Shown here: piece by piece, positions 1 through 64,000 of the stretch
Position numbering within the stretch: position 1 is the first letter of the stretch
Layout: each line of letters opens with the position of its first letter
NCBI RefSeq assembly: GCF_024979315.1
Contig: NZ_JANLCK010000001.1
Coordinates: 558,001 to 622,000, forward strand
Direction: 5' to 3'
Length of the DNA stretch: 64,000 nt
From: Herbiconiux oxytropis
GTDB lineage: Bacteria > Actinomycetota > Actinomycetes > Actinomycetales > Microbacteriaceae
Made by a program: the position numbers and the translations under genes
The notes under the pieces: generated by a model
What the model was told of the DNA's origin: nothing
Seen by the model: only the letters and a program-made list of their open reading frames with translations
Database searches by the model: none

Positions 1-97
1 CGCGGGCGGGGTAGCCGGGATCGCTCGAGGCTTCGAGGAGCGCCCGGAGGTTGGAGCCTCCCCCGGAGATCAGCACGAGGAGCGAGAGCACCGTCAC
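1..97 (-). CDS. purN: Phosphoribosylglycinamide formyltransferase, N-terminal part (runs off the window)
   Basis: Only the first 32 codons are visible, from a GTG at 97-95 to the window edge. The translated start contains the family motif ISGGGSNLRALLEA, which lies in the phosphate-binding region of PurN. This enzyme transfers a formyl group from 10-formyl-THF to GAR in de novo purine synthesis. The GTG overlaps the TGA stop of the upstream membrane-protein gene (GTGA), so the two are probably translationally coupled. The C-terminal majority lies outside the window. Confidence 0.85.
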   Translation of the reverse strand, partial: MTVLSLLVLISGGGSNLRALLEASSDPGYPAR

Positions 98-1359
98 AGT
101 GTATCGGCCGCGGCACTCCGGCTCACGTCGGCTCGGCGCACGGCCCCGGTGGCGAAGCCGAGCAGCATCGCCACGGTGAACTCGCCGAAGGCGCACAGCA
201 GAACCCACCCGGCATCGGGCCCCACGTCGGCGAGACGACCGGGCCCGGCGGCCCCCTGGGAGGCCAGGGCGAGCAGGGCGAGGATGCCCGCTCCGACCAC
301 TCCCGCGAGCGCGGCGGTGGCGAGGGTGCGCCGGAGGGCCCCCGCCCGCCCCTGCACTCTCTGTGTGAGCGCCGGTCGCAGCACGGCGGCGGCGAGGAAG
401 CCCGCGGCCACCGGGACGAGCAGCCCTACGAAGCCGAGAGCCGGAGTTCCCTCGGGCAGGGCGCCGAGCACGGGCAGCGCGGGAACCAGGCCGAGCTGGG
501 TGCCGAGCGGCGACACCGCCGACCCCGTGCCCAAGGCGAAGCCCGGGCCCACGAACCAGCTCGCCGTCCACACGATGAGGTTGGGCAGCAGCGCGAGCTG
601 CGCCAGGGTGAGGCTCACTCCCCCGAGCACCCCGGCCTGCAGCCCTTCGTAGAGGGCGACGATGGGCGAGAAGTTCGTCACGAGGATGAGGGCCATGGCG
701 AGGGCGGAGAAGCCCACGACCGCGGCGGCCGCGATCGTCCCTGCCCGGAGTGCCAGCCCCAGCAGGCCGCGATCCCGCTCGTCGAAACGCTCCACCGCCG
801 TGCGCCCGCGCATCCGGAGGACCGACGCCGGGCCGAACTCAGAAGAGGCGACGCGCCGGGGGTTCGTCGCGTAGCCCACGACGAGCCCGAGGGCGTAGAC
901 GAGGGCGGGGAGCACGGCGGCCTGCGGCAGAGCGGGCGCCGCGCCCTCGGCGGTGGAGCCGAGCGCCACGAGCAGGCCGAGGCCGGCGACGGCGAGCACA
1001 CCGGCCGCGCCACCGGTGACGGGATAGGGGGTGCCGCCCAGCCGGCGGCCCGAGCGCACTCCGAGCAGCACGGTCACGAGCGCGAGGCCGAGCGGTGCGA
1101 TGCCCACCGTGAACGGCACCTCGGCGCCTGCGACGCCGAGCTGCAGGGCGAGCGCCGGATCGATCGCGAGCGAGAGGTCGACGCCGTTGCCGAGCAGCCA
1201 GAGGTCGCCGGAGGCTCTCCAGAAGTCGAGCCAGTCGACCGCGAGCTCGAACTGGATGGCCCAGAGCAGCGTGAGCGGGATGAGCGGGATGCCGACTCCG
1301 ATCGCGACGACGATGAGGGCGTCGAGAGCGGCGAGCAGGGCGGTGACTGGGCGATTCAT
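94..1359 (-). CDS. perM: DUF6350 / PerM-like polytopic membrane protein
   Basis: This is a 421-residue, Ala/Leu/Gly-rich protein with about nine hydrophobic segments and few charged loops. The start is placed at the ATG at 1359, giving MNRPVTALLAAL; the longer upstream reading is rich in Arg and Pro and does not look like protein. The order sucC-sucD-(this gene)-purN matches that around mycobacterial PerM (Rv0955), a membrane protein linked to cell-division stability. Assignment rests on hydrophobicity and synteny because no catalytic motif is visible. It is probably cotranscribed with purN through the GTGA overlap. Confidence 0.65.
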   Translation of the reverse strand: MNRPVTALLAALDALIVVAIGVGIPLIPLTLLWAIQFELAVDWLDFWRASGDLWLLGNGVDLSLAIDPALALQLGVAGAEVPFTVGIAPLGLALVTVLLGVRSGRRLGGTPYPVTGGAAGVLAVAGLGLLVALGSTAEGAAPALPQAAVLPALVYALGLVVGYATNPRRVASSEFGPASVLRMRGRTAVERFDERDRGLLGLALRAGTIAAAAVVGFSALAMALILVTNFSPIVALYEGLQAGVLGGVSLTLAQLALLPNLIVWTASWFVGPGFALGTGSAVSPLGTQLGLVPALPVLGALPEGTPALGFVGLLVPVAAGFLAAAVLRPALTQRVQGRAGALRRTLATAALAGVVGAGILALLALASQGAAGPGRLADVGPDAGWVLLCAFGEFTVAMLLGFATGAVRRADVSRSAAADTL

Positions 1360-1440
1360 GCGTGGCGAGCCTACCTCTCGAGCCGCGCCATTCCCGTGCG
1401 GCACGCGCCCCCTGTCAGGGAGCACTCGAAAGACCCGCCG

Positions 1441-1962
1441 TCAGTGCAGGATGACCTTGAGCATGATGACGGCGAGTCCCACGAGCCCCGTGGCCAGCCC
1501 GCCGGCGATGCTCGCGTACCAGCGGGCACCGCGCTCGGCGAAGGCGAGGGTGCCGAGACCCGCGAGCAGCAGCACGCTCACGAGGAGCGCCAGCTGGTAG
1601 GCGAGGCGCTCGGGCAGCACGCCGCTCGCTCCCAAGGAGAGCACGAGGATCGGCAGGATGGCCGAGACGGGCAGTCCGGCCGCGTGGCGCACGGCGCGAG
1701 CGAGAGCCTCCCCCACCGGGATCTCGACCCCGTTGCGCCGGCCGTGCGTGGCGACGGTCGCGGCGAAGACGTGCGCGATCCAGAACACGAAGACCGTGAC
1801 CGAGACGGAGGTGATCATGTCGAAGTCGGTCTCGCCGTCCTCGATCAGCACGATCAGGGCGCTGACGATGATGGTCCCGTAGATCGACTCGGGCGTCACG
1901 AACTCATGCCGCAGCCGCCGCCACAGCCCCCCGACGGCCGCCGCCTCATTCACCTTCGTCAC
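1441..1962 (-). CDS. Unknown membrane protein, about four transmembrane segments
   Basis: I do not recognise this 173-residue protein. It has a short charged N-terminus and hydrophobic stretches around residues 28-42, 48-68, 95-115 and 120-165. The segments contain ordinary Leu/Val/Ala helices with no obvious transport or enzyme signature. The start drawn is a GTG at 1962 with no convincing Shine-Dalgarno sequence; a second GTG three codons later is an alternative. It sits between sucD and perM in the same direction and may belong to that unit. It could be an envelope or stress-associated protein, but nothing visible decides this. Confidence 0.6.
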   Translation of the reverse strand: MTKVNEAAAVGGLWRRLRHEFVTPESIYGTIIVSALIVLIEDGETDFDMITSVSVTVFVFWIAHVFAATVATHGRRNGVEIPVGEALARAVRHAAGLPVSAILPILVLSLGASGVLPERLAYQLALLVSVLLLAGLGTLAFAERGARWYASIAGGLATGLVGLAVIMLKVILH

Positions 1963-2108
1963 GCAACGATTCTGTCAGACCCCCGCAGCCAGAGGCCCCG
2001 CTGTCGTCGTGACGGGCCGTACCCGACGACCCGGAGTGAGCGCGCGGCCGCACGCGAACAGGTCGCCCGCGCCGCAGAGGCGGCGGCGCGGCCCACCAGA
2101 ACCGCGGC

Positions 2109-2141
2109 CCGGTGAGACCGCGCGAAGCACGGTCCCACCGG
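2109..2141 (-). terminator. Stem-loop just downstream of sucD
   Basis: CCGGTGAGACCG and CGGTCCCACCGG form a 12-position stem with one mismatch and a 9-base loop. It starts six bases after the sucD stop. There is no U-tract, as is common in high-GC actinobacterial terminators. It probably ends the sucCD transcript. Confidence 0.5.
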
Positions 2142-2147
2142 GGAATA

Positions 2148-3062
<915 letters not shown>

Positions 3063-3066
3063 CTAC

Positions 3067-4236
3067 TTACTTCGCAGCGTGGGCGAGCTCGGCGGCCTTG
3101 TCGGCGCCGTCGTCCATGGTCAGGGCCAGGGTCACGAGCGGGTGCGCGGCCTTCTCGAGGATGGCGCGGCCCTCCTCGACCTTGTTGCCGTCGAGTCGCA
3201 CCACGAGGGGCTTGGTGGCGGTGTCGCCGAGCACCTCGAGGGCGCCGACGATGCCGTTCGCCACGGCGTCGCAGGCGGTGATGCCGCCGAAGACGTTCAC
3301 GAACACACTCTTGACCTGCGGGTCGCCGAGGATGACGTCGAGACCGTTGGCCATCACCTGGGCGGAGGCTCCGCCGCCGATGTCGAGGAAGTTGGCGGGC
3401 TTGACCCCGCCGTGCTTCTCGCCGGCGTAGGAGACGACGTCGAGCGTCGACATCACGAGCCCCGCGCCGTTGCCGATGACGCCGACCTCGCCGTCGAGCT
3501 TGACGTAGTTGAGGTCGTTCTTCTTGGCCTTGGCCTCGAGCGGGTCGGCCGCGTCGGCGTCTTCGAGCGCCTCGTGGCCCGGGTGACGGAAGCCGGCGTT
3601 CTCGTCGAGCGAGACCTTGCCGTCGAGGGCGATGATGTCGCCCTCCTCGGTGAGCACGAGCGGGTTGACCTCGACCAGCGTCGCGTCCTCGCCCTTGTAG
3701 ACCTCCCACAGCTTCACGAAGACGGGGGCGACCTTCTCGATCAGCTCCTCCGGGAACTTCGCGTCGACGGCGATCTGCTTCGCGGTCTCGAGGTCGATGC
3801 CCTTGATCGGGTCGACCTCGATGCGGGCGAGGGCCTCGGGGCGCTCGACGGCGAGCTGCTCGATCTCCATGCCGCCCTCGTAGCTCGTGAGCGAGAGGTA
3901 GGAGCGGTTCGCCCGGTCCAGCAGCACCGAGAAGTAGAACTCCTGGGCGATGCGGGCGCCACCGGCGACCATGACGCGCTTGACGACGTGGCCCTTGATG
4001 TCGAGGCCGAGGATCGACTTCGCGGCCTCCTCGGCCGCATCGGCGTCCTTCGCGACCTTGACGCCGCCGGCCTTTCCGCGGCCGCCCACCTTGACCTGGG
4101 CCTTCACCACGGTGACGCCGCCGAGCTTCTCGGCTGCGGCCCTCACGTCTTCAGGAGTGTCGGCGATGATGCCGGGCAGAACCGGCACGCCGTAGCTTTC
4201 GAAGAGGTCTCGGGCTTGGTACTCGAATAGATCCAC
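3067..4236 (-). CDS. sucC: Succinyl-CoA synthetase (ADP-forming), beta subunit
   Basis: This is a 389-residue protein. It has an N-terminal ATP-grasp fold (residues 1-235, beginning [19 protein letters not shown]), with the nucleotide-binding lysines in [18 protein letters not shown], and a C-terminal CoA-ligase domain containing [10 protein letters not shown]-like residues ([12 protein letters not shown]). The start is the GTG at 4236, preceded by GGAAG at good spacing. The frame stays open far upstream, but that extension is low-complexity Arg/Ala and antisense to a real gene. It is the first gene of sucCD. Confidence 0.96.
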
Positions 4237-4473
4237 GCTGGTCTTCCAATCCGCTTTCAACTCGTCGTCCCGGAGGGAAAAACGGGACATGACAAACGGC
4301 GCGACGAAAGGGATGCCCCCTCCATCGCTCCGGACACCATCTAGCATTCTACCCCCCGGAGCGCGTGCTGCCGCGCGGTCGTCTGCTCCTCCCCAGCGGG
4401 CTTCCGGGACGCGTTCCTCCACAGAAGGGGCGTCAGCGCTCCACGGTCGGGGTCTCCTCGCGAAGCTGTCCGC

Positions 4474-6489
4474 ATGAACCCGCGCCCTCGCTCTCGCCCC
4501 CTCCTCCATGTCCTCCGTCTCGTCGGCCTCCTCATCGCCGGCCTGCTGACGGCACCGCTCGCGCTCGCGCTCGGCAGCAGCACCGCCTTCGCCGCGGAGG
4601 CCGTCTCCCACGGCCAGGGGGTCCTCTGGTCGAAGGACCACACCTCCTGGCTCGGCAACTACCTGCTCGACGACGGGCGGCACGGCTACTGCATCGACGT
4701 CGAGAAGCCCCCGCCGCTCGGGGCGGCCGTCGACTACCTCCCTGGCACCTCGGCGGCGTGGTTCGGCGCCGACGACTCGGCACGGCTCGCCTTCATCTCC
4801 CGGGAGTGGGGCGCTCCGGGCGATCCGCTCACGGCCGCCGCCGCGCAGCTCGCGACTTGGACGATCACGGGCCTCGCCGGACGCGACCAGGCGTTCTTCG
4901 CTCAGCGGGCCAACGCCGACGCCGACCTCGTCGTCTCCGCCGCGAACCACATGCTGCGCGTCGCCGACGGCGCGGGCGGGGCCTCCCGCGGCGTCTCGGC
5001 CTCGGTGACGCTCGACCTCGACGGGCCGGGCGGCCGGGTGGTCTCCGATCTCGTCGTCGACCACCTCGGGGGTGCCCGGTCACCCGCGCCGGGGTCGTTC
5101 ACCGGATCGGCCACCCTCCGCGGTGCGACCTTCCCCGACGGCCGGAGGACGGGCGCGATCGGCAATGGCGTGGCCCTCGCCATCGTCCCGGACCAGCGCG
5201 GGGCGACCGAGCAGGTGTCCATCGACGTCGTCTTCGAGGGCCTGCCGTTCGGGGCCGACTACCGACTCGGCCGCAGCACGGGCGACACGCAGAGCCTCCT
5301 GGTCACGGAGCCCTACGACGCCCGGGCGGAGGCTTCCGCCACGGCGAGCGCCCCGAGCGAGCTCCCGTTCGCACCCCGGGTGGTCACGGCCACGAGCGAG
5401 GCCGTGGCGGCCCCCGGCGCAGAGCTGACCGACATCCTGACGGTCTCGGCGCATCCGCAGTCGCCCACCGGCTCCGAGTGGGGTGTGTTCGAAGCGCGCG
5501 ACGGCTCGCTGCAGCCCATTCCGGTTGTGGTCGAGAGCGTGCTCTGGGGGCCGTTCGGCAGCCTGCCGGAGCCGTCACCGCGTGCTCCCGCGGATGCGCC
5601 GCGCGTGTGCACCGTCGAGCTCCGCATCGAGGGTGGCCCCGGCACCTACCGCACGCCTCCGTGCACTCTCACCACGCCGGGGTACTACGTCTGGACGGAC
5701 TCGATCGATCCCGCGCGCACACCTCGCTCGCAGGGCGGCGACAGGCTTCGGCCCTGGACCTCGGAGTTCGGCGCGGCCCCCGAGACCACCCTCGTGCCGG
5801 CCTCGCCGGAGGTGAGCACGGTGGCATCGCAGCACCGGCTCGATGCTCCCGGATGCGTGAGTGACGCTCTCGCTATCCGCGGGCTCCCTGAGGGCACCAC
5901 CCCCATCGCCGTCGTCTCCACTCTGATAGGCCCCCTCACCGAGACTCCACCGGCCGGGGAGACCCCGCCGGATTGGCGCAGCTCCCCGGTGGTGGGAGAG
6001 GTCACCACGATGGTCGCCGCCGACGGCACCCACGAGTCCCCGTGCATCCCGGTCACCACCCCCGGCTTCTACTACTTCGTGTTCGCCTCCCCCGGCTCAT
6101 CCGGCGCCGCGTCCAGCCGAGCTTCGGGCGGCGCCTCCCCCGAGAACACCCTGCACGAGCCCACCCTGTCGGCGGCCTTCACGGAGCCGCTCGTGCCACC
6201 CTTCTCCGACACGCGGGTGCACGAGTCGGAGTCGCTCGAGTTCCGGTCGCCGCCGATCTCTCCGCCGCCTTCGTCGCCGCCCGTCACTCCCCCGGCCGAC
6301 GCACCGCCCGCCATCGTCCCGCCCGTGCTTCCACCGTCGGCGCCTCCCGAGGCTCCGCCCACGAGCGCTCGAGCACAGCTCCCGCGCACGGGCACGACTC
6401 CACCCTCCGCAGTCACGACCGCGGTCACGATCGTCGCGATCATGGCCGGCCTCGCCGGACTCGGCGTGGCACTTCGGCGACGCTCATGA
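4474..6489 (+). CDS. LPXTG-anchored surface protein with probable Cys-Gln thioester domain
   Basis: This is a 671-residue exported protein. A signal peptide covers residues 1-40 (cleavage predicted after AFA). The N-terminal domain carries the two hallmarks of thioester adhesin domains: Cys73 in GYCIDVE and Gln125 in AAQLATW. Such domains can form an internal Cys-Gln thioester able to bond covalently to host or environmental amines. Two similar Cys-containing beta-rich regions follow (about 310-455 and 455-570), then a Pro-rich stalk (about 590-635), the sortase motif LPRTG (636-640), a hydrophobic helix and an RRRS tail. It stands alone, divergent from sucC, and no sortase gene is in the window. 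Ligand and expression are unknown. Confidence 0.8.
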
Positions 6490-6521
6490 CGGCCGCGACG
6501 ATGCAACCGCGTCTCCGAGGG

Positions 6522-8942
6522 TCAGAGCTTCTCGATGGGGGCGATCTTGATCAGGAGCTTCTTGGGCCCAGCCGACTCGAAGCTGACGTGCGCCACGCGC
6601 TTCGAGCCCTCGCCCGTGACCTGGTTCACCCGGCCCTCGCCGAAGTCGGTGTGCGTGATGCGGTCACCGGGAACGAGTTCGAGATCGCCGTTGTCGCGCA
6701 CCTGACCGGTCACGCGGTTGGCCCACTCGGTCTTCTGCCTGGGTGGCGCGGGAGGCAGCCCGAAGGTCGAGTCACTGTTCCAGCGCGATCCCGAACCACC
6801 GCCGGAGCCGCCGTACGAACGGCCGCGCGAGGCGTTCAGCGCGCGGGGCTCCGTGCCGCCGCGCGAGGTCGCCATCCCGGGCGACTGGATCCAGTCCATG
6901 AGCTCGGCCGGAATCTCCTGCAGGTAGCGACTCGGCATCGCCACGGCGGTCTCGCCGAACTGCGCCCTCGTCATCGCGAGCGAGATGAACAACCGCTTCC
7001 GCGCACGGGTGATGCCCACGTAGAACAGCCGGCGCTCCTCGGCCGGCCCACCGGGCTCACTCGCCGACATGCGGTGCGGCAGCAGATCCTCTTCGACACC
7101 GGTGAGGAACACCGCGTCGTACTCGAGCCCCTTCGCCGTGTGCAGGGTCATCAGCGACACGGTTCCGCTCGAGTCGTCGAGGTCGTCGACCGCCGCCACG
7201 AGCGACACCTCGGTGAGGAAGTCGATCAACGTGCCATCGGGGTTGTTGCGGTTGAACTCCTTGGTCACCGCCAGCAGCTCCTCCACGTTCTCGGCCCTGG
7301 CCTCGTCCTGCGGGTCGCGGCTGGCACGGAGCATCGTGACGTAGTTGCTCTTCTCCATCAGCAGGGCGAGCACCTCGCTCACCGGCGCCTCACCGCCGGG
7401 TCGCTCGGGGTCGGCGAGCGCCGTCGCCTCGTCGAGCAGCCCGGCCAGCTGCAGGATGGCGGCCGTGACCTTGGGCCCGAGCCCGAGCTCGCTCGCCCGG
7501 CGCATCGCGTCCCGGTAGCCGATGCCCTCGCGTTCGGCGAACGAGGCGAGCTGCGTCTCGGTGGCGGGGCCGATGCCGCGCTTGGGGGTGTTGAGGATGC
7601 GGCGGAGGGCGAGGGCATCGAACGGGTTCGCCACGCTCGTGAGATACGCCATCGCATCCTTGATCTCGGCCCGCTCGTAGAACTTCGTGCCGCCGAGCAC
7701 CCGGTACGGCAGTGCCGAACGGATGAAGATCTCCTCCAGAGCACGCGTCTGCGAGTTGGTGCGGTAGAACACGGCGATCTGGTTGTAGGCCATCCCACCT
7801 TCGCGCAGCTTCGCGATCTCGTCGGCCACGAACTGCGCCTCGTCGTGCCCCGAGTAGCCCGTGAAGCCCACGATCTTCTCCCCGTCGCCCACGGCGGTCC
7901 AGAGCTTCTTGTCCTTGCGGTCGAAGTTGTTCGAGATCACGGCGTTCGCGGCCGAGAGGATGTTCTGGGTGGAGCGGTAGTTCTGCTCGAGCAGCACCAC
8001 CCGCGCACCGGGGAAGTCGCGCTCGAACTCCACGATGTTGCGGATGTCGGCACCGCGGAACGCGTAGATCGACTGGTCGGAGTCGCCCACCACGGTGAGC
8101 GAGGCGCCCCCGCCGCCGAACGAGGAGAGCCCGGAGAGCTCGTTGGACTCCGGCGGCCGGGTGAGCTCGCGGATGAGGGCGTACTGCGCGTGGTTGGTGT
8201 CCTGGTACTCGTCCACGAGGATGTGCCGGAAGCGGCGCTGGTACTTCTCCGCCACCTGGGGGAACGCGCGGAACAGGAACACCGTCTGGCTGATCAGGTC
8301 ATCGAAGTCGAAGGCGTTCGCATCGCGAAGCGCCCGCGAGTAGGCACGGAAGACCTCCACGAACATCGCGTCCTGCGGGTCGGAGAAGTTGGCCTGGCGC
8401 GCATAGCTGTCGGCGTCGCTCAGCTCGTTCTTGAGCTTGGAGATCTTGCCGGTGACCTGCGCCACCGTGAAGCCGAAGGCGTCGGCCTGCAGGTCTTTGA
8501 TGATGCGCTTGACCAGCGCCCTGGAGTCCTGCGAGTCGTAGATCGTGAAGCTCTTGGTGAAGCCGAAGTTCTCGGCCTCCCGGCGGAGGATTCGCACGCA
8601 CGCCGAGTGGAACGTGGAGATCCACATGCCCTCGGCCACCTGGCCGAGGAGGTGCCCCACCCGCTCGCGCATCTCGGCGGCAGCCTTGTTGGTGAAGGTG
8701 ATGGCGAGGATCTGGCTCGGCCACGCCTCGTTGTTCCGGATGAGGCTCGCGATGCGGTGCGTGAGCACGCGCGTCTTGCCACTGCCGGCGCCGGCCACGA
8801 TGAGCAGGGCGGGGCCGCGGTGCACGACCGCCTCGCGCTGCTCGGGATTGAGCCCGTCGAGCAGCTCGTCGTCATCGTCGAATCGGGAGTCGCCGACCAC
8901 GACGGGGGTGATGCGCGGGTTCGATTCGGTGGTGTCGCTCAT
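6522..8942 (-). CDS. pcrA: ATP-dependent DNA helicase PcrA/UvrD
   Basis: This is an 806-residue superfamily 1A 3'-5' helicase acting in nucleotide-excision repair and replication-transcription conflict. The Q-motif region LNPEQREAV is near residue 31. Walker A GAGSGKT is at 51-57, the DEYQDT Walker B is in the first third, and TLHTAKGLEYD and GITRARKRL are in the C-terminal half. The last 70 residues, after a Gly/Ser-rich linker, resemble the PcrA C-terminal domain that contacts RNA polymerase (GDRITHTDFGEGRV). It is convergent with the surface-protein gene. Confidence 0.95.
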   Translation of the reverse strand: MSDTTESNPRITPVVVGDSRFDDDDELLDGLNPEQREAVVHRGPALLIVAGAGSGKTRVLTHRIASLIRNNEAWPSQILAITFTNKAAAEMRERVGHLLGQVAEGMWISTFHSACVRILRREAENFGFTKSFTIYDSQDSRALVKRIIKDLQADAFGFTVAQVTGKISKLKNELSDADSYARQANFSDPQDAMFVEVFRAYSRALRDANAFDFDDLISQTVFLFRAFPQVAEKYQRRFRHILVDEYQDTNHAQYALIRELTRPPESNELSGLSSFGGGGASLTVVGDSDQSIYAFRGADIRNIVEFERDFPGARVVLLEQNYRSTQNILSAANAVISNNFDRKDKKLWTAVGDGEKIVGFTGYSGHDEAQFVADEIAKLREGGMAYNQIAVFYRTNSQTRALEEIFIRSALPYRVLGGTKFYERAEIKDAMAYLTSVANPFDALALRRILNTPKRGIGPATETQLASFAEREGIGYRDAMRRASELGLGPKVTAAILQLAGLLDEATALADPERPGGEAPVSEVLALLMEKSNYVTMLRASRDPQDEARAENVEELLAVTKEFNRNNPDGTLIDFLTEVSLVAAVDDLDDSSGTVSLMTLHTAKGLEYDAVFLTGVEEDLLPHRMSASEPGGPAEERRLFYVGITRARKRLFISLAMTRAQFGETAVAMPSRYLQEIPAELMDWIQSPGMATSRGGTEPRALNASRGRSYGGSGGGSGSRWNSDSTFGLPPAPPRQKTEWANRVTGQVRDNGDLELVPGDRITHTDFGEGRVNQVTGEGSKRVAHVSFESAGPKKLLIKIAPIEKL

Positions 8943-8954
8943 GCTCCGCCAAGT

Positions 8955-9968
8955 CTAGGCCGCACCTCCGACAGCGCTGCGAGCGGCCACCGCGAGATCG
9001 GGCTGGTCGGCGAAGACTCCGTCGACGCCGGTGGCGAGGATCTCCTGGAACTCCTCCTCCCACCGGCCGAACGCCGCCTTGTCATGACCGAGCCTGAAGT
9101 TGCGGGGCAGAAAGCGGTTCTCGGCCCGGAGCGTCCAGGTGAACACCTCGAGTCCGGCCGCGTGGGCCCGGTCGACGACGTCGGATGCGCCGTGGGAGAC
9201 GCCGAGCAGGTCGCGAGGGAGGATGGTCGCCTTGTCCACGCTGATGCCGTCGACGGATTCCGCGAGCGAGCGCAGGCCGGAGTCGGTGAGCTGGTCGGCG
9301 TAGCCGGGCGCGGCGGTGCCGAGCCGTGCCAGGAGGTCGAACGCCGTCCCGGAGTCCTCCAGCAGGTAGATCCAGCGGGCGTCGAGCCCGGTCGCCTGGA
9401 GCTCCCCGAGCACCGTCTGCTCGAACGACTCGACGGTGAGTCTCTCGCGACCGATGCGCCCCCAGCCGGCCTCGTCGATCTCGTGGGCCACGGCCTCCGC
9501 GAGCGCGAGGCCTGCGGCCGAGAAGTGGGTGCCGTGCTTGAGCTCCACCACCGCTCCGCCTCCCGCCTCCTCGGCGATGCGCAGCACGTCACGGAGCCTC
9601 AGCAGCCCGAAGCGCCCGTCGAAGCTCGCGCTCGAGGGCCGGATGCCGGGCAGCCGCTCGATGGCGCGGAGCGTCTGCAGCTCGGGCCAGGTGAAGTCCT
9701 CGGTGAACCAGCCCGTGTGGGCGACGCCGTCCACCTCACGGGTCGTCCGCCTGTCGGCGAACTCGGCGCGGGAGGCCACGTCCGTGGTGCCCGAGATCTC
9801 GTTCTCGTGCCGCACGACCGGCACGCCGTCCCGCGAGAGCACCACGTCGGGTTCGACCGCGTCGGCTCCGAGCGCGAACGCCAGTTCGTAGGCCGAGGCG
9901 GTGTGCTCCGGGCGGTAGCCGCTGGCACCGCGGTGCCCGATGACGAGTGTCTGCTGATCCACGCTCAC
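8955..9968 (-). CDS. Glycerophosphodiester phosphodiesterase family protein
   Basis: This 337-residue TIM-barrel protein has GDPD hallmarks: GHRGASGYRPEHT at 11-23 (His12, Arg13), the metal-binding VEPDV segment near 38-42 and the second catalytic histidine in PVVRHENEI. GDPD enzymes hydrolyse glycerophosphodiesters to sn-glycerol 3-phosphate and an alcohol. No signal peptide is visible, so a cytoplasmic location is likely. It lies 12 bases upstream of pcrA and may be cotranscribed with it. A glycerol-3-phosphate dehydrogenase (glpD) is also in the window but not adjacent. Confidence 0.9.
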   Translation of the reverse strand: MSVDQQTLVIGHRGASGYRPEHTASAYELAFALGADAVEPDVVLSRDGVPVVRHENEISGTTDVASRAEFADRRTTREVDGVAHTGWFTEDFTWPELQTLRAIERLPGIRPSSASFDGRFGLLRLRDVLRIAEEAGGGAVVELKHGTHFSAAGLALAEAVAHEIDEAGWGRIGRERLTVESFEQTVLGELQATGLDARWIYLLEDSGTAFDLLARLGTAAPGYADQLTDSGLRSLAESVDGISVDKATILPRDLLGVSHGASDVVDRAHAAGLEVFTWTLRAENRFLPRNFRLGHDKAAFGRWEEEFQEILATGVDGVFADQPDLAVAARSAVGGAA

Positions 9969-10109
9969 ACGCTACGCGCCGGGGCAGCATGGTGTTCGCC
10001 CAGGGCGTTCAGATCCGCTGGAATCCGGCGGACTACCAGCGAATCGCGGGGAGCGGTGCACTACCCTGGGAGCACCACGTTCACGTTCCCACGACAGATT
10101 GAGACTGAC

Positions 10110-10931
10110 ATGGCCGGCCCCGCGTCCTCCAGCAATCCCGCCTTCTCCCGCAACCCCGTGTTCAACGGCAAGGAGGTGCAGAACATCTCGGCCGAGGGGC
10201 TGCAGACGATGTTCGACAAGCCTGCCGCGACGCCGTCCCAGACCGACCGGATGAGCTACGACGGTGTCATCCTCAAGACGGCCGGCATGTTCGTGGTGCT
10301 CCTGGTCACGGCCACTGTGAGCTTCCTGACCAACCAGCCCCAGCCCACCGCCCTCGGCATGGGCCTCACGTTCGGGGGCGCCATCATCGGCCTCGTGCTG
10401 GGCCTCGTCAACGCGTTCAAGCGGGAGCCCTCGGTTCCGCTGATCATGCTCTACGCGGCGTTCCAGGGTCTGTTCATCGGCGGCATCTCGAGCGTCTTCG
10501 AGTCGCAGTGGTCCGGAATCATCGTGCAGGCCGTGCTCGCCACCCTCGCGGTGTTCGGCGTCACCCTCGCCCTCTTCGCGAGCGGCAAGATCCGCGCCTC
10601 CAAGCGGGCCACCAAGGTCTTCCTGATCGCGATCATCGGCTACGGGCTGTTCTCGCTGCTCAACTTCGTGCTCATGATCACGGGCGTCGTCGACGACCCG
10701 TGGGGCCTGCGCGGAGCGACCATCGGCGGCTTCCCGATCGGCATCGTCATCGGCCTGTTCGCCGTGCTCCTCGCGGCCTACTCGCTCGTGCTCGACTTCG
10801 ACTCCATCCAGCGTGGCGTCAAGAGCGGTGCTCCCCGCAAGTACGAGTGGTCGGGCGCCTTCGGCCTCGTCCTCACGCTCATCTGGCTCTACCTCGAGCT
10901 CCTTCGCATCATCGCCATCTTCCGCAACTAG
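10110..10931 (+). CDS. Bax inhibitor-1 / YccA family membrane protein
   Basis: This 273-residue protein has a soluble N-terminus of about 55 residues followed by seven hydrophobic segments. The end is characteristic of the actinobacterial branch: LVLDFDSIQRGVKSGAPRKYEW followed by LYLELLRIIAIF. Members are proposed to be pH-dependent calcium-leak channels, but the bacterial role is unsettled. The start is the ATG at 10110; upstream reading in this frame is low-complexity and antisense to pcrA. It is divergent from the GDPD gene. Its TAG stop is in frame with the following gene. Confidence 0.9.
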   Translation: MAGPASSSNPAFSRNPVFNGKEVQNISAEGLQTMFDKPAATPSQTDRMSYDGVILKTAGMFVVLLVTATVSFLTNQPQPTALGMGLTFGGAIIGLVLGLVNAFKREPSVPLIMLYAAFQGLFIGGISSVFESQWSGIIVQAVLATLAVFGVTLALFASGKIRASKRATKVFLIAIIGYGLFSLLNFVLMITGVVDDPWGLRGATIGGFPIGIVIGLFAVLLAAYSLVLDFDSIQRGVKSGAPRKYEWSGAFGLVLTLIWLYLELLRIIAIFRN

Positions 10932-10980
10932 CCGCTCCGGCCGAGCGCAGAAGCACCGGCGGAAGCCATAGACAGCCACG

Positions 10981-11008
10981 ACGGGGTCGCCCACGAGGGC
11001 GGCCCCGT
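10981..11008 (+). terminator. Strong stem-loop after the Bax-inhibitor gene
   Basis: ACGGGGTCGCCC, loop ACGA, then GGGCGGCCCCGT form a 12-base stem with one G-T pair. A short pyrimidine-rich run (TCGTCGTTC) follows. It probably terminates transcription between the two plus-strand membrane-protein genes. Confidence 0.6.
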
Positions 11009-11111
11009 TCGTCGTTCAGGCGACAGCGGAACGCCCACCGGCACCCGCACCCGGTCCGGCACCGCCCGTCTCCTCGGCCTCGACGCAGCCCGCGGTCTCG
11101 CCCTCCTCGGC

Positions 11112-12134
11112 ATGTTCGCGGCCCACACGATCCCCGAAGACGGCGGGGAAGCGGTCTGGGACGGCCGCTCCTCCGTGCTCTTCGCCCTCGTCGCGGGCGT
11201 CTCCCTCGGCCTGATCTCGGGAGGGGCCGGAGGGGCAGGCGCACCGAGGCCCGACACGCGTGCCCGCTCGGCACGGGTGGTCGCTCTTCGCGCCGTCCTG
11301 CTCATCGTCCTCGGCATCGGCCTCACGCTGCTCGAGACCCCGATCGCGATCATCCTCGACACGTACGGCCTGCTCTTCGCGGTCTCGATCCCCCTGCTCT
11401 CCGCTCCGCGCTGGCTCCTCGGCGTCGTCGCCGCCCTCGCGGCGGTGGCCGGCCCCCGGGTCGTCACCCTGCTCACCGAGCGCGCCGACACCGCCTCGGG
11501 AGACGTGGTCCGCCTGCTGCAGAGCCCGTGGGCCTACTTCCCCGAGGCCTGGCTGTACGGCGTCTACCCGGCACCGGTGTGGCTCGCCTACATCGCCACG
11601 GGCATCCTGATCGCCCGGTGCGACCTCCGCCGCACCCGCACGCAGGCCGGCATGCTCGTGATCGGCGGTGTGCTCGCCGCGGCCGGCTACCTCGGCGCGA
11701 TCCTCGGGGGTGCGCCGGTCGAGGCCCACAGCAACACGACGTCGGAGGTCGTCGCCACCGGCGGTCTCGCCGTCGCGATCACCGGGCTTCTCCTCCTGTT
11801 GCTCGGCCCGGGCCGGAGCCAGAACCCTGCGCGCTGGCGCCCTGTGGTTCGCACCATCGCGAGACCGCTCGCGGCGGCGGGGTCGATGCCGCTCACGCTC
11901 TACTCGGCCCAGATCATCGCGATCGCGCTCATCGTGCACCTGTCACCTGCCGGCGGCGACGGTCTCGCCTGGCAGGCCACTCCCCTGTTCTTCGCACTCG
12001 CGGTGCCCGCCGTCGTCTTCGCGACGCTCTGGAGCCTGCGCTTTCGCCAAGGGCCCCTCGAGTGGCTCGTGAGCCGCCTGAGCACCCAGCGCCCGTGGCG
12101 CACGCCACGCAGCGTCAGCGCGCAGCACTACTAG
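11112..12134 (+). CDS. Acyltransferase-like membrane protein (DUF418 / HGSNAT_cat type); true N-terminus lies upstream
   Basis: At least 340 residues and about nine membrane helices are visible. The late motif SMPLTLYSAQI is typical of the DUF418 / heparan-glucosaminide acetyltransferase-like proteins of actinobacteria, which are thought to modify envelope glycans. The family's N-terminal signature (LLGLDAARGLALLGM) extends upstream of the ATG at 11112 in the same open frame, so the mature N-terminus must begin earlier. No ATG, GTG, TTG or CTG exists in frame back to the preceding gene's TAG. The real start may be non-canonical, or the 5' end may be damaged. Enzymatic substrate is unknown. 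Confidence 0.7.
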   Translation: MFAAHTIPEDGGEAVWDGRSSVLFALVAGVSLGLISGGAGGAGAPRPDTRARSARVVALRAVLLIVLGIGLTLLETPIAIILDTYGLLFAVSIPLLSAPRWLLGVVAALAAVAGPRVVTLLTERADTASGDVVRLLQSPWAYFPEAWLYGVYPAPVWLAYIATGILIARCDLRRTRTQAGMLVIGGVLAAAGYLGAILGGAPVEAHSNTTSEVVATGGLAVAITGLLLLLLGPGRSQNPARWRPVVRTIARPLAAAGSMPLTLYSAQIIAIALIVHLSPAGGDGLAWQATPLFFALAVPAVVFATLWSLRFRQGPLEWLVSRLSTQRPWRTPRSVSAQHY

Positions 12135-12201
12135 CCGAGCACGGCGTCGATGCGCAGCACCCACTGCGCACAGTGTCACCACACGCAGCGTCAGCCGCGC
12201 G

Positions 12202-13752
12202 TCACTCCCACTCGATGGTTCCCGGCGGCTTCGACGTCACATCGAGCACGACCCGGTTGACCCCCGTCACCTCGTTCGTGATGCGGTTCGAGATGCGCGC
12301 GAGCACGTCGTAGGGCAGCCGGGTCCAGTCCGCGGTCATCGCATCCTCGCTCGACACCGGCCGCAGCACGATCGGGTGCCCGTAGGTGCGGCCGTCGCCC
12401 TGCACCCCCACGGAGCGCACGTCGGCGAGCAGCACCACGGGGCACTGCCAGATCTCGGCGTCGAGGCCGGCGGCGGTGAGCTCGGCACGCACGATCGCGT
12501 CGGCGTGCCGCAGCAGCTCGAGGCGCTCGAAGGTCACCTCGCCCACGATCCGGATGCCGAGGCCGGGGCCGGGGAAGGGCTGGCGCCCCACGATGACCTC
12601 GGGGAGGCCGAGCTCGCGCCCGATCGCCCGCACCTCGTCCTTGAAGAGCGCCCGCAGCGGCTCCACGAGCTCGAACTGCAGGTCTTCGGGAAGGCCTCCC
12701 ACGTTGTGGTGGCTCTTGATGTTGGCCGTGCCGCTGCCGCCGCCCGACTCCACCACGTCGGGGTAGAGCGTGCCCTGCACGAGGTAGCGGATCGGGTCGC
12801 CGTCTGCGGCGGCCTCGGCGATGAGGTCGGCCTGCGCCTGCTCGAAGGTGCGGATGAACTCGCGCCCGATGATCTTGCGCTTCTGCTCGGGGTCGCTCAC
12901 GCCGGCGAGGGCGCCGAGGAACTGCTCCCGGGCGTCGACGGTCACGAGGCGCACGCCGGTGGAGGCCACGTAGTCCTCCTCGACCTGGCGCCGCTCCCCT
13001 TCGCGCAGCAGCCCGTGGTCGACGAAGATGCAGACGAGCTGGTCGCCCACCGCTTCGTGCACGAGCGCTGCGGCCACCGCGGAGTCGACGCCGCCGGAGA
13101 GACCGCAGATGACCTTGCCCGAGCCCACCTGGGCGCGGATGGCTGCGACCTGGTCGGCGATCACGTTGCCCGGGTTCCAGTCGGCGGGAATGCCCGCGGC
13201 GCGGTGCAGGAAGTTCTCCAGCAGGTCCTGCCCGTAGGGCGAGTGCTTGACCTCGGGGTGCCACTGCACACCGTAGAGCCCGCGATCGGTGTTGGAGAAC
13301 GCGGCGACCGGCGTGGAGGAGGTGCTGGCGAGCACGTCGAAGCCGTCCGGGGCCTGCACCACAGAGTCGCCGTGGCTCATCCACACCGTCTGCGCGGTCG
13401 GCTGCTCGCCGAGCAGCGAGCTGCCCGAGGCGTCGATCGCCACATCCGTCGAGCCGTACTCGCGGGCACCGGTCTTGGCGACCTCGCCGCCGAGCGCCTT
13501 GGCCATCACCTGGAAGCCGTAGCAGATGCCCATCACGGGCACACCCAGCTCGAGGATCCCGGGATCCAGTGCCGGGGCGCCCTCCTCGTAGACACTCGAG
13601 GGACCGCCGCTCAGCACGATGCCGACGGGATTCTTCGCCGCGATCTCGGCTGCCGAGATGGAGTGCGGCACGATCTCGGAGTAGACGCTCGCCTCGCGCA
13701 CGCGGCGAGCGATCAACTGGGCGTACTGGGCCCCGAAGTCGACGACGAGCAC
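12202..13752 (-). CDS. guaA: GMP synthase (glutamine-hydrolysing)
   Basis: It converts XMP to GMP with ATP and glutamine. Numbering is from the GTG at 13752. The class I glutamine amidotransferase domain (1-200) has the catalytic Cys77 in GICYGF. The ATP pyrophosphatase domain has the PP-loop SGGVDS, and the dimerisation domain ends with KPPGTIEWE, the normal GuaA terminus. The GTG has no well-placed Shine-Dalgarno sequence. An ATT at 13797, 15 codons upstream in frame, has GGAGG six bases before it and would add a family-like tail beginning ISEAHTP. The true start may therefore be 13797. It is downstream of, and coupled to, a DUF3817 gene. Confidence 0.95.
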
Positions 13753-13792
13753 CGGGCGGGTGAGCTCGCCGTGGTCGGGGGTGTGTGCCTCG

Positions 13793-14242
13793 CTAATGGG
13801 ATGCCTCCACGGTCTGGGGTCGGGCGGCCTCGGCTTCGCGCGCGGCCAGGTAGGCCTTCACCCGCCGGCCCACGGAGGCCTCGAGGAAGAAGGACAGGAA
13901 CGGGATGACGCCGCCGAGCGCGATCACGATGAAGGCCCAGAACGGCCACCTCATGAGGCTCCAGAGCCGGAAGTCGGAGAACAGGTAGACCACGTAGAAC
14001 CAGCCGTGCGCGATCAGGATGCCGGTGCTGAGGTTGACCGCCACGACCGTGCCCTCCGGCACGAGGGCGAGCAGCCCGCGCGGGCCGCCGAGCTCGAGCT
14101 CGAGGCCGAGCGGGGTGTACTTGAGCAGCATCTCGGCGCACAGGAGCAGCAGCATGACGCCCGTGATGACGGAAGCGACCTGGTAGAACTTCAGCGCCCC
14201 GCGGATGCGCGGGAAGTCCTTCGGTTTGGGAGCGAGGGCCAT
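13793..14242 (-). CDS. DUF3817 family integral membrane protein
   Basis: This 149-residue protein begins [24 protein letters not shown], the typical start of DUF3817 proteins. It has three predicted helices, about 24-42, 68-88 and 97-119, with [15 protein letters not shown] between the second and third. Function is unknown; the family is widespread in Actinomycetes. It ends within the guaA initiation region, so guaA translation may depend on its translation. It follows the SURF1 gene by nine bases. Confidence 0.85.
13795..13808 (-). promoter_or_regulatory. Shine-Dalgarno plus ATT candidate start of guaA
   Basis: On the minus strand GGAGG is followed by CATCCC and then ATT AGC GAG. The ATT overlaps the TAG stop of the DUF3817 gene by one base (ATTAG). 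Spacing is ideal for initiation at ATT, and no standard start lies between here and the GTG at 13752. Confidence 0.55.
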
Positions 14243-14251
14243 GGGTCAAGC

Positions 14252-15109
14252 CTACCCGCGCAGCGGCTCGGGCCCGGCCGTCCCCTCGTCGTCGTCGTCC
14301 TCGTTCTCGCGCTCCCATGCATCCCGCACGAGCCTGTACCAGAGGTAGACGGCGAAGCCCGCGAACACCACCCATTCGGCGGCATAGAAGATGTTGAGCC
14401 AGTTCAGCTGCACCGAGCGATCGGGCTCGGGCGAGAGGATCGCCTCGAGGCCGGGCGCGGGATCGTCGAGCACGAGGTAACCCCCGTACACCTCGGCGTC
14501 GTCGTCGAACTCGCTCCACCGGTTCACGAGCGAGGCCACCGACATCGTGGTCTCCAGCGGAGATCCGTCGAGCGAAGTGATGCCGTCGACGGGCTCGTAC
14601 AGGTCGGATGCCTGGGGCGCCTCGGTCGGCAGGTAGCGGCCGACGATCGTCTCGAGGATGTCACCGCGGCCCGACGAGAGCTGCTCCGCGATCCTGCGGG
14701 CTTCGTCCGGGTCGGCCGTCCAGCCCAGCGCGACGGCCAGGTGGGTGTCGGCGGGATCCCTCACCGTGAACTGCCCGATCACCCAGTAGCCGGCCTCGTC
14801 GCCGTTCAGCCGATCGCCGAGGATGTCGAAGCCCGAGATCGTGTACCCGCCCACCGCCTCGGCCTTCTGCGCAGCCTGCGACTCGAACACCGGGGCCTGT
14901 GGCACCCCGATCTCGGCGAGCGGCCGCACGGTCTCGCTCTGTGTTCCCACGACCTCACCGCTCGAGACGGCCCGCCCGAGCTGCCACTGGCCGAGCAGCG
15001 CGAAGCCCGCCGCCACGGCGAGCGCGAGCACGAGCATCCCGATCCAGCGCGGTCGCCGCATCACCTCGAACACGGTCGAGCCGGTGCGCGGGGTTCCTGT
15101 GGTGCTCAA
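14252..15109 (-). CDS. SURF1 family cytochrome oxidase assembly protein
   Basis: This 285-residue protein has an N-terminal helix (about 22-42), an extracytoplasmic domain and a second helix near residues 243-262 (WVVFAGFAVYLWYRL). That is the SURF1/Shy1 topology. Family features include LGQWQLGRA after the first helix and VQLNWLNIFYAAEW before the second. SURF1 assists insertion of haem a into cytochrome c oxidase. The start is a TTG whose last bases overlap the antiporter stop (TTGA), so translation is coupled. No other cytochrome oxidase gene is in the window. Confidence 0.88.
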   Translation of the reverse strand: MSTTGTPRTGSTVFEVMRRPRWIGMLVLALAVAAGFALLGQWQLGRAVSSGEVVGTQSETVRPLAEIGVPQAPVFESQAAQKAEAVGGYTISGFDILGDRLNGDEAGYWVIGQFTVRDPADTHLAVALGWTADPDEARRIAEQLSSGRGDILETIVGRYLPTEAPQASDLYEPVDGITSLDGSPLETTMSVASLVNRWSEFDDDAEVYGGYLVLDDPAPGLEAILSPEPDRSVQLNWLNIFYAAEWVVFAGFAVYLWYRLVRDAWERENEDDDDEGTAGPEPLRG

Positions 15110-16491
15110 TACTCGCTGTCCCTAGAATCGCTGCTCCGGGCGCGAGGGCCGTCCTCGTCCGACTGCAGCATGGCCTGTTCGATCAGTCGATCGACGTCAC
15201 GGTCACCCGTGACCTCGGGCGTCCCGGAGGCTGTGACCCTCTCGGGGCTCTCGACGGCCGCGGCCGCGGGCTCGGCGTTCGCCGCGGCAGCGGCAGCCAG
15301 CGACGCAGCGGCCTTGCGCTTCCGCGTGGTGCCGAGCACGACACCGCCGATCCGCTCGGAGTTGACGGCGAGGATCGGCCCGAGGATCGCCATGATGAGC
15401 ACGTAGAGCCCCGCGAACGGCTGGATGCGCTCGTCGAGGCCTGCGGCCAGAGCGAGGGTCGCGAGGATGAGCGCGAACTCCCCCCGGTTCTGCAGAATGG
15501 CCGTGGTGTTGATGCCCGCCTGCGGCCCGAGTCCGTTGAGCCACGCCACGAACTGCCCCGCGATGATGTTGAGCACCATCGTCATCACGACCGCGAGCAC
15601 GACGGGCACGATCACGTCGGGGAACTTCGAGGGATCGAGTCCGAGCCCGAAGTTCAGGAAGAAGAAGGCTCCGAAGACGTCGCGGAGCGGGATGGCTATC
15701 TGCTCGATCCGGTTGCGGTACCTGGTGGCGCCCAGCACGAGGCCGATCAGGAACGCACCGATCGCATCCGTCACGCCGAGGATCTCGCCGAGACCGCCGA
15801 AGGCCAGCGCGAGACCGAAGAACAGGATGGTGAAGAGCTCGTCGTCCTTCGTGCGGAAGAGCCTCGAGACGAACTTCCCTCCCCACCGGGCGATCGAGAA
15901 CATCACCACGAGGAAGAGGAACGAGACGGCGAGCTTGCCGATGACCGGCCACACCTCGGTCTCGCCCGAGAGCACCACGGAGACGATCGCGAGGTAGACC
16001 GCGATGAAGACGTCCTCCACCACGGTCACGCCGAGGATCATCGGCGTCTCGCGGTTGGCCAGCCGGTTCAGCTCGATCAGGAGCTTCGTCACGATCGCGC
16101 TCGAGGAGGTCGCCGTGATGCCGGCGATGATGAGCGCCTCTCGCGTGCCCCAGCCCACCATGAACCCGAAGGCGAAGCCCACGAGCATGTTGATGAGGAT
16201 GTAGGAGCCGCCCGAGATGAGCAGCTTGCCGGCGTTGGAGTAGAACTCGTCCTGGTCGAACTCCAGACCGAGGTTGAACAGCAGCAGGATGAGGCCGACC
16301 ACCGCGATCAGCTCGATGTACTCCCCGTGCTCGAACGAGATGGGGAACCAGCCGAAATACGGGCTCGCGAGGAGCCCGACGACCATGTAGATCGGGATGG
16401 CCGGGAGGCCGATGGACTTGCCGAGACGCCCCAGGACGTAGGCGATGACGAACAGGACGCCGAGAACGAGGAGATCGGGGCCGAGGTGCAT
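15106..16491 (-). CDS. CPA2-type cation:proton antiporter membrane subunit
   Basis: This 461-residue protein has about twelve membrane segments (residues 5-385), then a cytoplasmic Ala-rich tail. The core carries CPA2 motifs: LLLFNLGLEFD, GITATSSSAIVTKLL and GVTVVEDVFIAVYLA, which includes the conserved acidic residue. It is expected to exchange K+ or Na+ for H+ across the membrane. The preceding gene encodes a TrkA-C type regulatory subunit, as in KhtTU and AmhTM pairs, which favours K+/H+ antiport. The two genes are ten bases apart. Confidence 0.88.
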   Translation of the reverse strand: MHLGPDLLVLGVLFVIAYVLGRLGKSIGLPAIPIYMVVGLLASPYFGWFPISFEHGEYIELIAVVGLILLLFNLGLEFDQDEFYSNAGKLLISGGSYILINMLVGFAFGFMVGWGTREALIIAGITATSSSAIVTKLLIELNRLANRETPMILGVTVVEDVFIAVYLAIVSVVLSGETEVWPVIGKLAVSFLFLVVMFSIARWGGKFVSRLFRTKDDELFTILFFGLALAFGGLGEILGVTDAIGAFLIGLVLGATRYRNRIEQIAIPLRDVFGAFFFLNFGLGLDPSKFPDVIVPVVLAVVMTMVLNIIAGQFVAWLNGLGPQAGINTTAILQNRGEFALILATLALAAGLDERIQPFAGLYVLIMAILGPILAVNSERIGGVVLGTTRKRKAAASLAAAAAANAEPAAAAVESPERVTASGTPEVTGDRDVDRLIEQAMLQSDEDGPRARSSDSRDSEY

Positions 16492-16501
16492 CCGCGGCGG
16501 C

Positions 16502-17029
16502 CTAGCTGTTTCCGGGCGGAGCGTCTGCGAGCTTCTTGAGCTCGCCCGTGCGGAAGAAGTTGAAGGCCTTGGCGACCTTCTCCGGCGAGCCCGCGACGAC
16601 GAGGGTGTCGCCGGGGAAGACCTTGAAGTCGGGGGCAGGGGCGGGGTTCGCGGAGTCGCCGCGCACGACCGCCACGACCGTCAGCCCGGCGATGCCGCGC
16701 TCGGCGGGGCTGCCGAGCGGCTGGCCCGCGATGTGGTCCTCGTAGTCGACCGTGAACCAGTCGATGCTGAGCCCGGGCACCTGATCGAGGGCCGACAGCG
16801 ACTCGGTGATCTGCGTGCCGCCGAGCAGTTCCGCCAGCGTGTGCGCCTCGTCCTCCGACAGGCGCAGCGACACCTTCGTGGAGTCGGGACCGTCGGCGTC
16901 GTCGGCGAACGTGATGAGGTCGCTGTGGCCCGAGCGGTGCGCGATCACGCCCACCTTGCCGCCGTCCGAGGTGATGAACGTGTGCAGCACACCCACGCCG
17001 GGAAGCTTGACTCGCCGAACATCGACCAT
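16502..17029 (-). CDS. Antiporter regulatory subunit with C-terminal TrkA-C domain (KhtT-like)
   Basis: This is a 175-residue soluble protein. The start is the ATG at 17029 because GGAGGAG lies six bases before it; a longer reading from 17065 lacks such a site. The N-terminal half (MVDVRRVKLPGVGVLHTF) matches the KhtT/AmhT regulatory fold. Residues 85-165 resemble an RCK C-terminal (TrkA-C) domain, ending in DFKVFPGDTLVVAGSPEKV. Related subunits gate the partner antiporter in response to nucleotide ligands or ions. It is encoded directly upstream of the antiporter. Confidence 0.85.
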   Translation of the reverse strand: MVDVRRVKLPGVGVLHTFITSDGGKVGVIAHRSGHSDLITFADDADGPDSTKVSLRLSEDEAHTLAELLGGTQITESLSALDQVPGLSIDWFTVDYEDHIAGQPLGSPAERGIAGLTVVAVVRGDSANPAPAPDFKVFPGDTLVVAGSPEKVAKAFNFFRTGELKKLADAPPGNS

Positions 17030-17111
17030 GGCTGTCTCCTCCGAGAAACGCCGCCACGACATCACGGTGAGTCGGCGGTGACTCCAGTTTAGTCAAGCCG
17101 CCACGGGGTCA

Positions 17112-17142
17112 CGTCGCCGTTCGCAGTGAGCGCACGGCGACG
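17112..17142 (-). terminator. Stem-loop downstream of glpD
   Basis: CGTCGCCGT and ACGGCGACG form a 9-base stem that continues, after one mismatch, with three more pairs around the loop AGTGA. It lies about 20 bases after the glpD stop and before the antiporter regulatory gene, so it probably separates the two units. Confidence 0.55.
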
Positions 17143-17163
17143 CAGCCCTCCCGGTCCGCCGCC

Positions 17164-18891
17164 TCAGTCGGTCGGCACGATGTCGGGGGCCTCGAGCCGG
17201 ATGCGCTCGGCCGACTCGTCGTCTGGCTGCAGCTGGCTGGCCCGCTCGGCCGCCACGCGCTCGAGGTAGAAGGCCACCTCGCGCTCGATCGTGTCGTCGT
17301 CCCAGCCGAGCACACCTCCCATGAGCTTCGCCGCCACGGGTGCCGCCGAGACGCCGCGGTCCCAGGCCTCGATCGAGATGCGGGTGCGCCTGGCGAGCAC
17401 GTCGTCCAGGTGCAGCGCGCTCTCGTGCGAGGCGGCGTAGACCACCTCGGCGCCGATGTAGTCGTCGGCCCCCGGCAGCGGCTCGGCGAGGCTCGGATCC
17501 TCGTGGATGAGATCGAGCAGTTCGTCGGTGAGCGTGCCGTAACGGTTCAGCAGGTGCTCGATCCGCACGGTGTGCACGCCGAACCGGCGGGCGATCTTCT
17601 GCCGCTTGTTCCAGGCGGCCTGATAGCCCTCCGCGCCCAGCAGCGCGATGTCCTGCGTCACCGAGGGCGAGATGCGGCCGTCGAGCGCCGAGACGGCGGC
17701 GTCGATCGCGTCCTTCGCCATGATCCGGTACGTGGTCCACTTGCCGCCCGCGATCACCACGAGGCCGGGCACCGAATGCGCCACGAGGTGCTCGCGCGAG
17801 AGCTTCGACGTCTGGTCAGACTCTCCGGCCAGAAGCGGGCGGAGGCCCGCGTAGACGCCCTCCACGTCCTCCCGGGTGAGGGGCACGGCGAGCACCTTGT
17901 TGACGTGCTCGAGCACGTAGTCGATGTCGGCTGCAGTGGCGGCCGGATGCGCCTTGTCGAGCTTCCAGTCGGTGTCGGTCGTGCCGATGAGCCAGTGCCG
18001 CCCCCACGGGATGACGAACAGCACGCTCTTCTCGGTGCGCAGCAGGAGCCCCGACTTGCCCTGGAAGCGGTCGCGCGGCACCACGAGGTGGATGCCCTTG
18101 GAGGCGCGCACCTTGAACTGGCCGCGTTCGCCCACCATGGCCTGCGTCTCGTCGGTCCAGACCCCGGTGGCGTTCACGACCTGCTTGGCGCGGATCTCGA
18201 ACGTCTCGCCCGTCTCGAGGTCGTGCGCGTGCACCCCCACGACACGCTCACCCACCTTGATGAAGCCCTCGACCTTCACCCGGCTCGCCACATGGGCTCC
18301 GTAGGAGGCCGCGGTGCGGGCGAGGCTCGACACGTAGCGCGCGTCGTCGACCTGAGCGTCGTAGTAGGTGATGCCGCCGATGAGGGCGTCCTTCGCGAGG
18401 CTCGGCATGAGCGCCTGCACCTGCTTCTTCGAGAGGTGGCGGTGGTGGGGCACCCCGGGAGGCCGGCCGCCCGAGTAGCTGAAGATGTCGTAGAGCAGCA
18501 TGCCGGCGCCGATGTACGCCCGCTCGATGATGCGCTTGTTGAGCGGGTAGAGGAACCGGACGGGCTTCACGAGGTGCGGCGCGATGCGCTGCAGCAGGAG
18601 CCCGCGCTCGGTGAGGGCCTCTCGCACGAGCCTGAAGTCGAGCTGCTCGAGGTAGCGGATGCCACCGTGCACGAGCTTCGACGAGCGGCTCGACGTGCCG
18701 GAGGCCCAGTCGCGCGCCTCGACCATGCCTGTGCGAAGCCCCCGCGTCACGGCGTCGAGGGCGGCGCCGGTGCCCACGATTCCGCCGCCCACCACGAGGA
18801 TGTCGAGTTCCTTCTCCTTGAGAGTCTCGATGGCCGCGGTGCGCTCCTCCGGACCGATCTTGGTGGAGTGCGAGACGTTCGTCTTGGGCAT
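17164..18891 (-). CDS. glpD: Glycerol-3-phosphate dehydrogenase (aerobic, FAD-dependent)
   Basis: This 575-residue flavoprotein oxidises sn-glycerol 3-phosphate to DHAP and passes electrons to quinone at the membrane. The dinucleotide-binding motif VVGGGIVGTGAALDAV is near residue 33. SSRSSKLVHGGIRYLEQ is the GlpD signature. GLRPLL and the C-terminal helical DAO_C domain (about 425-560) follow. Length is normal for the family. It stands between guaB3 and the antiporter pair with short gaps on each side, and a hairpin follows its stop. Confidence 0.95.
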   Translation of the reverse strand: MPKTNVSHSTKIGPEERTAAIETLKEKELDILVVGGGIVGTGAALDAVTRGLRTGMVEARDWASGTSSRSSKLVHGGIRYLEQLDFRLVREALTERGLLLQRIAPHLVKPVRFLYPLNKRIIERAYIGAGMLLYDIFSYSGGRPPGVPHHRHLSKKQVQALMPSLAKDALIGGITYYDAQVDDARYVSSLARTAASYGAHVASRVKVEGFIKVGERVVGVHAHDLETGETFEIRAKQVVNATGVWTDETQAMVGERGQFKVRASKGIHLVVPRDRFQGKSGLLLRTEKSVLFVIPWGRHWLIGTTDTDWKLDKAHPAATAADIDYVLEHVNKVLAVPLTREDVEGVYAGLRPLLAGESDQTSKLSREHLVAHSVPGLVVIAGGKWTTYRIMAKDAIDAAVSALDGRISPSVTQDIALLGAEGYQAAWNKRQKIARRFGVHTVRIEHLLNRYGTLTDELLDLIHEDPSLAEPLPGADDYIGAEVVYAASHESALHLDDVLARRTRISIEAWDRGVSAAPVAAKLMGGVLGWDDDTIEREVAFYLERVAAERASQLQPDDESAERIRLEAPDIVPTD

Positions 18892-18942
18892 GGGACTCTC
18901 CTTCGCTGCAGAGCGGCGGGCTAGCCGCGTCCGCTTCCCACG

Positions 18943-20061
18943 CTAGTCAACCCGGTAGGGAGCGACAACCACTTCGATCCTCTGGAACTCCTTCAGATCC
19001 GAGTAGCCGGTGGTCGCCATCGAGCGGCGGAGAGCGCCGATCAGGTTGGCCGTGCCGTCGGCCACCGGCGAGGGGCCGTAGAGCACCTGCTCGAGCGGCG
19101 CGACCGAGCCCACGTGCACGCGGTTGCCGCGAGGCAGCTGCGCGTGGTGCGCCTCGGGGCCCCAGTGCCAACCGCCGCCCGGTGCATCGCTCGCGCGGGC
19201 CAGAGCTGTGCCGAGCATGACGGCGTCGGCACCGACCGAGATCGCCTTGACGATGTCACCGGAGGTGCCGAGGCCGCCGTCGGCGATCACGTGCACGTAG
19301 CGGCCCCCCGACTCGTCCATGTAGTCGCGGCGGGCACCGGCCACGTCGGCCACAGCGGTGGCCATCGGGGCGTGGATGCCCAGGGTCGCGCGCGTGGTGG
19401 ACGCTGCTCCCCCGCCGAACCCCACGAGCACACCGGCGGCTCCCGTGCGCATGAGGTGCAGTGCCGCGGTGTAGGTGGCGGCACCGCCCACGATCACGGG
19501 CACATCGAGCTCGTAGATGAACTTCTTGAGGTTGAGCGGCTCGACCGTCTTCGAGACGTGCTCGGCCGAGACGGTGGTGCCGCGGATGACGAACAGGTCG
19601 ACCCCGGCCGCCACCACGGTCTCATAGAGCTCCTGGGTGCGCTGCGGTGAGAGCGCGCCGGCCACGGTGACGCCGGAGGCACGGATCTCGGCCAGGCGCG
19701 CGGTGACCAGCTCGGGCTTGATGGGCTCGGAGTAGATCTGCTGCATGCGCTCGGTCGCCCGGCCCTCGGGCAGGTTGCGGATCTCCTCGAGCAGCGGCTC
19801 GGGATCCTCGTACCTCGTCCAGACGCCCTCGAGGTCGAGCACGCCGACGCCGCCGAGCTGGCCGATCATGATCGCGGTCTGCGGCGAGACCACGGAGTCC
19901 ATCGGCGCGGCGAGCACCGGGATGTCGAAGTGGTAGGCGTCGATCGCCCAGCTCACCGACACGTCCTGGGGGTCGCGGGTGCGCCGCGAGGGCACCACCG
20001 CGATGTCGTCGAACGCGTAGACACGGCGGGCGCGCTTGGCGCGGCCGATTTCGAACTCCAT
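18943..20061 (-). CDS. GuaB3 family IMP dehydrogenase-like protein
   Basis: This 372-residue TIM-barrel protein of the IMPDH/GMPR family lacks CBS domains and starts MEFEIGRAKRARRVYAFDDI, the GuaB3 signature. The ATG at 20061 is preferred, with GGGGGG before it; a GTG two codons earlier is possible. The barrel keeps IADGGLGTSGDIVKAISVGAD. At the position of the IMPDH catalytic cysteine loop it reads GFGGGAASTTR, placing Ser221 where guaB has Cys. It lies downstream of guaB, the usual actinobacterial arrangement. Whether it is an active dehydrogenase is uncertain. Confidence 0.9.
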   Translation of the reverse strand: MEFEIGRAKRARRVYAFDDIAVVPSRRTRDPQDVSVSWAIDAYHFDIPVLAAPMDSVVSPQTAIMIGQLGGVGVLDLEGVWTRYEDPEPLLEEIRNLPEGRATERMQQIYSEPIKPELVTARLAEIRASGVTVAGALSPQRTQELYETVVAAGVDLFVIRGTTVSAEHVSKTVEPLNLKKFIYELDVPVIVGGAATYTAALHLMRTGAAGVLVGFGGGAASTTRATLGIHAPMATAVADVAGARRDYMDESGGRYVHVIADGGLGTSGDIVKAISVGADAVMLGTALARASDAPGGGWHWGPEAHHAQLPRGNRVHVGSVAPLEQVLYGPSPVADGTANLIGALRRSMATTGYSDLKEFQRIEVVVAPYRVD

Positions 20062-20122
20062 ACTCACCCCCCAACCTTAGCGAACCGGCCGGCGCCGGCC
20101 CGCTACCCGAGAGTGCGCCGCG

Positions 20123-23165
<3,043 letters not shown>

Positions 23166-23179
23166 GGGAGGAGAGACTC

Positions 23180-24157
23180 ATGGACTGGGGAAACATCTTC
23201 GGCAACGCCATCGGCGAGATCATCAGCCCGACCACGGCTGCCTACGCTCTCGCGGCCATCGGCCTCGGCGTGCACTTCGGCTACACCGGCCTGCTCAACT
23301 TCGGTCAGGCCGCCTTCCTTCTCATCGGCGCCTACGCCTTCGCGATCCCGACGCTCGCGGGCGCCCCGATCATCGTCGCGGTGCTCTCGGCGATCATCTG
23401 CTCTGTCATCTTCGCCTTCATCCTCGGCATCCCCACGCTGAGGCTCCGGGCCGACTACCTCGCCATCGTCACGATCGCCTCGGCCGAGGTGGTGCGCTAC
23501 GTCGTCACCACCACGGGGCTCACCGACTTCACGGGCGCCGCGAACGGCCTGTCGGGCTTCAAGGGCACCTTCGCCGCCATCAACCCGATCCCCGAGGGCC
23601 GCTACGGCTTCGGTCCGTTCATGTACAACGAATACGACTGGTGGGTGCGCATCGTCGGCTGGACCCTCGTGGTGCTCGCGAGCGTGCTCGTGTTCCTCCT
23701 CATGCGGAGCCCCTGGGGCCGCGTGGTGAAGGGCATCCGCGAAGACGAGGACGCCGTGCGCAGCCTCGGTAAGAACGTCTACAGCTACAAGATGCAGTCG
23801 CTCGTGATCGGTGGTGTCATGGGCTCCGTCGCCGGCATCATCTTCATCCTGCCGAGAGCCGTGCAGCCCGCGAACTACACCACGGGCCTTACGTTCTTCA
23901 TCTGGACGATCATGCTGCTGGGTGGTGCCGCCACCATCTTCGGGCCGATCGTCGGAGCGATGATCTTCTGGGTCGTGCTCTCGCTCACCCAGGGCATCCT
24001 CTACGGTGCCATCGAGTCGGGCGCCCTCGGCTTCATGACCACCACCCAGGCCGGGCAGGTGCGCTTCATCCTGGTGGGTGTCGCGCTCATGCTCCTCGTC
24101 ATCTTCAGACCGCAAGGTATTTTCGGAAACAAGAAGGAGCTGTCCTTCAGTGTCTAA
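23180..24157 (+). CDS. livM: Branched-chain amino-acid ABC transporter permease LivM
   Basis: This 325-residue permease has about nine membrane helices, with the LivM signatures GLLNFGQAAFLLIGAYAFA and the coupling-helix region GRVVKGIREDEDAVRSLG, which docks on the ATPases. GGGGAGGAGAG precedes the ATG at 23180. It is 15 bases behind livH, and its end overlaps livG by eight bases. The protein pairs with LivH to form the transmembrane channel. Confidence 0.94.
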   Translation: MDWGNIFGNAIGEIISPTTAAYALAAIGLGVHFGYTGLLNFGQAAFLLIGAYAFAIPTLAGAPIIVAVLSAIICSVIFAFILGIPTLRLRADYLAIVTIASAEVVRYVVTTTGLTDFTGAANGLSGFKGTFAAINPIPEGRYGFGPFMYNEYDWWVRIVGWTLVVLASVLVFLLMRSPWGRVVKGIREDEDAVRSLGKNVYSYKMQSLVIGGVMGSVAGIIFILPRAVQPANYTTGLTFFIWTIMLLGGAATIFGPIVGAMIFWVVLSLTQGILYGAIESGALGFMTTTQAGQVRFILVGVALMLLVIFRPQGIFGNKKELSFSV

Positions 24158-25103
24158 TCTCGACAAGAACCCCGTCCAGTCGCCTGCCGCCGCCGTCACG
24201 CACCCGCTCGTCAAGGGCACGGTCGAGCCCGGGTGCGCCAAGGTGGATCCCATCGTGATCGCCGATCACGTCACGCGCCAGTTCGGCGGTCTCAAGGCGG
24301 TCGACGTCGACCACCTCGAGATCCCGCGCGGCCAGATCACGGCTCTCATCGGCCCGAACGGCGCCGGCAAGACCACGATGTTCAACCTGCTGACGGGCTT
24401 CGACAAGCCCAACACCGGCACGTGGGAGTTCGACGGCAAGTCGCTCGCGGGTGTCCCGGCGTTCAAGGTCGCCCGCTCCGGCATGGTCCGCACCTTCCAG
24501 CTCACCAAGTCGCTCGGCCGCCTCTCGGTGCTGCAGAACATGCTGCTCGGTGCGACCGGTCAGCGCGGCGAGGGCCTCTTCAGCTCGCTCGTGAAGCCCC
24601 TCTGGCGCCGCCAGGAGGAGGAGAACACGGTTCGCGCCGACGAACTCCTCGCCCGCTTCAAGCTCGATGCCAAGCGCGAGGACTACGCGGCGTCACTCTC
24701 CGGAGGCCAGCGCAAGCTGCTCGAGATGGCGCGCGCGCTCATGTCGAAGCCCGAGCTCATCATGCTCGACGAGCCGATGGCGGGAGTGAACCCCGCTCTC
24801 ACGCAGTCGCTCCTCGGGCACATCAAGAACCTCAAGGCCGACGGCACCTCGGTGCTTTTCGTCGAGCACGACATGCACATGGTGATGCACATCTCGGACT
24901 GGGTGATCGTGATGGCCGAGGGCCGCGTCGTGGCCGAGGGCCCGCCCGAGACCGTCATGAAGGATCCGGCCGTGATCGATGCCTATCTGGGCGCTCATCA
25001 CGACACCGACCTCGGCGACCTCATGGACGACGGCCCCAACCCGGTCGAGGTGGCCCTCGAGGCCGAGCGCAAGGCTCACGACGCCCACAGCGAGGAGAAG
25101 TAG
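24150..25103 (+). CDS. livG: Branched-chain amino-acid ABC transporter ATP-binding protein LivG
   Basis: This 317-residue ATPase starts at the GTG at 24150, which overlaps the livM stop region and has GAAGGAG upstream. Walker A is IGPNGAGKTTMFN, the signature is SLSGGQRKLLEMARAL, and Walker B is LIMLDEPMAGV. The LivG-specific C-terminal AEGPPETVMKDPAVIDAYLG is present. Both ends are longer than usual: about 35 residues before the ABC domain and a 25-residue acidic tail. Confidence 0.94.
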   Translation: MSNLDKNPVQSPAAAVTHPLVKGTVEPGCAKVDPIVIADHVTRQFGGLKAVDVDHLEIPRGQITALIGPNGAGKTTMFNLLTGFDKPNTGTWEFDGKSLAGVPAFKVARSGMVRTFQLTKSLGRLSVLQNMLLGATGQRGEGLFSSLVKPLWRRQEEENTVRADELLARFKLDAKREDYAASLSGGQRKLLEMARALMSKPELIMLDEPMAGVNPALTQSLLGHIKNLKADGTSVLFVEHDMHMVMHISDWVIVMAEGRVVAEGPPETVMKDPAVIDAYLGAHHDTDLGDLMDDGPNPVEVALEAERKAHDAHSEEK

Positions 25104-25108
25104 TCAGC

Positions 25109-25933
25109 ATGAGCGACATCGATCCCAACGAGGTCAACGCCGAGACCAACGAACTCGCTGCCGAGCGCGCTGCGGCGCGCACCGCGGCGCCCACCGACCG
25201 CGGCGACGTGGTGCTGAAGACCGAGAACCTGGTCGGCGGCTACCTCCCCGGCGTCAACATCCTGAACGGCTGCACCATCGAGGCCTACCCGGGTGAGCTG
25301 ATCGGCATCATCGGCCCGAACGGAGCCGGCAAGTCGACGGTGCTGAAGGCGATCTTCGGCCAGATCAAGATCCGCAGCGGCCGCGTCATCCTGAAGGGCG
25401 AGGACATCACGGGCCTGAAGGCCAACAAGCTCGTCACCAAGGGTGTCGGCATGGTGCCCCAGAACAACAACGTCTTCCCGAGCCTCACCATCGAGGAGAA
25501 CCTCGAGATGGGCCTGTTCCAGAAGCCGTCGATCTTCGCCGAGCGGTTCGAGTTCGTCACGACCCTCTTCCCCGAGCTGGGCAAGCGCCGCAAGCAGCGT
25601 GCGGGCTCGCTCTCGGGCGGTGAGCGGCAGATGGTGGCCATGGGCCGCGCGCTCATGATGGAGCCCTCCGTGCTGCTGCTCGACGAGCCCTCCGCCGGTC
25701 TCTCGCCCGTGCGCCAGGACGAGACGTTCATGCGCGTGCACCAGATCAACCGTGCGGGCGTGTCCGTCATCATGGTGGAGCAGAACGCTCGCCGCTGCCT
25801 GCAGATCTGCGATCGCGCCTACGTGCTCGACCAGGGCCGCGACGCGTACACGGGCACCGGCCGTGAGCTCATGAAGGACCCGAAGGTCATCGAGCTCTAC
25901 CTGGGCACCCTGGCCGCCGACCAGGGCCACTAG
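25109..25933 (+). CDS. livF: Branched-chain amino-acid ABC transporter ATP-binding protein LivF
   Basis: This 274-residue ATPase has Walker A IGPNGAGKSTVLK, the signature SLSGGERQMVAMGRAL and Walker B VLLLDEPSAGLSP, and ends GRELMKDPKVIELYLG as LivF proteins do. About 30 charged residues precede the ABC domain. It is the last gene of livHMGF, five bases after livG, and is followed by two strong hairpins. With LivG it powers import of Leu/Ile/Val or related amino acids. Confidence 0.94.
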   Translation: MSDIDPNEVNAETNELAAERAAARTAAPTDRGDVVLKTENLVGGYLPGVNILNGCTIEAYPGELIGIIGPNGAGKSTVLKAIFGQIKIRSGRVILKGEDITGLKANKLVTKGVGMVPQNNNVFPSLTIEENLEMGLFQKPSIFAERFEFVTTLFPELGKRRKQRAGSLSGGERQMVAMGRALMMEPSVLLLDEPSAGLSPVRQDETFMRVHQINRAGVSVIMVEQNARRCLQICDRAYVLDQGRDAYTGTGRELMKDPKVIELYLGTLAADQGH

Positions 25934-25944
25934 AGCAGCGGATG

Positions 25945-25975
25945 AGAGGCCCGGCCCCGAGTGGGCCGGGCCTCT
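25945..25975 (+). terminator. Terminator of the liv operon
   Basis: AGAGGCCCGGCCC, loop CGAGT, then GGGCCGGGCCTCT form a perfect 13-base stem. TTGTCGTGT follows. It lies 12 bases after the livF stop. Confidence 0.8.
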
Positions 25976-25995
25976 TGTCGTGTCGGGGCACAGCA

Positions 25996-26032
25996 GAAGG
26001 CCCGGCACCCTCCGAGGAGGGGCCGGGCCTTC
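25996..26032 (-). terminator. Second hairpin, probable terminator of livK
   Basis: GAAGGCCCGGC and GCCGGGCCTTC form an 11-base stem with further CCCTCC/GGAGG pairing inside. It starts 16 bases after the livK stop on the minus strand. Convergent livF and livK therefore each have a hairpin, and both share the core GGCCCGGC. Confidence 0.6.
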
Positions 26033-26047
26033 GGTGTGCGGGGGTGA

Positions 26048-27406
26048 CTACTCCGCGAGCGAGCCGAACTCGACGTTCAGCGGCGAGTAGGTGCTGTCCG
26101 CGCCGTACTGGTAGACACCGATGTACGCCTCGGTCGGGTCACCGTTCTCGTCGAACGTGATCGGGCCGGAGATGCCGTCGTAGTCGATGTCGGTCCCAGC
26201 GGCCAGCAGGTCGGCGCACTCGGCGAAGGTGGTGCACTTGGTGCCACCCTCGGAGACTGCCTGCATGTTCTTCTGGATGGTGGGACCGTCGGTGGCGCCA
26301 CCGGCGACGGCAGCGAGTGCCATCAGGTTGACGGCGTCGTAGGACTCAGCCGCGTAGCTGAAGTCCTTCAGGTCCGGGTTGATGCCGAACAGCTTCGCCT
26401 TGAACGCGTCATCGGCGAGGACACCGGGCAGGGTGCCCTTCGCGCAGTTCAGCACGCCCTCTTCGAAGTCCTCGGAGTAGTCGGCCAGGTTGCCGTCGAC
26501 GAAGTACAGCTTGCTGCCGTCGAAGCCCTTGGTGCCCACGAGCTCGGGGACGATGACCTTGGTCTGGTCGAACGCGATGAGCGCGATCGAGTCGGGGTCC
26601 TCGGCGAGCACGGCGTCGATCTGCGAGGCGAACTGGCTGTCGCCCTCGTTGAACGCCTCGGACGCGACGACGGTGCCGCCGGCGTTCTCGATGGCGGTCG
26701 TGACGTTGGACTCGAGGCCCGAGCCGTAGGCGTCGTTGAGGTAGATGATGCCCACGTTCTCGGCACCGTCGTTGACCATCAGGTTGCCGAGCACGCGGCC
26801 CTGCAGCACGTCGGAGGGAGCGGTGCGGAAGTAGAAGCCGCCGTCGTTGTAGGTCGAGAAGTCGGGCGAGGTGTTCGCCGGCGAGACCTGCACCACCTGG
26901 GCTCCGGTCACCTGGTCGATGAAGGTGAACGAGACACCCGACGACGCTGCTCCCACGATGCCGGAGACGCCCTGGCTGAGCAGGTCGCTGGCGGACTGGG
27001 TGGCGATGTCGGTGGTGGTGTCACCCGAGTCGCGGTGGATGACCTCGGCGTTGCCGCCCAGCACACCGGCGGAGGAGGCGTTGATCTCGGCGATGGCCAG
27101 ATCCACACCCGCGATCTCGGGCGGGCCGAGGTAGGCGAGGCTACCGGTGGTCGGGAGGATCGAGCCGAGCTTCAGCTTGGTCTCGCGCGACTGCGCGGTC
27201 TCGGGCGCTGCCGGGGTGATCTCCGCGGCCGCGGTGGCGGCGTCGGGGCCGCAGACGGCCGCAGCGGCGGTGCTGTCTCCCCCGTCGGTGCTCGGCGTCG
27301 AGGCGCAGGATGCCAGCAGCAGAGCGCCGGCACTGAACGCGGCGACGCCGGCAACGATGGAGAGGGGCTTCGAGCGCGAGGTGGTGACCTTCGCGAATAC
27401 GCTCAT
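26048..27406 (-). CDS. livK: Branched-chain amino-acid ABC transporter substrate-binding lipoprotein
   Basis: This 452-residue lipoprotein has its lipobox LASC at Cys34. The ATG at 27406 has AAGGAG four bases before it. The periplasmic-binding fold type I begins LKLGSILPTTGSLAYLGPP at residue 78. Lobe 2 spans roughly 185-330, and FSYAAESYDAVNLMA is typical of the closing part. It should deliver branched-chain or similar amino acids to LivHMGF. It is convergent to livHMGF and has its own upstream region with a dyad, so its expression can be set separately, allowing the usual excess of binding protein. Confidence 0.92.
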   Translation of the reverse strand: MSVFAKVTTSRSKPLSIVAGVAAFSAGALLLASCASTPSTDGGDSTAAAAVCGPDAATAAAEITPAAPETAQSRETKLKLGSILPTTGSLAYLGPPEIAGVDLAIAEINASSAGVLGGNAEVIHRDSGDTTTDIATQSASDLLSQGVSGIVGAASSGVSFTFIDQVTGAQVVQVSPANTSPDFSTYNDGGFYFRTAPSDVLQGRVLGNLMVNDGAENVGIIYLNDAYGSGLESNVTTAIENAGGTVVASEAFNEGDSQFASQIDAVLAEDPDSIALIAFDQTKVIVPELVGTKGFDGSKLYFVDGNLADYSEDFEEGVLNCAKGTLPGVLADDAFKAKLFGINPDLKDFSYAAESYDAVNLMALAAVAGGATDGPTIQKNMQAVSEGGTKCTTFAECADLLAAGTDIDYDGISGPITFDENGDPTEAYIGVYQYGADSTYSPLNVEFGSLAE

Positions 27407-27503
27407 GGTGCTCCTTATTAGAATGTGTGCAGTTTCGTGGCAGGTTCGAAGAACCGGCCGTGGATTCACGGTAAGCGGTGTTCGGGCCCGGAACAATACA
27501 TTG

Positions 27504-27523
27504 GTGTTACAGCCGTGTAACAC
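27504..27523. promoter_or_regulatory. Dyad GTGTTAC-N6-GTAACAC upstream of livK
   Basis: A perfect 7-base inverted repeat with a six-base spacer lies about 100 bases before the livK start. On the minus strand a -10-like TATTGT lies 18 bases beyond the proximal TGTTAC. The GTTAC-N6-GTAAC core resembles actinobacterial GlnR boxes (GTnAC-n6-GnAAC). Nitrogen control of livK is an inference. Confidence 0.45.
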
Positions 27524-27533
27524 GGCCAAATCG

Positions 27534-28298
27534 TTACCTGTCGGTGACCTGCACGACACCCGTCGACAACTGCCCGGTGACGCCGGTGTAGCGGATGTCG
27601 GACCGCGTCGTGAGCACGTCGAGGCAGGCTCCGTAGGTGGCGCACGAGACCGCTCCGGTCGTGACGGCGGGCAGGAACTGCTGCACCGAGGTGCGCCCGT
27701 CGTCGCCCGCGAGCGCGGCGGCCAGCGCGGTCATGACGACCGCGTCGTAGCTCTCGGCGCCGTACCGGGTGTCGGTGAGGGTGGGGTCGGCCGAGCGCAG
27801 CCGTGCGCTGAACGCCTCGTCGACCGAGATGGGCTCGCCGGTGGCGCCCACCGCGGCGATGCCGCTCGTCGCGGCGGCCTCGGCCAGCGCCGGCGTCACC
27901 CCCTGGGCGTTCGGGCCCACGAGGGCGTCGACGCCGCGGGCATCGAGGGCCGTCACCGACTCGGCGGCTCGCGACGCGGAGGCGTCTCCGGCGTCGGCGT
28001 GCACGAGGTGCACGGGCCCGCCGTTGACACCGCCCACCTGCTGGATGTCGCGCGCGGCGAGCTCCGCACCGGCGAGGGAGGCTGTGCCGAGTGCCGACTC
28101 CGTGCCCGAGAGGGGCACGACGAGCCCGATCAGCAGAGTGCCGTCGCCCGAGGGGATGGGCTGCGCCATCGTGGGGATCGGCGTCGGCGAGGAGGGGGTC
28201 GCCGCGTCGGCCCCGCCGAAGCATCCGGTGAGCACGAGACCGAGGGATGCGGCCAGCACAGCGGCGGTCGAGGCGCGGAGGAGGGCGGTGTGAGTCAT
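27534..28298 (-). CDS. Shortened LivK-like lipoprotein lacking the central lobe
   Basis: This 254-residue protein has lipobox LTGC (Cys26). Residues about 54-155 align with the first lobe of LivK (LIGLVVPLSGTESALG). Residues about 156-245 align with its closing region (DTRYGAESYDAVVMTALAAA). The equivalent of LivK residues about 179-331 is absent. The reading frame is intact and has an ATG start, so this is an in-frame deletion rather than a frameshift. It lies directly upstream of livK in the same direction. It may be a decaying paralogue or an accessory sensor; ligand binding by a normal two-lobe clamp looks impossible. Confidence 0.75.
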   Translation of the reverse strand: MTHTALLRASTAAVLAASLGLVLTGCFGGADAATPSSPTPIPTMAQPIPSGDGTLLIGLVVPLSGTESALGTASLAGAELAARDIQQVGGVNGGPVHLVHADAGDASASRAAESVTALDARGVDALVGPNAQGVTPALAEAAATSGIAAVGATGEPISVDEAFSARLRSADPTLTDTRYGAESYDAVVMTALAAALAGDDGRTSVQQFLPAVTTGAVSCATYGACLDVLTTRSDIRYTGVTGQLSTGVVQVTDR

Positions 28299-28305
28299 GC
28301 TCGCA

Positions 28306-29271
28306 TCACCCTATCGGTCCCTCCACAGCCGTCGAGGCGGCGCCACGCGCGCGCCCGGCGGCACGCACCATGTCGATCACGAGGATGACGAGAGCCACCC
28401 AGACGATGACGAATCCGGCCCAGCGCTCGGGCGGCATGGGCTCGCCGAGCACCACGACGCCGATCACGAACTGGATGACGGGGGCGATGAACTGCACGAG
28501 CCCCACCCAGATCAACGGCAGACGCCTGGCGGCCGCCGCGAACAGCAGGAGGGGCAGAGCCGTGGCCACCCCGGAGAGCACGATGAGCACGCTGTGCCCC
28601 CAGCCCGCGCTGCCGAGCACGATCCCGCCGGGGCCGAACTGGCCGACCAGCACGAGCACCACGACGGCCACGGGCGCGAGCCACGCCGTCTCGAGCGTGA
28701 GCCCGCTCACCGCGTCGACCCGCGGGCCCACGTGCTTCTTGACGAGGCCGTAGGAGCCGAAGGAGCCGGCGAGCACGAGCGCGACCCACGGCACCGAGCC
28801 GTGCCCGAACGCCAGCACGAGCACGGCGATCGCGCTGATCGCGATGGCGACCCACTGCATCCGCCTCAGTCGCTCGTGCAGCACGAGCACTCCGAGCAGC
28901 ACGGTGACGATCGGATTGATGAAGTAGCCGAGCGAGGTCTCGACCACCTGGCCCGCGAGGGTGGCGAGGATGTACGTCTGCCAGTTGATGTAGATCAGCA
29001 CGGCGGCCACGGCCATCAGCCCGAGCAGGCGGCCCTGGCGCGCGATGGCGAGGAACGCGGGCCAGGCCCGCGTCACCGTCAGGAGCAGCGCGCAGAACAC
29101 CAGGGAGAACAGGATGCGCCAGCCGACGATCTCGAAGCCCGAGGCCGGCCGCAGCAGGAGGAAGTAGAGCGGGAAGATCCCCCACAGCGCATAGGCGCCG
29201 ACGGCGTTGAGGAGCCCGGAGCGGAACTTCTCCGACTCGGTGCCTGCGATGGCGAGCGGAGACGGTGGCAC
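28306..29271 (-). CDS. rarD: EamA/RarD family transporter
   Basis: This 321-residue, ten-helix protein of the drug/metabolite transporter superfamily has RarD-specific segments: AYALWGIFPLYFLLL at the first helix, NWQTYILAT, ETSLGYFINPIVTVLLGV and GVATALPLLLFAAAARRLPL. RarD was named for chloramphenicol sensitivity in other bacteria; the natural substrate is unknown. The start drawn is a GTG at 29271 with GGAG upstream. It ends seven bases before the shortened LivK-like gene and could be cotranscribed with it. Confidence 0.9.
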   Translation of the reverse strand: MPPSPLAIAGTESEKFRSGLLNAVGAYALWGIFPLYFLLLRPASGFEIVGWRILFSLVFCALLLTVTRAWPAFLAIARQGRLLGLMAVAAVLIYINWQTYILATLAGQVVETSLGYFINPIVTVLLGVLVLHERLRRMQWVAIAISAIAVLVLAFGHGSVPWVALVLAGSFGSYGLVKKHVGPRVDAVSGLTLETAWLAPVAVVVLVLVGQFGPGGIVLGSAGWGHSVLIVLSGVATALPLLLFAAAARRLPLIWVGLVQFIAPVIQFVIGVVVLGEPMPPERWAGFVIVWVALVILVIDMVRAAGRARGAASTAVEGPIG

Positions 29272-29296
29272 CGCGTCACTCTACTCCGGAACGCGA

Positions 29297-29328
29297 AGAA
29301 CCCGGGCGGCCGAAGCCACCCGGGTTCT
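29297..29328 (-). terminator. Terminator of groES
   Basis: AGAACCCGGG and CCCGGGTTCT form a 10-base stem extended by GGC/GCC around the loop CGAA after one mismatch. It begins 16 bases after the groES stop and fits termination of a monocistronic groES transcript. Confidence 0.7.
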
Positions 29329-29344
29329 CAGAGCGTGAGCTGCG

Positions 29345-29641
29345 TCAGCGCACCACGACAGCGAGCACGTCGCGAGCCGAGAGCACGAGCAGGTCTTCTC
29401 CGCCGTACTTCACCTCGGTTCCGCCGTACTTGGAGTAGATGACCTTATCGCCGACTGCGACGTCGAGCGGAACGCGGTTGCCGTTGTCGTCGATGCGGCC
29501 GGGGCCGACGGCGACGACTTCACCCTCCTGGGGCTTCTCTTTCGCGGTGTCGGGGATGACGAGACCGGAAGCAGTGGTCTGCTCAGCTTCGACCTGCTTG
29601 ATGACGATGCGATCCTCGAGCGGCTTGATGGAGACCGACAC
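29345..29641 (-). CDS. groES: Co-chaperonin GroES
   Basis: This 98-residue protein caps the GroEL folding chamber. The GTG at 29641 is chosen because AAGAGG precedes it and it gives the standard start [15 protein letters not shown]. The mobile loop is [21 protein letters not shown], and the C-terminus is [17 protein letters not shown]. No groEL follows; a hairpin and rarD do. Upstream lie a CIRCE element and a second GCACTC-N9-GAGTGC dyad, pointing to HrcA repression and heat induction. Confidence 0.96.
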
Positions 29642-29678
29642 GGTTGACCTCTTCTTTCTCAGTTTCAAAACGTCTGGG

Positions 29679-29705
29679 TTAGCACCCTCACACCGAGAGT
29701 GCTAA
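29679..29705. promoter_or_regulatory. CIRCE element (HrcA operator) of groES
   Basis: TTAGCACCC, nine bases, GAGTGCTAA matches the CIRCE consensus TTAGCACTC-N9-GAGTGCTAA at 17 of 18 arm positions. It covers the expected transcription start of groES. Confidence 0.92.
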
Positions 29706-29709
29706 TGCG

Positions 29710-29739
29710 AGTTTAGAGGCACCTCTGGCACTCGCGCAA
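29710..29739 (-). promoter_or_regulatory. Candidate groES promoter
   Basis: On the minus strand a TTGCGC (-35, at 29739-29734) is followed after 18 bases by TAAACT (-10, at 29715-29710). The predicted transcription start falls at the edge of the CIRCE element. The -35 lies inside the spacer of the second dyad. Confidence 0.6.
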
Positions 29740-29754
29740 CGTGAGTGCCAGAGG
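29722..29754. promoter_or_regulatory. Second CIRCE-like dyad upstream of groES
   Basis: CCTCTGGCACTC, nine bases, GAGTGCCAGAGG is a perfect 12-base inverted repeat. It shares the inner GCACTC-N9-GAGTGC and the nine-base spacer with CIRCE, but has TGG/CCA instead of TTA/TAA at the outside. It may be a second HrcA site overlapping the -35. Confidence 0.65.
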
Positions 29755-29794
29755 ATGACGCCTCGTTGCGCCAACGCCTTGGTACCGTTGCCGG

Positions 29795-30991
29795 ATGGAC
29801 TCCGCCGAGCTCTCGCACCTCTTCACCGCCGAGGGCCTGAGGCTGGTCGACGAGCTGCCGCCCTATTCCTCCCTCGATCCCGTCGCCCAGGTCTCCGCGC
29901 TCCGGAAGGCCGGTCATCCGCCCGGACTCGTCACCGCCGTGCTCACCCAGGCGCGGCTGCGGGAGCGTGCCGTGACGAAGTTCGGCGACTTCGCCTCGCG
30001 CCTGCTGTACACCCAGGCGGGCCTCGAGCAGGCCACCCGACTGCCGATCGCGGCACTGCACGCCGGTCGCTTCCGGGCCGCCGGGGTGGGCAAGGTGGCC
30101 GACCTCGGCTGCGGGCTCGGCACCGACGCCCTCGCGATCGCCGCCCTCGACATCCCGGTCGTCGCCGTCGAGCTCGACGAGGTCACGGCCGCCGTCGCCG
30201 CTTACAACCTCGCGGCGTTCCCGCACGTCGAGGTCGTGCACGGCGACGCGGAGACCTTCGACCTCGAGGCGGCCGGCGTCGATGCGGTCTATCTCGACCC
30301 CGCGCGCCGTTCGGCGGGCTCGGGCTCGACCACTCGGCTCACGCGACCCGAAGACTACTCCCCCTCGGTCGGCTTCGCGTTCGGCCTCGCCGCCGCTAGG
30401 CCCGTCGGCGTCAAGCTCGGTCCGGGCTTCGACCGGGAGCTCATCCCCTCCGAGGCAGAGGCGCAGTGGGTCTCGGTCGACGGCCAGCTCGTCGAGATGG
30501 GACTCTGGTTCGGCGCTCTCGCCCGCCCGGGCGTCCGCCGGGCCGCCCTCGTGGTCTCCGGAGGCTCCTCCGCCGAGCTCACGGCCGAGGCCGACAGCCC
30601 GGATGTCGAGGTTCGCGAGCTCGGCGACTACCTCTACGAGCCGGACGGTGCGGTCATCCGTGCTCGACTCATCGGTGCCCTCGCAGGGCGGCTCGGCGCC
30701 GGGATGGTCTCCGCCTCGATCGCCTACCTGACCGCCGACACCCTCACACCCACCCCGTTCGCCCGGGCCTTCCGCGTGCTCGAGCGCCTGCCCGCCGGCG
30801 AGGGCGCGCTCAAGAAGGCGCTCCGGGAGCGGCGCATCGGCACTCTCGAGATCAAGAAGCGCGGGATCGACGTCGACCCGGCGTCGCTCCGCACCCGTCT
30901 AGCGCTGAAGGGCCCCGAGTCCGCCACCCTCGTGCTCACCCGCATCGATGGCGCGCATGCTGCGCTGCTCGTCGAGCGGGCTGACGTGTGA
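29795..30991 (+). CDS. Class I SAM-dependent methyltransferase with THUMP-like C-terminal domain
   Basis: This 398-residue protein has SAM motif I VADLGCGLGTDALAIA at about residue 100 and the acidic ribose-contact in AVELDEV. A motif-IV-like YLDPARR is near residue 168. The C-terminal part (about 325-395: AFRVLERLPAGEGALKKALRERRIG) matches the THUMP-like domain found after this methyltransferase in actinobacteria. The substrate is unknown; RNA is likely from the domain set. A TACCGT hexamer six bases before the ATG suggests a leaderless transcript. It is divergent from groES. Confidence 0.85.
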   Translation: MDSAELSHLFTAEGLRLVDELPPYSSLDPVAQVSALRKAGHPPGLVTAVLTQARLRERAVTKFGDFASRLLYTQAGLEQATRLPIAALHAGRFRAAGVGKVADLGCGLGTDALAIAALDIPVVAVELDEVTAAVAAYNLAAFPHVEVVHGDAETFDLEAAGVDAVYLDPARRSAGSGSTTRLTRPEDYSPSVGFAFGLAAARPVGVKLGPGFDRELIPSEAEAQWVSVDGQLVEMGLWFGALARPGVRRAALVVSGGSSAELTAEADSPDVEVRELGDYLYEPDGAVIRARLIGALAGRLGAGMVSASIAYLTADTLTPTPFARAFRVLERLPAGEGALKKALRERRIGTLEIKKRGIDVDPASLRTRLALKGPESATLVLTRIDGAHAALLVERADV

Positions 30992-31043
30992 GTGGCGGCC
31001 CCGGAGCCCTTCTCGGGTCGACCGTGGACCGGTCGGCCGGAGA

Positions 31044-31586
31044 TCAGTAGGAGTAGTACGTTCCGGCTCCCGCTGCCGCGATGATCACCACGACGAAGAT
31101 GATGTAGGCGATGACGCCCAGCACCGCGAGACCGGTGAACACGTACGACAGGATGAGTCCCGCCTTCGCGAGTCCACGACCCGACTCCCCCGTGCGGTCG
31201 ATCTGCTTGAGCGCGATGTGGCCGGTGACGATGCCCGCGATCGAGAAGAGGAACGCCAGGATGATCGTGACGATCGCGAGCGTGTTCGTGGGCGGCGCCG
31301 CGGGGGTCTGATAGCCGTAGTACGGCTGCTGACCCTGGGGCGGCTGGTAGCCGGGAGGCGCCTGCTGGTAGCCGGGGTTGGCCGGCGGGGCCTGGTAGCC
31401 GGCCGGGGGCTGCTGGTAGGAGGGTGCCGGCGGCTTCTCGAGGTTGGGCGCCGCAGGTGCGGACGGGTAGCTCGGGGGCGGCGGCGTGTAGGAGGGCGCC
31501 GGCGGCGGGCCGGACTGCCCGGGCGGCGTGACCGGGGGAACGGGAGGTTCTCCGGCCGACGGTGTGGAATTGTTCGTGTCGCTCAC
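31044..31586 (-). CDS. DUF4190 membrane protein with Pro/Gln/Tyr-rich cytoplasmic region
   Basis: The first 95 or so of its 180 residues are Pro-rich with repeated GYQ and PAPSY motifs (PPAGYQAPPANPGYQQAPPG). The C-terminal half has two helices separated by GHIALKQIDRTGESGRGLAKAG, the DUF4190 signature. Function is unknown; such proteins are common actinobacterial membrane proteins. A smaller paralogue is encoded directly upstream. It converges with the methyltransferase gene. Confidence 0.85.
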   Translation of the reverse strand: MSDTNNSTPSAGEPPVPPVTPPGQSGPPPAPSYTPPPPSYPSAPAAPNLEKPPAPSYQQPPAGYQAPPANPGYQQAPPGYQPPQGQQPYYGYQTPAAPPTNTLAIVTIILAFLFSIAGIVTGHIALKQIDRTGESGRGLAKAGLILSYVFTGLAVLGVIAYIIFVVVIIAAAGAGTYYSY

Positions 31587-31649
31587 AAGGAACGCCCTTC
31601 TGCGAAGTGGCCGATGCGGCCGCGGGACTTCGGGTCGATTACCAGACTA

Positions 31650-31677
31650 GGCGCAGGTGGCTCGCGCCACCTGCGCC
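31650..31677 (-). terminator. Terminator between the two DUF4190 genes
   Basis: GGCGCAGGTGGC, loop TCGC, then GCCACCTGCGCC form a perfect 12-base stem that starts eight bases after the stop of the small DUF4190 gene. Confidence 0.75.
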
Positions 31678-31684
31678 CAGCACG

Positions 31685-31963
31685 TCAGTACGTGGTGATC
31701 GACGGGTTCGACGCCGCGATGCCCACGGCGACGATGATGAGGATGATGCCCAGCACGAGCGAGATCGCACCGATGATGATGCCGGCGAGCGCGAGCCCAC
31801 GGCCGTTCTCGCCGGTCTTCTTGATCTGGTTCAGGGCGATGGCGCCGAGGATGATCGCGATGACGTTGAAGCCGAGGATCGAGATGACGAGAGAGACGAT
31901 CGCGAGCACGTTCGTCTTCTGGGCTGCAGGCACCGCTGCGTAGCCGGGGGTGGATTCAGTCAA
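31685..31963 (-). CDS. Small DUF4190 membrane protein
   Basis: This 92-residue protein has the core AIALNQIKKTGENGRGLALAG between two hydrophobic helices. It parallels the larger DUF4190 neighbour but lacks the Pro-rich region. The start is placed at the TTG at 31963 because GGAG lies seven bases before it and the protein then begins LTESTPGYAA. A longer reading to 32047 lacks such a site. The two genes look like a tandem duplication. Role unknown. Confidence 0.75.
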   Translation of the reverse strand: MTESTPGYAAVPAAQKTNVLAIVSLVISILGFNVIAIILGAIALNQIKKTGENGRGLALAGIIIGAISLVLGIILIIVAVGIAASNPSITTY

Positions 31964-32059
31964 GGGAGGGCTCCAATTCGCCTGAGATGACAAGGACGGC
32001 ACCCATCGTCGCAGGCTCGCTGAGAAAGTGTCAATGCGAGGCGTCACACTAGCTCACGC

Positions 32060-32086
32060 AAAAACCCGGGGCCGGAAGGCGCGGCC
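32060..32086 (-). terminator. Possible terminator overlapping the end of tsaD
   Basis: On the minus strand GGCCG, seven bases, CGGCC is followed by CCGGG and then TTTTT. The stem is only five pairs, but it is one of the few here with a real U-run. Confidence 0.4.
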
Positions 32087-33141
32087 TAGCTCCTCGCCAC
32101 CTGGATCTCGGTCACGGGAAGAGTGGAATCCGCGCCGAATCCGAGTTCCGACGGCCGGTGCCCCGCCATGATCAGCTGCGCGCCGAGAGCGGCGATCATG
32201 GCGCCGTTGTCGGTGCACAGCGACAGCGGCGGGATGCGCAGGGAGACACCCGCGAGTCCGGCCCTGCGAGCGGCCTCCTCGCGCACGCGAGCGTTCGCCA
32301 CCACGCCGCCGCCGAGCAGCAGGCGGGGGATGCCGAAGTCGGCCGACGCGCGGAACGCCTTCGTGAGCAGCACGTCGACCACGGCCTCCCGGAAGCTCGC
32401 CGCCACATCGGCCACGGGCACCTCCTCCCCCGCGTCCTCCGCCCGCTCGACCCACCGCGCCACCGCGGTCTTGAGGCCGGAGAACGAGAAGTCGTAGCGG
32501 TGCTTCGCATCGTCCTTGGGCTGCATGAGCCCGCGCGGGAAGTGGATCGCCTTCGGATCGCCACCGGCGGCCACCCGGTCGATCTGGGGCCCGCCGGGGT
32601 AGGGCAGGCCCAGGATGCGCGCGACCTTGTCGAAAGCCTCGCCGGCGGCGTCGTCGATGGTCTCGCCGAGCAGTTCCACGTCGCCCACGAGGTCGCGCAC
32701 GACGAGCAGCGAGGTGTGCCCACCGGAGACCAGCAGCGCGATCGTCGGATACTCGAGCGGCTCGTCGGCGAGCACATCGGCTCCCACGTGCCCTACGAGG
32801 TGGTTGACGGCGTAGAGCGGGCGGCCGGTGGCCACAGCGAGCGCCTTCGCGGCGCCGACCCCTACCATCAGCGCGCCCGCGAGCCCGGGGCCGCTCGTCA
32901 CTGCGATCGCGTCGACGGCGTCGAGGCCGATGCCCGCCTCGGCGAGCGCCGCCTCGATCGTCGGGTTCATCGCCTCGAGGTGGGCGCGCGCGGCCACCTC
33001 GGGCACCACGCCGCCGTAGCGGGCGTGCTCGTCCATCGACGAGGCGATCACGTTCGCGAGCAGGGTGCGTCCGCGCACGATCCCCACGCCCGTCTCGTCG
33101 CACGAGGTCTCGATGCCGAGCACGACAGGCTCTCGCGTCAT
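32086..33141 (-). CDS. tsaD: tRNA N6-adenosine threonylcarbamoyltransferase TsaD
   Basis: This 351-residue ASKHA-fold enzyme makes t6A37 in ANN-decoding tRNAs together with TsaB and TsaE, using threonylcarbamoyl-AMP. It begins [31 protein letters not shown] and the histidines in [13 protein letters not shown] are metal-binding region features, and [10 protein letters not shown] is also typical. Its ATG overlaps the rimI stop (ATGA). The order alr-tsaE, tsaB, rimI, tsaD puts all the partners together. Confidence 0.96.
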
Positions 33142-33665
33142 GGGGTCTCTCCTCGGGTGTCGGCGAACGCCGGGCCCCTGCTCGGCAGCTCGAGCTGCAT
33201 CACGACGGCGTCGACCCCGTCGGGCTGGTAGTACTTCGGCCGCCGGGCGATGTCGGCGAAGCCGAGCGAGAGGTAGAGCGAATGGGCCACCGGATTGTCG
33301 GCGCGCACCTCGAGCAGCACGCTCCGTGCGCCCCGGTCGGTGGCCTCGGCGAGCAGTCGCGCCATGAGCTGCCGCCCGAGCCCTCTGCCTCGCGCCGACG
33401 GGGCCACCGCGATGGTCTGGATGTCGGCGAAGTCCGATCCGGGCGGGCACAGGAGCCCCGCATAGCCGCGGAGGGCTCCGGGGTCGGTGGCGAGATCGGG
33501 ATCGGGACCCTCGGCGTCGAGCCCCACGAGGTAGTAGCCGTAGGGGTGGCCGATCTCGCGGGCCATCGATTCGCGCGACCAGGCATCGGTCTCGAAGGAG
33601 GCCTCCTCGAGCGCCATCACGGCGTCGAGGTCCGCCGAGCCCGCCCGTCGCAGCCGCCAGCTCAT
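33138..33665 (-). CDS. rimI: Ribosomal protein S18 alanine N-acetyltransferase
   Basis: This 175-residue GNAT protein has the acetyl-CoA loop [16 protein letters not shown] and the RimI-like end [23 protein letters not shown]. It acetylates protein N-termini, classically that of S18. The start and stop overlap tsaB and tsaD by four bases each (ATGA), so the three are translationally coupled. The 12-residue Pro/Asp insert around 55-67 ([12 protein letters not shown]) looks lineage-specific. Confidence 0.92.
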
Positions 33666-34273
33666 CGGGTCACCCGCTTCCGCGCCCCCGGCATCGTCAC
33701 GTCGGGCGAGCGCAGGTAGAGCGGTTCGGTGAACTCGGGCTGTTCGCCGCGCTCGCGCTGCAGCCGAACCACGCGGCCGAGGGCACCGGCACCGATCTGG
33801 GTGGCGTCGATCCGCTCGAAGTCGGGGTAGGGCAGTTCGTCGGGCCGGCAGAGCGCCGGTCCGTCGCTCCGCACGGCGCCCGCGTCGGTGAGATCGTAGC
33901 TCGACCAGTAGACCTCGCGACGGCGCGCATCCGTCACCACGAGCACGGCACCGCGCACGCCGGCCGACCACTCGTCGAAGGCCACGGCGTCGTGGCTGAC
34001 GGCGGGCACGACCGGGCGCCCGATGCCGAGCGCGAACGCGCGCGCTGCAGCGATCCCCACCCGGAGCCCCGTGAACGGGCCGGGCCCCATGCCTGCCACC
34101 ACGAGGTCGAGCTGCCGGGGCTCGACACGGGCGTCGTCGAGGGTCTGCCGGATCATGTCGCCGATCACCTCGGCGTGCCGCATGGTGTCCTCGGTCGAGT
34201 TCTCGGCGAGCACGAGGTCGCCGTCGACGACGGCCACGGAGCTTCCGGCGGAGGTGTCGATGGCGAGCAGCAC
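33662..34273 (-). CDS. tsaB: tRNA threonylcarbamoyladenosine biosynthesis protein TsaB
   Basis: This 203-residue ASKHA paralogue of TsaD starts [19 protein letters not shown] (GTG at 34273), with [21 protein letters not shown] in the middle. TsaB dimerises with TsaD and stimulates t6A synthesis; it has no activity of its own. It follows the alr-tsaE fusion after a 56-base gap and overlaps rimI. Confidence 0.94.
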
Positions 34274-34329
34274 CCCAGAAGCCTAACGCCGCCGCGGGTG
34301 CTCGCGGCCGGGAGGAGCCGCGGGCCGGT

Positions 34330-35967
34330 TCAGCGCCAGCGCTCCCCGGTCCCCGTGATCCGCACCGTGCGCGGTTCGACCGGAGCATCGCCCGCCTCCG
34401 CGCCGTCGACATCGGCATCGGTGCCGGCATCGGATCCGCCGCCGGCACCCGCGCCGTGCGGCCGTTCGATGTCGATCGCGAGGAACGACTCGGCGAGCGC
34501 CTCCACGAGCCCTCTGCCCCACTCCACGACCACGACCGATCCGGCGAAGTCGATGTCGAGGTCGTCGAGTTCGAGCGCGCTGCCGAGCCGGTAGGCATCG
34601 ACGTGCACGAGGGCGGGTCCGCCCACGAGCGACGGATGCGTCCGCGCGAGCACGAAGGTGGGGCTCGTCACGGGGCCGCGCACCCCCATCCCCTCCCCGA
34701 GGCCGCGCGTGAAGGTGGTCTTGCCCGCGCCGAGGTCGCCAGAGAGCACGATCACGTCACCGGCGGCGAGAGTCGCTCCGATGCTCCGCCCGAACTCGTG
34801 CATCTCCTCGGGGGTCGCGATCTCCCGCACGGAACCGACCAGCGCATCGGTTGTGTTCAGGTACACCCGCTCGACCCGCGGCCCCACCCGCGCCACGATC
34901 TCGTCGCCGATGGTCTCCGCCCAGCCCGCCCACTCCTCCGCCGTCGGCTCGCCGTCGTCGCCCTCGCCGAACACCACGACCTCGTCGCCCACCTCGACGG
35001 CACCGTCGCCGAGGTCGACCACGAACTGGTCCATCGCGATCCGTCCGGCGATCGGGTACCGGCGGCCGCCGATCCACACCCGGGCGCGGCCCGTGGCGAT
35101 CCGAGGGATGCCGTCGGCATAGCCGAGCGGCACGAGCGCGAGGGTCGACTCGCGCTCGGTGCGGTAGGTGAGCCCGTAGGACACACCGTGGCCGGCCGGC
35201 ACCCGCTTGGTCGACACCACGCGGCTGCGGAGGGTCATCACGGGCCGCAGGCCGAGATCGCGCGCCGACTCGTCGTCGAAGGGCGACACCCCGTAGGCGG
35301 CGATGCCGAAGCGCACGACCCCGAGGCGCGCCTCGGGCATCCGGATGCCCGCCGACGACGCCGCGAGGTGCACGAGCTCGAATCGCGCGCCGAGCTCCTC
35401 CGCCACGGCGACGGCCCGGTGCAGCTTGTCGAGGGCGACACGGTCGTCCTCGGGCGAGGCGTCTGCGAGGTGCGACCAGGCGGCGTGGAGCTTCACGGCG
35501 CCGGCGGCATCGTGCGCGAGCGCGGACCGCACGAGGGCCGGCCAGTCGGCCTCGGTCGAGCCGTTGCGGCTCAGCCCCGTGTCGATCTTGAGGTGCACGC
35601 GCGGGGCGCGGGAGGCGCCGGCGGCCGCGATCGCGTCGAGCTGCCAGACGGCCGAGATGCCGAGGTCGATGTCGGCCTCCGCGGCCTCGCCGAAGAGCGC
35701 GTCCGGATCGTGCATCCAGGCGAAGATGGGCGCGGTGATCCCCGCGGCCCGCAACTCCAGGGCCGCCGGGATGTCGAGCACCGCGAGCGAGGTCGCGCCC
35801 GACTCCAGTGCAGCGCGCGCCATCGGCACCATGCCGTGCCCGTAGGCGTCGGCCTTCACGGCGAGCATCGTGTCGGCCGGCCTCGCGAGAGCCGACAGGG
35901 TGCGCACATTGTGCCGGAAGGCCTCGAGGTCGATCAGGGCCTCGCGATCCGGAGCTGCCCCGCTCAT
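34330..35967 (-). CDS. Fusion of alanine racemase and t6A ATPase TsaE
   Basis: Residues 1-370 of this 545-residue protein are a complete-looking alanine racemase: PLP lysine Lys38 in AVKADAYGHG, Tyr264 in VSYGLTYRT and IAMDQFVVDLG near 309. Residues about 375-545 are TsaE, with Walker A SGDLGAGKTTFTRG at 409-422, TSPTFVLAR and HVDAYRL. A Gly/Asp-rich linker near 505-530 is inserted before the last strand. No stop or start separates the halves. Tandem to it lies a second, stand-alone alr that overlaps its start (ATGA). Alr makes D-Ala for peptidoglycan; TsaE powers t6A synthesis. The domain calls are firm; activity of the racemase half is inferred from its residues. Confidence 0.92.
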   Translation of the reverse strand: MSGAAPDREALIDLEAFRHNVRTLSALARPADTMLAVKADAYGHGMVPMARAALESGATSLAVLDIPAALELRAAGITAPIFAWMHDPDALFGEAAEADIDLGISAVWQLDAIAAAGASRAPRVHLKIDTGLSRNGSTEADWPALVRSALAHDAAGAVKLHAAWSHLADASPEDDRVALDKLHRAVAVAEELGARFELVHLAASSAGIRMPEARLGVVRFGIAAYGVSPFDDESARDLGLRPVMTLRSRVVSTKRVPAGHGVSYGLTYRTERESTLALVPLGYADGIPRIATGRARVWIGGRRYPIAGRIAMDQFVVDLGDGAVEVGDEVVVFGEGDDGEPTAEEWAGWAETIGDEIVARVGPRVERVYLNTTDALVGSVREIATPEEMHEFGRSIGATLAAGDVIVLSGDLGAGKTTFTRGLGEGMGVRGPVTSPTFVLARTHPSLVGGPALVHVDAYRLGSALELDDLDIDFAGSVVVVEWGRGLVEALAESFLAIDIERPHGAGAGGGSDAGTDADVDGAEAGDAPVEPRTVRITGTGERWR

Positions 35968-37103
35968 GCCGTCACCCGCTTCACCCGGCGGCCGAGCCGC
36001 GTCACGATCTCGTAGTTGATGGTCGAGGCGGCCCGCGCCCAGTCGTTGGCCGTGGGCTCGCCCCGTTCTGCGTCGCCGAAGAGCACCACGCGGTCGCCCA
36101 CCTGCGCCTCGTGCTCGCCGAGGTCCACCACGAACTGGTCCATGGCCACTCGGCCCACGATCCGATGCACCTGGTCGCCCACCCGCACGCTGCCGGTGTT
36201 CGAGACGTGCCGCGGGATCCCGTCGGCGTAGCCGAGCGGCACGAGCCCGAGCCAGGTGTCGCGGTCGGTGCGGTAGGTGTAGCCGTAGGAGACCCCGGTG
36301 CCGGCCGCGACCCGCTTGACCGAGAACAGGCGGCTCTCGAGTCTCATCGCGGGCCTCAGGCCGAGCTCGGCGGAGGTCGCGTCGTCGAAAGGCGAGAGCC
36401 CGTAGGCGCCGATGCCCAGCCGCACGAGGTCGAGGCGGGTCTCGGGCAGTCGCAGCGCGCCGGCAGTGGAGGCGAGGTGCCGGATGCCGGGGTCGGCACC
36501 GAGGCTCCGCAGCAGCTGCTCCGCCTCGAGGAAGGCGTCGAGCTGAGCACGGTCCTCCTCGTCATCGGCGTTGGAGAGATGGCTGAAGAGCCCCTCGAGC
36601 CGGATGCGCCCGCTCGCGATCGCATCGCCGGCAGCCTCGAACACGGGCTCCCACTCGGCCTTCTGCAGTCCGTTGCGCCCCAGACCGGTATCGATCTTGA
36701 GGTGCACGAGGGCGGGCCTCGTGGTCGTGCCCGCCTCCACGGCCCGCTCGAGTTGGAGCCGGGTGCTGACGCCCACAGAGATGCCGTGTTCGACGGCCTC
36801 ACCGAACGACGGGTCGTGCCCGTGCAGCCAGGCGAGCACGGGCGCCTGGATGCCGGCTGCCCGCAACGCGAGAGCTTCGTCGACGTCGGCCACGCCGAGC
36901 CGCTCGGCACCACCCTCGAGGGCGGCCCTGGCGGCTGTCAGCGCCCCGTGCCCGTATCCGTCGGCCTTCACGACCGCCATCACGGCGGCCGGAGCCACGA
37001 GAGAGGCGACGTGCGCCACGTTCTCGCGGATCGCGGACGGGTCGACGATCGCGCGGCGGAGTGCCGGGAGCTCCCCCGTTGCGGATGCGTGCGCGTCGCC
37101 CAT
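35964..37103 (-). CDS. alr: Alanine racemase (second copy)
   Basis: This 379-residue PLP enzyme interconverts L- and D-alanine. The PLP lysine is Lys46 in AVVKADGYGHG, the catalytic tyrosine is Tyr273 in GVSYGYTYRT, and VAMDQFVVDLG is conserved. An ATG at 37103 overlaps the acpS stop; a GTG one codon earlier is an alternative. Both racemases keep their active-site residues but clearly differ in sequence, so the duplication is not recent. Confidence 0.95.
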   Translation of the reverse strand: MGDAHASATGELPALRRAIVDPSAIRENVAHVASLVAPAAVMAVVKADGYGHGALTAARAALEGGAERLGVADVDEALALRAAGIQAPVLAWLHGHDPSFGEAVEHGISVGVSTRLQLERAVEAGTTTRPALVHLKIDTGLGRNGLQKAEWEPVFEAAGDAIASGRIRLEGLFSHLSNADDEEDRAQLDAFLEAEQLLRSLGADPGIRHLASTAGALRLPETRLDLVRLGIGAYGLSPFDDATSAELGLRPAMRLESRLFSVKRVAAGTGVSYGYTYRTDRDTWLGLVPLGYADGIPRHVSNTGSVRVGDQVHRIVGRVAMDQFVVDLGEHEAQVGDRVVLFGDAERGEPTANDWARAASTINYEIVTRLGRRVKRVTA

Positions 37104-37462
37104 CACGCCCCGCCCGACTCGGCCACGACGAACGCCATCGCGTGCCCGCCGTCGTGGGTGAGGCTGAGGTGCACGCGGCTCGCGCCGATACCCGCGACGG
37201 CCGCCGCCACACCCCCGGAGAGTGAGAATGCCGGGTTGCGGTGCTCGTCCGAGACCACCTCCATGTCGTGCCAGCGGAACTCGGTCGAGTGCCCCACCGC
37301 CTTGATGAGCGCCTCCTTCGCGGCGAAGCGAGCCGCGAGGGAGCGGACCGGCAGCCCGCGTTCGCCAGGAGCGAACAGGCGATCGCGCAGCCGGGGCGTC
37401 TTCTCGAGGGCGCGCTCGAATCGCGCGACGTCGACGAGATCGACTCCGACTCCGACGATCAC
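37103..37462 (-). CDS. acpS: Holo-[acyl-carrier-protein] synthase
   Basis: This 119-residue trimer-forming enzyme transfers phosphopantetheine from CoA to acyl-carrier protein. It begins [19 protein letters not shown] with the metal-binding Asp8 region, and [17 protein letters not shown] is the second signature. [16 protein letters not shown] closes the fold. The GTG start is six bases downstream of glmS in the same direction, and the end overlaps alr. Confidence 0.95.
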
Positions 37463-37468
37463 GACGGC

Positions 37469-39316
37469 CTACTCGACCGTGACGGACTTCGCGAGGTTCC
37501 GCGGCTGGTCGACGTCGAGGCCCTTCGCGGTGGCGAGCTCCATCGCGAACAGCTGGAGCGGGATGACCGTCAGCAGCGGCTCGAACAGCGGCGCCGCGAG
37601 CGGGATGCGGATGACCTCGTCGGCGAACGGCAGCACGGCCACGTCACCCTCCTCGGCGATCGCAAGGATGCGGGCGCCGCGGGCGCGGATCTCCTGGATG
37701 TTCGAGACCACCTTGGCGTGCAGCGAGTTCGGGTCGCGCGGGCTCGGCACCACCACGAACACGGGCTGGCCCGGCTCGATGAGCGCGATCGGCCCGTGCT
37801 TGAGCTCGCCGGCTGCGAAGCCCTCGGCGTGGATGTAGGCGAGCTCCTTGAGCTTCAGCGCGCCCTCGAGGGCCACCGGGTAGCCGACGTGGCGGCCGAG
37901 GAAGAGCACCGCGCGGCTGTCCGACATCCACTTGGCCAACTGGGTGATCTCGGCGCCGTTCTTCAGCACCTTCGCGATCTTGGCGGGGATGCCCTGCAGC
38001 TCCGCGAGCTGCAGGGCAGCGACCGTGGGGTCGAGCGTGCCGCGCACCCGGGCCAGGTGCAGGCCGAACAGGTAGAGGGCGGTGATCTGCGCCACGAAGG
38101 CCTTGGTCGAGGCCACGGCGACCTCGGGTCCGGCGTGCGTGTAGACCACGGCGTCGGACTCCCGGGCGATCGTGGCGCCCTGCGTGTTGCAGATCGAGAG
38201 GGTGCGGGCGCCGTTCGCGATGGCGTACTTGACGGCCATGAGCGTGTCCATCGTCTCGCCCGACTGGCTGATCGAGATCACGAGCGTGCGCGCGTTGAGC
38301 ACCGGCTCCCGGTAGCGGAACTCGTGCGAGAGCTCGACCTCCACGGGCACGCGGGCCCACTTCTCGATGGCGTACTTGCCGAGCATGCCGGAGTAGGCGG
38401 CGGTGCCGCAGCCGATCACGACGATGCGGTCGATGTCCTTCAGCATGTCGTCCACGTCGGCGAGCTCGCGCAGCACGACCTGCCCGTCGTCGACGCGGCC
38501 GAGCACCGTGTTCGCCACGGCCTCGGGCTCCTCGCTGATCTCCTTCGCCATGAAGCTCGACCAGCCGCCCTTCTCGGCGGCCGACGCATCCCACGACACC
38601 TCGAACTCCTCGACCTCGACCGGGTTGCCGTCGAAGTCGGTCACGGCCACGTCATCCGGCGTGATGACGACGATCTGGTCCTGGCCGATGGCCACGGCAC
38701 GGTGCGTGTGCTCCACGAAGGCCGCGACGTCGGAGCCGAGGAAGTTCTCGCCCTCGCCGAGCCCGATCACGAGCGGCGAGTTGCGGCGGGCACCGACCAC
38801 GACGCCCGGCTCGTCCTGGTGCAGCGCTAGCAGGGTGAAGGCCCCCTCGAGGCGCGACACCACGCGGGCCAGAGCGTTCGGCAGGCCGTCGCCCACCTCG
38901 TACTCGCGGCCGAGCATCTTGGCGGCCACCTCGGTGTCGGTCTCGCTGTCGAAGGTGAAGCCGTCGTCGTGCAGCTCCTGCTTGAGCACGGCGAAGTTCT
39001 CGATGATGCCGTTGTGGATGAGCGCGATGCGCCCGTCTGCCGAGAGATGCGGATGCGCGTTGCCGTCGGTGGGCCCGCCGTGGGTCGCCCAGCGGGTGTG
39101 ACCGATGCCGGTCTGTCCGTCGGCCATGGGGCGCGCCTCGAGGTCGTCGGCCAGCACGGCGAGCTTGCCCGCGCGCTTGCGGGTCGAGAGCGTTCCGTCC
39201 TCGCCGATCACGGCGACTCCCGCCGAGTCGTATCCGCGGTACTCGAGCCGGCGCAGCCCGCCGAGGAGCACCTCGAGACTGCTGTTGCTGCCGACATAAC
39301 CCACGATTCCACACAT
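37469..39316 (-). CDS. glmS: Glutamine-fructose-6-phosphate aminotransferase (isomerising)
   Basis: This 615-residue enzyme makes glucosamine 6-phosphate for UDP-GlcNAc. Mature Cys1 follows the initiator in MCGIVGYVG. The glutaminase domain covers about 1-240, with HTRWATHG. Two SIS isomerase domains follow, with [13 protein letters not shown] and the last residues [13 protein letters not shown] carrying the catalytic lysine. It heads glmS-acpS-alr and is divergent from coaA. No ribozyme-like leader is visible in the 87-base gap. Confidence 0.97.
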
Positions 39317-39403
39317 GCGAGCGAGTTTAGCCGAGCGCGCCTGGGCGACCGGTCAGCGTGCGGCGCGCCCGGCACGTCGCGGATCGGGCAGAATGGGGAG
39401 CCC

Positions 39404-40357
39404 ATGCCCGATTCCCCCGCGTCCTCCGGCCTCGCGCAGTTCAGCCCGTTCGTCGAGTTCGACCGGGCGCACTGGGCGGCTCTCGCACCGACGACTCCCC
39501 TGCCGCTGAAGGAGACGGAGATCGTGCAGCTGCGCGGTCTCGGCAACCCGCTCGACCTCCGTGAGGTCACCGAGGTCTACCTGCCGCTGGCCAGGCTCAT
39601 CAACCTCTACGCCACGAGCGCGCAGCAGCTGCACAGGGCCTCGACCGACTTCCTCGGCGAGAAGTCGAAGTCCACGCCGTTCGTCATCGGCGTGGCCGGA
39701 TCGGTGGCGGTCGGCAAGTCGACGACGGCGCGGCTGCTCCGCGAACTGCTCGCGCGCTGGGCCGACACGCCGCGGGTGGAGCTCATCACCACCGACGGCT
39801 TCCTGCTGCCCAACGCCGAGCTCGAGCGCCGTGGCCTCATGCAGCGCAAGGGCTTCCCCGAGTCCTACGACCGGCGGGCCCTGCTCCGCTTCGTGAGTGC
39901 CGTGAAGAGCGGCAACCCGGAGGTCAGGGCGCCTTTCTACTCGCATCTCAGCTACGACATCGTGCCGGAGGCGCAGATCGTCGTGCGCCAGCCCGACATC
40001 CTCATCGTCGAGGGCCTCAACGTGCTGCAGCCGCCGGCGTCGGGAAACCGCCTCGCGGTGAGCGACCTGTTCGACTTCTCGGTCTACGTCGACGCCCGCA
40101 CGCGCGACATCGCGCAGTGGTACGAGAGCCGCTTCCTCGCGCTCCAGCAGGGCGCGTTCGCCAACCCCAAGTCGTACTTCCACCGCTACTCGAGCCTGTC
40201 CGAGGTCGAGGCGCGCGAGACGGCCCGCTCCATCTGGGAGTCGATCAACCTCCCCAACCTGATGGACAACATCCGCCCCACCCGCTCCCGAGCCACCCTC
40301 GTGTTGCGCAAGGACGCGGATCACACGGTGAACAGGGTATTGCTCCGGAAGTTGTAG
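39404..40357 (+). CDS. coaA: Pantothenate kinase, type I
   Basis: This 317-residue CoaA catalyses the first step of CoA synthesis. Walker [18 protein letters not shown] is near residue 95. [17 protein letters not shown] and [13 protein letters not shown] are type I signatures. It has its own promoter space opposite glmS and is convergent to glmM. A CAGAAT hexamer and GGGGAG lie just before the ATG. Confidence 0.96.
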
Positions 40358-40449
40358 CAGGCGTCAGCAGCGCTGATTCTCTGGGTCGTCGAGTAGGGCC
40401 CGTTGCGTTCAGATTCGTGGGAGCTCGAGCCGCCCGGAAGTGACGGTCG

Positions 40450-41814
40450 TCAGATACCCTGCTCCACGCCCGTCGACAGGCGCTGTCGCACGACATCGGC
40501 CAGAGCCTCCGCGATGCGGTCGGCCGTGGCCTGGTCGCCGGCCTCCACCATGACGCGCACGAGCGGCTCGGTGCCGGAGGGGCGGAGGAGAACGCGGCCC
40601 GTCTCACCCAGGTCGGCCTCGGCCTCGGCGACCGCCGTGGCGAGCACGCGATCGGTCGCCACGCCGTCGCGGTCGACCCCACGCACGTTCACGAGCGTCT
40701 GCGGATAGACCTTCATGACGCTCGCGAGGTCGGCGAGGCTCTTGCCGGTCGCGGCCATGCGGCTGAGCAGCTGCAGACCCGTGAGGATGCCGTCACCCGT
40801 GGTGGCGTGGTCGGCGAAGATGATGTGGCCCGACTGCTCGCCGCCGAGGCTCAGGTGCTTCTCGTTGATGGCCTCGAGCACGTAGCGGTCGCCCACGCGG
40901 GTCTCGAGCATCGAGATGCCGTGCTTGGCCATCGCGAGCTTGAGTCCGAGGTTCGACATCACCGTCGCCACGAGGGTGTTCTCGCGCAGCGCTCCCCGGT
41001 CGAGTGAGCCCAGGGCGAGGATGGCCATGATCTGGTCACCGTCGATGGTGTTGCCCTGCGCGTCCACGGCGAGGCACCGGTCGGCGTCGCCGTCGTGCGC
41101 GATGCCCACGTCGGCTCCCGCGGCGACGACGGCCTCGGCCAGCTGACCGAGGTGGGTCGAGCCCACTCCGTCGTTGATGTTCATGCCATCGGGATCGTTG
41201 CCGATCACGGTGATGCGTGCGCCCGCCTGGCTGAACGCTTCGGGCGACACCCCGGCGGCGGCGCCGTGGGCGCAGTCGAGCACCACGTGGATGCCGTCGA
41301 GCCGGTGCGGGAGCGTCGTCAGCAGGTGCACGACGTAACGGTCCTCGGCATCCGCGAACCGGCGGATGCGACCGATGTCACCGCCGAGCGGGGTCAGCTG
41401 AGGGTGCTCGAGAGCCGCCTCGATGCCGATCTCCACCTCGTCCGGCAGTTTCTTGCCGCCCGCGGCGAAGAATTTGATGCCGTTGTCCGGCGCCGGATTG
41501 TGCGAGGCCGAGATGACGACGCCGAAGTCGGCGCCGATGTCGGCGATGAGGAATGCCGCTGCCGGGGTCGGCAGCACTCCGGCGTCGAGGACGTCGACGC
41601 CGGAGCTCGCGAAGCCTGCCGAGACGGCGGCTGCGATGAAATCACCCGATTGGCGCGGGTCGCGAGCAACCACTGCGACCGGTCGTCGACCGGCCGCCCG
41701 GGCCGCTTCACCGAGGACACGTGCACCGGCCTGTGCGATCCGCAGAGCGAGATCGGCCGTGACGTCCTGGTTCGCGAGCCCCCGCACCCCATCGGTGCCG
41801 AAAAGGCGAGCCAT
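40450..41814 (-). CDS. glmM: Phosphoglucosamine mutase
   Basis: This 454-residue alpha-D-phosphohexomutase converts glucosamine 6-phosphate to glucosamine 1-phosphate. It starts [19 protein letters not shown]. The phosphoserine loop is [17 protein letters not shown] (about residue 104), the metal site is [13 protein letters not shown], and the sugar loop is [10 protein letters not shown]. It lies 26 bases behind rpsI, the usual actinobacterial rplM-rpsI-glmM order. Confidence 0.96.
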
Positions 41815-41840
41815 GCGCTAAGCGTAGAGCCGAGGCGCGA

Positions 41841-42326
41841 TCAGCGCTTCGAGAACTGCGACGCCTTACGTGCCTTCTTGAGACCGGCCTTCTTGCGCTC
41901 GATGACGCGGGCGTCACGAGTGAGGAAGCCCGCCTTCTTGAGCTGGGCGCGGTTGTTCTCGCGGTCGATCTCGTTCAGCGCGCGGGCGATGGCGAGACGG
42001 AGCGCACCGGCCTGGCCCGAGGGGCCACCGCCGGTGATCTTCGCGACCACGTCGTACGAGCCGAGCAGGTCGAGCACCTTGAACGGGTCGTTGATGAGCT
42101 GCTGGTGCAGCTTGTTGGGGAAGTAGTGCTCGAACTCGCGGCCGTTCACCGTGAGGGTGCCGGCACCGGGGACGAGGCGCACGCGGGCGATGGCCTGCTT
42201 GCGGCGGCCCACGGCTGCGCCGGAGACGTTGAGCACGGCGCGGGGGGCGCGGGGCGCCTCGTCGGCCGAACTTTCGGTGGTGTAGCTCTCGGGAGCCACG
42301 TCAATCTGGTCTGCGATCTTCGCCAC
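41841..42326 (-). CDS. rpsI: 30S ribosomal protein S9
   Basis: The last 125 or so of its 161 residues are the S9 core: [23 protein letters not shown] and a C-terminus ending [12 protein letters not shown] that reaches toward the P-site tRNA. The first 35 residues are an acidic extension common in actinobacteria. The start is a GTG at 42326. It is 44 bases downstream of rplM in the same operon. Confidence 0.97.
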
Positions 42327-42370
42327 GGTAGTTATGTGTCCTTTGTCTGAGTCTGCTGAAGCGAGGGACG

Positions 42371-42817
42371 CTACTGGGCGACCTGGTCGATGGTGTACGG
42401 GGTGGGCTGCTGGGCAGCGTGCGGGTGCTCTCCACCCGAGTAGACCTTCAGCTTGCGGAACTGGTCACGACCGAGCGAGGTCTTCGGCAGCATTCCGCGG
42501 ATGGCCTTCTCCACAGCGCGCTCGGGGTTCTTCTCGAGCAGCTCGGAGTACGAGACGGCGGTGAGGCCGCCCGGGTAGCCGGAGTGGCGGTACGCCTTCT
42601 TCTGGGCCAGCTTGGAACCGGTGAGCGCGACCTTGTCGGCGTTCACGATGATGACGAAGTCACCCATGTCCATGTGGGGGGTGAAGGTGGCCTTGTTCTT
42701 GCCACGGAGGATGGCGGCGGCGTGGCTGGCCAGACGGCCGAGGACGACGTCGGTCGCGTCGATGATGACCCAGCCGCGCTGGATCTCGCTGGCCTTCGGG
42801 GTGTAAGTGCGCGTCAC
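42371..42817 (-). CDS. rplM: 50S ribosomal protein L13
   Basis: This 148-residue L13 starts at the GTG at 42817 ([16 protein letters not shown]), with [23 protein letters not shown] and [10 protein letters not shown] longer in-frame reading has no family similarity. The Shine-Dalgarno sequence is weak. It is first in rplM-rpsI(-glmM), driven by the promoter near 42970. Confidence 0.96.
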
Positions 42818-42858
42818 AGGAGTGCTGCTTTCTTGTTCGAGGTGAGGAGTTCGTGAAT

Positions 42859-42872
42859 CCCACTCCGGTGGG
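42859..42872 (-). promoter_or_regulatory. Small hairpin in the rplM leader
   Basis: CCCAC, loop TCCG, GTGGG lies about 45 bases before the rplM start within a predicted leader of about 135 bases. It could be part of an L13-type autoregulatory leader, but no known consensus is matched. Confidence 0.3.
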
Positions 42873-42957
42873 TCTTCCGCTTCAGTTGAGAAGGAGAAGG
42901 CAGCCGATGGAGGGCTCAACTTCGGGCGACGCACCAGGGCACGCACACCAAGGGTCT

Positions 42958-42986
42958 AGGTTACGCGATACCACCTCACCCGTCAA
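42958..42986 (-). promoter_or_regulatory. Promoter of rplM-rpsI
   Basis: On the minus strand TTGACG (-35, 42986-42981) and TAACCT (-10, 42963-42958) are separated by 17 bases, close to the housekeeping sigma consensus. The -35 overlaps the truA stop codon. Confidence 0.75.
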
Positions 42987-43873
42987 ATGAGTTCGCGACG
43001 CGCCCTCGTCCGCTCCGCTCGCTCCGCGAGCTCGTCGTCCGGCGGGTAGCCCACCTCGGTGAGCACGAGGCCCTTGGCCGGCATCACGAGGAACTCCCCC
43101 GTGCGTCGCCGATCGTCGCGAAGGCGCAGGATGTCGTCGCCCGTCAGCGAACCGTCGCCCACCGCGACCGTCGCCCCCACGAGCGAGCGCACCATGCTGT
43201 GGCAGAAGGCGTCCGCCTCGAGCGCCGCGACCAGCACCCCGTCGCCTTGGCGACGCCACGCGAACGAGCGGAGGGTGCGGATGGTCGTGGAGTGCGGCCT
43301 CGGCTTGCAGAAGGTCGCGTAGTCGTGGAGGCCGAGCAGGGCCCTCGCCGCCGTGTCCATGGCGTCGACGTCGAGCACGGTCGGGTGCCGCACCGTGCGT
43401 CTGCGCTCGAGCGGATCGTGCACGGCAGCGGCGTCGGCGATCCGGTAGCGGTAGCGCCGCCAGCTCGCGGAGAAGCGCGAATCGAACCCGGCGGGGGCGA
43501 GGGCGGATCGGGTCACGACCACGTCGGAGTCGGCGCCCAGCACCCCGTTGATCCGCTGGCCCAGCAGAGCAGCGAGCTCCGCCTCGCCGATCCCCGCGGG
43601 AGCGCCTCGCCGGCGAAGGCTCTTCAACTGGCCGGGCGCGAGGTCGACGTGCGCGACCTGCCCGGTCGCGTGCACACCGGCGTCCGTGCGCCCCGCCACC
43701 ATCAGTTCCGGATGCGGTGGGTAGCGGCGCAGGATCGTCGCCATCGTCTCCTCGAGCACGCCCTGCACGGTGCGGAGGCCGGGCTGGCGGGCCCAGCCGG
43801 AGAAGTCGGTGCCGTCGTAGGCGATGTCCAGCCGGATGCGCCTGGTCCCGCTCGACTCGATCACAGCATCCAT
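42983..43873 (-). CDS. truA: tRNA pseudouridine(38-40) synthase
   Basis: This 296-residue enzyme has the catalytic aspartate in AGRTDAGVHATGQVAH. It starts RIRLDIAYDGTDFSGWARQPG after a short leader. The typical TruA end FLVMPAKGLVLTEVGYP is present. It isomerises uridines in the anticodon arm. It follows rplQ, separated by a strong hairpin, so it may be expressed by read-through or from its own promoter. Confidence 0.95.
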   Translation of the reverse strand: MDAVIESSGTRRIRLDIAYDGTDFSGWARQPGLRTVQGVLEETMATILRRYPPHPELMVAGRTDAGVHATGQVAHVDLAPGQLKSLRRRGAPAGIGEAELAALLGQRINGVLGADSDVVVTRSALAPAGFDSRFSASWRRYRYRIADAAAVHDPLERRRTVRHPTVLDVDAMDTAARALLGLHDYATFCKPRPHSTTIRTLRSFAWRRQGDGVLVAALEADAFCHSMVRSLVGATVAVGDGSLTGDDILRLRDDRRRTGEFLVMPAKGLVLTEVGYPPDDELAERAERTRARRELI

Positions 43874-43883
43874 GTTAAACCGA

Positions 43884-43921
43884 AGAGGGCCCCGCCTTCC
43901 TCACGGATGGCGGGGCCCTCT
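43884..43921 (-). terminator. Terminator after rplQ
   Basis: AGAGGGCCCCGCC and GGCGGGGCCCTCT form a perfect 13-base stem with a 12-base loop, 14 bases after the rplQ stop. TTCGGTTTAA follows on the minus strand. It closes the infA-rplQ unit and sits ten bases before truA. Confidence 0.75.
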
Positions 43922-43935
43922 GTCTGCAGCGGGAA

Positions 43936-44490
43936 CTACTTGGTCTCCTCCGCGGGAGCCTCGGTCGACTCCTTGGCGGCGGGCGCCTCGGTGGTCTCGT
44001 CGGCGGTCTCCTCGGTCGAGGTCTCCTCGGCGGGAGCATCCTCGGCGGGGGTCTCGACGACCTCGTCCTCGGCAGGAGCCGCAGCGGCGGCAGCCGGAGC
44101 GGCCTTCGCGGTCGACTTCTTCTTCGGGGTCACGGGCTCGAGCACGAGCTCGATCTGCACCATGGGGGCGTTGTCGCCCTTGCGGAAGCCGAGCTTCGTG
44201 ATCCGGGTGTAGCCGCCCTCACGCTCGGCGACGAGCGGAGCGATCTCGGTGAAGAGCTCGTGCACGACCGACTTGTCGCCGATCACGGCGAGCACGCGAC
44301 GGCGCGCGTGCAGGTCGCCGCGCTTGGCGAACGTGATGAGACGCTCGGTCAGCGGACGCATCCGCTTGGCCTTGGTCTCGGTCGTCTTGATGCTCTTGTG
44401 GGTGAACAGGGCGGCAGCCAGGTTCGCGAGGAGCAGGCGCTCGTGCGCCGGTCCGCCACCGAGACGGGGTCCCTTGGTTGGCTTGGGCAT
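43936..44490 (-). CDS. rplQ: 50S ribosomal protein L17 with long acidic tail
   Basis: Residues 1-120 of 184 are the L17 core ([23 protein letters not shown]). A tail of about 60 residues rich in Ala, Glu, Thr and Pro follows, with repeated PAEE-type blocks. Acidic L17 tails occur in related actinobacteria; their role is unknown. It is the last gene of infA-rpmJ-rpsM-rpsK-rpoA-rplQ. Confidence 0.96.
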
Positions 44491-44548
44491 TTCTTATCTC
44501 CAGATGTGGGTCAGTTGGTCGGGTGGTGAGGCAGACGACGAGACGTGG

Positions 44549-45538
44549 TCAGACGTTCTCTTCGTCGTAGCCGCCGTAGAAGTGGGCGCCGTCGAAACCG
44601 GGAACGGTGTCCTTCAGTGAGAGTCCGAGCTCCACGAGCTTGTCCTTCACCTCATCGACCGACTTCTGTCCGAAGTTGCGGATGTTCATGAGCTGCGTCT
44701 CCGAGAGGGCGACGAGCTCGGAGACCGTGTTGATGCCCTCGCGCTTGAGGCAGTTGTACGAGCGCACGGACAGGTCGAGGTCCTCGATCGGAACCGAGAG
44801 CTCGCTCGAGAGGACGGCGTCGACCGGCGCGGGGCCGATCTCGATGCCCTCGGCAGCGGAGTTGAGCTCGCGGGCCAGACCGAACAGCTCGGTCAGGGTG
44901 CGGCCGGCCGAGGCGATGGCGTCGCGCGGCGTGATGGCTGGCTTCGTCTCCACGTCGACCACGAGGCGGTCGAAGTCGGTGCGCTCACCGGCACGGGTGG
45001 CCTCGACACGGTAGGTGACCTTGAGCACGGGCGAGTAGATCGAGTCGATCGGGATCTGACCGGCCTCGGAGAACTCGCTGCGGTTCTGGGTCGCCGAGAC
45101 GTAGCCGCGGCCGCGCTCGATGATGAGCTCGAGCTCGAACTTCGCCTTGTCGTTGAGCGTCGCGATCACGAGCTCGGGGTTGTGGATCTCGACACCGGCC
45201 GGAGCCGAGATGTCGGCCGCGGTGACCTCACCGGAAGCGTGCTTCCGGAGGTACGCCGTGATCGGCTCGTCGTGCTCGCTCGAGACGACGAGGCCCTTGA
45301 CGTTGAGGATGATCTCGGTGACGTCTTCCTTCACACCCGGGATGGTGCTGAACTCGTGCAGCACGCCGTCGAGACGGATGCTCGTGACGGCAGCACCCGG
45401 GATCGACGAGAGGAGGGTGCGGCGGAGCGAGTTGCCGAGGGTGTAGCCGAAGCCGGGCTCGAGCGGCTCGATGACGAACCGCGAACGGAACTCCGAGATG
45501 TTCTCCTCGGTGAGAGTGGGGCGCTGTGCAATGAGCAC
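44549..45538 (-). CDS. rpoA: RNA polymerase subunit alpha
   Basis: The assembly domain of this 329-residue subunit covers 1-230, with [25 protein letters not shown]. The C-terminal DNA- and activator-binding domain follows (about 250-315), with [19 protein letters not shown] and [14 protein letters not shown]. The GTG start at 45538 has GAAAGGA upstream. The 115-base gap after rpsK holds two dyads, and no rpsD is present, so rpoA may have some independent control. Confidence 0.97.
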
Positions 45539-45554
45539 TGTTATTCCTTTCGGC

Positions 45555-45578
45555 TGAGTGTCCGCTATATGACACTCA
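45555..45578. promoter_or_regulatory. Perfect dyad in the rpoA leader
   Basis: TGAGTGTC, eight bases (CGCTATAT), GACACTCA lies 17 bases before the rpoA start codon. In RNA it would form a hairpin just upstream of the ribosome-binding site; in DNA it could be an operator over an AT-rich -10-like core. Confidence 0.45.
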
Positions 45579-45610
45579 CGTGACGAGGTATTGAGTTGTG
45601 AACGACTTCA

Positions 45611-45638
45611 CCGACGGGGCCCATGAGGGCCCCGTCGG
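45611..45638 (-). terminator. Strong hairpin between rpsK and rpoA
   Basis: CCGACGGGGCCC, loop ATGA, GGGCCCCGTCGG form a perfect 12-base stem 16 bases after the rpsK stop. It has no U-run. It looks like an intra-operon terminator or attenuator. Confidence 0.55.
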
Positions 45639-45653
45639 TTCAGTGCGGAAAGG

Positions 45654-46052
45654 TCAAACGCGGCGGCGCTTGGGCGGGCGGCAGCCGTTGTGCGCCTGCG
45701 GGGTGACGTCGTTGATCGAACCCACCTCGAGGCCGGCGGCCTGGAGCGAGCGGATCGCGGTCTCGCGGCCGGAGCCCGGTCCCTTGACGAAGACGTCGAC
45801 CTTCTTCATGCCGTGCTCCTGAGCCTGGCGCGCGGCCGACTCGGCAGCGAGCTGTGCGGCGAACGGGGTCGACTTGCGCGAGCCCTTGAAGCCGACGCCA
45901 CCCGAGGAGGCCCAGCTGATGACGGCACCGGTGGTGTCGGTGATCGACACGATGGTGTTGTTGAAGGTCGACTTGATGTGGGCCTGGCCCACGGCGACGT
46001 TCTTCTTCTCTTTCTTGCGCGGCTTGCGAACGGCCGACTTGGGGGTTGCCAT
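45654..46052 (-). CDS. rpsK: 30S ribosomal protein S11
   Basis: This 132-residue S11 has core residues [15 protein letters not shown] and [21 protein letters not shown], ending [15 protein letters not shown]. It binds the platform of the small subunit near the Shine-Dalgarno helix. It lies 31 bases after rpsM. Confidence 0.97.
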
Positions 46053-46083
46053 AATTCTCTCCTGGTCCTGTCAGTCGGCGCGC

Positions 46084-46461
46084 TTAGCGGCCGGCCTTCT
46101 TCTTGCCGGCGACGGTGCGCTTCGGGCCCTTGCGGGTGCGAGCGTTGGTCTTGGTGCGCTGACCGCGAACGGGGAGGCCCTTGCGGTGGCGGACGCCCTC
46201 GTAGGAGCCGATCTCGACCTTGCGGCGGATGTCGGCGGCGACCTCACGGCGGAGGTCACCCTCCACCTTGTAGTTGCCCTCGATGTAGTCGCGGAGAGCG
46301 ACCAGCTGGTCGTCGGAGAGATCCTTGACGCGGATGTCGCCCGAGATCTCGGTGTCGGCGAGGGTCTTCAGCGCGCGCGTGCGGCCGACCCCGTAGATGT
46401 ACGTGAGGGCAACTTCCACGCGCTTGTCGCGGGGAATGTCAACTCCTGCTAGACGTGCCAT
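46084..46461 (-). CDS. rpsM: 30S ribosomal protein S13
   Basis: This 125-residue S13 begins [26 protein letters not shown] and ends in the basic [15 protein letters not shown] tail that contacts the P-site tRNA. The 145-base space before it carries two hairpins, unusual inside this operon. Confidence 0.97.
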
Positions 46462-46508
46462 TGTGGCTATCTCCTGTTGATGAGTGGAGGTCTGTGACAG
46501 TGAATGTG

Positions 46509-46557
46509 CTTCGGCCTCCGACCGAAGGTGTCCGCTGCCCGGCTCTCACCGGGCAGC
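46509..46557 (-). promoter_or_regulatory. Two tandem hairpins in the rpmJ-rpsM spacer
   Basis: CTTCGG/CCGAAG (46509-46527) and GCTGCCCGG/CCGGGCAGC (46534-46557, loop CTCTCA) are perfect stems of six and nine pairs. CAGTG (46498-46502) and CACTG (46564-46568) could close them into a three-way junction. The place matches where an alpha-operon leader occurs in other bacteria. Confidence 0.45.
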
Positions 46558-46606
46558 TTCTGACACTGCCGTTTCTTGTGTCCGGGCCGGAGCCCAGGAG
46601 TTCTTG

Positions 46607-46723
46607 CTAGCCCTGGCGCTGCTTGTGGCGCGGGTTGCTCTTGCAGATCACCATGACGCGACCGTTGCGGCGAATGACGCGGCAGTGCTCGCAGATGGGC
46701 TTGACGCTCGGGTTGACCTTCAT
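46607..46723 (-). CDS. rpmJ: 50S ribosomal protein L36
   Basis: This 38-residue protein is too short for most gene finders. It begins [16 protein letters not shown] and ends [12 protein letters not shown]. The zinc ligands are CxxC (Cys11, Cys14), Cys27 and His33. The ATG is at 46723. It lies between infA and rpsM, its usual place. Confidence 0.95.
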
Positions 46724-46788
46724 TGTTTTCTCTCTTCGCTGTCCTCGTACCCCGTGGAATGCCAGGGGCCGTTACTTTCCAGCAGCGG

Positions 46789-47010
46789 CTACTTGTAGCG
46801 GTAGACGATCCGGCCACGGGTGAGGTCGTAGGGGCTCAGCTCCACGATCACGCGGTCCTCGGGGAGGATGCGGATGTAGTGCTGGCGCATCTTGCCCGAG
46901 ATGTGGGCAAGCACCTTGTGGCCGTTCGTCAGCTCCACCCGGAACATGGCGTTCGGGAGCGCCTCGACGACTGCGCCTTCGATCTCGATAACACCGTCTT
47001 TTTTGGCCAT
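46789..47010 (-). CDS. infA: Translation initiation factor IF-1
   Basis: This 73-residue OB-fold protein ([20 protein letters not shown], ending GRIVYRYK) binds the A site during initiation. It heads the infA-rpmJ-rpsM unit. Upstream lies a 123-base gap containing the palindrome GTCACGTGAC (47070-47079), and then mtlD rather than map. Confidence 0.97.
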
Positions 47011-47133
47011 AGCCTCACTGTCGCTAAAAATAGGATTCTGCTGGTCGTGCGGAGATTCGGATGCCTGTCGTCACGTGACAACGGGCCCAAAACACCAAAG
47101 ATCGAGCTTACGCTACGAATCGCCCTTGCGCAA

Positions 47134-48285
47134 TCACCGATCGGAGTCTATAGAGCGCACCACGGCTGCGAGCTCCTCGTGCAGCGGGTGCCCGGTCTCG
47201 ATGCCGCAGACCTGGTCGGCGAACTCCTCGGGGCTCAGGCGCGTCAGCAGCTCGGCGAGCTCGGCGCTCTGCGGGTCGCTCGGGGCGTCGAAGCGCAGGG
47301 CGGCGCGCACGGCGCGCAGCAGCGCCTCGCGCGGCAGCCCGCGCTCGGCCAGCTCGGCGGCCGGCCCGATGAAGCGCTCGTGCCGGCTGATCTTCCGCAG
47401 CGGCTGCCGCCCGACCCGCTCGGGGGTGTCGGTGAGGTAGGGGTTGGCGAACCGCACGAGGTTCTTCTCGAGGTAGGCCTCCTGGGTGGCCGGGTCGAAC
47501 TCGTGCTTCGCCACGAGCAGCGCCTTGGTCTCCTGGAGCACCGCCTTCACCTCGCGGAAGACCTGCGGCACGGCGAGCGCATCGGCAAGGGTCGAGGCGC
47601 CCTCGATCCAGCCGTGGTACGCCGTGGTGGCGTGCCCGGTGTTGACCGTGAAGAGCTTCCGCTCGATGTAGGGGGCCAGGTCCGCCACGAAGTGGGCGGC
47701 CGGGATGCTCGGGGCGGCTCCGCGGAACGGGCCCTCCTCGATCGCCCACTCGAAGAAGTCCTCGACCGTCACGTCGAGCCCGGCGCCGGGCGCCTGGTTC
47801 GGCACGATGCGGTCCACCGCGGTGTTCGCGAAGATCGCGCGGCCGAGCGTCTCGGAGGCCTCGCCGCCGTCGAGGCGGCCCACGATCTCCGCCTTGAGCA
47901 CATCGGTCGCGTTGATGGCGTTCTCGCACGCCATGACGTGCAGGGGCGGCAGCGCGGCATCGCGCGCCTCGAGGGCGCGCGCGATCACGGGCGCCACGAA
48001 CTTCAGGATGTTCGGGCCCACAGCGGTCGTCACGAGCGCTGCGGTGGCGATCTCGGCGACCACCGCATCCTCGTCGCTGCCGCTGTTGAGGGCGCGATAG
48101 CCGGTGACCGTGCGGGTGGAGGAGTTCTCCCCCACCGCATGCACGTCGTAGCTCGGCGATGCCGCCAAGGCGTCGATGAGCTCGGCGTTCACGTCGGCGA
48201 AGACGAGCTCGTAGCCTGCCTCGTGAAGGATGAGCCCCACGAAGCCCCGGCCGATGTTCCCGGCTCCGAAATGCACGGCTTTCAT
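47134..48285 (-). CDS. mtlD: Mannitol-1-phosphate 5-dehydrogenase
   Basis: This 383-residue NAD enzyme oxidises mannitol 1-phosphate to fructose 6-phosphate. The N-terminal Rossmann motif is [29 protein letters not shown] is the active-site region of the polyol-specific long-chain dehydrogenases. The ATG at 48285 follows GAAGGAGAG; longer reading upstream is antisense or overlaps mtlF. It is last in the mtl/pts operon. Confidence 0.95.
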
Positions 48286-48322
48286 GGGGCTCTCCTTCAT
48301 TCGGCCGGACTCGAGTGCGGCA

Positions 48323-48754
48323 CTATTCGTTGACGTCGCCGAGGATCTCGAGGATCTCGTCGGGGGTTCCCGCGGCCAGCAGCTTCGCGACCTCGTCGTC
48401 GTCGCTGAAGACGATGGCGATCTTGGTGAGGATCTCCATGTGTCCACCCTCCTTGCCGGCGATGCCGACCACGAAGCGCACCTCTTCGCCGCCCCAGTCG
48501 AGGGCGTCGTCGTACCGCACGAACGAGAGCGCGGATTCGAGGATCGTGTCCTTGCCCTCGTTCGTGCCGTGCGGGATGGCGAGGAAGTTGCCCATGTACG
48601 TCGAGACCGTCTCCTCGCGCTGGAGCATGAAGTCGAGGTACTCCCCGGTGACGGCTCCGGCAGCGACCAGGATGGCGGCCGCCTCGGCGATCGCATCCTC
48701 CTTGGTGCGCGCGGTGCCGCTCAGTCGGATCTGCGACGGTTCCAGTACGGCCAT
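48323..48754 (-). CDS. mtlF: PTS mannitol-specific EIIA component
   Basis: This 143-residue EIIA of the mannitol/fructose family has the phosphorylated His62 in [31 protein letters not shown] is typical of MtlF. It accepts phosphate from HPr and passes it to the IIB domain of MtlA. It lies between mtlA and mtlD. Confidence 0.94.
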
Positions 48755-48779
48755 GGGCTTCTCCCTCTCCTGCAGGCGT

Positions 48780-50372
48780 CTACTCGACGCCGTGCTGCTG
48801 CTTGAGCTTCGCGATGACTTCCTCGTACCGCGGGCTGTTCATGAAGTTGTCGACCGACACGTGCTCCGCGCTCGGCGTGCGCTCCTGCGCCCGCGGCGTG
48901 AGCTCGCGCTGGGTGATCACGAGGTCGACGTCATCCTCGAGGCTTGCGATCGACTTGTTCACCACGGTGACGCCGTCGATGCCCGCCTTCTTGATCTTAT
49001 TCCGCAGGACCGATGCGCCCATGGCGCTCGAGCCCATTCCGGCGTCGCAGGCGAACACGATGTTCGAGATCGGGCGCTGGTCGGTGAGCAGCGAGGTCTC
49101 CTCGGCCACGGCCTCGGCATCTCCGGCGGGAACGCCCTCGGCGCGGAGGTTGCCGAGCACGCTCGACTCCTTGCCCTTGTTGGCCTGGGTCTGGGCCACG
49201 GCCGCGGCCAGGTCGCCGTCATCGCCGCGCTCGAGGTCGCGCTTCCGGCTCGCTCGCAGGATGACTGCGGTGATGAGGAAGGACACGGCTGCGGAGACGA
49301 TCACCGACAGTGCGATGCCGACGTAGCTGTCGGGAACCGCATTGATCATGATCGCGATGATGGATCCGGGCGATGCGGGGCTCCGCAGGCCCGTGTTGAA
49401 GAGCACGTTCACGGCCACACCCGCAGCCCCACCGGCCATCGCTGCCAGGATGGTGAGCGGCTTCGACAGCACGTACGGGAAGTAGATCTCGTGGATCCCC
49501 CCGAAGAACTGGATGATGATCGCGCCAGGAGCACTCGCCTTCGCGAGCCCGATGCCGAAGATCGAGAACGCGATCAGGATTCCGACGCCGGGGCCGGGGT
49601 TGGCCTCGATGAGGAACAGGATCGACTTGCCCGTCTCGGCCACCTGGGTCGCCCCGAGGCTCGTGAACACACCGTGGTTGATCGCGTTGTTGAGGAAGAG
49701 GACCTTCGCCGGCTCCACGAGGAGGCTCACGAGGGGCAGCAGGCCGAGATCGACGAGCCACTGGATGGCGCCTTGCAGGATGGCGGTCAGGCCCGAGATC
49801 AGCGGCGCGATGCCGAAGAAGCCGGCGATGGCGAGGATCCCCGCCACGATGCCCGCGGAGAAGTTGTCCACGAGCATCTCGAAGCCGGCCTTGATCTTGC
49901 CGGCCCAGATCTTGTCGACCTGCTTGATCAGCCAGGCGCCGAGGGGACCCATGATCATGGCACCGATGAACATCGGGACGGACGCACCGACGATGACACC
50001 CATCGTGGCCACGACACCCACCACGCCGCCTCGCGCGCCGTAGACCATCCGGCCACCGGTGTTCGCGATGAGCAGCGGCAGCATGTAGGTGATCATCGGT
50101 CCCACGAGGCCGAGGTACTGCGGGAACGTCGTGCCGTCCTCTGCGAGCGAGAGCTGCGTGGCCGCGCCCTGCCAGCCGATCAGATCCGCGTTGCCGAACC
50201 CGCCCAGGATGCCGTTGGGCAGCCAGCCGGTGGCGATGAAGAGGCTCGTGATGAGCCCCCAGGCGATGAACGCCGGGATGTTCGGCATGACCATGCCGCT
50301 GAGGAAGGTGCCGAAGCGCTGGACGCGCACTCGGGCTCCGCCTCCCTGCTTCGTTTCTGACGTCGTTGTCAT
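48780..50372 (-). CDS. mtlA: PTS mannitol transporter EIICB
   Basis: Residues about 20-385 of this 530-residue protein form the IIC membrane domain, with FLSGMVMPNIPAFIAWG and FGGIHEIYFPYVL, where GGIHEIYFPYV is the substrate motif. The IIB domain is C-terminal (about 435-530), with phospho-cysteine Cys442 in FACDAGMGSSAMG. EIIA is a separate protein (mtlF), the actinobacterial and Firmicute arrangement. Confidence 0.95.
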   Translation of the reverse strand: MTTTSETKQGGGARVRVQRFGTFLSGMVMPNIPAFIAWGLITSLFIATGWLPNGILGGFGNADLIGWQGAATQLSLAEDGTTFPQYLGLVGPMITYMLPLLIANTGGRMVYGARGGVVGVVATMGVIVGASVPMFIGAMIMGPLGAWLIKQVDKIWAGKIKAGFEMLVDNFSAGIVAGILAIAGFFGIAPLISGLTAILQGAIQWLVDLGLLPLVSLLVEPAKVLFLNNAINHGVFTSLGATQVAETGKSILFLIEANPGPGVGILIAFSIFGIGLAKASAPGAIIIQFFGGIHEIYFPYVLSKPLTILAAMAGGAAGVAVNVLFNTGLRSPASPGSIIAIMINAVPDSYVGIALSVIVSAAVSFLITAVILRASRKRDLERGDDGDLAAAVAQTQANKGKESSVLGNLRAEGVPAGDAEAVAEETSLLTDQRPISNIVFACDAGMGSSAMGASVLRNKIKKAGIDGVTVVNKSIASLEDDVDLVITQRELTPRAQERTPSAEHVSVDNFMNSPRYEEVIAKLKQQHGVE

Positions 50373-50452
50373 GACGACTGCTCCGTTTCTGTGGTGTTCT
50401 CGGTGTCCGGGTGATGGTGCGTTGCCAGGTGCGTGGTGTTCTGTGGTGCGTC

Positions 50453-52111
50453 TCAGGGGGTCGCGGCGGAGGTGACCGCGGCGCGGGCCTCCACAGCGCT
50501 GTTGGCCGAGAGGGCCAGATCGGCGAACCGGCGGGCCTCGTCGAGCGTGAAGCGAGCGAGCTCGGCCCGCACGTCGGCGAGCGCCGACGGCGACATCGAG
50601 AGCGTCGTGGCGCCGAGGCCCACGAGCACGACGGCGAGCAGCGGGTCGGCCGCCGCCTCGCCGCAGATGCCGACGGGCTTGCCGGTCGTGCGGCCCGCCT
50701 TGCCGACCTCGCCTACGAGCTTCAGCACGGCCGGGTGCCAGGGATCCTGGAACGAGGCGACCGAGCCGAGCAACCGGTCGGCCGCGAGCGTGTACTGGGT
50801 GAGGTCGTTGGTGCCGATGGAGGCGAAGTCGGCGTCGGCGAGGATGCGATCGGCGAGCAGCGCCGAGGAGGGCACCTCCACCATGACGCCGGCGGTCTTC
50901 AGCCCGAGCTGACGCGCGAGGGCGGTGAAGTAGCGGGTCTCCTCGACGGTCGAGACCATCGGCGCCATGACCCAGACGTCGGCGTCGGTCTCGGCGTCGG
51001 CCTCGGCGAGCGCGCGCAGCTGGTCGCGCAGGATGGGCTCGTTGGCGCGGAGGGCGCGGAGACCGCGGAGCCCGAGGGCCGGGTTCTCCTCGGCGGCGTC
51101 GTTGAGGAAGCTCAGCGGCTTGTCGGCGCCGGCGTCGAGGGCGCGCACGACGACCTTCTTGCCGGGGAAGGCCTGCAGGAGGCGCACGTACTGCGCCTTC
51201 TGCTCCTCCACCGTGGGGGCCGTCGCGGAATCCAGGAACAGGAACTCGGTGCGGAAGAGCCCGACGCCCTCGGCGCCCTTCTCCACCGCATCCGCCGCGC
51301 CGTCGGCCGAGCCGAGGTTCGCGAGCAGCGGCACCGGGGTGCCGTCGGCGAGCGCGCCGGGCCCGGTCGCGGCACTCCGTGCGGCCTTGAGCTCGGCGGC
51401 ACGCGCCAGGGCGGCCGCGCGGGTCGCCTCGTCGGGCGCAACCGTCACGTCACCGGTCGCCGCGTCGACCACGATCTCAGTGCTGTCGGCAAGCTCGAGC
51501 GCGCCGGTGACTCCCACGACCGCGACGATCGACTTCTCTCGGGCGAGGATGGCCGTGTGCGAGGTCGGTCCGCCGTCGCTGGTCACCAGGGCGAGCACCT
51601 TGGAGAGGTCGAGGAGCGCGGTGTCGGCCGGCGCGAGATCGCGGGCGACGAGCACGAACGGATGCTCCGGGTCGGGAACGCCGGGTGCGGCCACGCCCCG
51701 CAGGTGAGCGACCACGCGCTGGGAGACGTCGTCGAGATCGGTGGCGCGCTCCCCCATGTAACCGCCCATGCTCACGAGCAGGTCGCGGAACGCGGCGAAC
51801 GCCTCGTAGACGGCGCGCTCGGCGGTCTTGCCCGAGTCGATCCGCACACCCACGTCGTCGATGAGCGTCGGGTCCTCGGCCATGAAGGCCTGCGCCTCGA
51901 GCACCTCCTTGGCGGAGCCTCCCGCCCGCTCGCCGCGGAGGCGGATGATCGCGGCGGCGGCGGCGAGGGAGGCACGTGCGCGCTCCTTCTCGGCGTCGGG
52001 CGTCAGGGCGCTCGTGTCGTCGGCGGGCTCGGGGAGGGGTTCGGGCATCCGGAGCACGGTGCCCACGGCGATGCCGCGGCCGATGCCGGTGCCGTGCAGC
52101 ACGTCGCCCAT
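50453..52111 (-). CDS. ptsI: Phosphoenolpyruvate-protein phosphotransferase (Enzyme I)
   Basis: This 552-residue general PTS enzyme transfers phosphate from PEP to HPr. The active histidine is His185 in DGGPTSHTAIL. The PEP-binding barrel contains FRTEFLFLD and SIGTNDLTQYTLAADR. The ATG overlaps the ptsH stop by one base. It is slightly shorter than the E. coli enzyme (575). Its position inside the mannitol operon means general PTS capacity may rise with mannitol. Confidence 0.95.
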   Translation of the reverse strand: MGDVLHGTGIGRGIAVGTVLRMPEPLPEPADDTSALTPDAEKERARASLAAAAAIIRLRGERAGGSAKEVLEAQAFMAEDPTLIDDVGVRIDSGKTAERAVYEAFAAFRDLLVSMGGYMGERATDLDDVSQRVVAHLRGVAAPGVPDPEHPFVLVARDLAPADTALLDLSKVLALVTSDGGPTSHTAILAREKSIVAVVGVTGALELADSTEIVVDAATGDVTVAPDEATRAAALARAAELKAARSAATGPGALADGTPVPLLANLGSADGAADAVEKGAEGVGLFRTEFLFLDSATAPTVEEQKAQYVRLLQAFPGKKVVVRALDAGADKPLSFLNDAAEENPALGLRGLRALRANEPILRDQLRALAEADAETDADVWVMAPMVSTVEETRYFTALARQLGLKTAGVMVEVPSSALLADRILADADFASIGTNDLTQYTLAADRLLGSVASFQDPWHPAVLKLVGEVGKAGRTTGKPVGICGEAAADPLLAVVLVGLGATTLSMSPSALADVRAELARFTLDEARRFADLALSANSAVEARAAVTSAATP

Positions 52112-52377
52112 CAGGCGGCGTCCAGATCGGTGGCGAGGAGCTGGGCGAGCTCGTCGAGCACAGCGTCGGCGCCGTCGGCCTCGGAGACGAGGGTCACGGT
52201 GTCGCCCTGCTCGATCCCGAGCGAGATCACGCCGAGGATGCTCGCGGCGTTCACCGACTTGTCGCCCTTGGAGAGCTGCACCGGAAGGCCCGCCTTCGCG
52301 ACGGCCTGGGTGAAGAGGGACGCCGGGCGCGCGTGCAGCCCATGGGCGGATGCCATCTCGACGGTACGTTCAGCCAT
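52111..52377 (-). CDS. ptsH: Phosphocarrier protein HPr
   Basis: This 88-residue protein has phospho-acceptor His15 in ASAHGLHARPA. Ser46 is present (NAASILGV), the residue phosphorylated by HPr kinase in Firmicutes, although actinobacteria generally lack that kinase. It is coupled to ptsI and follows the EIIB-like gene by 23 bases. Confidence 0.96.
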   Translation of the reverse strand: MAERTVEMASAHGLHARPASLFTQAVAKAGLPVQLSKGDKSVNAASILGVISLGIEQGDTVTLVSEADGADAVLDELAQLLATDLDAA

Positions 52378-52400
52378 CAGTCAATCTCCTTAGCTCCCGC

Positions 52401-52739
52401 TCATCCCTGAGCGATGTTCTGCGGTCCCCGTGGCGCACCGAGGAGTCCTGTCACGATGTCGGCGGCGATCTCCGCCCCTTCCGGCCCGAACACGGTGTCC
52501 GGCAGAAGGGCGGCTCTCGCACCCACCGCTGCCGCGCGCCTGTTCAGTTCCTCGAACTGCGCAAAGAGGTGGGGTCCGACCATCAGGACGCTCGTGGCGG
52601 CGAGCCTCTCGTTGACGTCCGGCAGTGTGCCGGCCTCGACGATCAGATCGAGGTCGCGATCCCGGGCCACCCGGCGCAACCGGAGCGCGAGAAAGGTGCT
52701 CGATGCTCCTGCACCGCAGACGATGAGCACCTTGTCCAC
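52401..52739 (-). CDS. Lac/chitobiose-type PTS EIIB-like protein
   Basis: This 112-residue protein begins VDKVLIVCGAGASSTFLALRL; Cys8 is the expected phosphorylation site of the lactose/cellobiose EIIB fold. The GTG at 52739 has GAGGAGG five bases before it. An ATG 11 codons upstream (52772), with GGAG, is an alternative. No matching IIC or IIA of the Lac family is in the window, and MtlA already has its own IIB. It heads the operon transcribed away from mtlR. It may serve a distant transporter or have a regulatory role. Confidence 0.8.
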   Translation of the reverse strand: MDKVLIVCGAGASSTFLALRLRRVARDRDLDLIVEAGTLPDVNERLAATSVLMVGPHLFAQFEELNRRAAAVGARAALLPDTVFGPEGAEIAADIVTGLLGAPRGPQNIAQG

Positions 52740-52812
52740 GCACGCCTCCTCGCGTCCTGCTTCGATCTTCATCGATACTCCGTCATCCCCGCCCGCGCAT
52801 CCAGCAGCTTTC

Positions 52813-52830
52813 CTTCCGCACCCCCGGAAG
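52813..52830. promoter_or_regulatory. Short dyad in the mtlR / EIIB divergent promoter
   Basis: CTTCCG, six bases, CGGAAG lies in the 110-base space between mtlR and the EIIB-like gene, with a -10-like TAGGGT (52835-52840) next to the mtlR start. It is a candidate operator for MtlR. Confidence 0.35.
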
Positions 52831-52848
52831 CGTCTAGGGTGACTGGTG

Positions 52849-54771
52849 ATGAGAGCGAAGTACGAGCGTCTGCTGGACTACCTCGCGGCGGCCGACGACT
52901 GGGTCACGGCGGGCGAGCTCGCCGACCGGCTCGGGGTCACGACACGGAGCGTGCGGAGCTACGTCACGAGCGTCAAGACGGCGGCGAAGCCGCTCGAGGT
53001 CATCGCCTCCTCCACGAGCGGGTACCGGTTGAACCGGGATGCCTACGCCACGTTCATGGCCGCGCGCCGTTCGCGCGAGACCGATACCGGGAGTCCCCGC
53101 GAACGCGTCCACTTCATCATCCGGGCGCTCGGTGACGCCCCCGCGGGACTCGACATCTACGACCTCGCGGCCAACCTCTTCGTGAGCGAGTCCACCGTCG
53201 AAGCCGATCTCCGGAAGGCCAAGCTCCTCGTCGACGACGCGGGGCTCTCGCTCGTGCGTCGTGGCAGCACCGTGTCGCTCGCCGGGAGCGAGCTCAATCG
53301 CCGGCGGCTGCTCAGCCGGGTGTTCCGCGACGAGAGCGCGCAGGGCTTCCTCGACCTGGAGAACATCCAGCGCGAGTTCTCCTCGGAGAACCTCTCGGGC
53401 TTCAAGTCGGACCTCATCGCGATGCTCGACGGCAACGGCTACTTCGTCAATGAGTACTCGATCGACAACGTGCTGCTGCACATCGTGATCGCGGTCGACC
53501 GTGTGGGCAAGAACCTCTCGATCGAGCCGGCGGAGGGCCCGAAGGCCTCCGAGACGATCCGCGAGGTCGCAGGTCACCTCGACGAGCTCATCCGCTCGCA
53601 CTTCGACGCGGCACTCGGCGTGCGTGAGCTCAGCTACCTCTCGGTGCTCCTGACCACGCGGGTTCTGACCCCTGGGCACAACGAACCCACCGAGTTCGTG
53701 GCCGAGACCTATCTCGGCGCCGAGGATCTCGCCGAGATGCGGCGGATCGTGCGGCTCGCGAGCGACGAGTACCTCGTCGACCTCGATGACGAGGACTTCA
53801 CCGTGCGGCTCGGCCTCCACATCCGCAACCTCGTGGCGCGGGCTCAGGAGAACTCGTTCTCCCGCAATCCCATGACGCGCTCCATCAAGGGCTCGTACCC
53901 CATGATCTACGAGCTCGCTGTCTTCATCGCCAGCCAGATCCAGCGCGGCTACGACATCACGGTCAACGAAGACGAGATCGCCTACATCGCCCTGCACGTC
54001 GGTTCGTATCTCGAGCGGAGGAATCTCCGGCAGGAGCGCGTGAGCTGCGCGATCGTGAGCCCCAACTACTACGAGATGCACCTGGCGCTCCGCGAGCGGC
54101 TCGAGGCCGCTCTCGGTTCCGAGCTGGAGGTCGAGGTCGTCATCACGCGCGCCGACGTCGACTGGAACGCCCTCTCCTCCGACATCGTCGTCACCACCAT
54201 CCCCGTGCAGGCCGCGCGGGAGAACGTCGTCGTCGTGCCGCCCTTCCTCACCGAGGCCGATATCGAAGCAGTCCGCCGTGGTGTGACCGCCGTGCGCCGC
54301 CATCGTCGGCGCATGCGGTTGAAGGACGAGCTGCTGCAGTACTTCGACGAGCGCCTCTTCTGGCGGAACCTCGCTGCCGACTCCGAGGCCGAGATGATCC
54401 GCACGCTCGGCCGCGCCATGGTCGGACTCCGGGTGATCGACGACAGCTACGTCGAGGGCGCGATCGAGCGCGAGCGGATGTCGTCGACCGCCTTCACCGA
54501 CACCATCGCCGTTCCCCACGCCATGGTGATGAGCGCGAGCCGCACGGCGATCTCGATCGTCGTCAACGAGACCCCCATGCCCTGGGGTGAGAACCGGGTG
54601 AACGTCATCGCCCTGATCGCCTTCAGCGAGAGCGGCAGGCGCGGCTTCCAGACCGTCTTCGACCAGCTGGTCGAGGTCTTCTCCGACCGGGACGACCTGC
54701 AGCGCATCGTGCGCCGCTCGAACGACTTCGCCTCCTTCATCGACGAGCTCGTGCACGTCATGGAGGCCTGA
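52849..54771 (+). CDS. mtlR: MtlR/BglG-type transcriptional activator with PRD, EIIB-like and EIIA domains
   Basis: This is a 640-residue multidomain regulator. Residues 1-70 form a DeoR/Mga-like HTH (WVTAGELADRLGVTTRSVRSYV). A second HTH covers about 90-150 (DIYDLAANLFVSESTVEADL). Two PTS regulation domains follow (about 180-400), with GYFVNEYSIDNVLLHIVIAV and EIAYIALHVGSYLERR. An EIIB-like domain (400-500) comes next, and the C-terminal EIIA-like domain has His in TIAVPHAMV. PTS phosphorylation should tune its activity on the divergent mtl/pts operon. ATG at 52849; GTG one codon earlier is possible, perhaps leaderless. Confidence 0.9.
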   Translation: MRAKYERLLDYLAAADDWVTAGELADRLGVTTRSVRSYVTSVKTAAKPLEVIASSTSGYRLNRDAYATFMAARRSRETDTGSPRERVHFIIRALGDAPAGLDIYDLAANLFVSESTVEADLRKAKLLVDDAGLSLVRRGSTVSLAGSELNRRRLLSRVFRDESAQGFLDLENIQREFSSENLSGFKSDLIAMLDGNGYFVNEYSIDNVLLHIVIAVDRVGKNLSIEPAEGPKASETIREVAGHLDELIRSHFDAALGVRELSYLSVLLTTRVLTPGHNEPTEFVAETYLGAEDLAEMRRIVRLASDEYLVDLDDEDFTVRLGLHIRNLVARAQENSFSRNPMTRSIKGSYPMIYELAVFIASQIQRGYDITVNEDEIAYIALHVGSYLERRNLRQERVSCAIVSPNYYEMHLALRERLEAALGSELEVEVVITRADVDWNALSSDIVVTTIPVQAARENVVVVPPFLTEADIEAVRRGVTAVRRHRRRMRLKDELLQYFDERLFWRNLAADSEAEMIRTLGRAMVGLRVIDDSYVEGAIERERMSSTAFTDTIAVPHAMVMSASRTAISIVVNETPMPWGENRVNVIALIAFSESGRRGFQTVFDQLVEVFSDRDDLQRIVRRSNDFASFIDELVHVMEA

Positions 54772-54784
54772 GCGCCGTCGGAGC

Positions 54785-55636
54785 CTACGGGATCGGGACG
54801 GGCGTCACGCCGAGCGGCGCGAGCGCCGCCGCTCCCCCGTCTTCGGCGGTCAGCACCCAGATGCCGTCCTTGTGCACGGCCACCGAGTGCTCCCAGTGGC
54901 TCGACATGCTGCCGTCGGCCGAGGCCACGGTCCACTCGTCGTCGCGCACGAACGTCTCGGTCGTGCCGGCAGTGATCATCGGCTCGATCGCCACCACGAG
55001 CCCGGGCTTCACCTCGGGGCCGCGCTGGCGCACGCGGTAGTTGAACACCGGCGGCGCCTCGTGCATGCTGCGCCCGATCCCGTGCCCGATGTAGTCGGTG
55101 AGGATGCCGTAGACGGCTCCCTCGGCCACCGACGGATGCTCCTCCACGTACTCCTCGATCGCCTCGCCCACCTCATTGAGGTGCCGGGCGGTCGCGAGCC
55201 GGGCGATGCCGTGCCAGAGCGACTGCTCCGTGACCTCGGAGAGGAGGCGGCGCGCGGCGACCTCGTCGGGACGCGTCGGGTCGTCGAGCACCACGGTGAT
55301 GGCCGAGTCCCCGTTCCACCCGCCCACGTCGGCTCCGCTGTCGATCGACACGATGTCGCCCGGCTGCAGGAGGCGCGAACCGGGGATGCCGTGCACGATG
55401 TCGTCGTTGACCGACGCGCAGACGGTGTGCGCGTAGCCGGGCACCAGCTGGAAGTTCGAGCGGCCGCCCCGCTCGCGGATCACCCTGTCTGCGATCGCGT
55501 CGAGCTCGAGGGTCGACACGCCGGGGGCGATCGCAGCCCTCACGGCTGCGAGAGAGGCCGCGGTCACGAGGCCGGGTTCGACCATGAGCCGGAGCTCGGC
55601 GGGCGTCTTGTAGATGCCCTTGTTGCGACCCAGCAT
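54785..55636 (-). CDS. map: Type I methionine aminopeptidase
   Basis: This 283-residue enzyme removes N-terminal methionine. Metal ligands are in SIDSGADVGGWNGDSAIT (two Asp), GHGIGRSMHEAP (His) and VVAIEPMI (Glu), plus the final Glu in SHWEHSVAV. The ATG at 55636 gives MLGRNKGIYKTPAEL. It lies five bases behind adk, the normal secY-adk-map order. Convergent to mtlR. Confidence 0.95.
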   Translation of the reverse strand: MLGRNKGIYKTPAELRLMVEPGLVTAASLAAVRAAIAPGVSTLELDAIADRVIRERGGRSNFQLVPGYAHTVCASVNDDIVHGIPGSRLLQPGDIVSIDSGADVGGWNGDSAITVVLDDPTRPDEVAARRLLSEVTEQSLWHGIARLATARHLNEVGEAIEEYVEEHPSVAEGAVYGILTDYIGHGIGRSMHEAPPVFNYRVRQRGPEVKPGLVVAIEPMITAGTTETFVRDDEWTVASADGSMSSHWEHSVAVHKDGIWVLTAEDGGAAALAPLGVTPVPIP

Positions 55637-55641
55637 CCTGC

Positions 55642-56204
55642 TCAGTGGCCGGACAGCGCGGCGACGATGCGCTCGGTGACCTCGTCGACGCTGCCGAGGC
55701 CATCGACCTCGAGCACGAGCTGACGCCCCGCGTAGACCTCGATCAGCGGAGCGGTCTGCTCGGCGTAGACGTCGAGCCGCTTGCGGATGACCTCTTCGGT
55801 GTCGTCGCTGCGACCCTGCTCGGCCGAGCGCTTCAGCAGCCGGGAGACGACCTCGTCGGTGTCGGCGGTGAGCACGACGACCGCGTCGAGCGTGACGCCC
55901 GCCACACCCAGGATGTCGTCGAGCTCCTCGACCTGCTGCAGAGTGCGCGGGTAGCCGTCGAGCAGGAACCCGTCGGCCGCGTCGCTCTGGCCGAGGCGGT
56001 CGCGCACCAGGTCGTTCGTGAGCGCGTCGGGCACGTACTGCCCCGCGTCCATGTACTCCTTGGCCTTCAGGCCGAGCTCCGTGCCGCCCTTGACGTTCTC
56101 GCGGAAGATGTCGCCGGTCGAGATCGCGGGGATGTCGTAGGTCTTCGACAGCCGGGCCGCCTGCGTGCCCTTGCCGGCACCGGGCGGCCCGATGAGCAGC
56201 AGCC

Positions 56205-56208
<4 letters not shown>
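55642..56208 (-). CDS. adk: Adenylate kinase
   Basis: This 188-residue short-lid form has the P-loop GPPGAGKGTQA at 7-17, STGDIFREN, DGYPRTLQQVEEL and the short lid region LLKRSAEQGRSDDTEEV. It equilibrates ATP, AMP and ADP. Its start overlaps the secY stop by four bases (ATGA). Confidence 0.96.
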
Positions 56209-57527
<1,319 letters not shown>

Positions 57528-57565
57528 AAAGGGCCTCCTGCGTTCGTGTGGCTCAATGCCAAGAA

Positions 57566-57650
57566 ATCCGGTGACCCGATTCGTGGCCTCGACAGGCTAC
57601 ATCATTCTCGTGACGTATCTGTGCTCGGTCTACGGATCGGGTCACCGGAT
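57566..57650. repeat. Pair of inverted near-palindromic 15-mers upstream of secY
   Basis: ATCCGGTGACCCGAT (57566-57580) and its exact reverse complement ATCGGGTCACCGGAT (57636-57650) have centres 70 bases apart. Pairing can extend to 18 of 19 positions around a 47-base loop. Each 15-mer is itself nearly palindromic (ATCnGGTnACCnGAT). They may be paired operators or one large RNA stem in the rplO-secY spacer. Confidence 0.7.
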
Positions 57651-57659
57651 CAGCGATAC

Positions 57660-58358
57660 CTACTTGACGGAACCACCCGCGGCGACGATCTTCTGCTCAG
57701 CGGAGCCGGAGACCTTGTCGACCGCGACGGTCAGCTTCACGGAGATGTCGCCATCACCGAGGACCTTGACCTTCTCGTTCTTGCGAACCGCGCCCTTCGC
57801 CACCAGGTCGGAGATGGTGACATCTCCACCGGCGGGGTAGAGCTCCGCGAGCTTGTCCAGGTTCACGACCTGGTACTCCACGCGGAACGGGTTCTTGAAA
57901 CCGCGGAGCTTCGGGGTGCGCATGTGCAGCGGCATCTGCCCACCCTCGAAGCCGACGCGCACCTGGTAGCGGGCCTTCGTGCCCTTGGTGCCACGGCCGG
58001 CGGTCTTACCCTTCGAGCCCTCACCACGGCCGACACGCGTGCGTGCCTTCTTGGCGCCGGGAGCGGGACGGAGGTGGTGCACCTTCAGGACCTGCTCGCG
58101 GGGAGCAGCGGCCTCGTCGGACTTGGCAGCGGCCTTGGGCGCCTTGGCGGCGGCCGGAGCCTTCACCTCGGCGTCGGCGGCCTTGTCGGCCTTGGGCGCG
58201 GCGGCCTTCGGCGCAGCAGCCTTCTTGGGAGCGGCGGCCTTGGCCGGAGCCTTCTCCGCAGCAGCCTTGGGGGCGGCCTTCTCGGCAGGTGCCTTCTTGG
58301 GGGCAGCAGCCTTCTTCGGAGCCGCCTTAGCGGTCTCCTTGGCTTCTTCTTCAGCCAT
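57660..58358 (-). CDS. rplO: 50S ribosomal protein L15 with Lys/Ala-rich N-terminal extension
   Basis: Residues 1-88 of 232 consist of Ala, Lys and Pro repeats (KAAAPKKAA-type) resembling histone H1 tails. The L15 core starts at [27 protein letters not shown] (about 91). Typical L15 is about 145-150 residues, so the extension is real and in frame, with an ATG next to the rpmD stop. It lies between rpmD and secY. Confidence 0.95.
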
Positions 58359-58540
58359 TAGTCAATCTCCTCGACCTTCACCAGGTGTGCGACGGTGCGC
58401 ACGTAGCCCCGGTTCTGGGCGTTGTCTTCGCGCACGACGGTCTGACCGATGCGCTTCAGTCCGAGGCTGCGCAGCGTGTCCCGCTGGTTCTGCTTCTCGC
58501 TGATCTTGGACTTGATCTGGGTCACCTTCAGGTTCGCCAT
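58358..58540 (-). CDS. rpmD: 50S ribosomal protein L30
   Basis: This 60-residue protein begins [26 protein letters not shown] and ends [14 protein letters not shown]. Two successive ATG codons (58543 and 58540) are possible; the second gives the usual start. It overlaps the rpsE stop and abuts rplO. Confidence 0.96.
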
Positions 58541-59232
58541 CATGCACCTGCCTTCGCAGCTAGAGCGTCGGCCTCGGCGCGCACGAGGCGGGCAGGGGCG
58601 ACGTCTTCGAAGTCGAGGCCACGGCGAGCGGCGACGGCGCGCGGCTCTTCGAGCTGCTGCAGTGCCTCGACGGTCGCGTGCACGATGTTGATCGTGTTCG
58701 ACGAACCGAGCGACTTCGAGAGGATGTCGTGGATGCCGGCGCACTCGAGGACGGCGCGCACCGGGCCACCGGCGATGACGCCGGTACCGGCGGCGGCGGG
58801 GCGCAGGAGCACCACACCGGCGGCCGCCTCACCCTGAACCGGGTGGGGGATCGTGTTGCCGACGCGGGGGACGCGGAAGAAGTTCTTCTTCGCCTCCTCG
58901 ACGCCCTTGGAGATGGCGGTCGGGACCTCGCGGGCCTTGCCGTAGCCGACGCCCACCAGACCGTTGCCGTCGCCGACGACCACGAGAGCGGTGAAGCTGA
59001 AGCGACGACCACCCTTCACGACCTTCGAGACGCGGTTGATGGTGACGACGCGCTCCAGGAACTGGCTCTTGTCGGCGTCGCGCCCGCCGCGGTCACCGCG
59101 GTTGGGGTTGCGCTCACGGCCGCCACGGCGTGCCTCGCGGGGCTCGCTCTGGTTCTGGCCGCTCGATGCGGCCGTCTCCACGGGCGCCTCGGTGATTGCT
59201 GCCACGTCGGGCTCCTTGATGTTCTCGCTCAC
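58540..59232 (-). CDS. rpsE: 30S ribosomal protein S5
   Basis: This 230-residue S5 has the core [31 protein letters not shown] and [20 protein letters not shown]. An N-terminal extension of about 55 residues carries an Arg/Gly/Asn-rich stretch. The GTG start overlaps the rplR stop (GTGA). Confidence 0.97.
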
Positions 59233-59600
59233 AGGTTCAGACCGCCCTCTCGTGCTCCATCGGCGATCGCGGCGACACGACCGGCGTAACGGTTACCGCC
59301 GCGGTCGAAGACCACGGCCTCGATGCCGGCCAGCTTGGCGCGCTCGGCCACGAGCTCGCCGACCTTCTTCGCCTTGGCGGTCTTGTCACCGTCGAAGCTG
59401 CGGAGATCGGTCTCGAGGGTCGAGGCCGACGCGAGGGTGTGGCCCTTGCTGTCGTCGACGACCTGCACGAAGACGTGACGAGCCGAACGGGTGACCACGA
59501 GACGCGGACGCGCCGGGGTGCCTTCGACCTTCTTGCGGAGTCGCGCGTGCCGGCGGTCGCGGGCTGCGGACTTCGACTTTCCTCTGGTTCCAGTAGCCAT
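59229..59600 (-). CDS. rplR: 50S ribosomal protein L18
   Basis: This 123-residue 5S-rRNA-binding protein has [27 protein letters not shown] and ends [16 protein letters not shown]. It is four bases behind rplF and overlaps rpsE. Confidence 0.97.
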
Positions 59601-59603
59601 GGC

Positions 59604-60140
59604 TTACTTACCACTCTTTCCGGCCTTGCGGCGAACGACCTCGCCGGCGTAGCGCACGCCCTTGCCCTTGTAGGGCTCGGGCTTGCGCAGCTTGCGAATG
59701 TTGGCGGCAACCTCACCGACGGCCTGCTTGTCGATGCCGTTGACCGTGAGCTTGTTGTTTCCCTCGACGGTGAACGTGATGCCCGCAGGCGGTTCGACCG
59801 AGATGGGGTGGGAGTACCCGAGCGCGAACTCCACGCCGGAGCCCTTGGCGGCGACGCGGTAACCCGTGCCGACGACCTCGAGGCTCTTGGAGTAGCCCGT
59901 GGTGACGCCGATGATCTGGTTGGCGATCAGCGTGCGGGTCAGACCGTGCAGCGAGCGCGAGGTGCGCTCGTCGTCGGGACGGGTGACGAGAACCTGGTTC
60001 TCCTCGACCGTGGCGGCGATGGGAGCGGCGATGGTGAGCGCGAGCTCACCCTTCGGGCCCTTGACGGTGACGTCCTGGCCGGCGATCGAGACGGTGACGC
60101 CGGTGGGGATGTCGATGGGAAGACGTCCGATACGTGACAT
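59604..60140 (-). CDS. rplF: 50S ribosomal protein L6
   Basis: This 178-residue protein ([17 protein letters not shown]) ends in the L6 signature [22 protein letters not shown]. It sits at the factor-binding site of the large subunit. It is between rpsH and rplR with very short gaps. Confidence 0.97.
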
Positions 60141-60146
60141 TGTCGG

Positions 60147-60545
60147 TTACCACACGTAGGCGAGGACTTCCCCACCCACGCCCTTCTTGCTCGCCTGACG
60201 GTCCGTGAGGAGACCAGAGGAGGTGGACAGGATCGCGACGCCGAGGCCACCGAGCACGGTGGGGATCTCGGTCGACTTCGCGTAGACGCGGAGACCGGGC
60301 TTGGAGACGCGCTTGATGCCCGCGATCGAACGCTCGCGGTTCGGGCCGAACTTGAGGCTCAGCGTGAGCGTCTGGCCGACCTTGGCGTCGGCGACCTCCC
60401 AGCCGGAGATGTAGCCCTCCGACTTGAGGATCTCGGCGATGTGCGACTTGAGCTTCGAGTGCGGCATCGACACGGTGTCGTGGTGTGCCGAGTTCGCGTT
60501 GCGCAGTCTGGTCAGCATGTCTGCGACCGGATCTGTCATTGTCAT
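60147..60545 (-). CDS. rpsH: 30S ribosomal protein S8
   Basis: This 132-residue S8 starts at the ATG at 60545 ([18 protein letters not shown]), with AAGG upstream, and has the end [27 protein letters not shown]8 is the classical translational repressor of the spc operon in E. coli. The 79-base gap to rplE has no room for rpsN. Confidence 0.97.
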
Positions 60546-60624
60546 GATGTGTTGCCTTTCGCGCCTGGTTTCGGACACGCTTTACGAGCGAGCCGACCTG
60601 TGGTCGTCGTGGGTGGGGTGGTGC

Positions 60625-61212
60625 TTAGGAGTTTTCGGCCGTCTTGAAGGGGAAGCCGAGCGCCTTGAGCAGCGCGCGTCCCTCGTCGTCGGTCTTCGCG
60701 GTGGTCACGACGGTGATATCGAAACCACGCACGCGGTCGATCTTGTCCTGGTCGATCTCGTGGAACATCGACTGCTCGGTCAGACCGAAGGTGTAGTTGC
60801 CGCGGCCGTCGAACTGCTTGTCCGAGAGACCACGGAAGTCGCGGATACGGGGAAGCGCGAGCGAGAGCAGGCGGTCCAGGAACTCCCAGGCGCGGTCACC
60901 ACGGAGCGTGACGTGGGCGCCGATGGGCTGTCCCTCACGCAGCTTGAACTGCGCGATCGACTTGCGGGCCTTCGTGACCTGCGGCTTCTGACCGGTGATC
61001 GCGGTGAGGTCCTTGACCGCGCCGTCGATGACCTTGCCATCGCGGGCGGCCTCGCCGACACCGGTGTTGACCACGATCTTCACGAGTCCGGGCACCTGGT
61101 GCACGTTCGTGAAGTCGAAGTCCTTCGTCAGCTGCGCGACGATCTCGTTCTTGTACTTCTGCTTCAGGCGCGGCTGGATTTTGCCAGCGGGCGCGGCAGT
61201 CTCGGTGCTCAT
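60625..61212 (-). CDS. rplE: 50S ribosomal protein L5
   Basis: This 195-residue 5S-rRNA-binding protein has [35 protein letters not shown] and [12 protein letters not shown]. The start ATG overlaps the rplX stop by one base. Next in line is rpsH, not rpsN. Confidence 0.97.
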
Positions 61213-61571
61213 CAGAGGTCTTTTCCTGACTTCTTCGCGTAACGAACGCGGACCGTCTTGGTGACGCCGTCCTTCGTGACTTCTTCGTTGCGGTGGCCGA
61301 CGCGCGTCGGCTTCTTGGTCTCGGGGTCGACGAGGGCGACGTTCGACACGTGGATCGGCGCCTCCATCGTCTCGATGCCGCCGGTCTTGGTGCCGCGCTG
61401 CGACTGGCCGACGCGGACGTGCTTCGTGACGAAGTTCACGCCCTCGACGATGACGCGGTCCTTCTCGACCTGCACCTCGATGACACGACCCTGCTTGCCG
61501 CGGTCTCCGCCGCGGGCCTCGCTGGATCCGGAGATGACCTGAACCAGGTCACCCTTCTTGATGTTCGCCAT
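61212..61571 (-). CDS. rplX: 50S ribosomal protein L24
   Basis: This 119-residue KOW-domain protein ([30 protein letters not shown] pattern) has an ending typical of actinobacterial L24. It initiates large-subunit assembly by binding 23S rRNA. Two bases separate it from rplN. Confidence 0.97.
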
Positions 61572-61573
61572 GA

Positions 61574-61942
61574 CTAGATAACCTCCGGTGCCAGCGAGAT
61601 GATCTTCATGAACTTCTTGTCACGGAGCTCACGACCGACGGGGCCGAAGATACGGGTGCCACGGGGGTCACCGTCGTTCTTCAGGATCACTGCGGCGTTC
61701 TCGTCGAACTTGATGTACGAGCCGTCGGGACGACGGGTCGACTTGACGGTGCGGACGATGACGGCCTTGACCACATCGCCCTTCTTGACGTTTCCGCCGG
61801 GGATGGCGTCCTTGACGGTCGCGACGATGACATCGCCGAGGCCGGCGTAACGACGGCCCGATCCACCGAGCACGCGAATCGTCAGGAGTTCCTTGGCGCC
61901 GGTGTTGTCGGCAACCTTGACTCGTGATTCTTGCTGCAGCAT
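61574..61942 (-). CDS. rplN: 50S ribosomal protein L14
   Basis: This 122-residue protein ([20 protein letters not shown]) has the L14 signature [19 protein letters not shown] and [13 protein letters not shown]. Length is standard. It abuts rpsQ directly. Confidence 0.97.
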
Positions 61943-62266
61943 TTACTTCGCCTTTTCCAGGATCTCGACCAGACGCCAGCGCTTGGTCGCCGACAGGGGA
62001 CGGGTCTCGTTGATGAGCACGAGGTCGCCGATGCCGGCGCTGTTGGTCTCGTCGTGCGCCTTCACCTTGGAGGTGCGGCGGATGACCTTGCCGTACAGCG
62101 GGTGCTTCACGCGGTCCTCGACCTCGACGACGATGGTCTTGTCCATCTTGTCGCTCGTGACGTAGCCGCGGCGGGCCTTGCGGTATCCGCGGGCTGCCTC
62201 GTCCTTGACGTCGTGGGCGGCCGACTCGTGTCCGGCGTCCGTGACCTTCTCTTCGGTTTTAGCCAT
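61943..62266 (-). CDS. rpsQ: 30S ribosomal protein S17
   Basis: The core of this 107-residue S17, [31 protein letters not shown], is preceded by about 30 charged residues, an extension seen in other actinobacteria. It overlaps rpmC by one base. Confidence 0.96.
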
Positions 62267-62577
62267 TACTTGCTGGCCTCCTCGGTCTCGGCAGCGTCAG
62301 CGGCCTTCTTGGATGACTTCTTGGTCGTCTTGGCCGGAGCCTCGACGGGGGCGGGAGTGGCACGGATGCCGAGCTCGCGCTCACGGATGACGGTGTAGAT
62401 CCGAGCGATGTCGCGCTTCACGGAGCGCAGGCGTCCGTGGCTTTCGAGCTGCCCGGTGGCCGACTGGAAGCGCAGGTTGAACAGCTCTTCCTTGGCCTTG
62501 CGAAGCTCCTCGAGAAGTCGGGAATCTTCGAACGTGTCGAGCTCCGCCGAGGCGAGCTCCTTAGAACCGATCGCCAT
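62266..62577 (-). CDS. rpmC: 50S ribosomal protein L29 with C-terminal extension
   Basis: The L29 coiled pair of helices covers residues 5-72 of 103 ([23 protein letters not shown]). A Lys/Ala/Glu-rich tail of about 30 residues follows. The ATG at 62577 overlaps the rplP stop (TAATG). L29 lines the peptide exit. Confidence 0.96.
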
Positions 62578-62996
62578 TACGCGTCGCCCTCCTCGCGCTT
62601 GATGATGCGTGCCTTGAGAGGCAGCTTGTGAATTGCACGGGTCAGTGCCTCGCGAGCGATGGTCTCGTTGACCCCGCTCAGCTCGAACAGCACGCGTCCC
62701 GGCTTGACGTTGGCGACCCACCACTCGGGAGAACCCTTACCGGAACCCATGCGGGTCTCAGCAGGCTTCTTCGTGAGCGGACGGTCGGGGTAGATGTTGA
62801 TCCACACCTTTCCACCACGCTTGATGTGACGGGTCATCGCGATACGAGCGGACTCGATCTGACGGTTGGTCACGTAGGCGGGGGTGAGGGCCTGGATGCC
62901 GTACTCACCGAAGTTCACCGTGGTGCCGCCGGTGGCCTGGCCACTGCGTCCCGGGTGGTGCTGCTTGCGGTGCTTTACTCGACGGGGGATAAGCAT
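62577..62996 (-). CDS. rplP: 50S ribosomal protein L16
   Basis: This 139-residue protein ([24 protein letters not shown]) has [25 protein letters not shown]. It orders the A-site tRNA elbow region. Two bases separate it from rpsC. Confidence 0.97.
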
Positions 62997-62998
62997 GG

Positions 62999-63763
62999 TT
63001 ACGCCTCAACTCCTGCTGCGACCGGTGCGTCCGCCTTGGGGGCGGAGTTGCGGCGCGGACGGTCACGGTCACCGCGCTCGGGGCGCGACGACTTCTGGTT
63101 GGCCTGCTCGCGAGCGAGCTCCTTGTTGGTGATGTCGCCCTTGTAGATCCAGACCTTCACACCGATGCGGCCGAACGTCGTCTTGGCCTCGTAGAAGCCG
63201 TAGTCGATGTTGGCGCGGAGGGTGTGCAGCGGAACGCGGCCCTCACGGTAGAACTCCGAGCGGCTCATCTCGGCGCCGCCGAGACGGCCGGACACCTGGA
63301 TGCGGACACCCTTAGCGCCGGCGCGCTGAGCGCCCTGCAGGCCCTTGCGCATCGCACGGCGGAACGCCACGCGGGCGGTCAGCTGCTCGGCGATGCCCTG
63401 AGCCACGAGCTGAGCCTCGGCCTCGGGGTTCTTGACCTCGAGGATGTTCAGCTGGATCTGCTTGCCCGTGAGCTTCTCGAGGTCCGAGCGGATGCGCTCG
63501 GCCTCGGCGCCACGACGACCGATCACGATGCCCGGACGGGCGGTGTGGATGTCGACGCGGACGCGGTCACGTGTGCGCTCGATCTCGATCTTCGCAACAC
63601 CGGCGCGGTCGAGCGAGGTCTTCAGCAGGTTGCGGATCTTCACGTCCTCAGCGACGTAGTCGCTGTAGCGCTGACCCTTCTTCGTGCTGTCGGAGAACCA
63701 GCGCGACACGTGGTCGGTGGTGATTCCGAGACGGAAGCCGTACGGATTGACTTTCTGGCCCAT
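62999..63763 (-). CDS. rpsC: 30S ribosomal protein S3
   Basis: This 254-residue protein ([23 protein letters not shown]) has a KH domain with [23 protein letters not shown] and a C-terminal RNA-binding domain ending [22 protein letters not shown]. About 40 further Arg/Pro/Ala-rich residues follow. The ATG overlaps the rplV stop (TAATG). Confidence 0.97.
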
Positions 63764-64000
63764 TACTTGCTCACCTTCTTGCTCGCAGCGGGGGCATCGA
63801 CGTCGTCCGGCGTGGCCAGGACGATCGTGATGTGGCTGGTTCGCTTGAGAATCTGGAACGCTCGTCCCTGAGCACGCGGCTGGAAACGCTTGAGCGTGGC
63901 TCCCTGGTCGACGAACGCCTTCGTGATGAACAGATCCTGCTCGTCGAGGTAGCTGTTCGAGGCATCTGCCTTGACCCGGGCGTTGGCGATCGCCGATGCG
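63763..64000 (-). CDS. rplV: 50S ribosomal protein L22, C-terminal part (runs off the window)
   Basis: 78 codons are visible. The translation has [19 protein letters not shown] and the L22 signature [20 protein letters not shown], then a short extension ending in KKVSK. Its start and the rest of the S10 cluster lie beyond the window edge. Confidence 0.95.

Follow-up and report, generated by a model that had tools for sequence, protein, structure and literature searches.

Substrate-binding proteins of the LivJ/LivK type (PF13458, Peripla_BP_6; PDB 4gnr, 2liv and 1usg) consist of two lobes joined by a hinge, which usually clamp the ligand between them. Such binding proteins are thought to stem from the duplication of a single-lobed ancestor, an idea that, according to the accessible part of one report, has been tested with laboratory-made lobes (PMC10601554). 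In that same part, Michel and co-workers describe split lobes of a ribose-binding protein that fold alone without binding ribose, pairing of the lobes restoring binding (PMC10601554). A search of the open-licence literature for a natural single-lobed type I binding protein found none; the matches were partly empty or loose, which makes this weak evidence of absence.

Within the window, the whole 64,000-nucleotide stretch of DNA analysed here (G000:C1:558001-622000, from a 4.1 Mb genome), a short gene encodes a lipoprotein that resembles LivJ/LivK-type proteins in its lobe-1 fold, its lipoprotein export and its locus beside livFGMH, but differs from them in having neither lobe 2 nor an intact ligand motif, so that the usual clamp would be lost. 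With the engineered Thermotoga ribose-binding protein lobes (PMC10601554, PMC9815098), as described in the accessible parts of those reports, it shares a type I binding-protein architecture reduced to one lobe; those lobes are laboratory-made, whereas the short form is natural and under selection, its folding as a lone lobe being a prediction. The features of the locus are the following.

27534..28298, minus strand: predicted single-lobed LivK2 derivative (short form, S), with signal peptide, lipobox, Pro/Thr-rich linker and lobe 1 of a type I substrate-binding protein
28221..28298, minus strand: signal peptide to lipobox Cys26 (LTGC), read by eye from the sequence
28152..28220, minus strand: Pro/Thr/Ser-rich tether, residues 27-49, from the sequence; LivK2 has a similar TPTP-type tether
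27834..28151, minus strand: residues 50-155, lobe-1 strands 1-4 with a degenerate ligand motif, from alignment and model
27819..27833, minus strand: junction at about residues 156-160, site of the ~150-residue gap that removes mainly lobe 2, from alignment
27564..27818, minus strand: residues 161-245, lobe-1 C-terminal helices with ESYDA, DDG and the C-x5-C pair (Cys219, Cys225)
26048..27406, minus strand: livK (LivK1), two-lobed full-length substrate-binding lipoprotein, 452 residues
28306..29271, minus strand: rarD-type EamA transporter, its stop codon 7 bases from the start of the short gene
21870..25933, plus strand: livH, livM, livG and livF, permease and ATPase genes, convergent with livK

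The initial annotation had described a gene that aligns with the first lobe of LivK and then jumps from about LivK residue 178 to 332, and our alignments agree closely: against a congener's LivK, the gap spans residues 177 to 324, and the part beyond it aligns without gaps (short-protein residues 157-245 with LivK 329-417) at a local score of 179, whereas 500 shuffles of the C-part of the short protein averaged 36.5 and peaked at 60. The C-terminal lobe-2 strands of LivK are also gone (strands 355-365 and 371-380 of the LivK model have no counterpart), and the ligand motif is eroded at the left edge of the gap. The signal peptide, lipobox and open frame reported earlier were likewise found: the frame runs from an ATG start over 254 residues, and, read by eye, the signal peptide and lipobox Cys mark the product as a bacterial surface lipoprotein, with Cys26 invariant in all 28 aligned short-form rows. 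A PF13458 match of 50.7 bits, above the cut-off of 31.7, identifies the protein as a type I (HAAT/Liv) substrate-binding protein, with a partial span that covers profile positions 4-138 of 343 only; an NCBIfam search gave no match above cut-off. The arrangement of two lobes and a hinge is missing, as lobe-2 strands are absent from both the alignment and the model.

Our AlphaFold model of residues 50-254 (205 residues, from a 10-row alignment) reached a pLDDT of 84.3 and a pTM of 0.87, and is the only confident one among five short-form models, the others scoring from 71.4 to 61.7. It superposes on LivJ 4gnr with a Z score of 20.9 and 2.2 Å over 171 residues (model residues 4-200), and on E. 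coli LivJ 2liv with a Z score of 18.4 and 2.6 Å over 171 residues; a Foldseek alignment to 4gnr comprises 99 columns, mostly in the first half of the model. Compared with a model of LivK1 (pLDDT 86.8), the short protein lacks everything from strand 123-125 to edge strand 254-259, as well as the two C-terminal strands named above. As modelled, the remainder of the protein is most of lobe 1, which bears on the earlier question of whether the remaining parts fold.

Gene order around the short gene is conserved, running from a methyltransferase gene through groES, rarD, a variable position X and livK to convergent livFGMH and guaB, with X occupied by a short form (211-302 residues), by a full-length LivK2 (410-489 residues) or by nothing. 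All 25 short loci read with their neighbours carry the short form at this one syntenic spot, and in 23 of them (with the receptor gene of L062 cut by a contig end) another receptor gene lies directly 3' on the same strand, the exceptions being L073 in genome G165 and L153 in genome G018. Another receptor gene also follows at each of the 22 LivK2 loci read, cut by a contig end in L090 and of another kind in L091. The short gene usually adjoins livFGMH, which are candidates for cognate permease and ATPase genes; in G165 and G018, both listed as 98% complete, the locus lacks livK and livFGMH and the short gene is kept. Genome-wide searches of these two genomes, which covered LivH and LivK, with LivM, LivG and LivF judged at the locus only, returned best LivH matches of 34% (G165) and 31% (G018) identity; for LivK, the best match was no other than the short gene in G165 and a protein of 28% identity in G018. 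The short protein outlives its neighbouring transporter. It also survives the loss of rarD in G207 and G165, where the best rarD match elsewhere is 26%, ruling out a dependence on RarD. At L032:4718-7587 (Microbacteriaceae bacterium 3FA27C10), two full-length receptors come after the short form, and one of the two is highly divergent (end branch of 1.21 in the first tree below); at L087:7101-9888 (genus g59), the short form precedes two tandem full-length livK copies. An Rfam search of 26000-30000 matched no RNA element, and no promoter- or terminator-like sites were found at 27300-29400, the promoter consensus used being sigma-70 only.

When the same deletion was sought in relatives, it was found in 12 of 16 genomes of the genus (the G014 copy is split over two contigs) and, by our tally, in 41 of 398 genomes of the family. 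Two fragments 89-90% identical to the window's short form occur in a Herbiconiux MAG, the nearest relative, while G003, G004, G006 and G012 have no short form and keep livK, so the gene is dispensable in these four. At the family level, a profile search with 28 short forms (E of 1e-35 or better) matched 92 of the 398 sampled genomes, which by that tally comprise 41 short frames from 14 genera, 50 full-length frames, not all of which are LivK2 (that of G088 is LivK1), and one frame at a contig end (G036). Genera g68, g74, g80 and g84 hold both short and full-length forms at the locus. In a search of 396 genomes sampled from the order (E of 1e-25, up to six candidates scored per genome), no short form outside the family appeared among the matches listed: the listed short frames all belong to family f1, and the frames at the remaining listed places are at least 431 residues long. 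Short forms are retained even in genomes of 1.5-1.8 Mb. Because the same form recurs in many separate assemblies, some of them single-contig, misassembly, a concern of the initial annotation, and chance are ruled out. Its other concern, a full-length second gene in relatives, describes what is seen in other genera, but those genes represent the ancestral LivK2 and not an error.

Short forms and LivK2 share, besides their locus and tether type, a set of marks mostly absent in LivK1, namely GDG before strand 1, Asp124, Asp200 of the DDG motif and C-x-S-[FYW]-G-x-C; LivK2 differs from the short form in having two lobes and a mostly intact ligand motif. Judged by these signatures, LivK2 is the source of the short forms and the ancestral type. 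An origin as a copy of LivK1 was rejected, since short forms carry the LivK2 signatures and group with LivK2 in trees.

How often lobe 2 was lost is less straightforward. In a first tree, which left out L040_S and L041_S, starred branches force two origins, yet an AU test kept a single origin (p 0.433); a second tree, without short rows L037, L072, L073, L040 and L041, the outgroups and most LivK1, again kept it (p 0.556). With congeneric LivK2 added in our fullest tree, in which many branches are weak, one row (L153) is very long and L154 is left out, a single origin was rejected (AU p 0.0151): its best topology needs five changes, its starred branches force two, and the g74 short forms nest inside g74 LivK2 (98/99* and 97/96*). 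A tree of neighbouring genes (52 rows) requires 10 changes between short and full-length forms, a rough upper figure, as this is a quick tree of locus genes and not a species tree, splits g59 and g68, and counts the contig-end L154 as short. The gap edges, compared without L154, lie mostly at LivK 175-183 to 314-327; those of g84 lie at 200-320, and three g68 rows keep extra residues. Since the fullest tree rejects a single origin, genera are mixed and gap edges differ, two or more separate losses of lobe 2 are probable, and their number may be about five. A single ancient loss, its traces later reshuffled by sorting, transfer or gene conversion and with no repeated losses, would fit the two smaller trees and the numerous weak branches in all of them; we regard it as quite unlikely, given its rejection once congeneric LivK2 is included, the nesting within g74 and the differing gap edges of g84 and g68.

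The ligand motif was scored as the Ser in the fifth column of LivK1 GAASSGV (G-x-x-x-S) and the Thr of SPANTSP (S-P-A-x-T), residues that we take to be ligand-binding by their role in LivJ. Counted without L154, both residues are intact in 10/10 LivK1, in 15/22 LivK2 and in 0/31 short rows (30 distinct proteins), among which four keep the Ser only and one the Thr only. Together with the absence of lobe 2, this supports the earlier view that such a remnant would not clamp ligand in the usual way. Broken motifs occur in 7 of 12 LivK2 from genera that also hold short forms and in none of 10 from elsewhere (Fisher p 0.005, in a test that ignores relatedness among non-independent rows and counts L152, a Thr-to-Ser change only, as one of the seven). 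That all seven broken-motif LivK2 come from genera with short forms suggests an order in which decay of the ligand site precedes the loss of lobe 2. The seven proteins, L141, L142, L143, L145, L146, L150 and L152 (the last with the caveat just given), are two-lobed LivK2 with an incomplete motif and represent possible intermediates.

Our favoured reading, which we hold to be somewhat more probable than its negation, is that the short protein is a lobe-1-only surface lipoprotein that is no longer a transport receptor and is kept for a LivK2-type lobe-1 face, probably a protein-binding one. Having descended from LivK2, the full-length second receptor kept by many Microbacteriaceae at the same spot, it would no longer catch amino acids or feed LivHMGF. 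Lobe 1 of LivK2 would carry a second job, most likely the binding of a putative partner protein at the cell surface, and once ligands no longer had to be trapped, repeated excision of lobe 2 close to the border between the lobes would have become possible. The putative binding face comprises Arg83, Asp124, Asp200 and the C-x-S-[FYW]-G-x-C loop, mostly absent in LivK1, and part of it, as placed by topology and not by coordinates, may lie at the lobe-1 pole that is remote from the former ligand cleft. In column and segment counts that left out L154 and L064 (the latter the same protein as L045), Arg83 is conserved in 27/30 short forms, 21/22 LivK2 and 0/10 LivK1, and Asp124 and Asp200 each in 30/30, 22/22 and 1/10. 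All 29 columns conserved at 90% or more in short forms have the majority residue of LivK2, six of them being less conserved in LivK2 itself, and we therefore propose that a partner-binding role began in LivK2. No column conserved in short forms was found with a majority residue unlike that of LivK2, giving no sign of a newly evolved site. The helix just past the junction (residues 160-176; 27771-27821, minus strand) is 45% conserved in short forms, about as in LivK2 (42%) and LivK1 (37%), and is the sole segment of this kind.

The protein might instead be an accessory of the adjacent transporter, with its lobe binding LivK1 or half of LivHM and tuning, or competing with, ligand delivery. Receptors usually contact the permease through both lobes, and the regular position of the short gene directly 5' of another receptor gene on the same strand would suit such a role, as would the restoration of binding when isolated ribose-binding protein lobes fold and pair, as far as the accessible part of that report goes (PMC10601554). 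We nevertheless judge this unlikely: the short gene is kept in G165 and G018 without livK and livFGMH at the locus, four genomes of the genus keep livK without the short gene, and conservation is among the lowest in the segments that flank the former cleft. The initial annotation had offered an accessory or sensor form; a conserved form under selection is borne out, but it need not serve the adjacent transporter, as those same two genomes illustrate, and a sensing role finds no support. Less probable still is a receptor for a new ligand, acting as a single lobe or as a homodimer that forms a new cleft, even though the fold is that of a ligand-binding lobe: the conserved columns all share the LivK2 majority residue, and mean identity in short forms falls to 32% in strand 3-helix 3 and 25% in strand 4, compared with 61% and 50% in LivK2.

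Over 18 short-form pairs, hand-chosen, mostly close and in some cases with dS above 1, where estimates are rough, dN/dS ranged from 0.014 to 0.471, with 0.014-0.110 in five g59 pairs; over both pair sets together it ranged from 0.014 to 0.474 and was below 1 in every pair. Between the window and its nearest relative, the two short-form fragments gave 0.26 and 0.25, compared with 0.16 for LivK1. By these estimates, purifying selection acts on the short gene. Its conservation is below that of LivK1 in six of eight pairs, with identities of 90/89% against 93% in the window's pair and 78% against 98% in g74; the reverse holds in L147/L149 and L061/L087. LivK1 dN/dS across the eight pairs was 0.02-0.77, exceeding that of the short form in L147/L149, L147/L148 and L061/L087, pairs whose LivK1 proteins share only 46-51% identity and are possibly not orthologues. 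Neither a dN/dS near 1 nor broken frames, as expected of a pseudogene, were found, in-match stop codons checked in G352, G092 and G254 being all terminal ones. A recently broken, decaying pseudogene would accord with the lower conservation relative to LivK1 and the patchy loss within the genus, yet it is very improbable given the dN/dS values, the terminal stops, the Cys pair kept in 31/31 short rows and the family-wide spread; the g59 dN/dS values already refute it. As for the early stage of decay suggested by the initial annotation, dN/dS below 1 throughout the pairs and retention in the 1.5-1.8 Mb genomes speak decisively against it.

More broadly, and as a tentative proposal that falls a little short of probable, the lobe duplication may have been undone repeatedly in Microbacteriaceae: the LivK2 ligand site would decay, lobe 2 would be excised close to the border between the lobes in about five lineages, and the free lobe would be kept for a protein-binding role that LivK2 already had and that does not depend on the transporter. 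Natural single-lobed proteins that can be compared with two-lobed relatives from the same locus, and with possible intermediates, would offer a way to study the loss of ligand capture and the use of a lone lobe, and they caution against taking every truncated receptor gene for a pseudogene.

Elsewhere in the window, LivH (21870-23165, plus strand) has a candidate carboxypeptidase-regulatory-like domain ahead of its permease part (PF13620, 29.5 bits, below the cut-off of 32.3), and the best LivH matches in G021 and G103 likewise lie in long frames, of 480 and 492 residues, compared with 525 in G000. Further along, an alanine racemase-TsaE fusion occupies one frame at 34330-35967 on the minus strand, adjoined by a second alanine racemase gene at 35964-37106 on the same strand.
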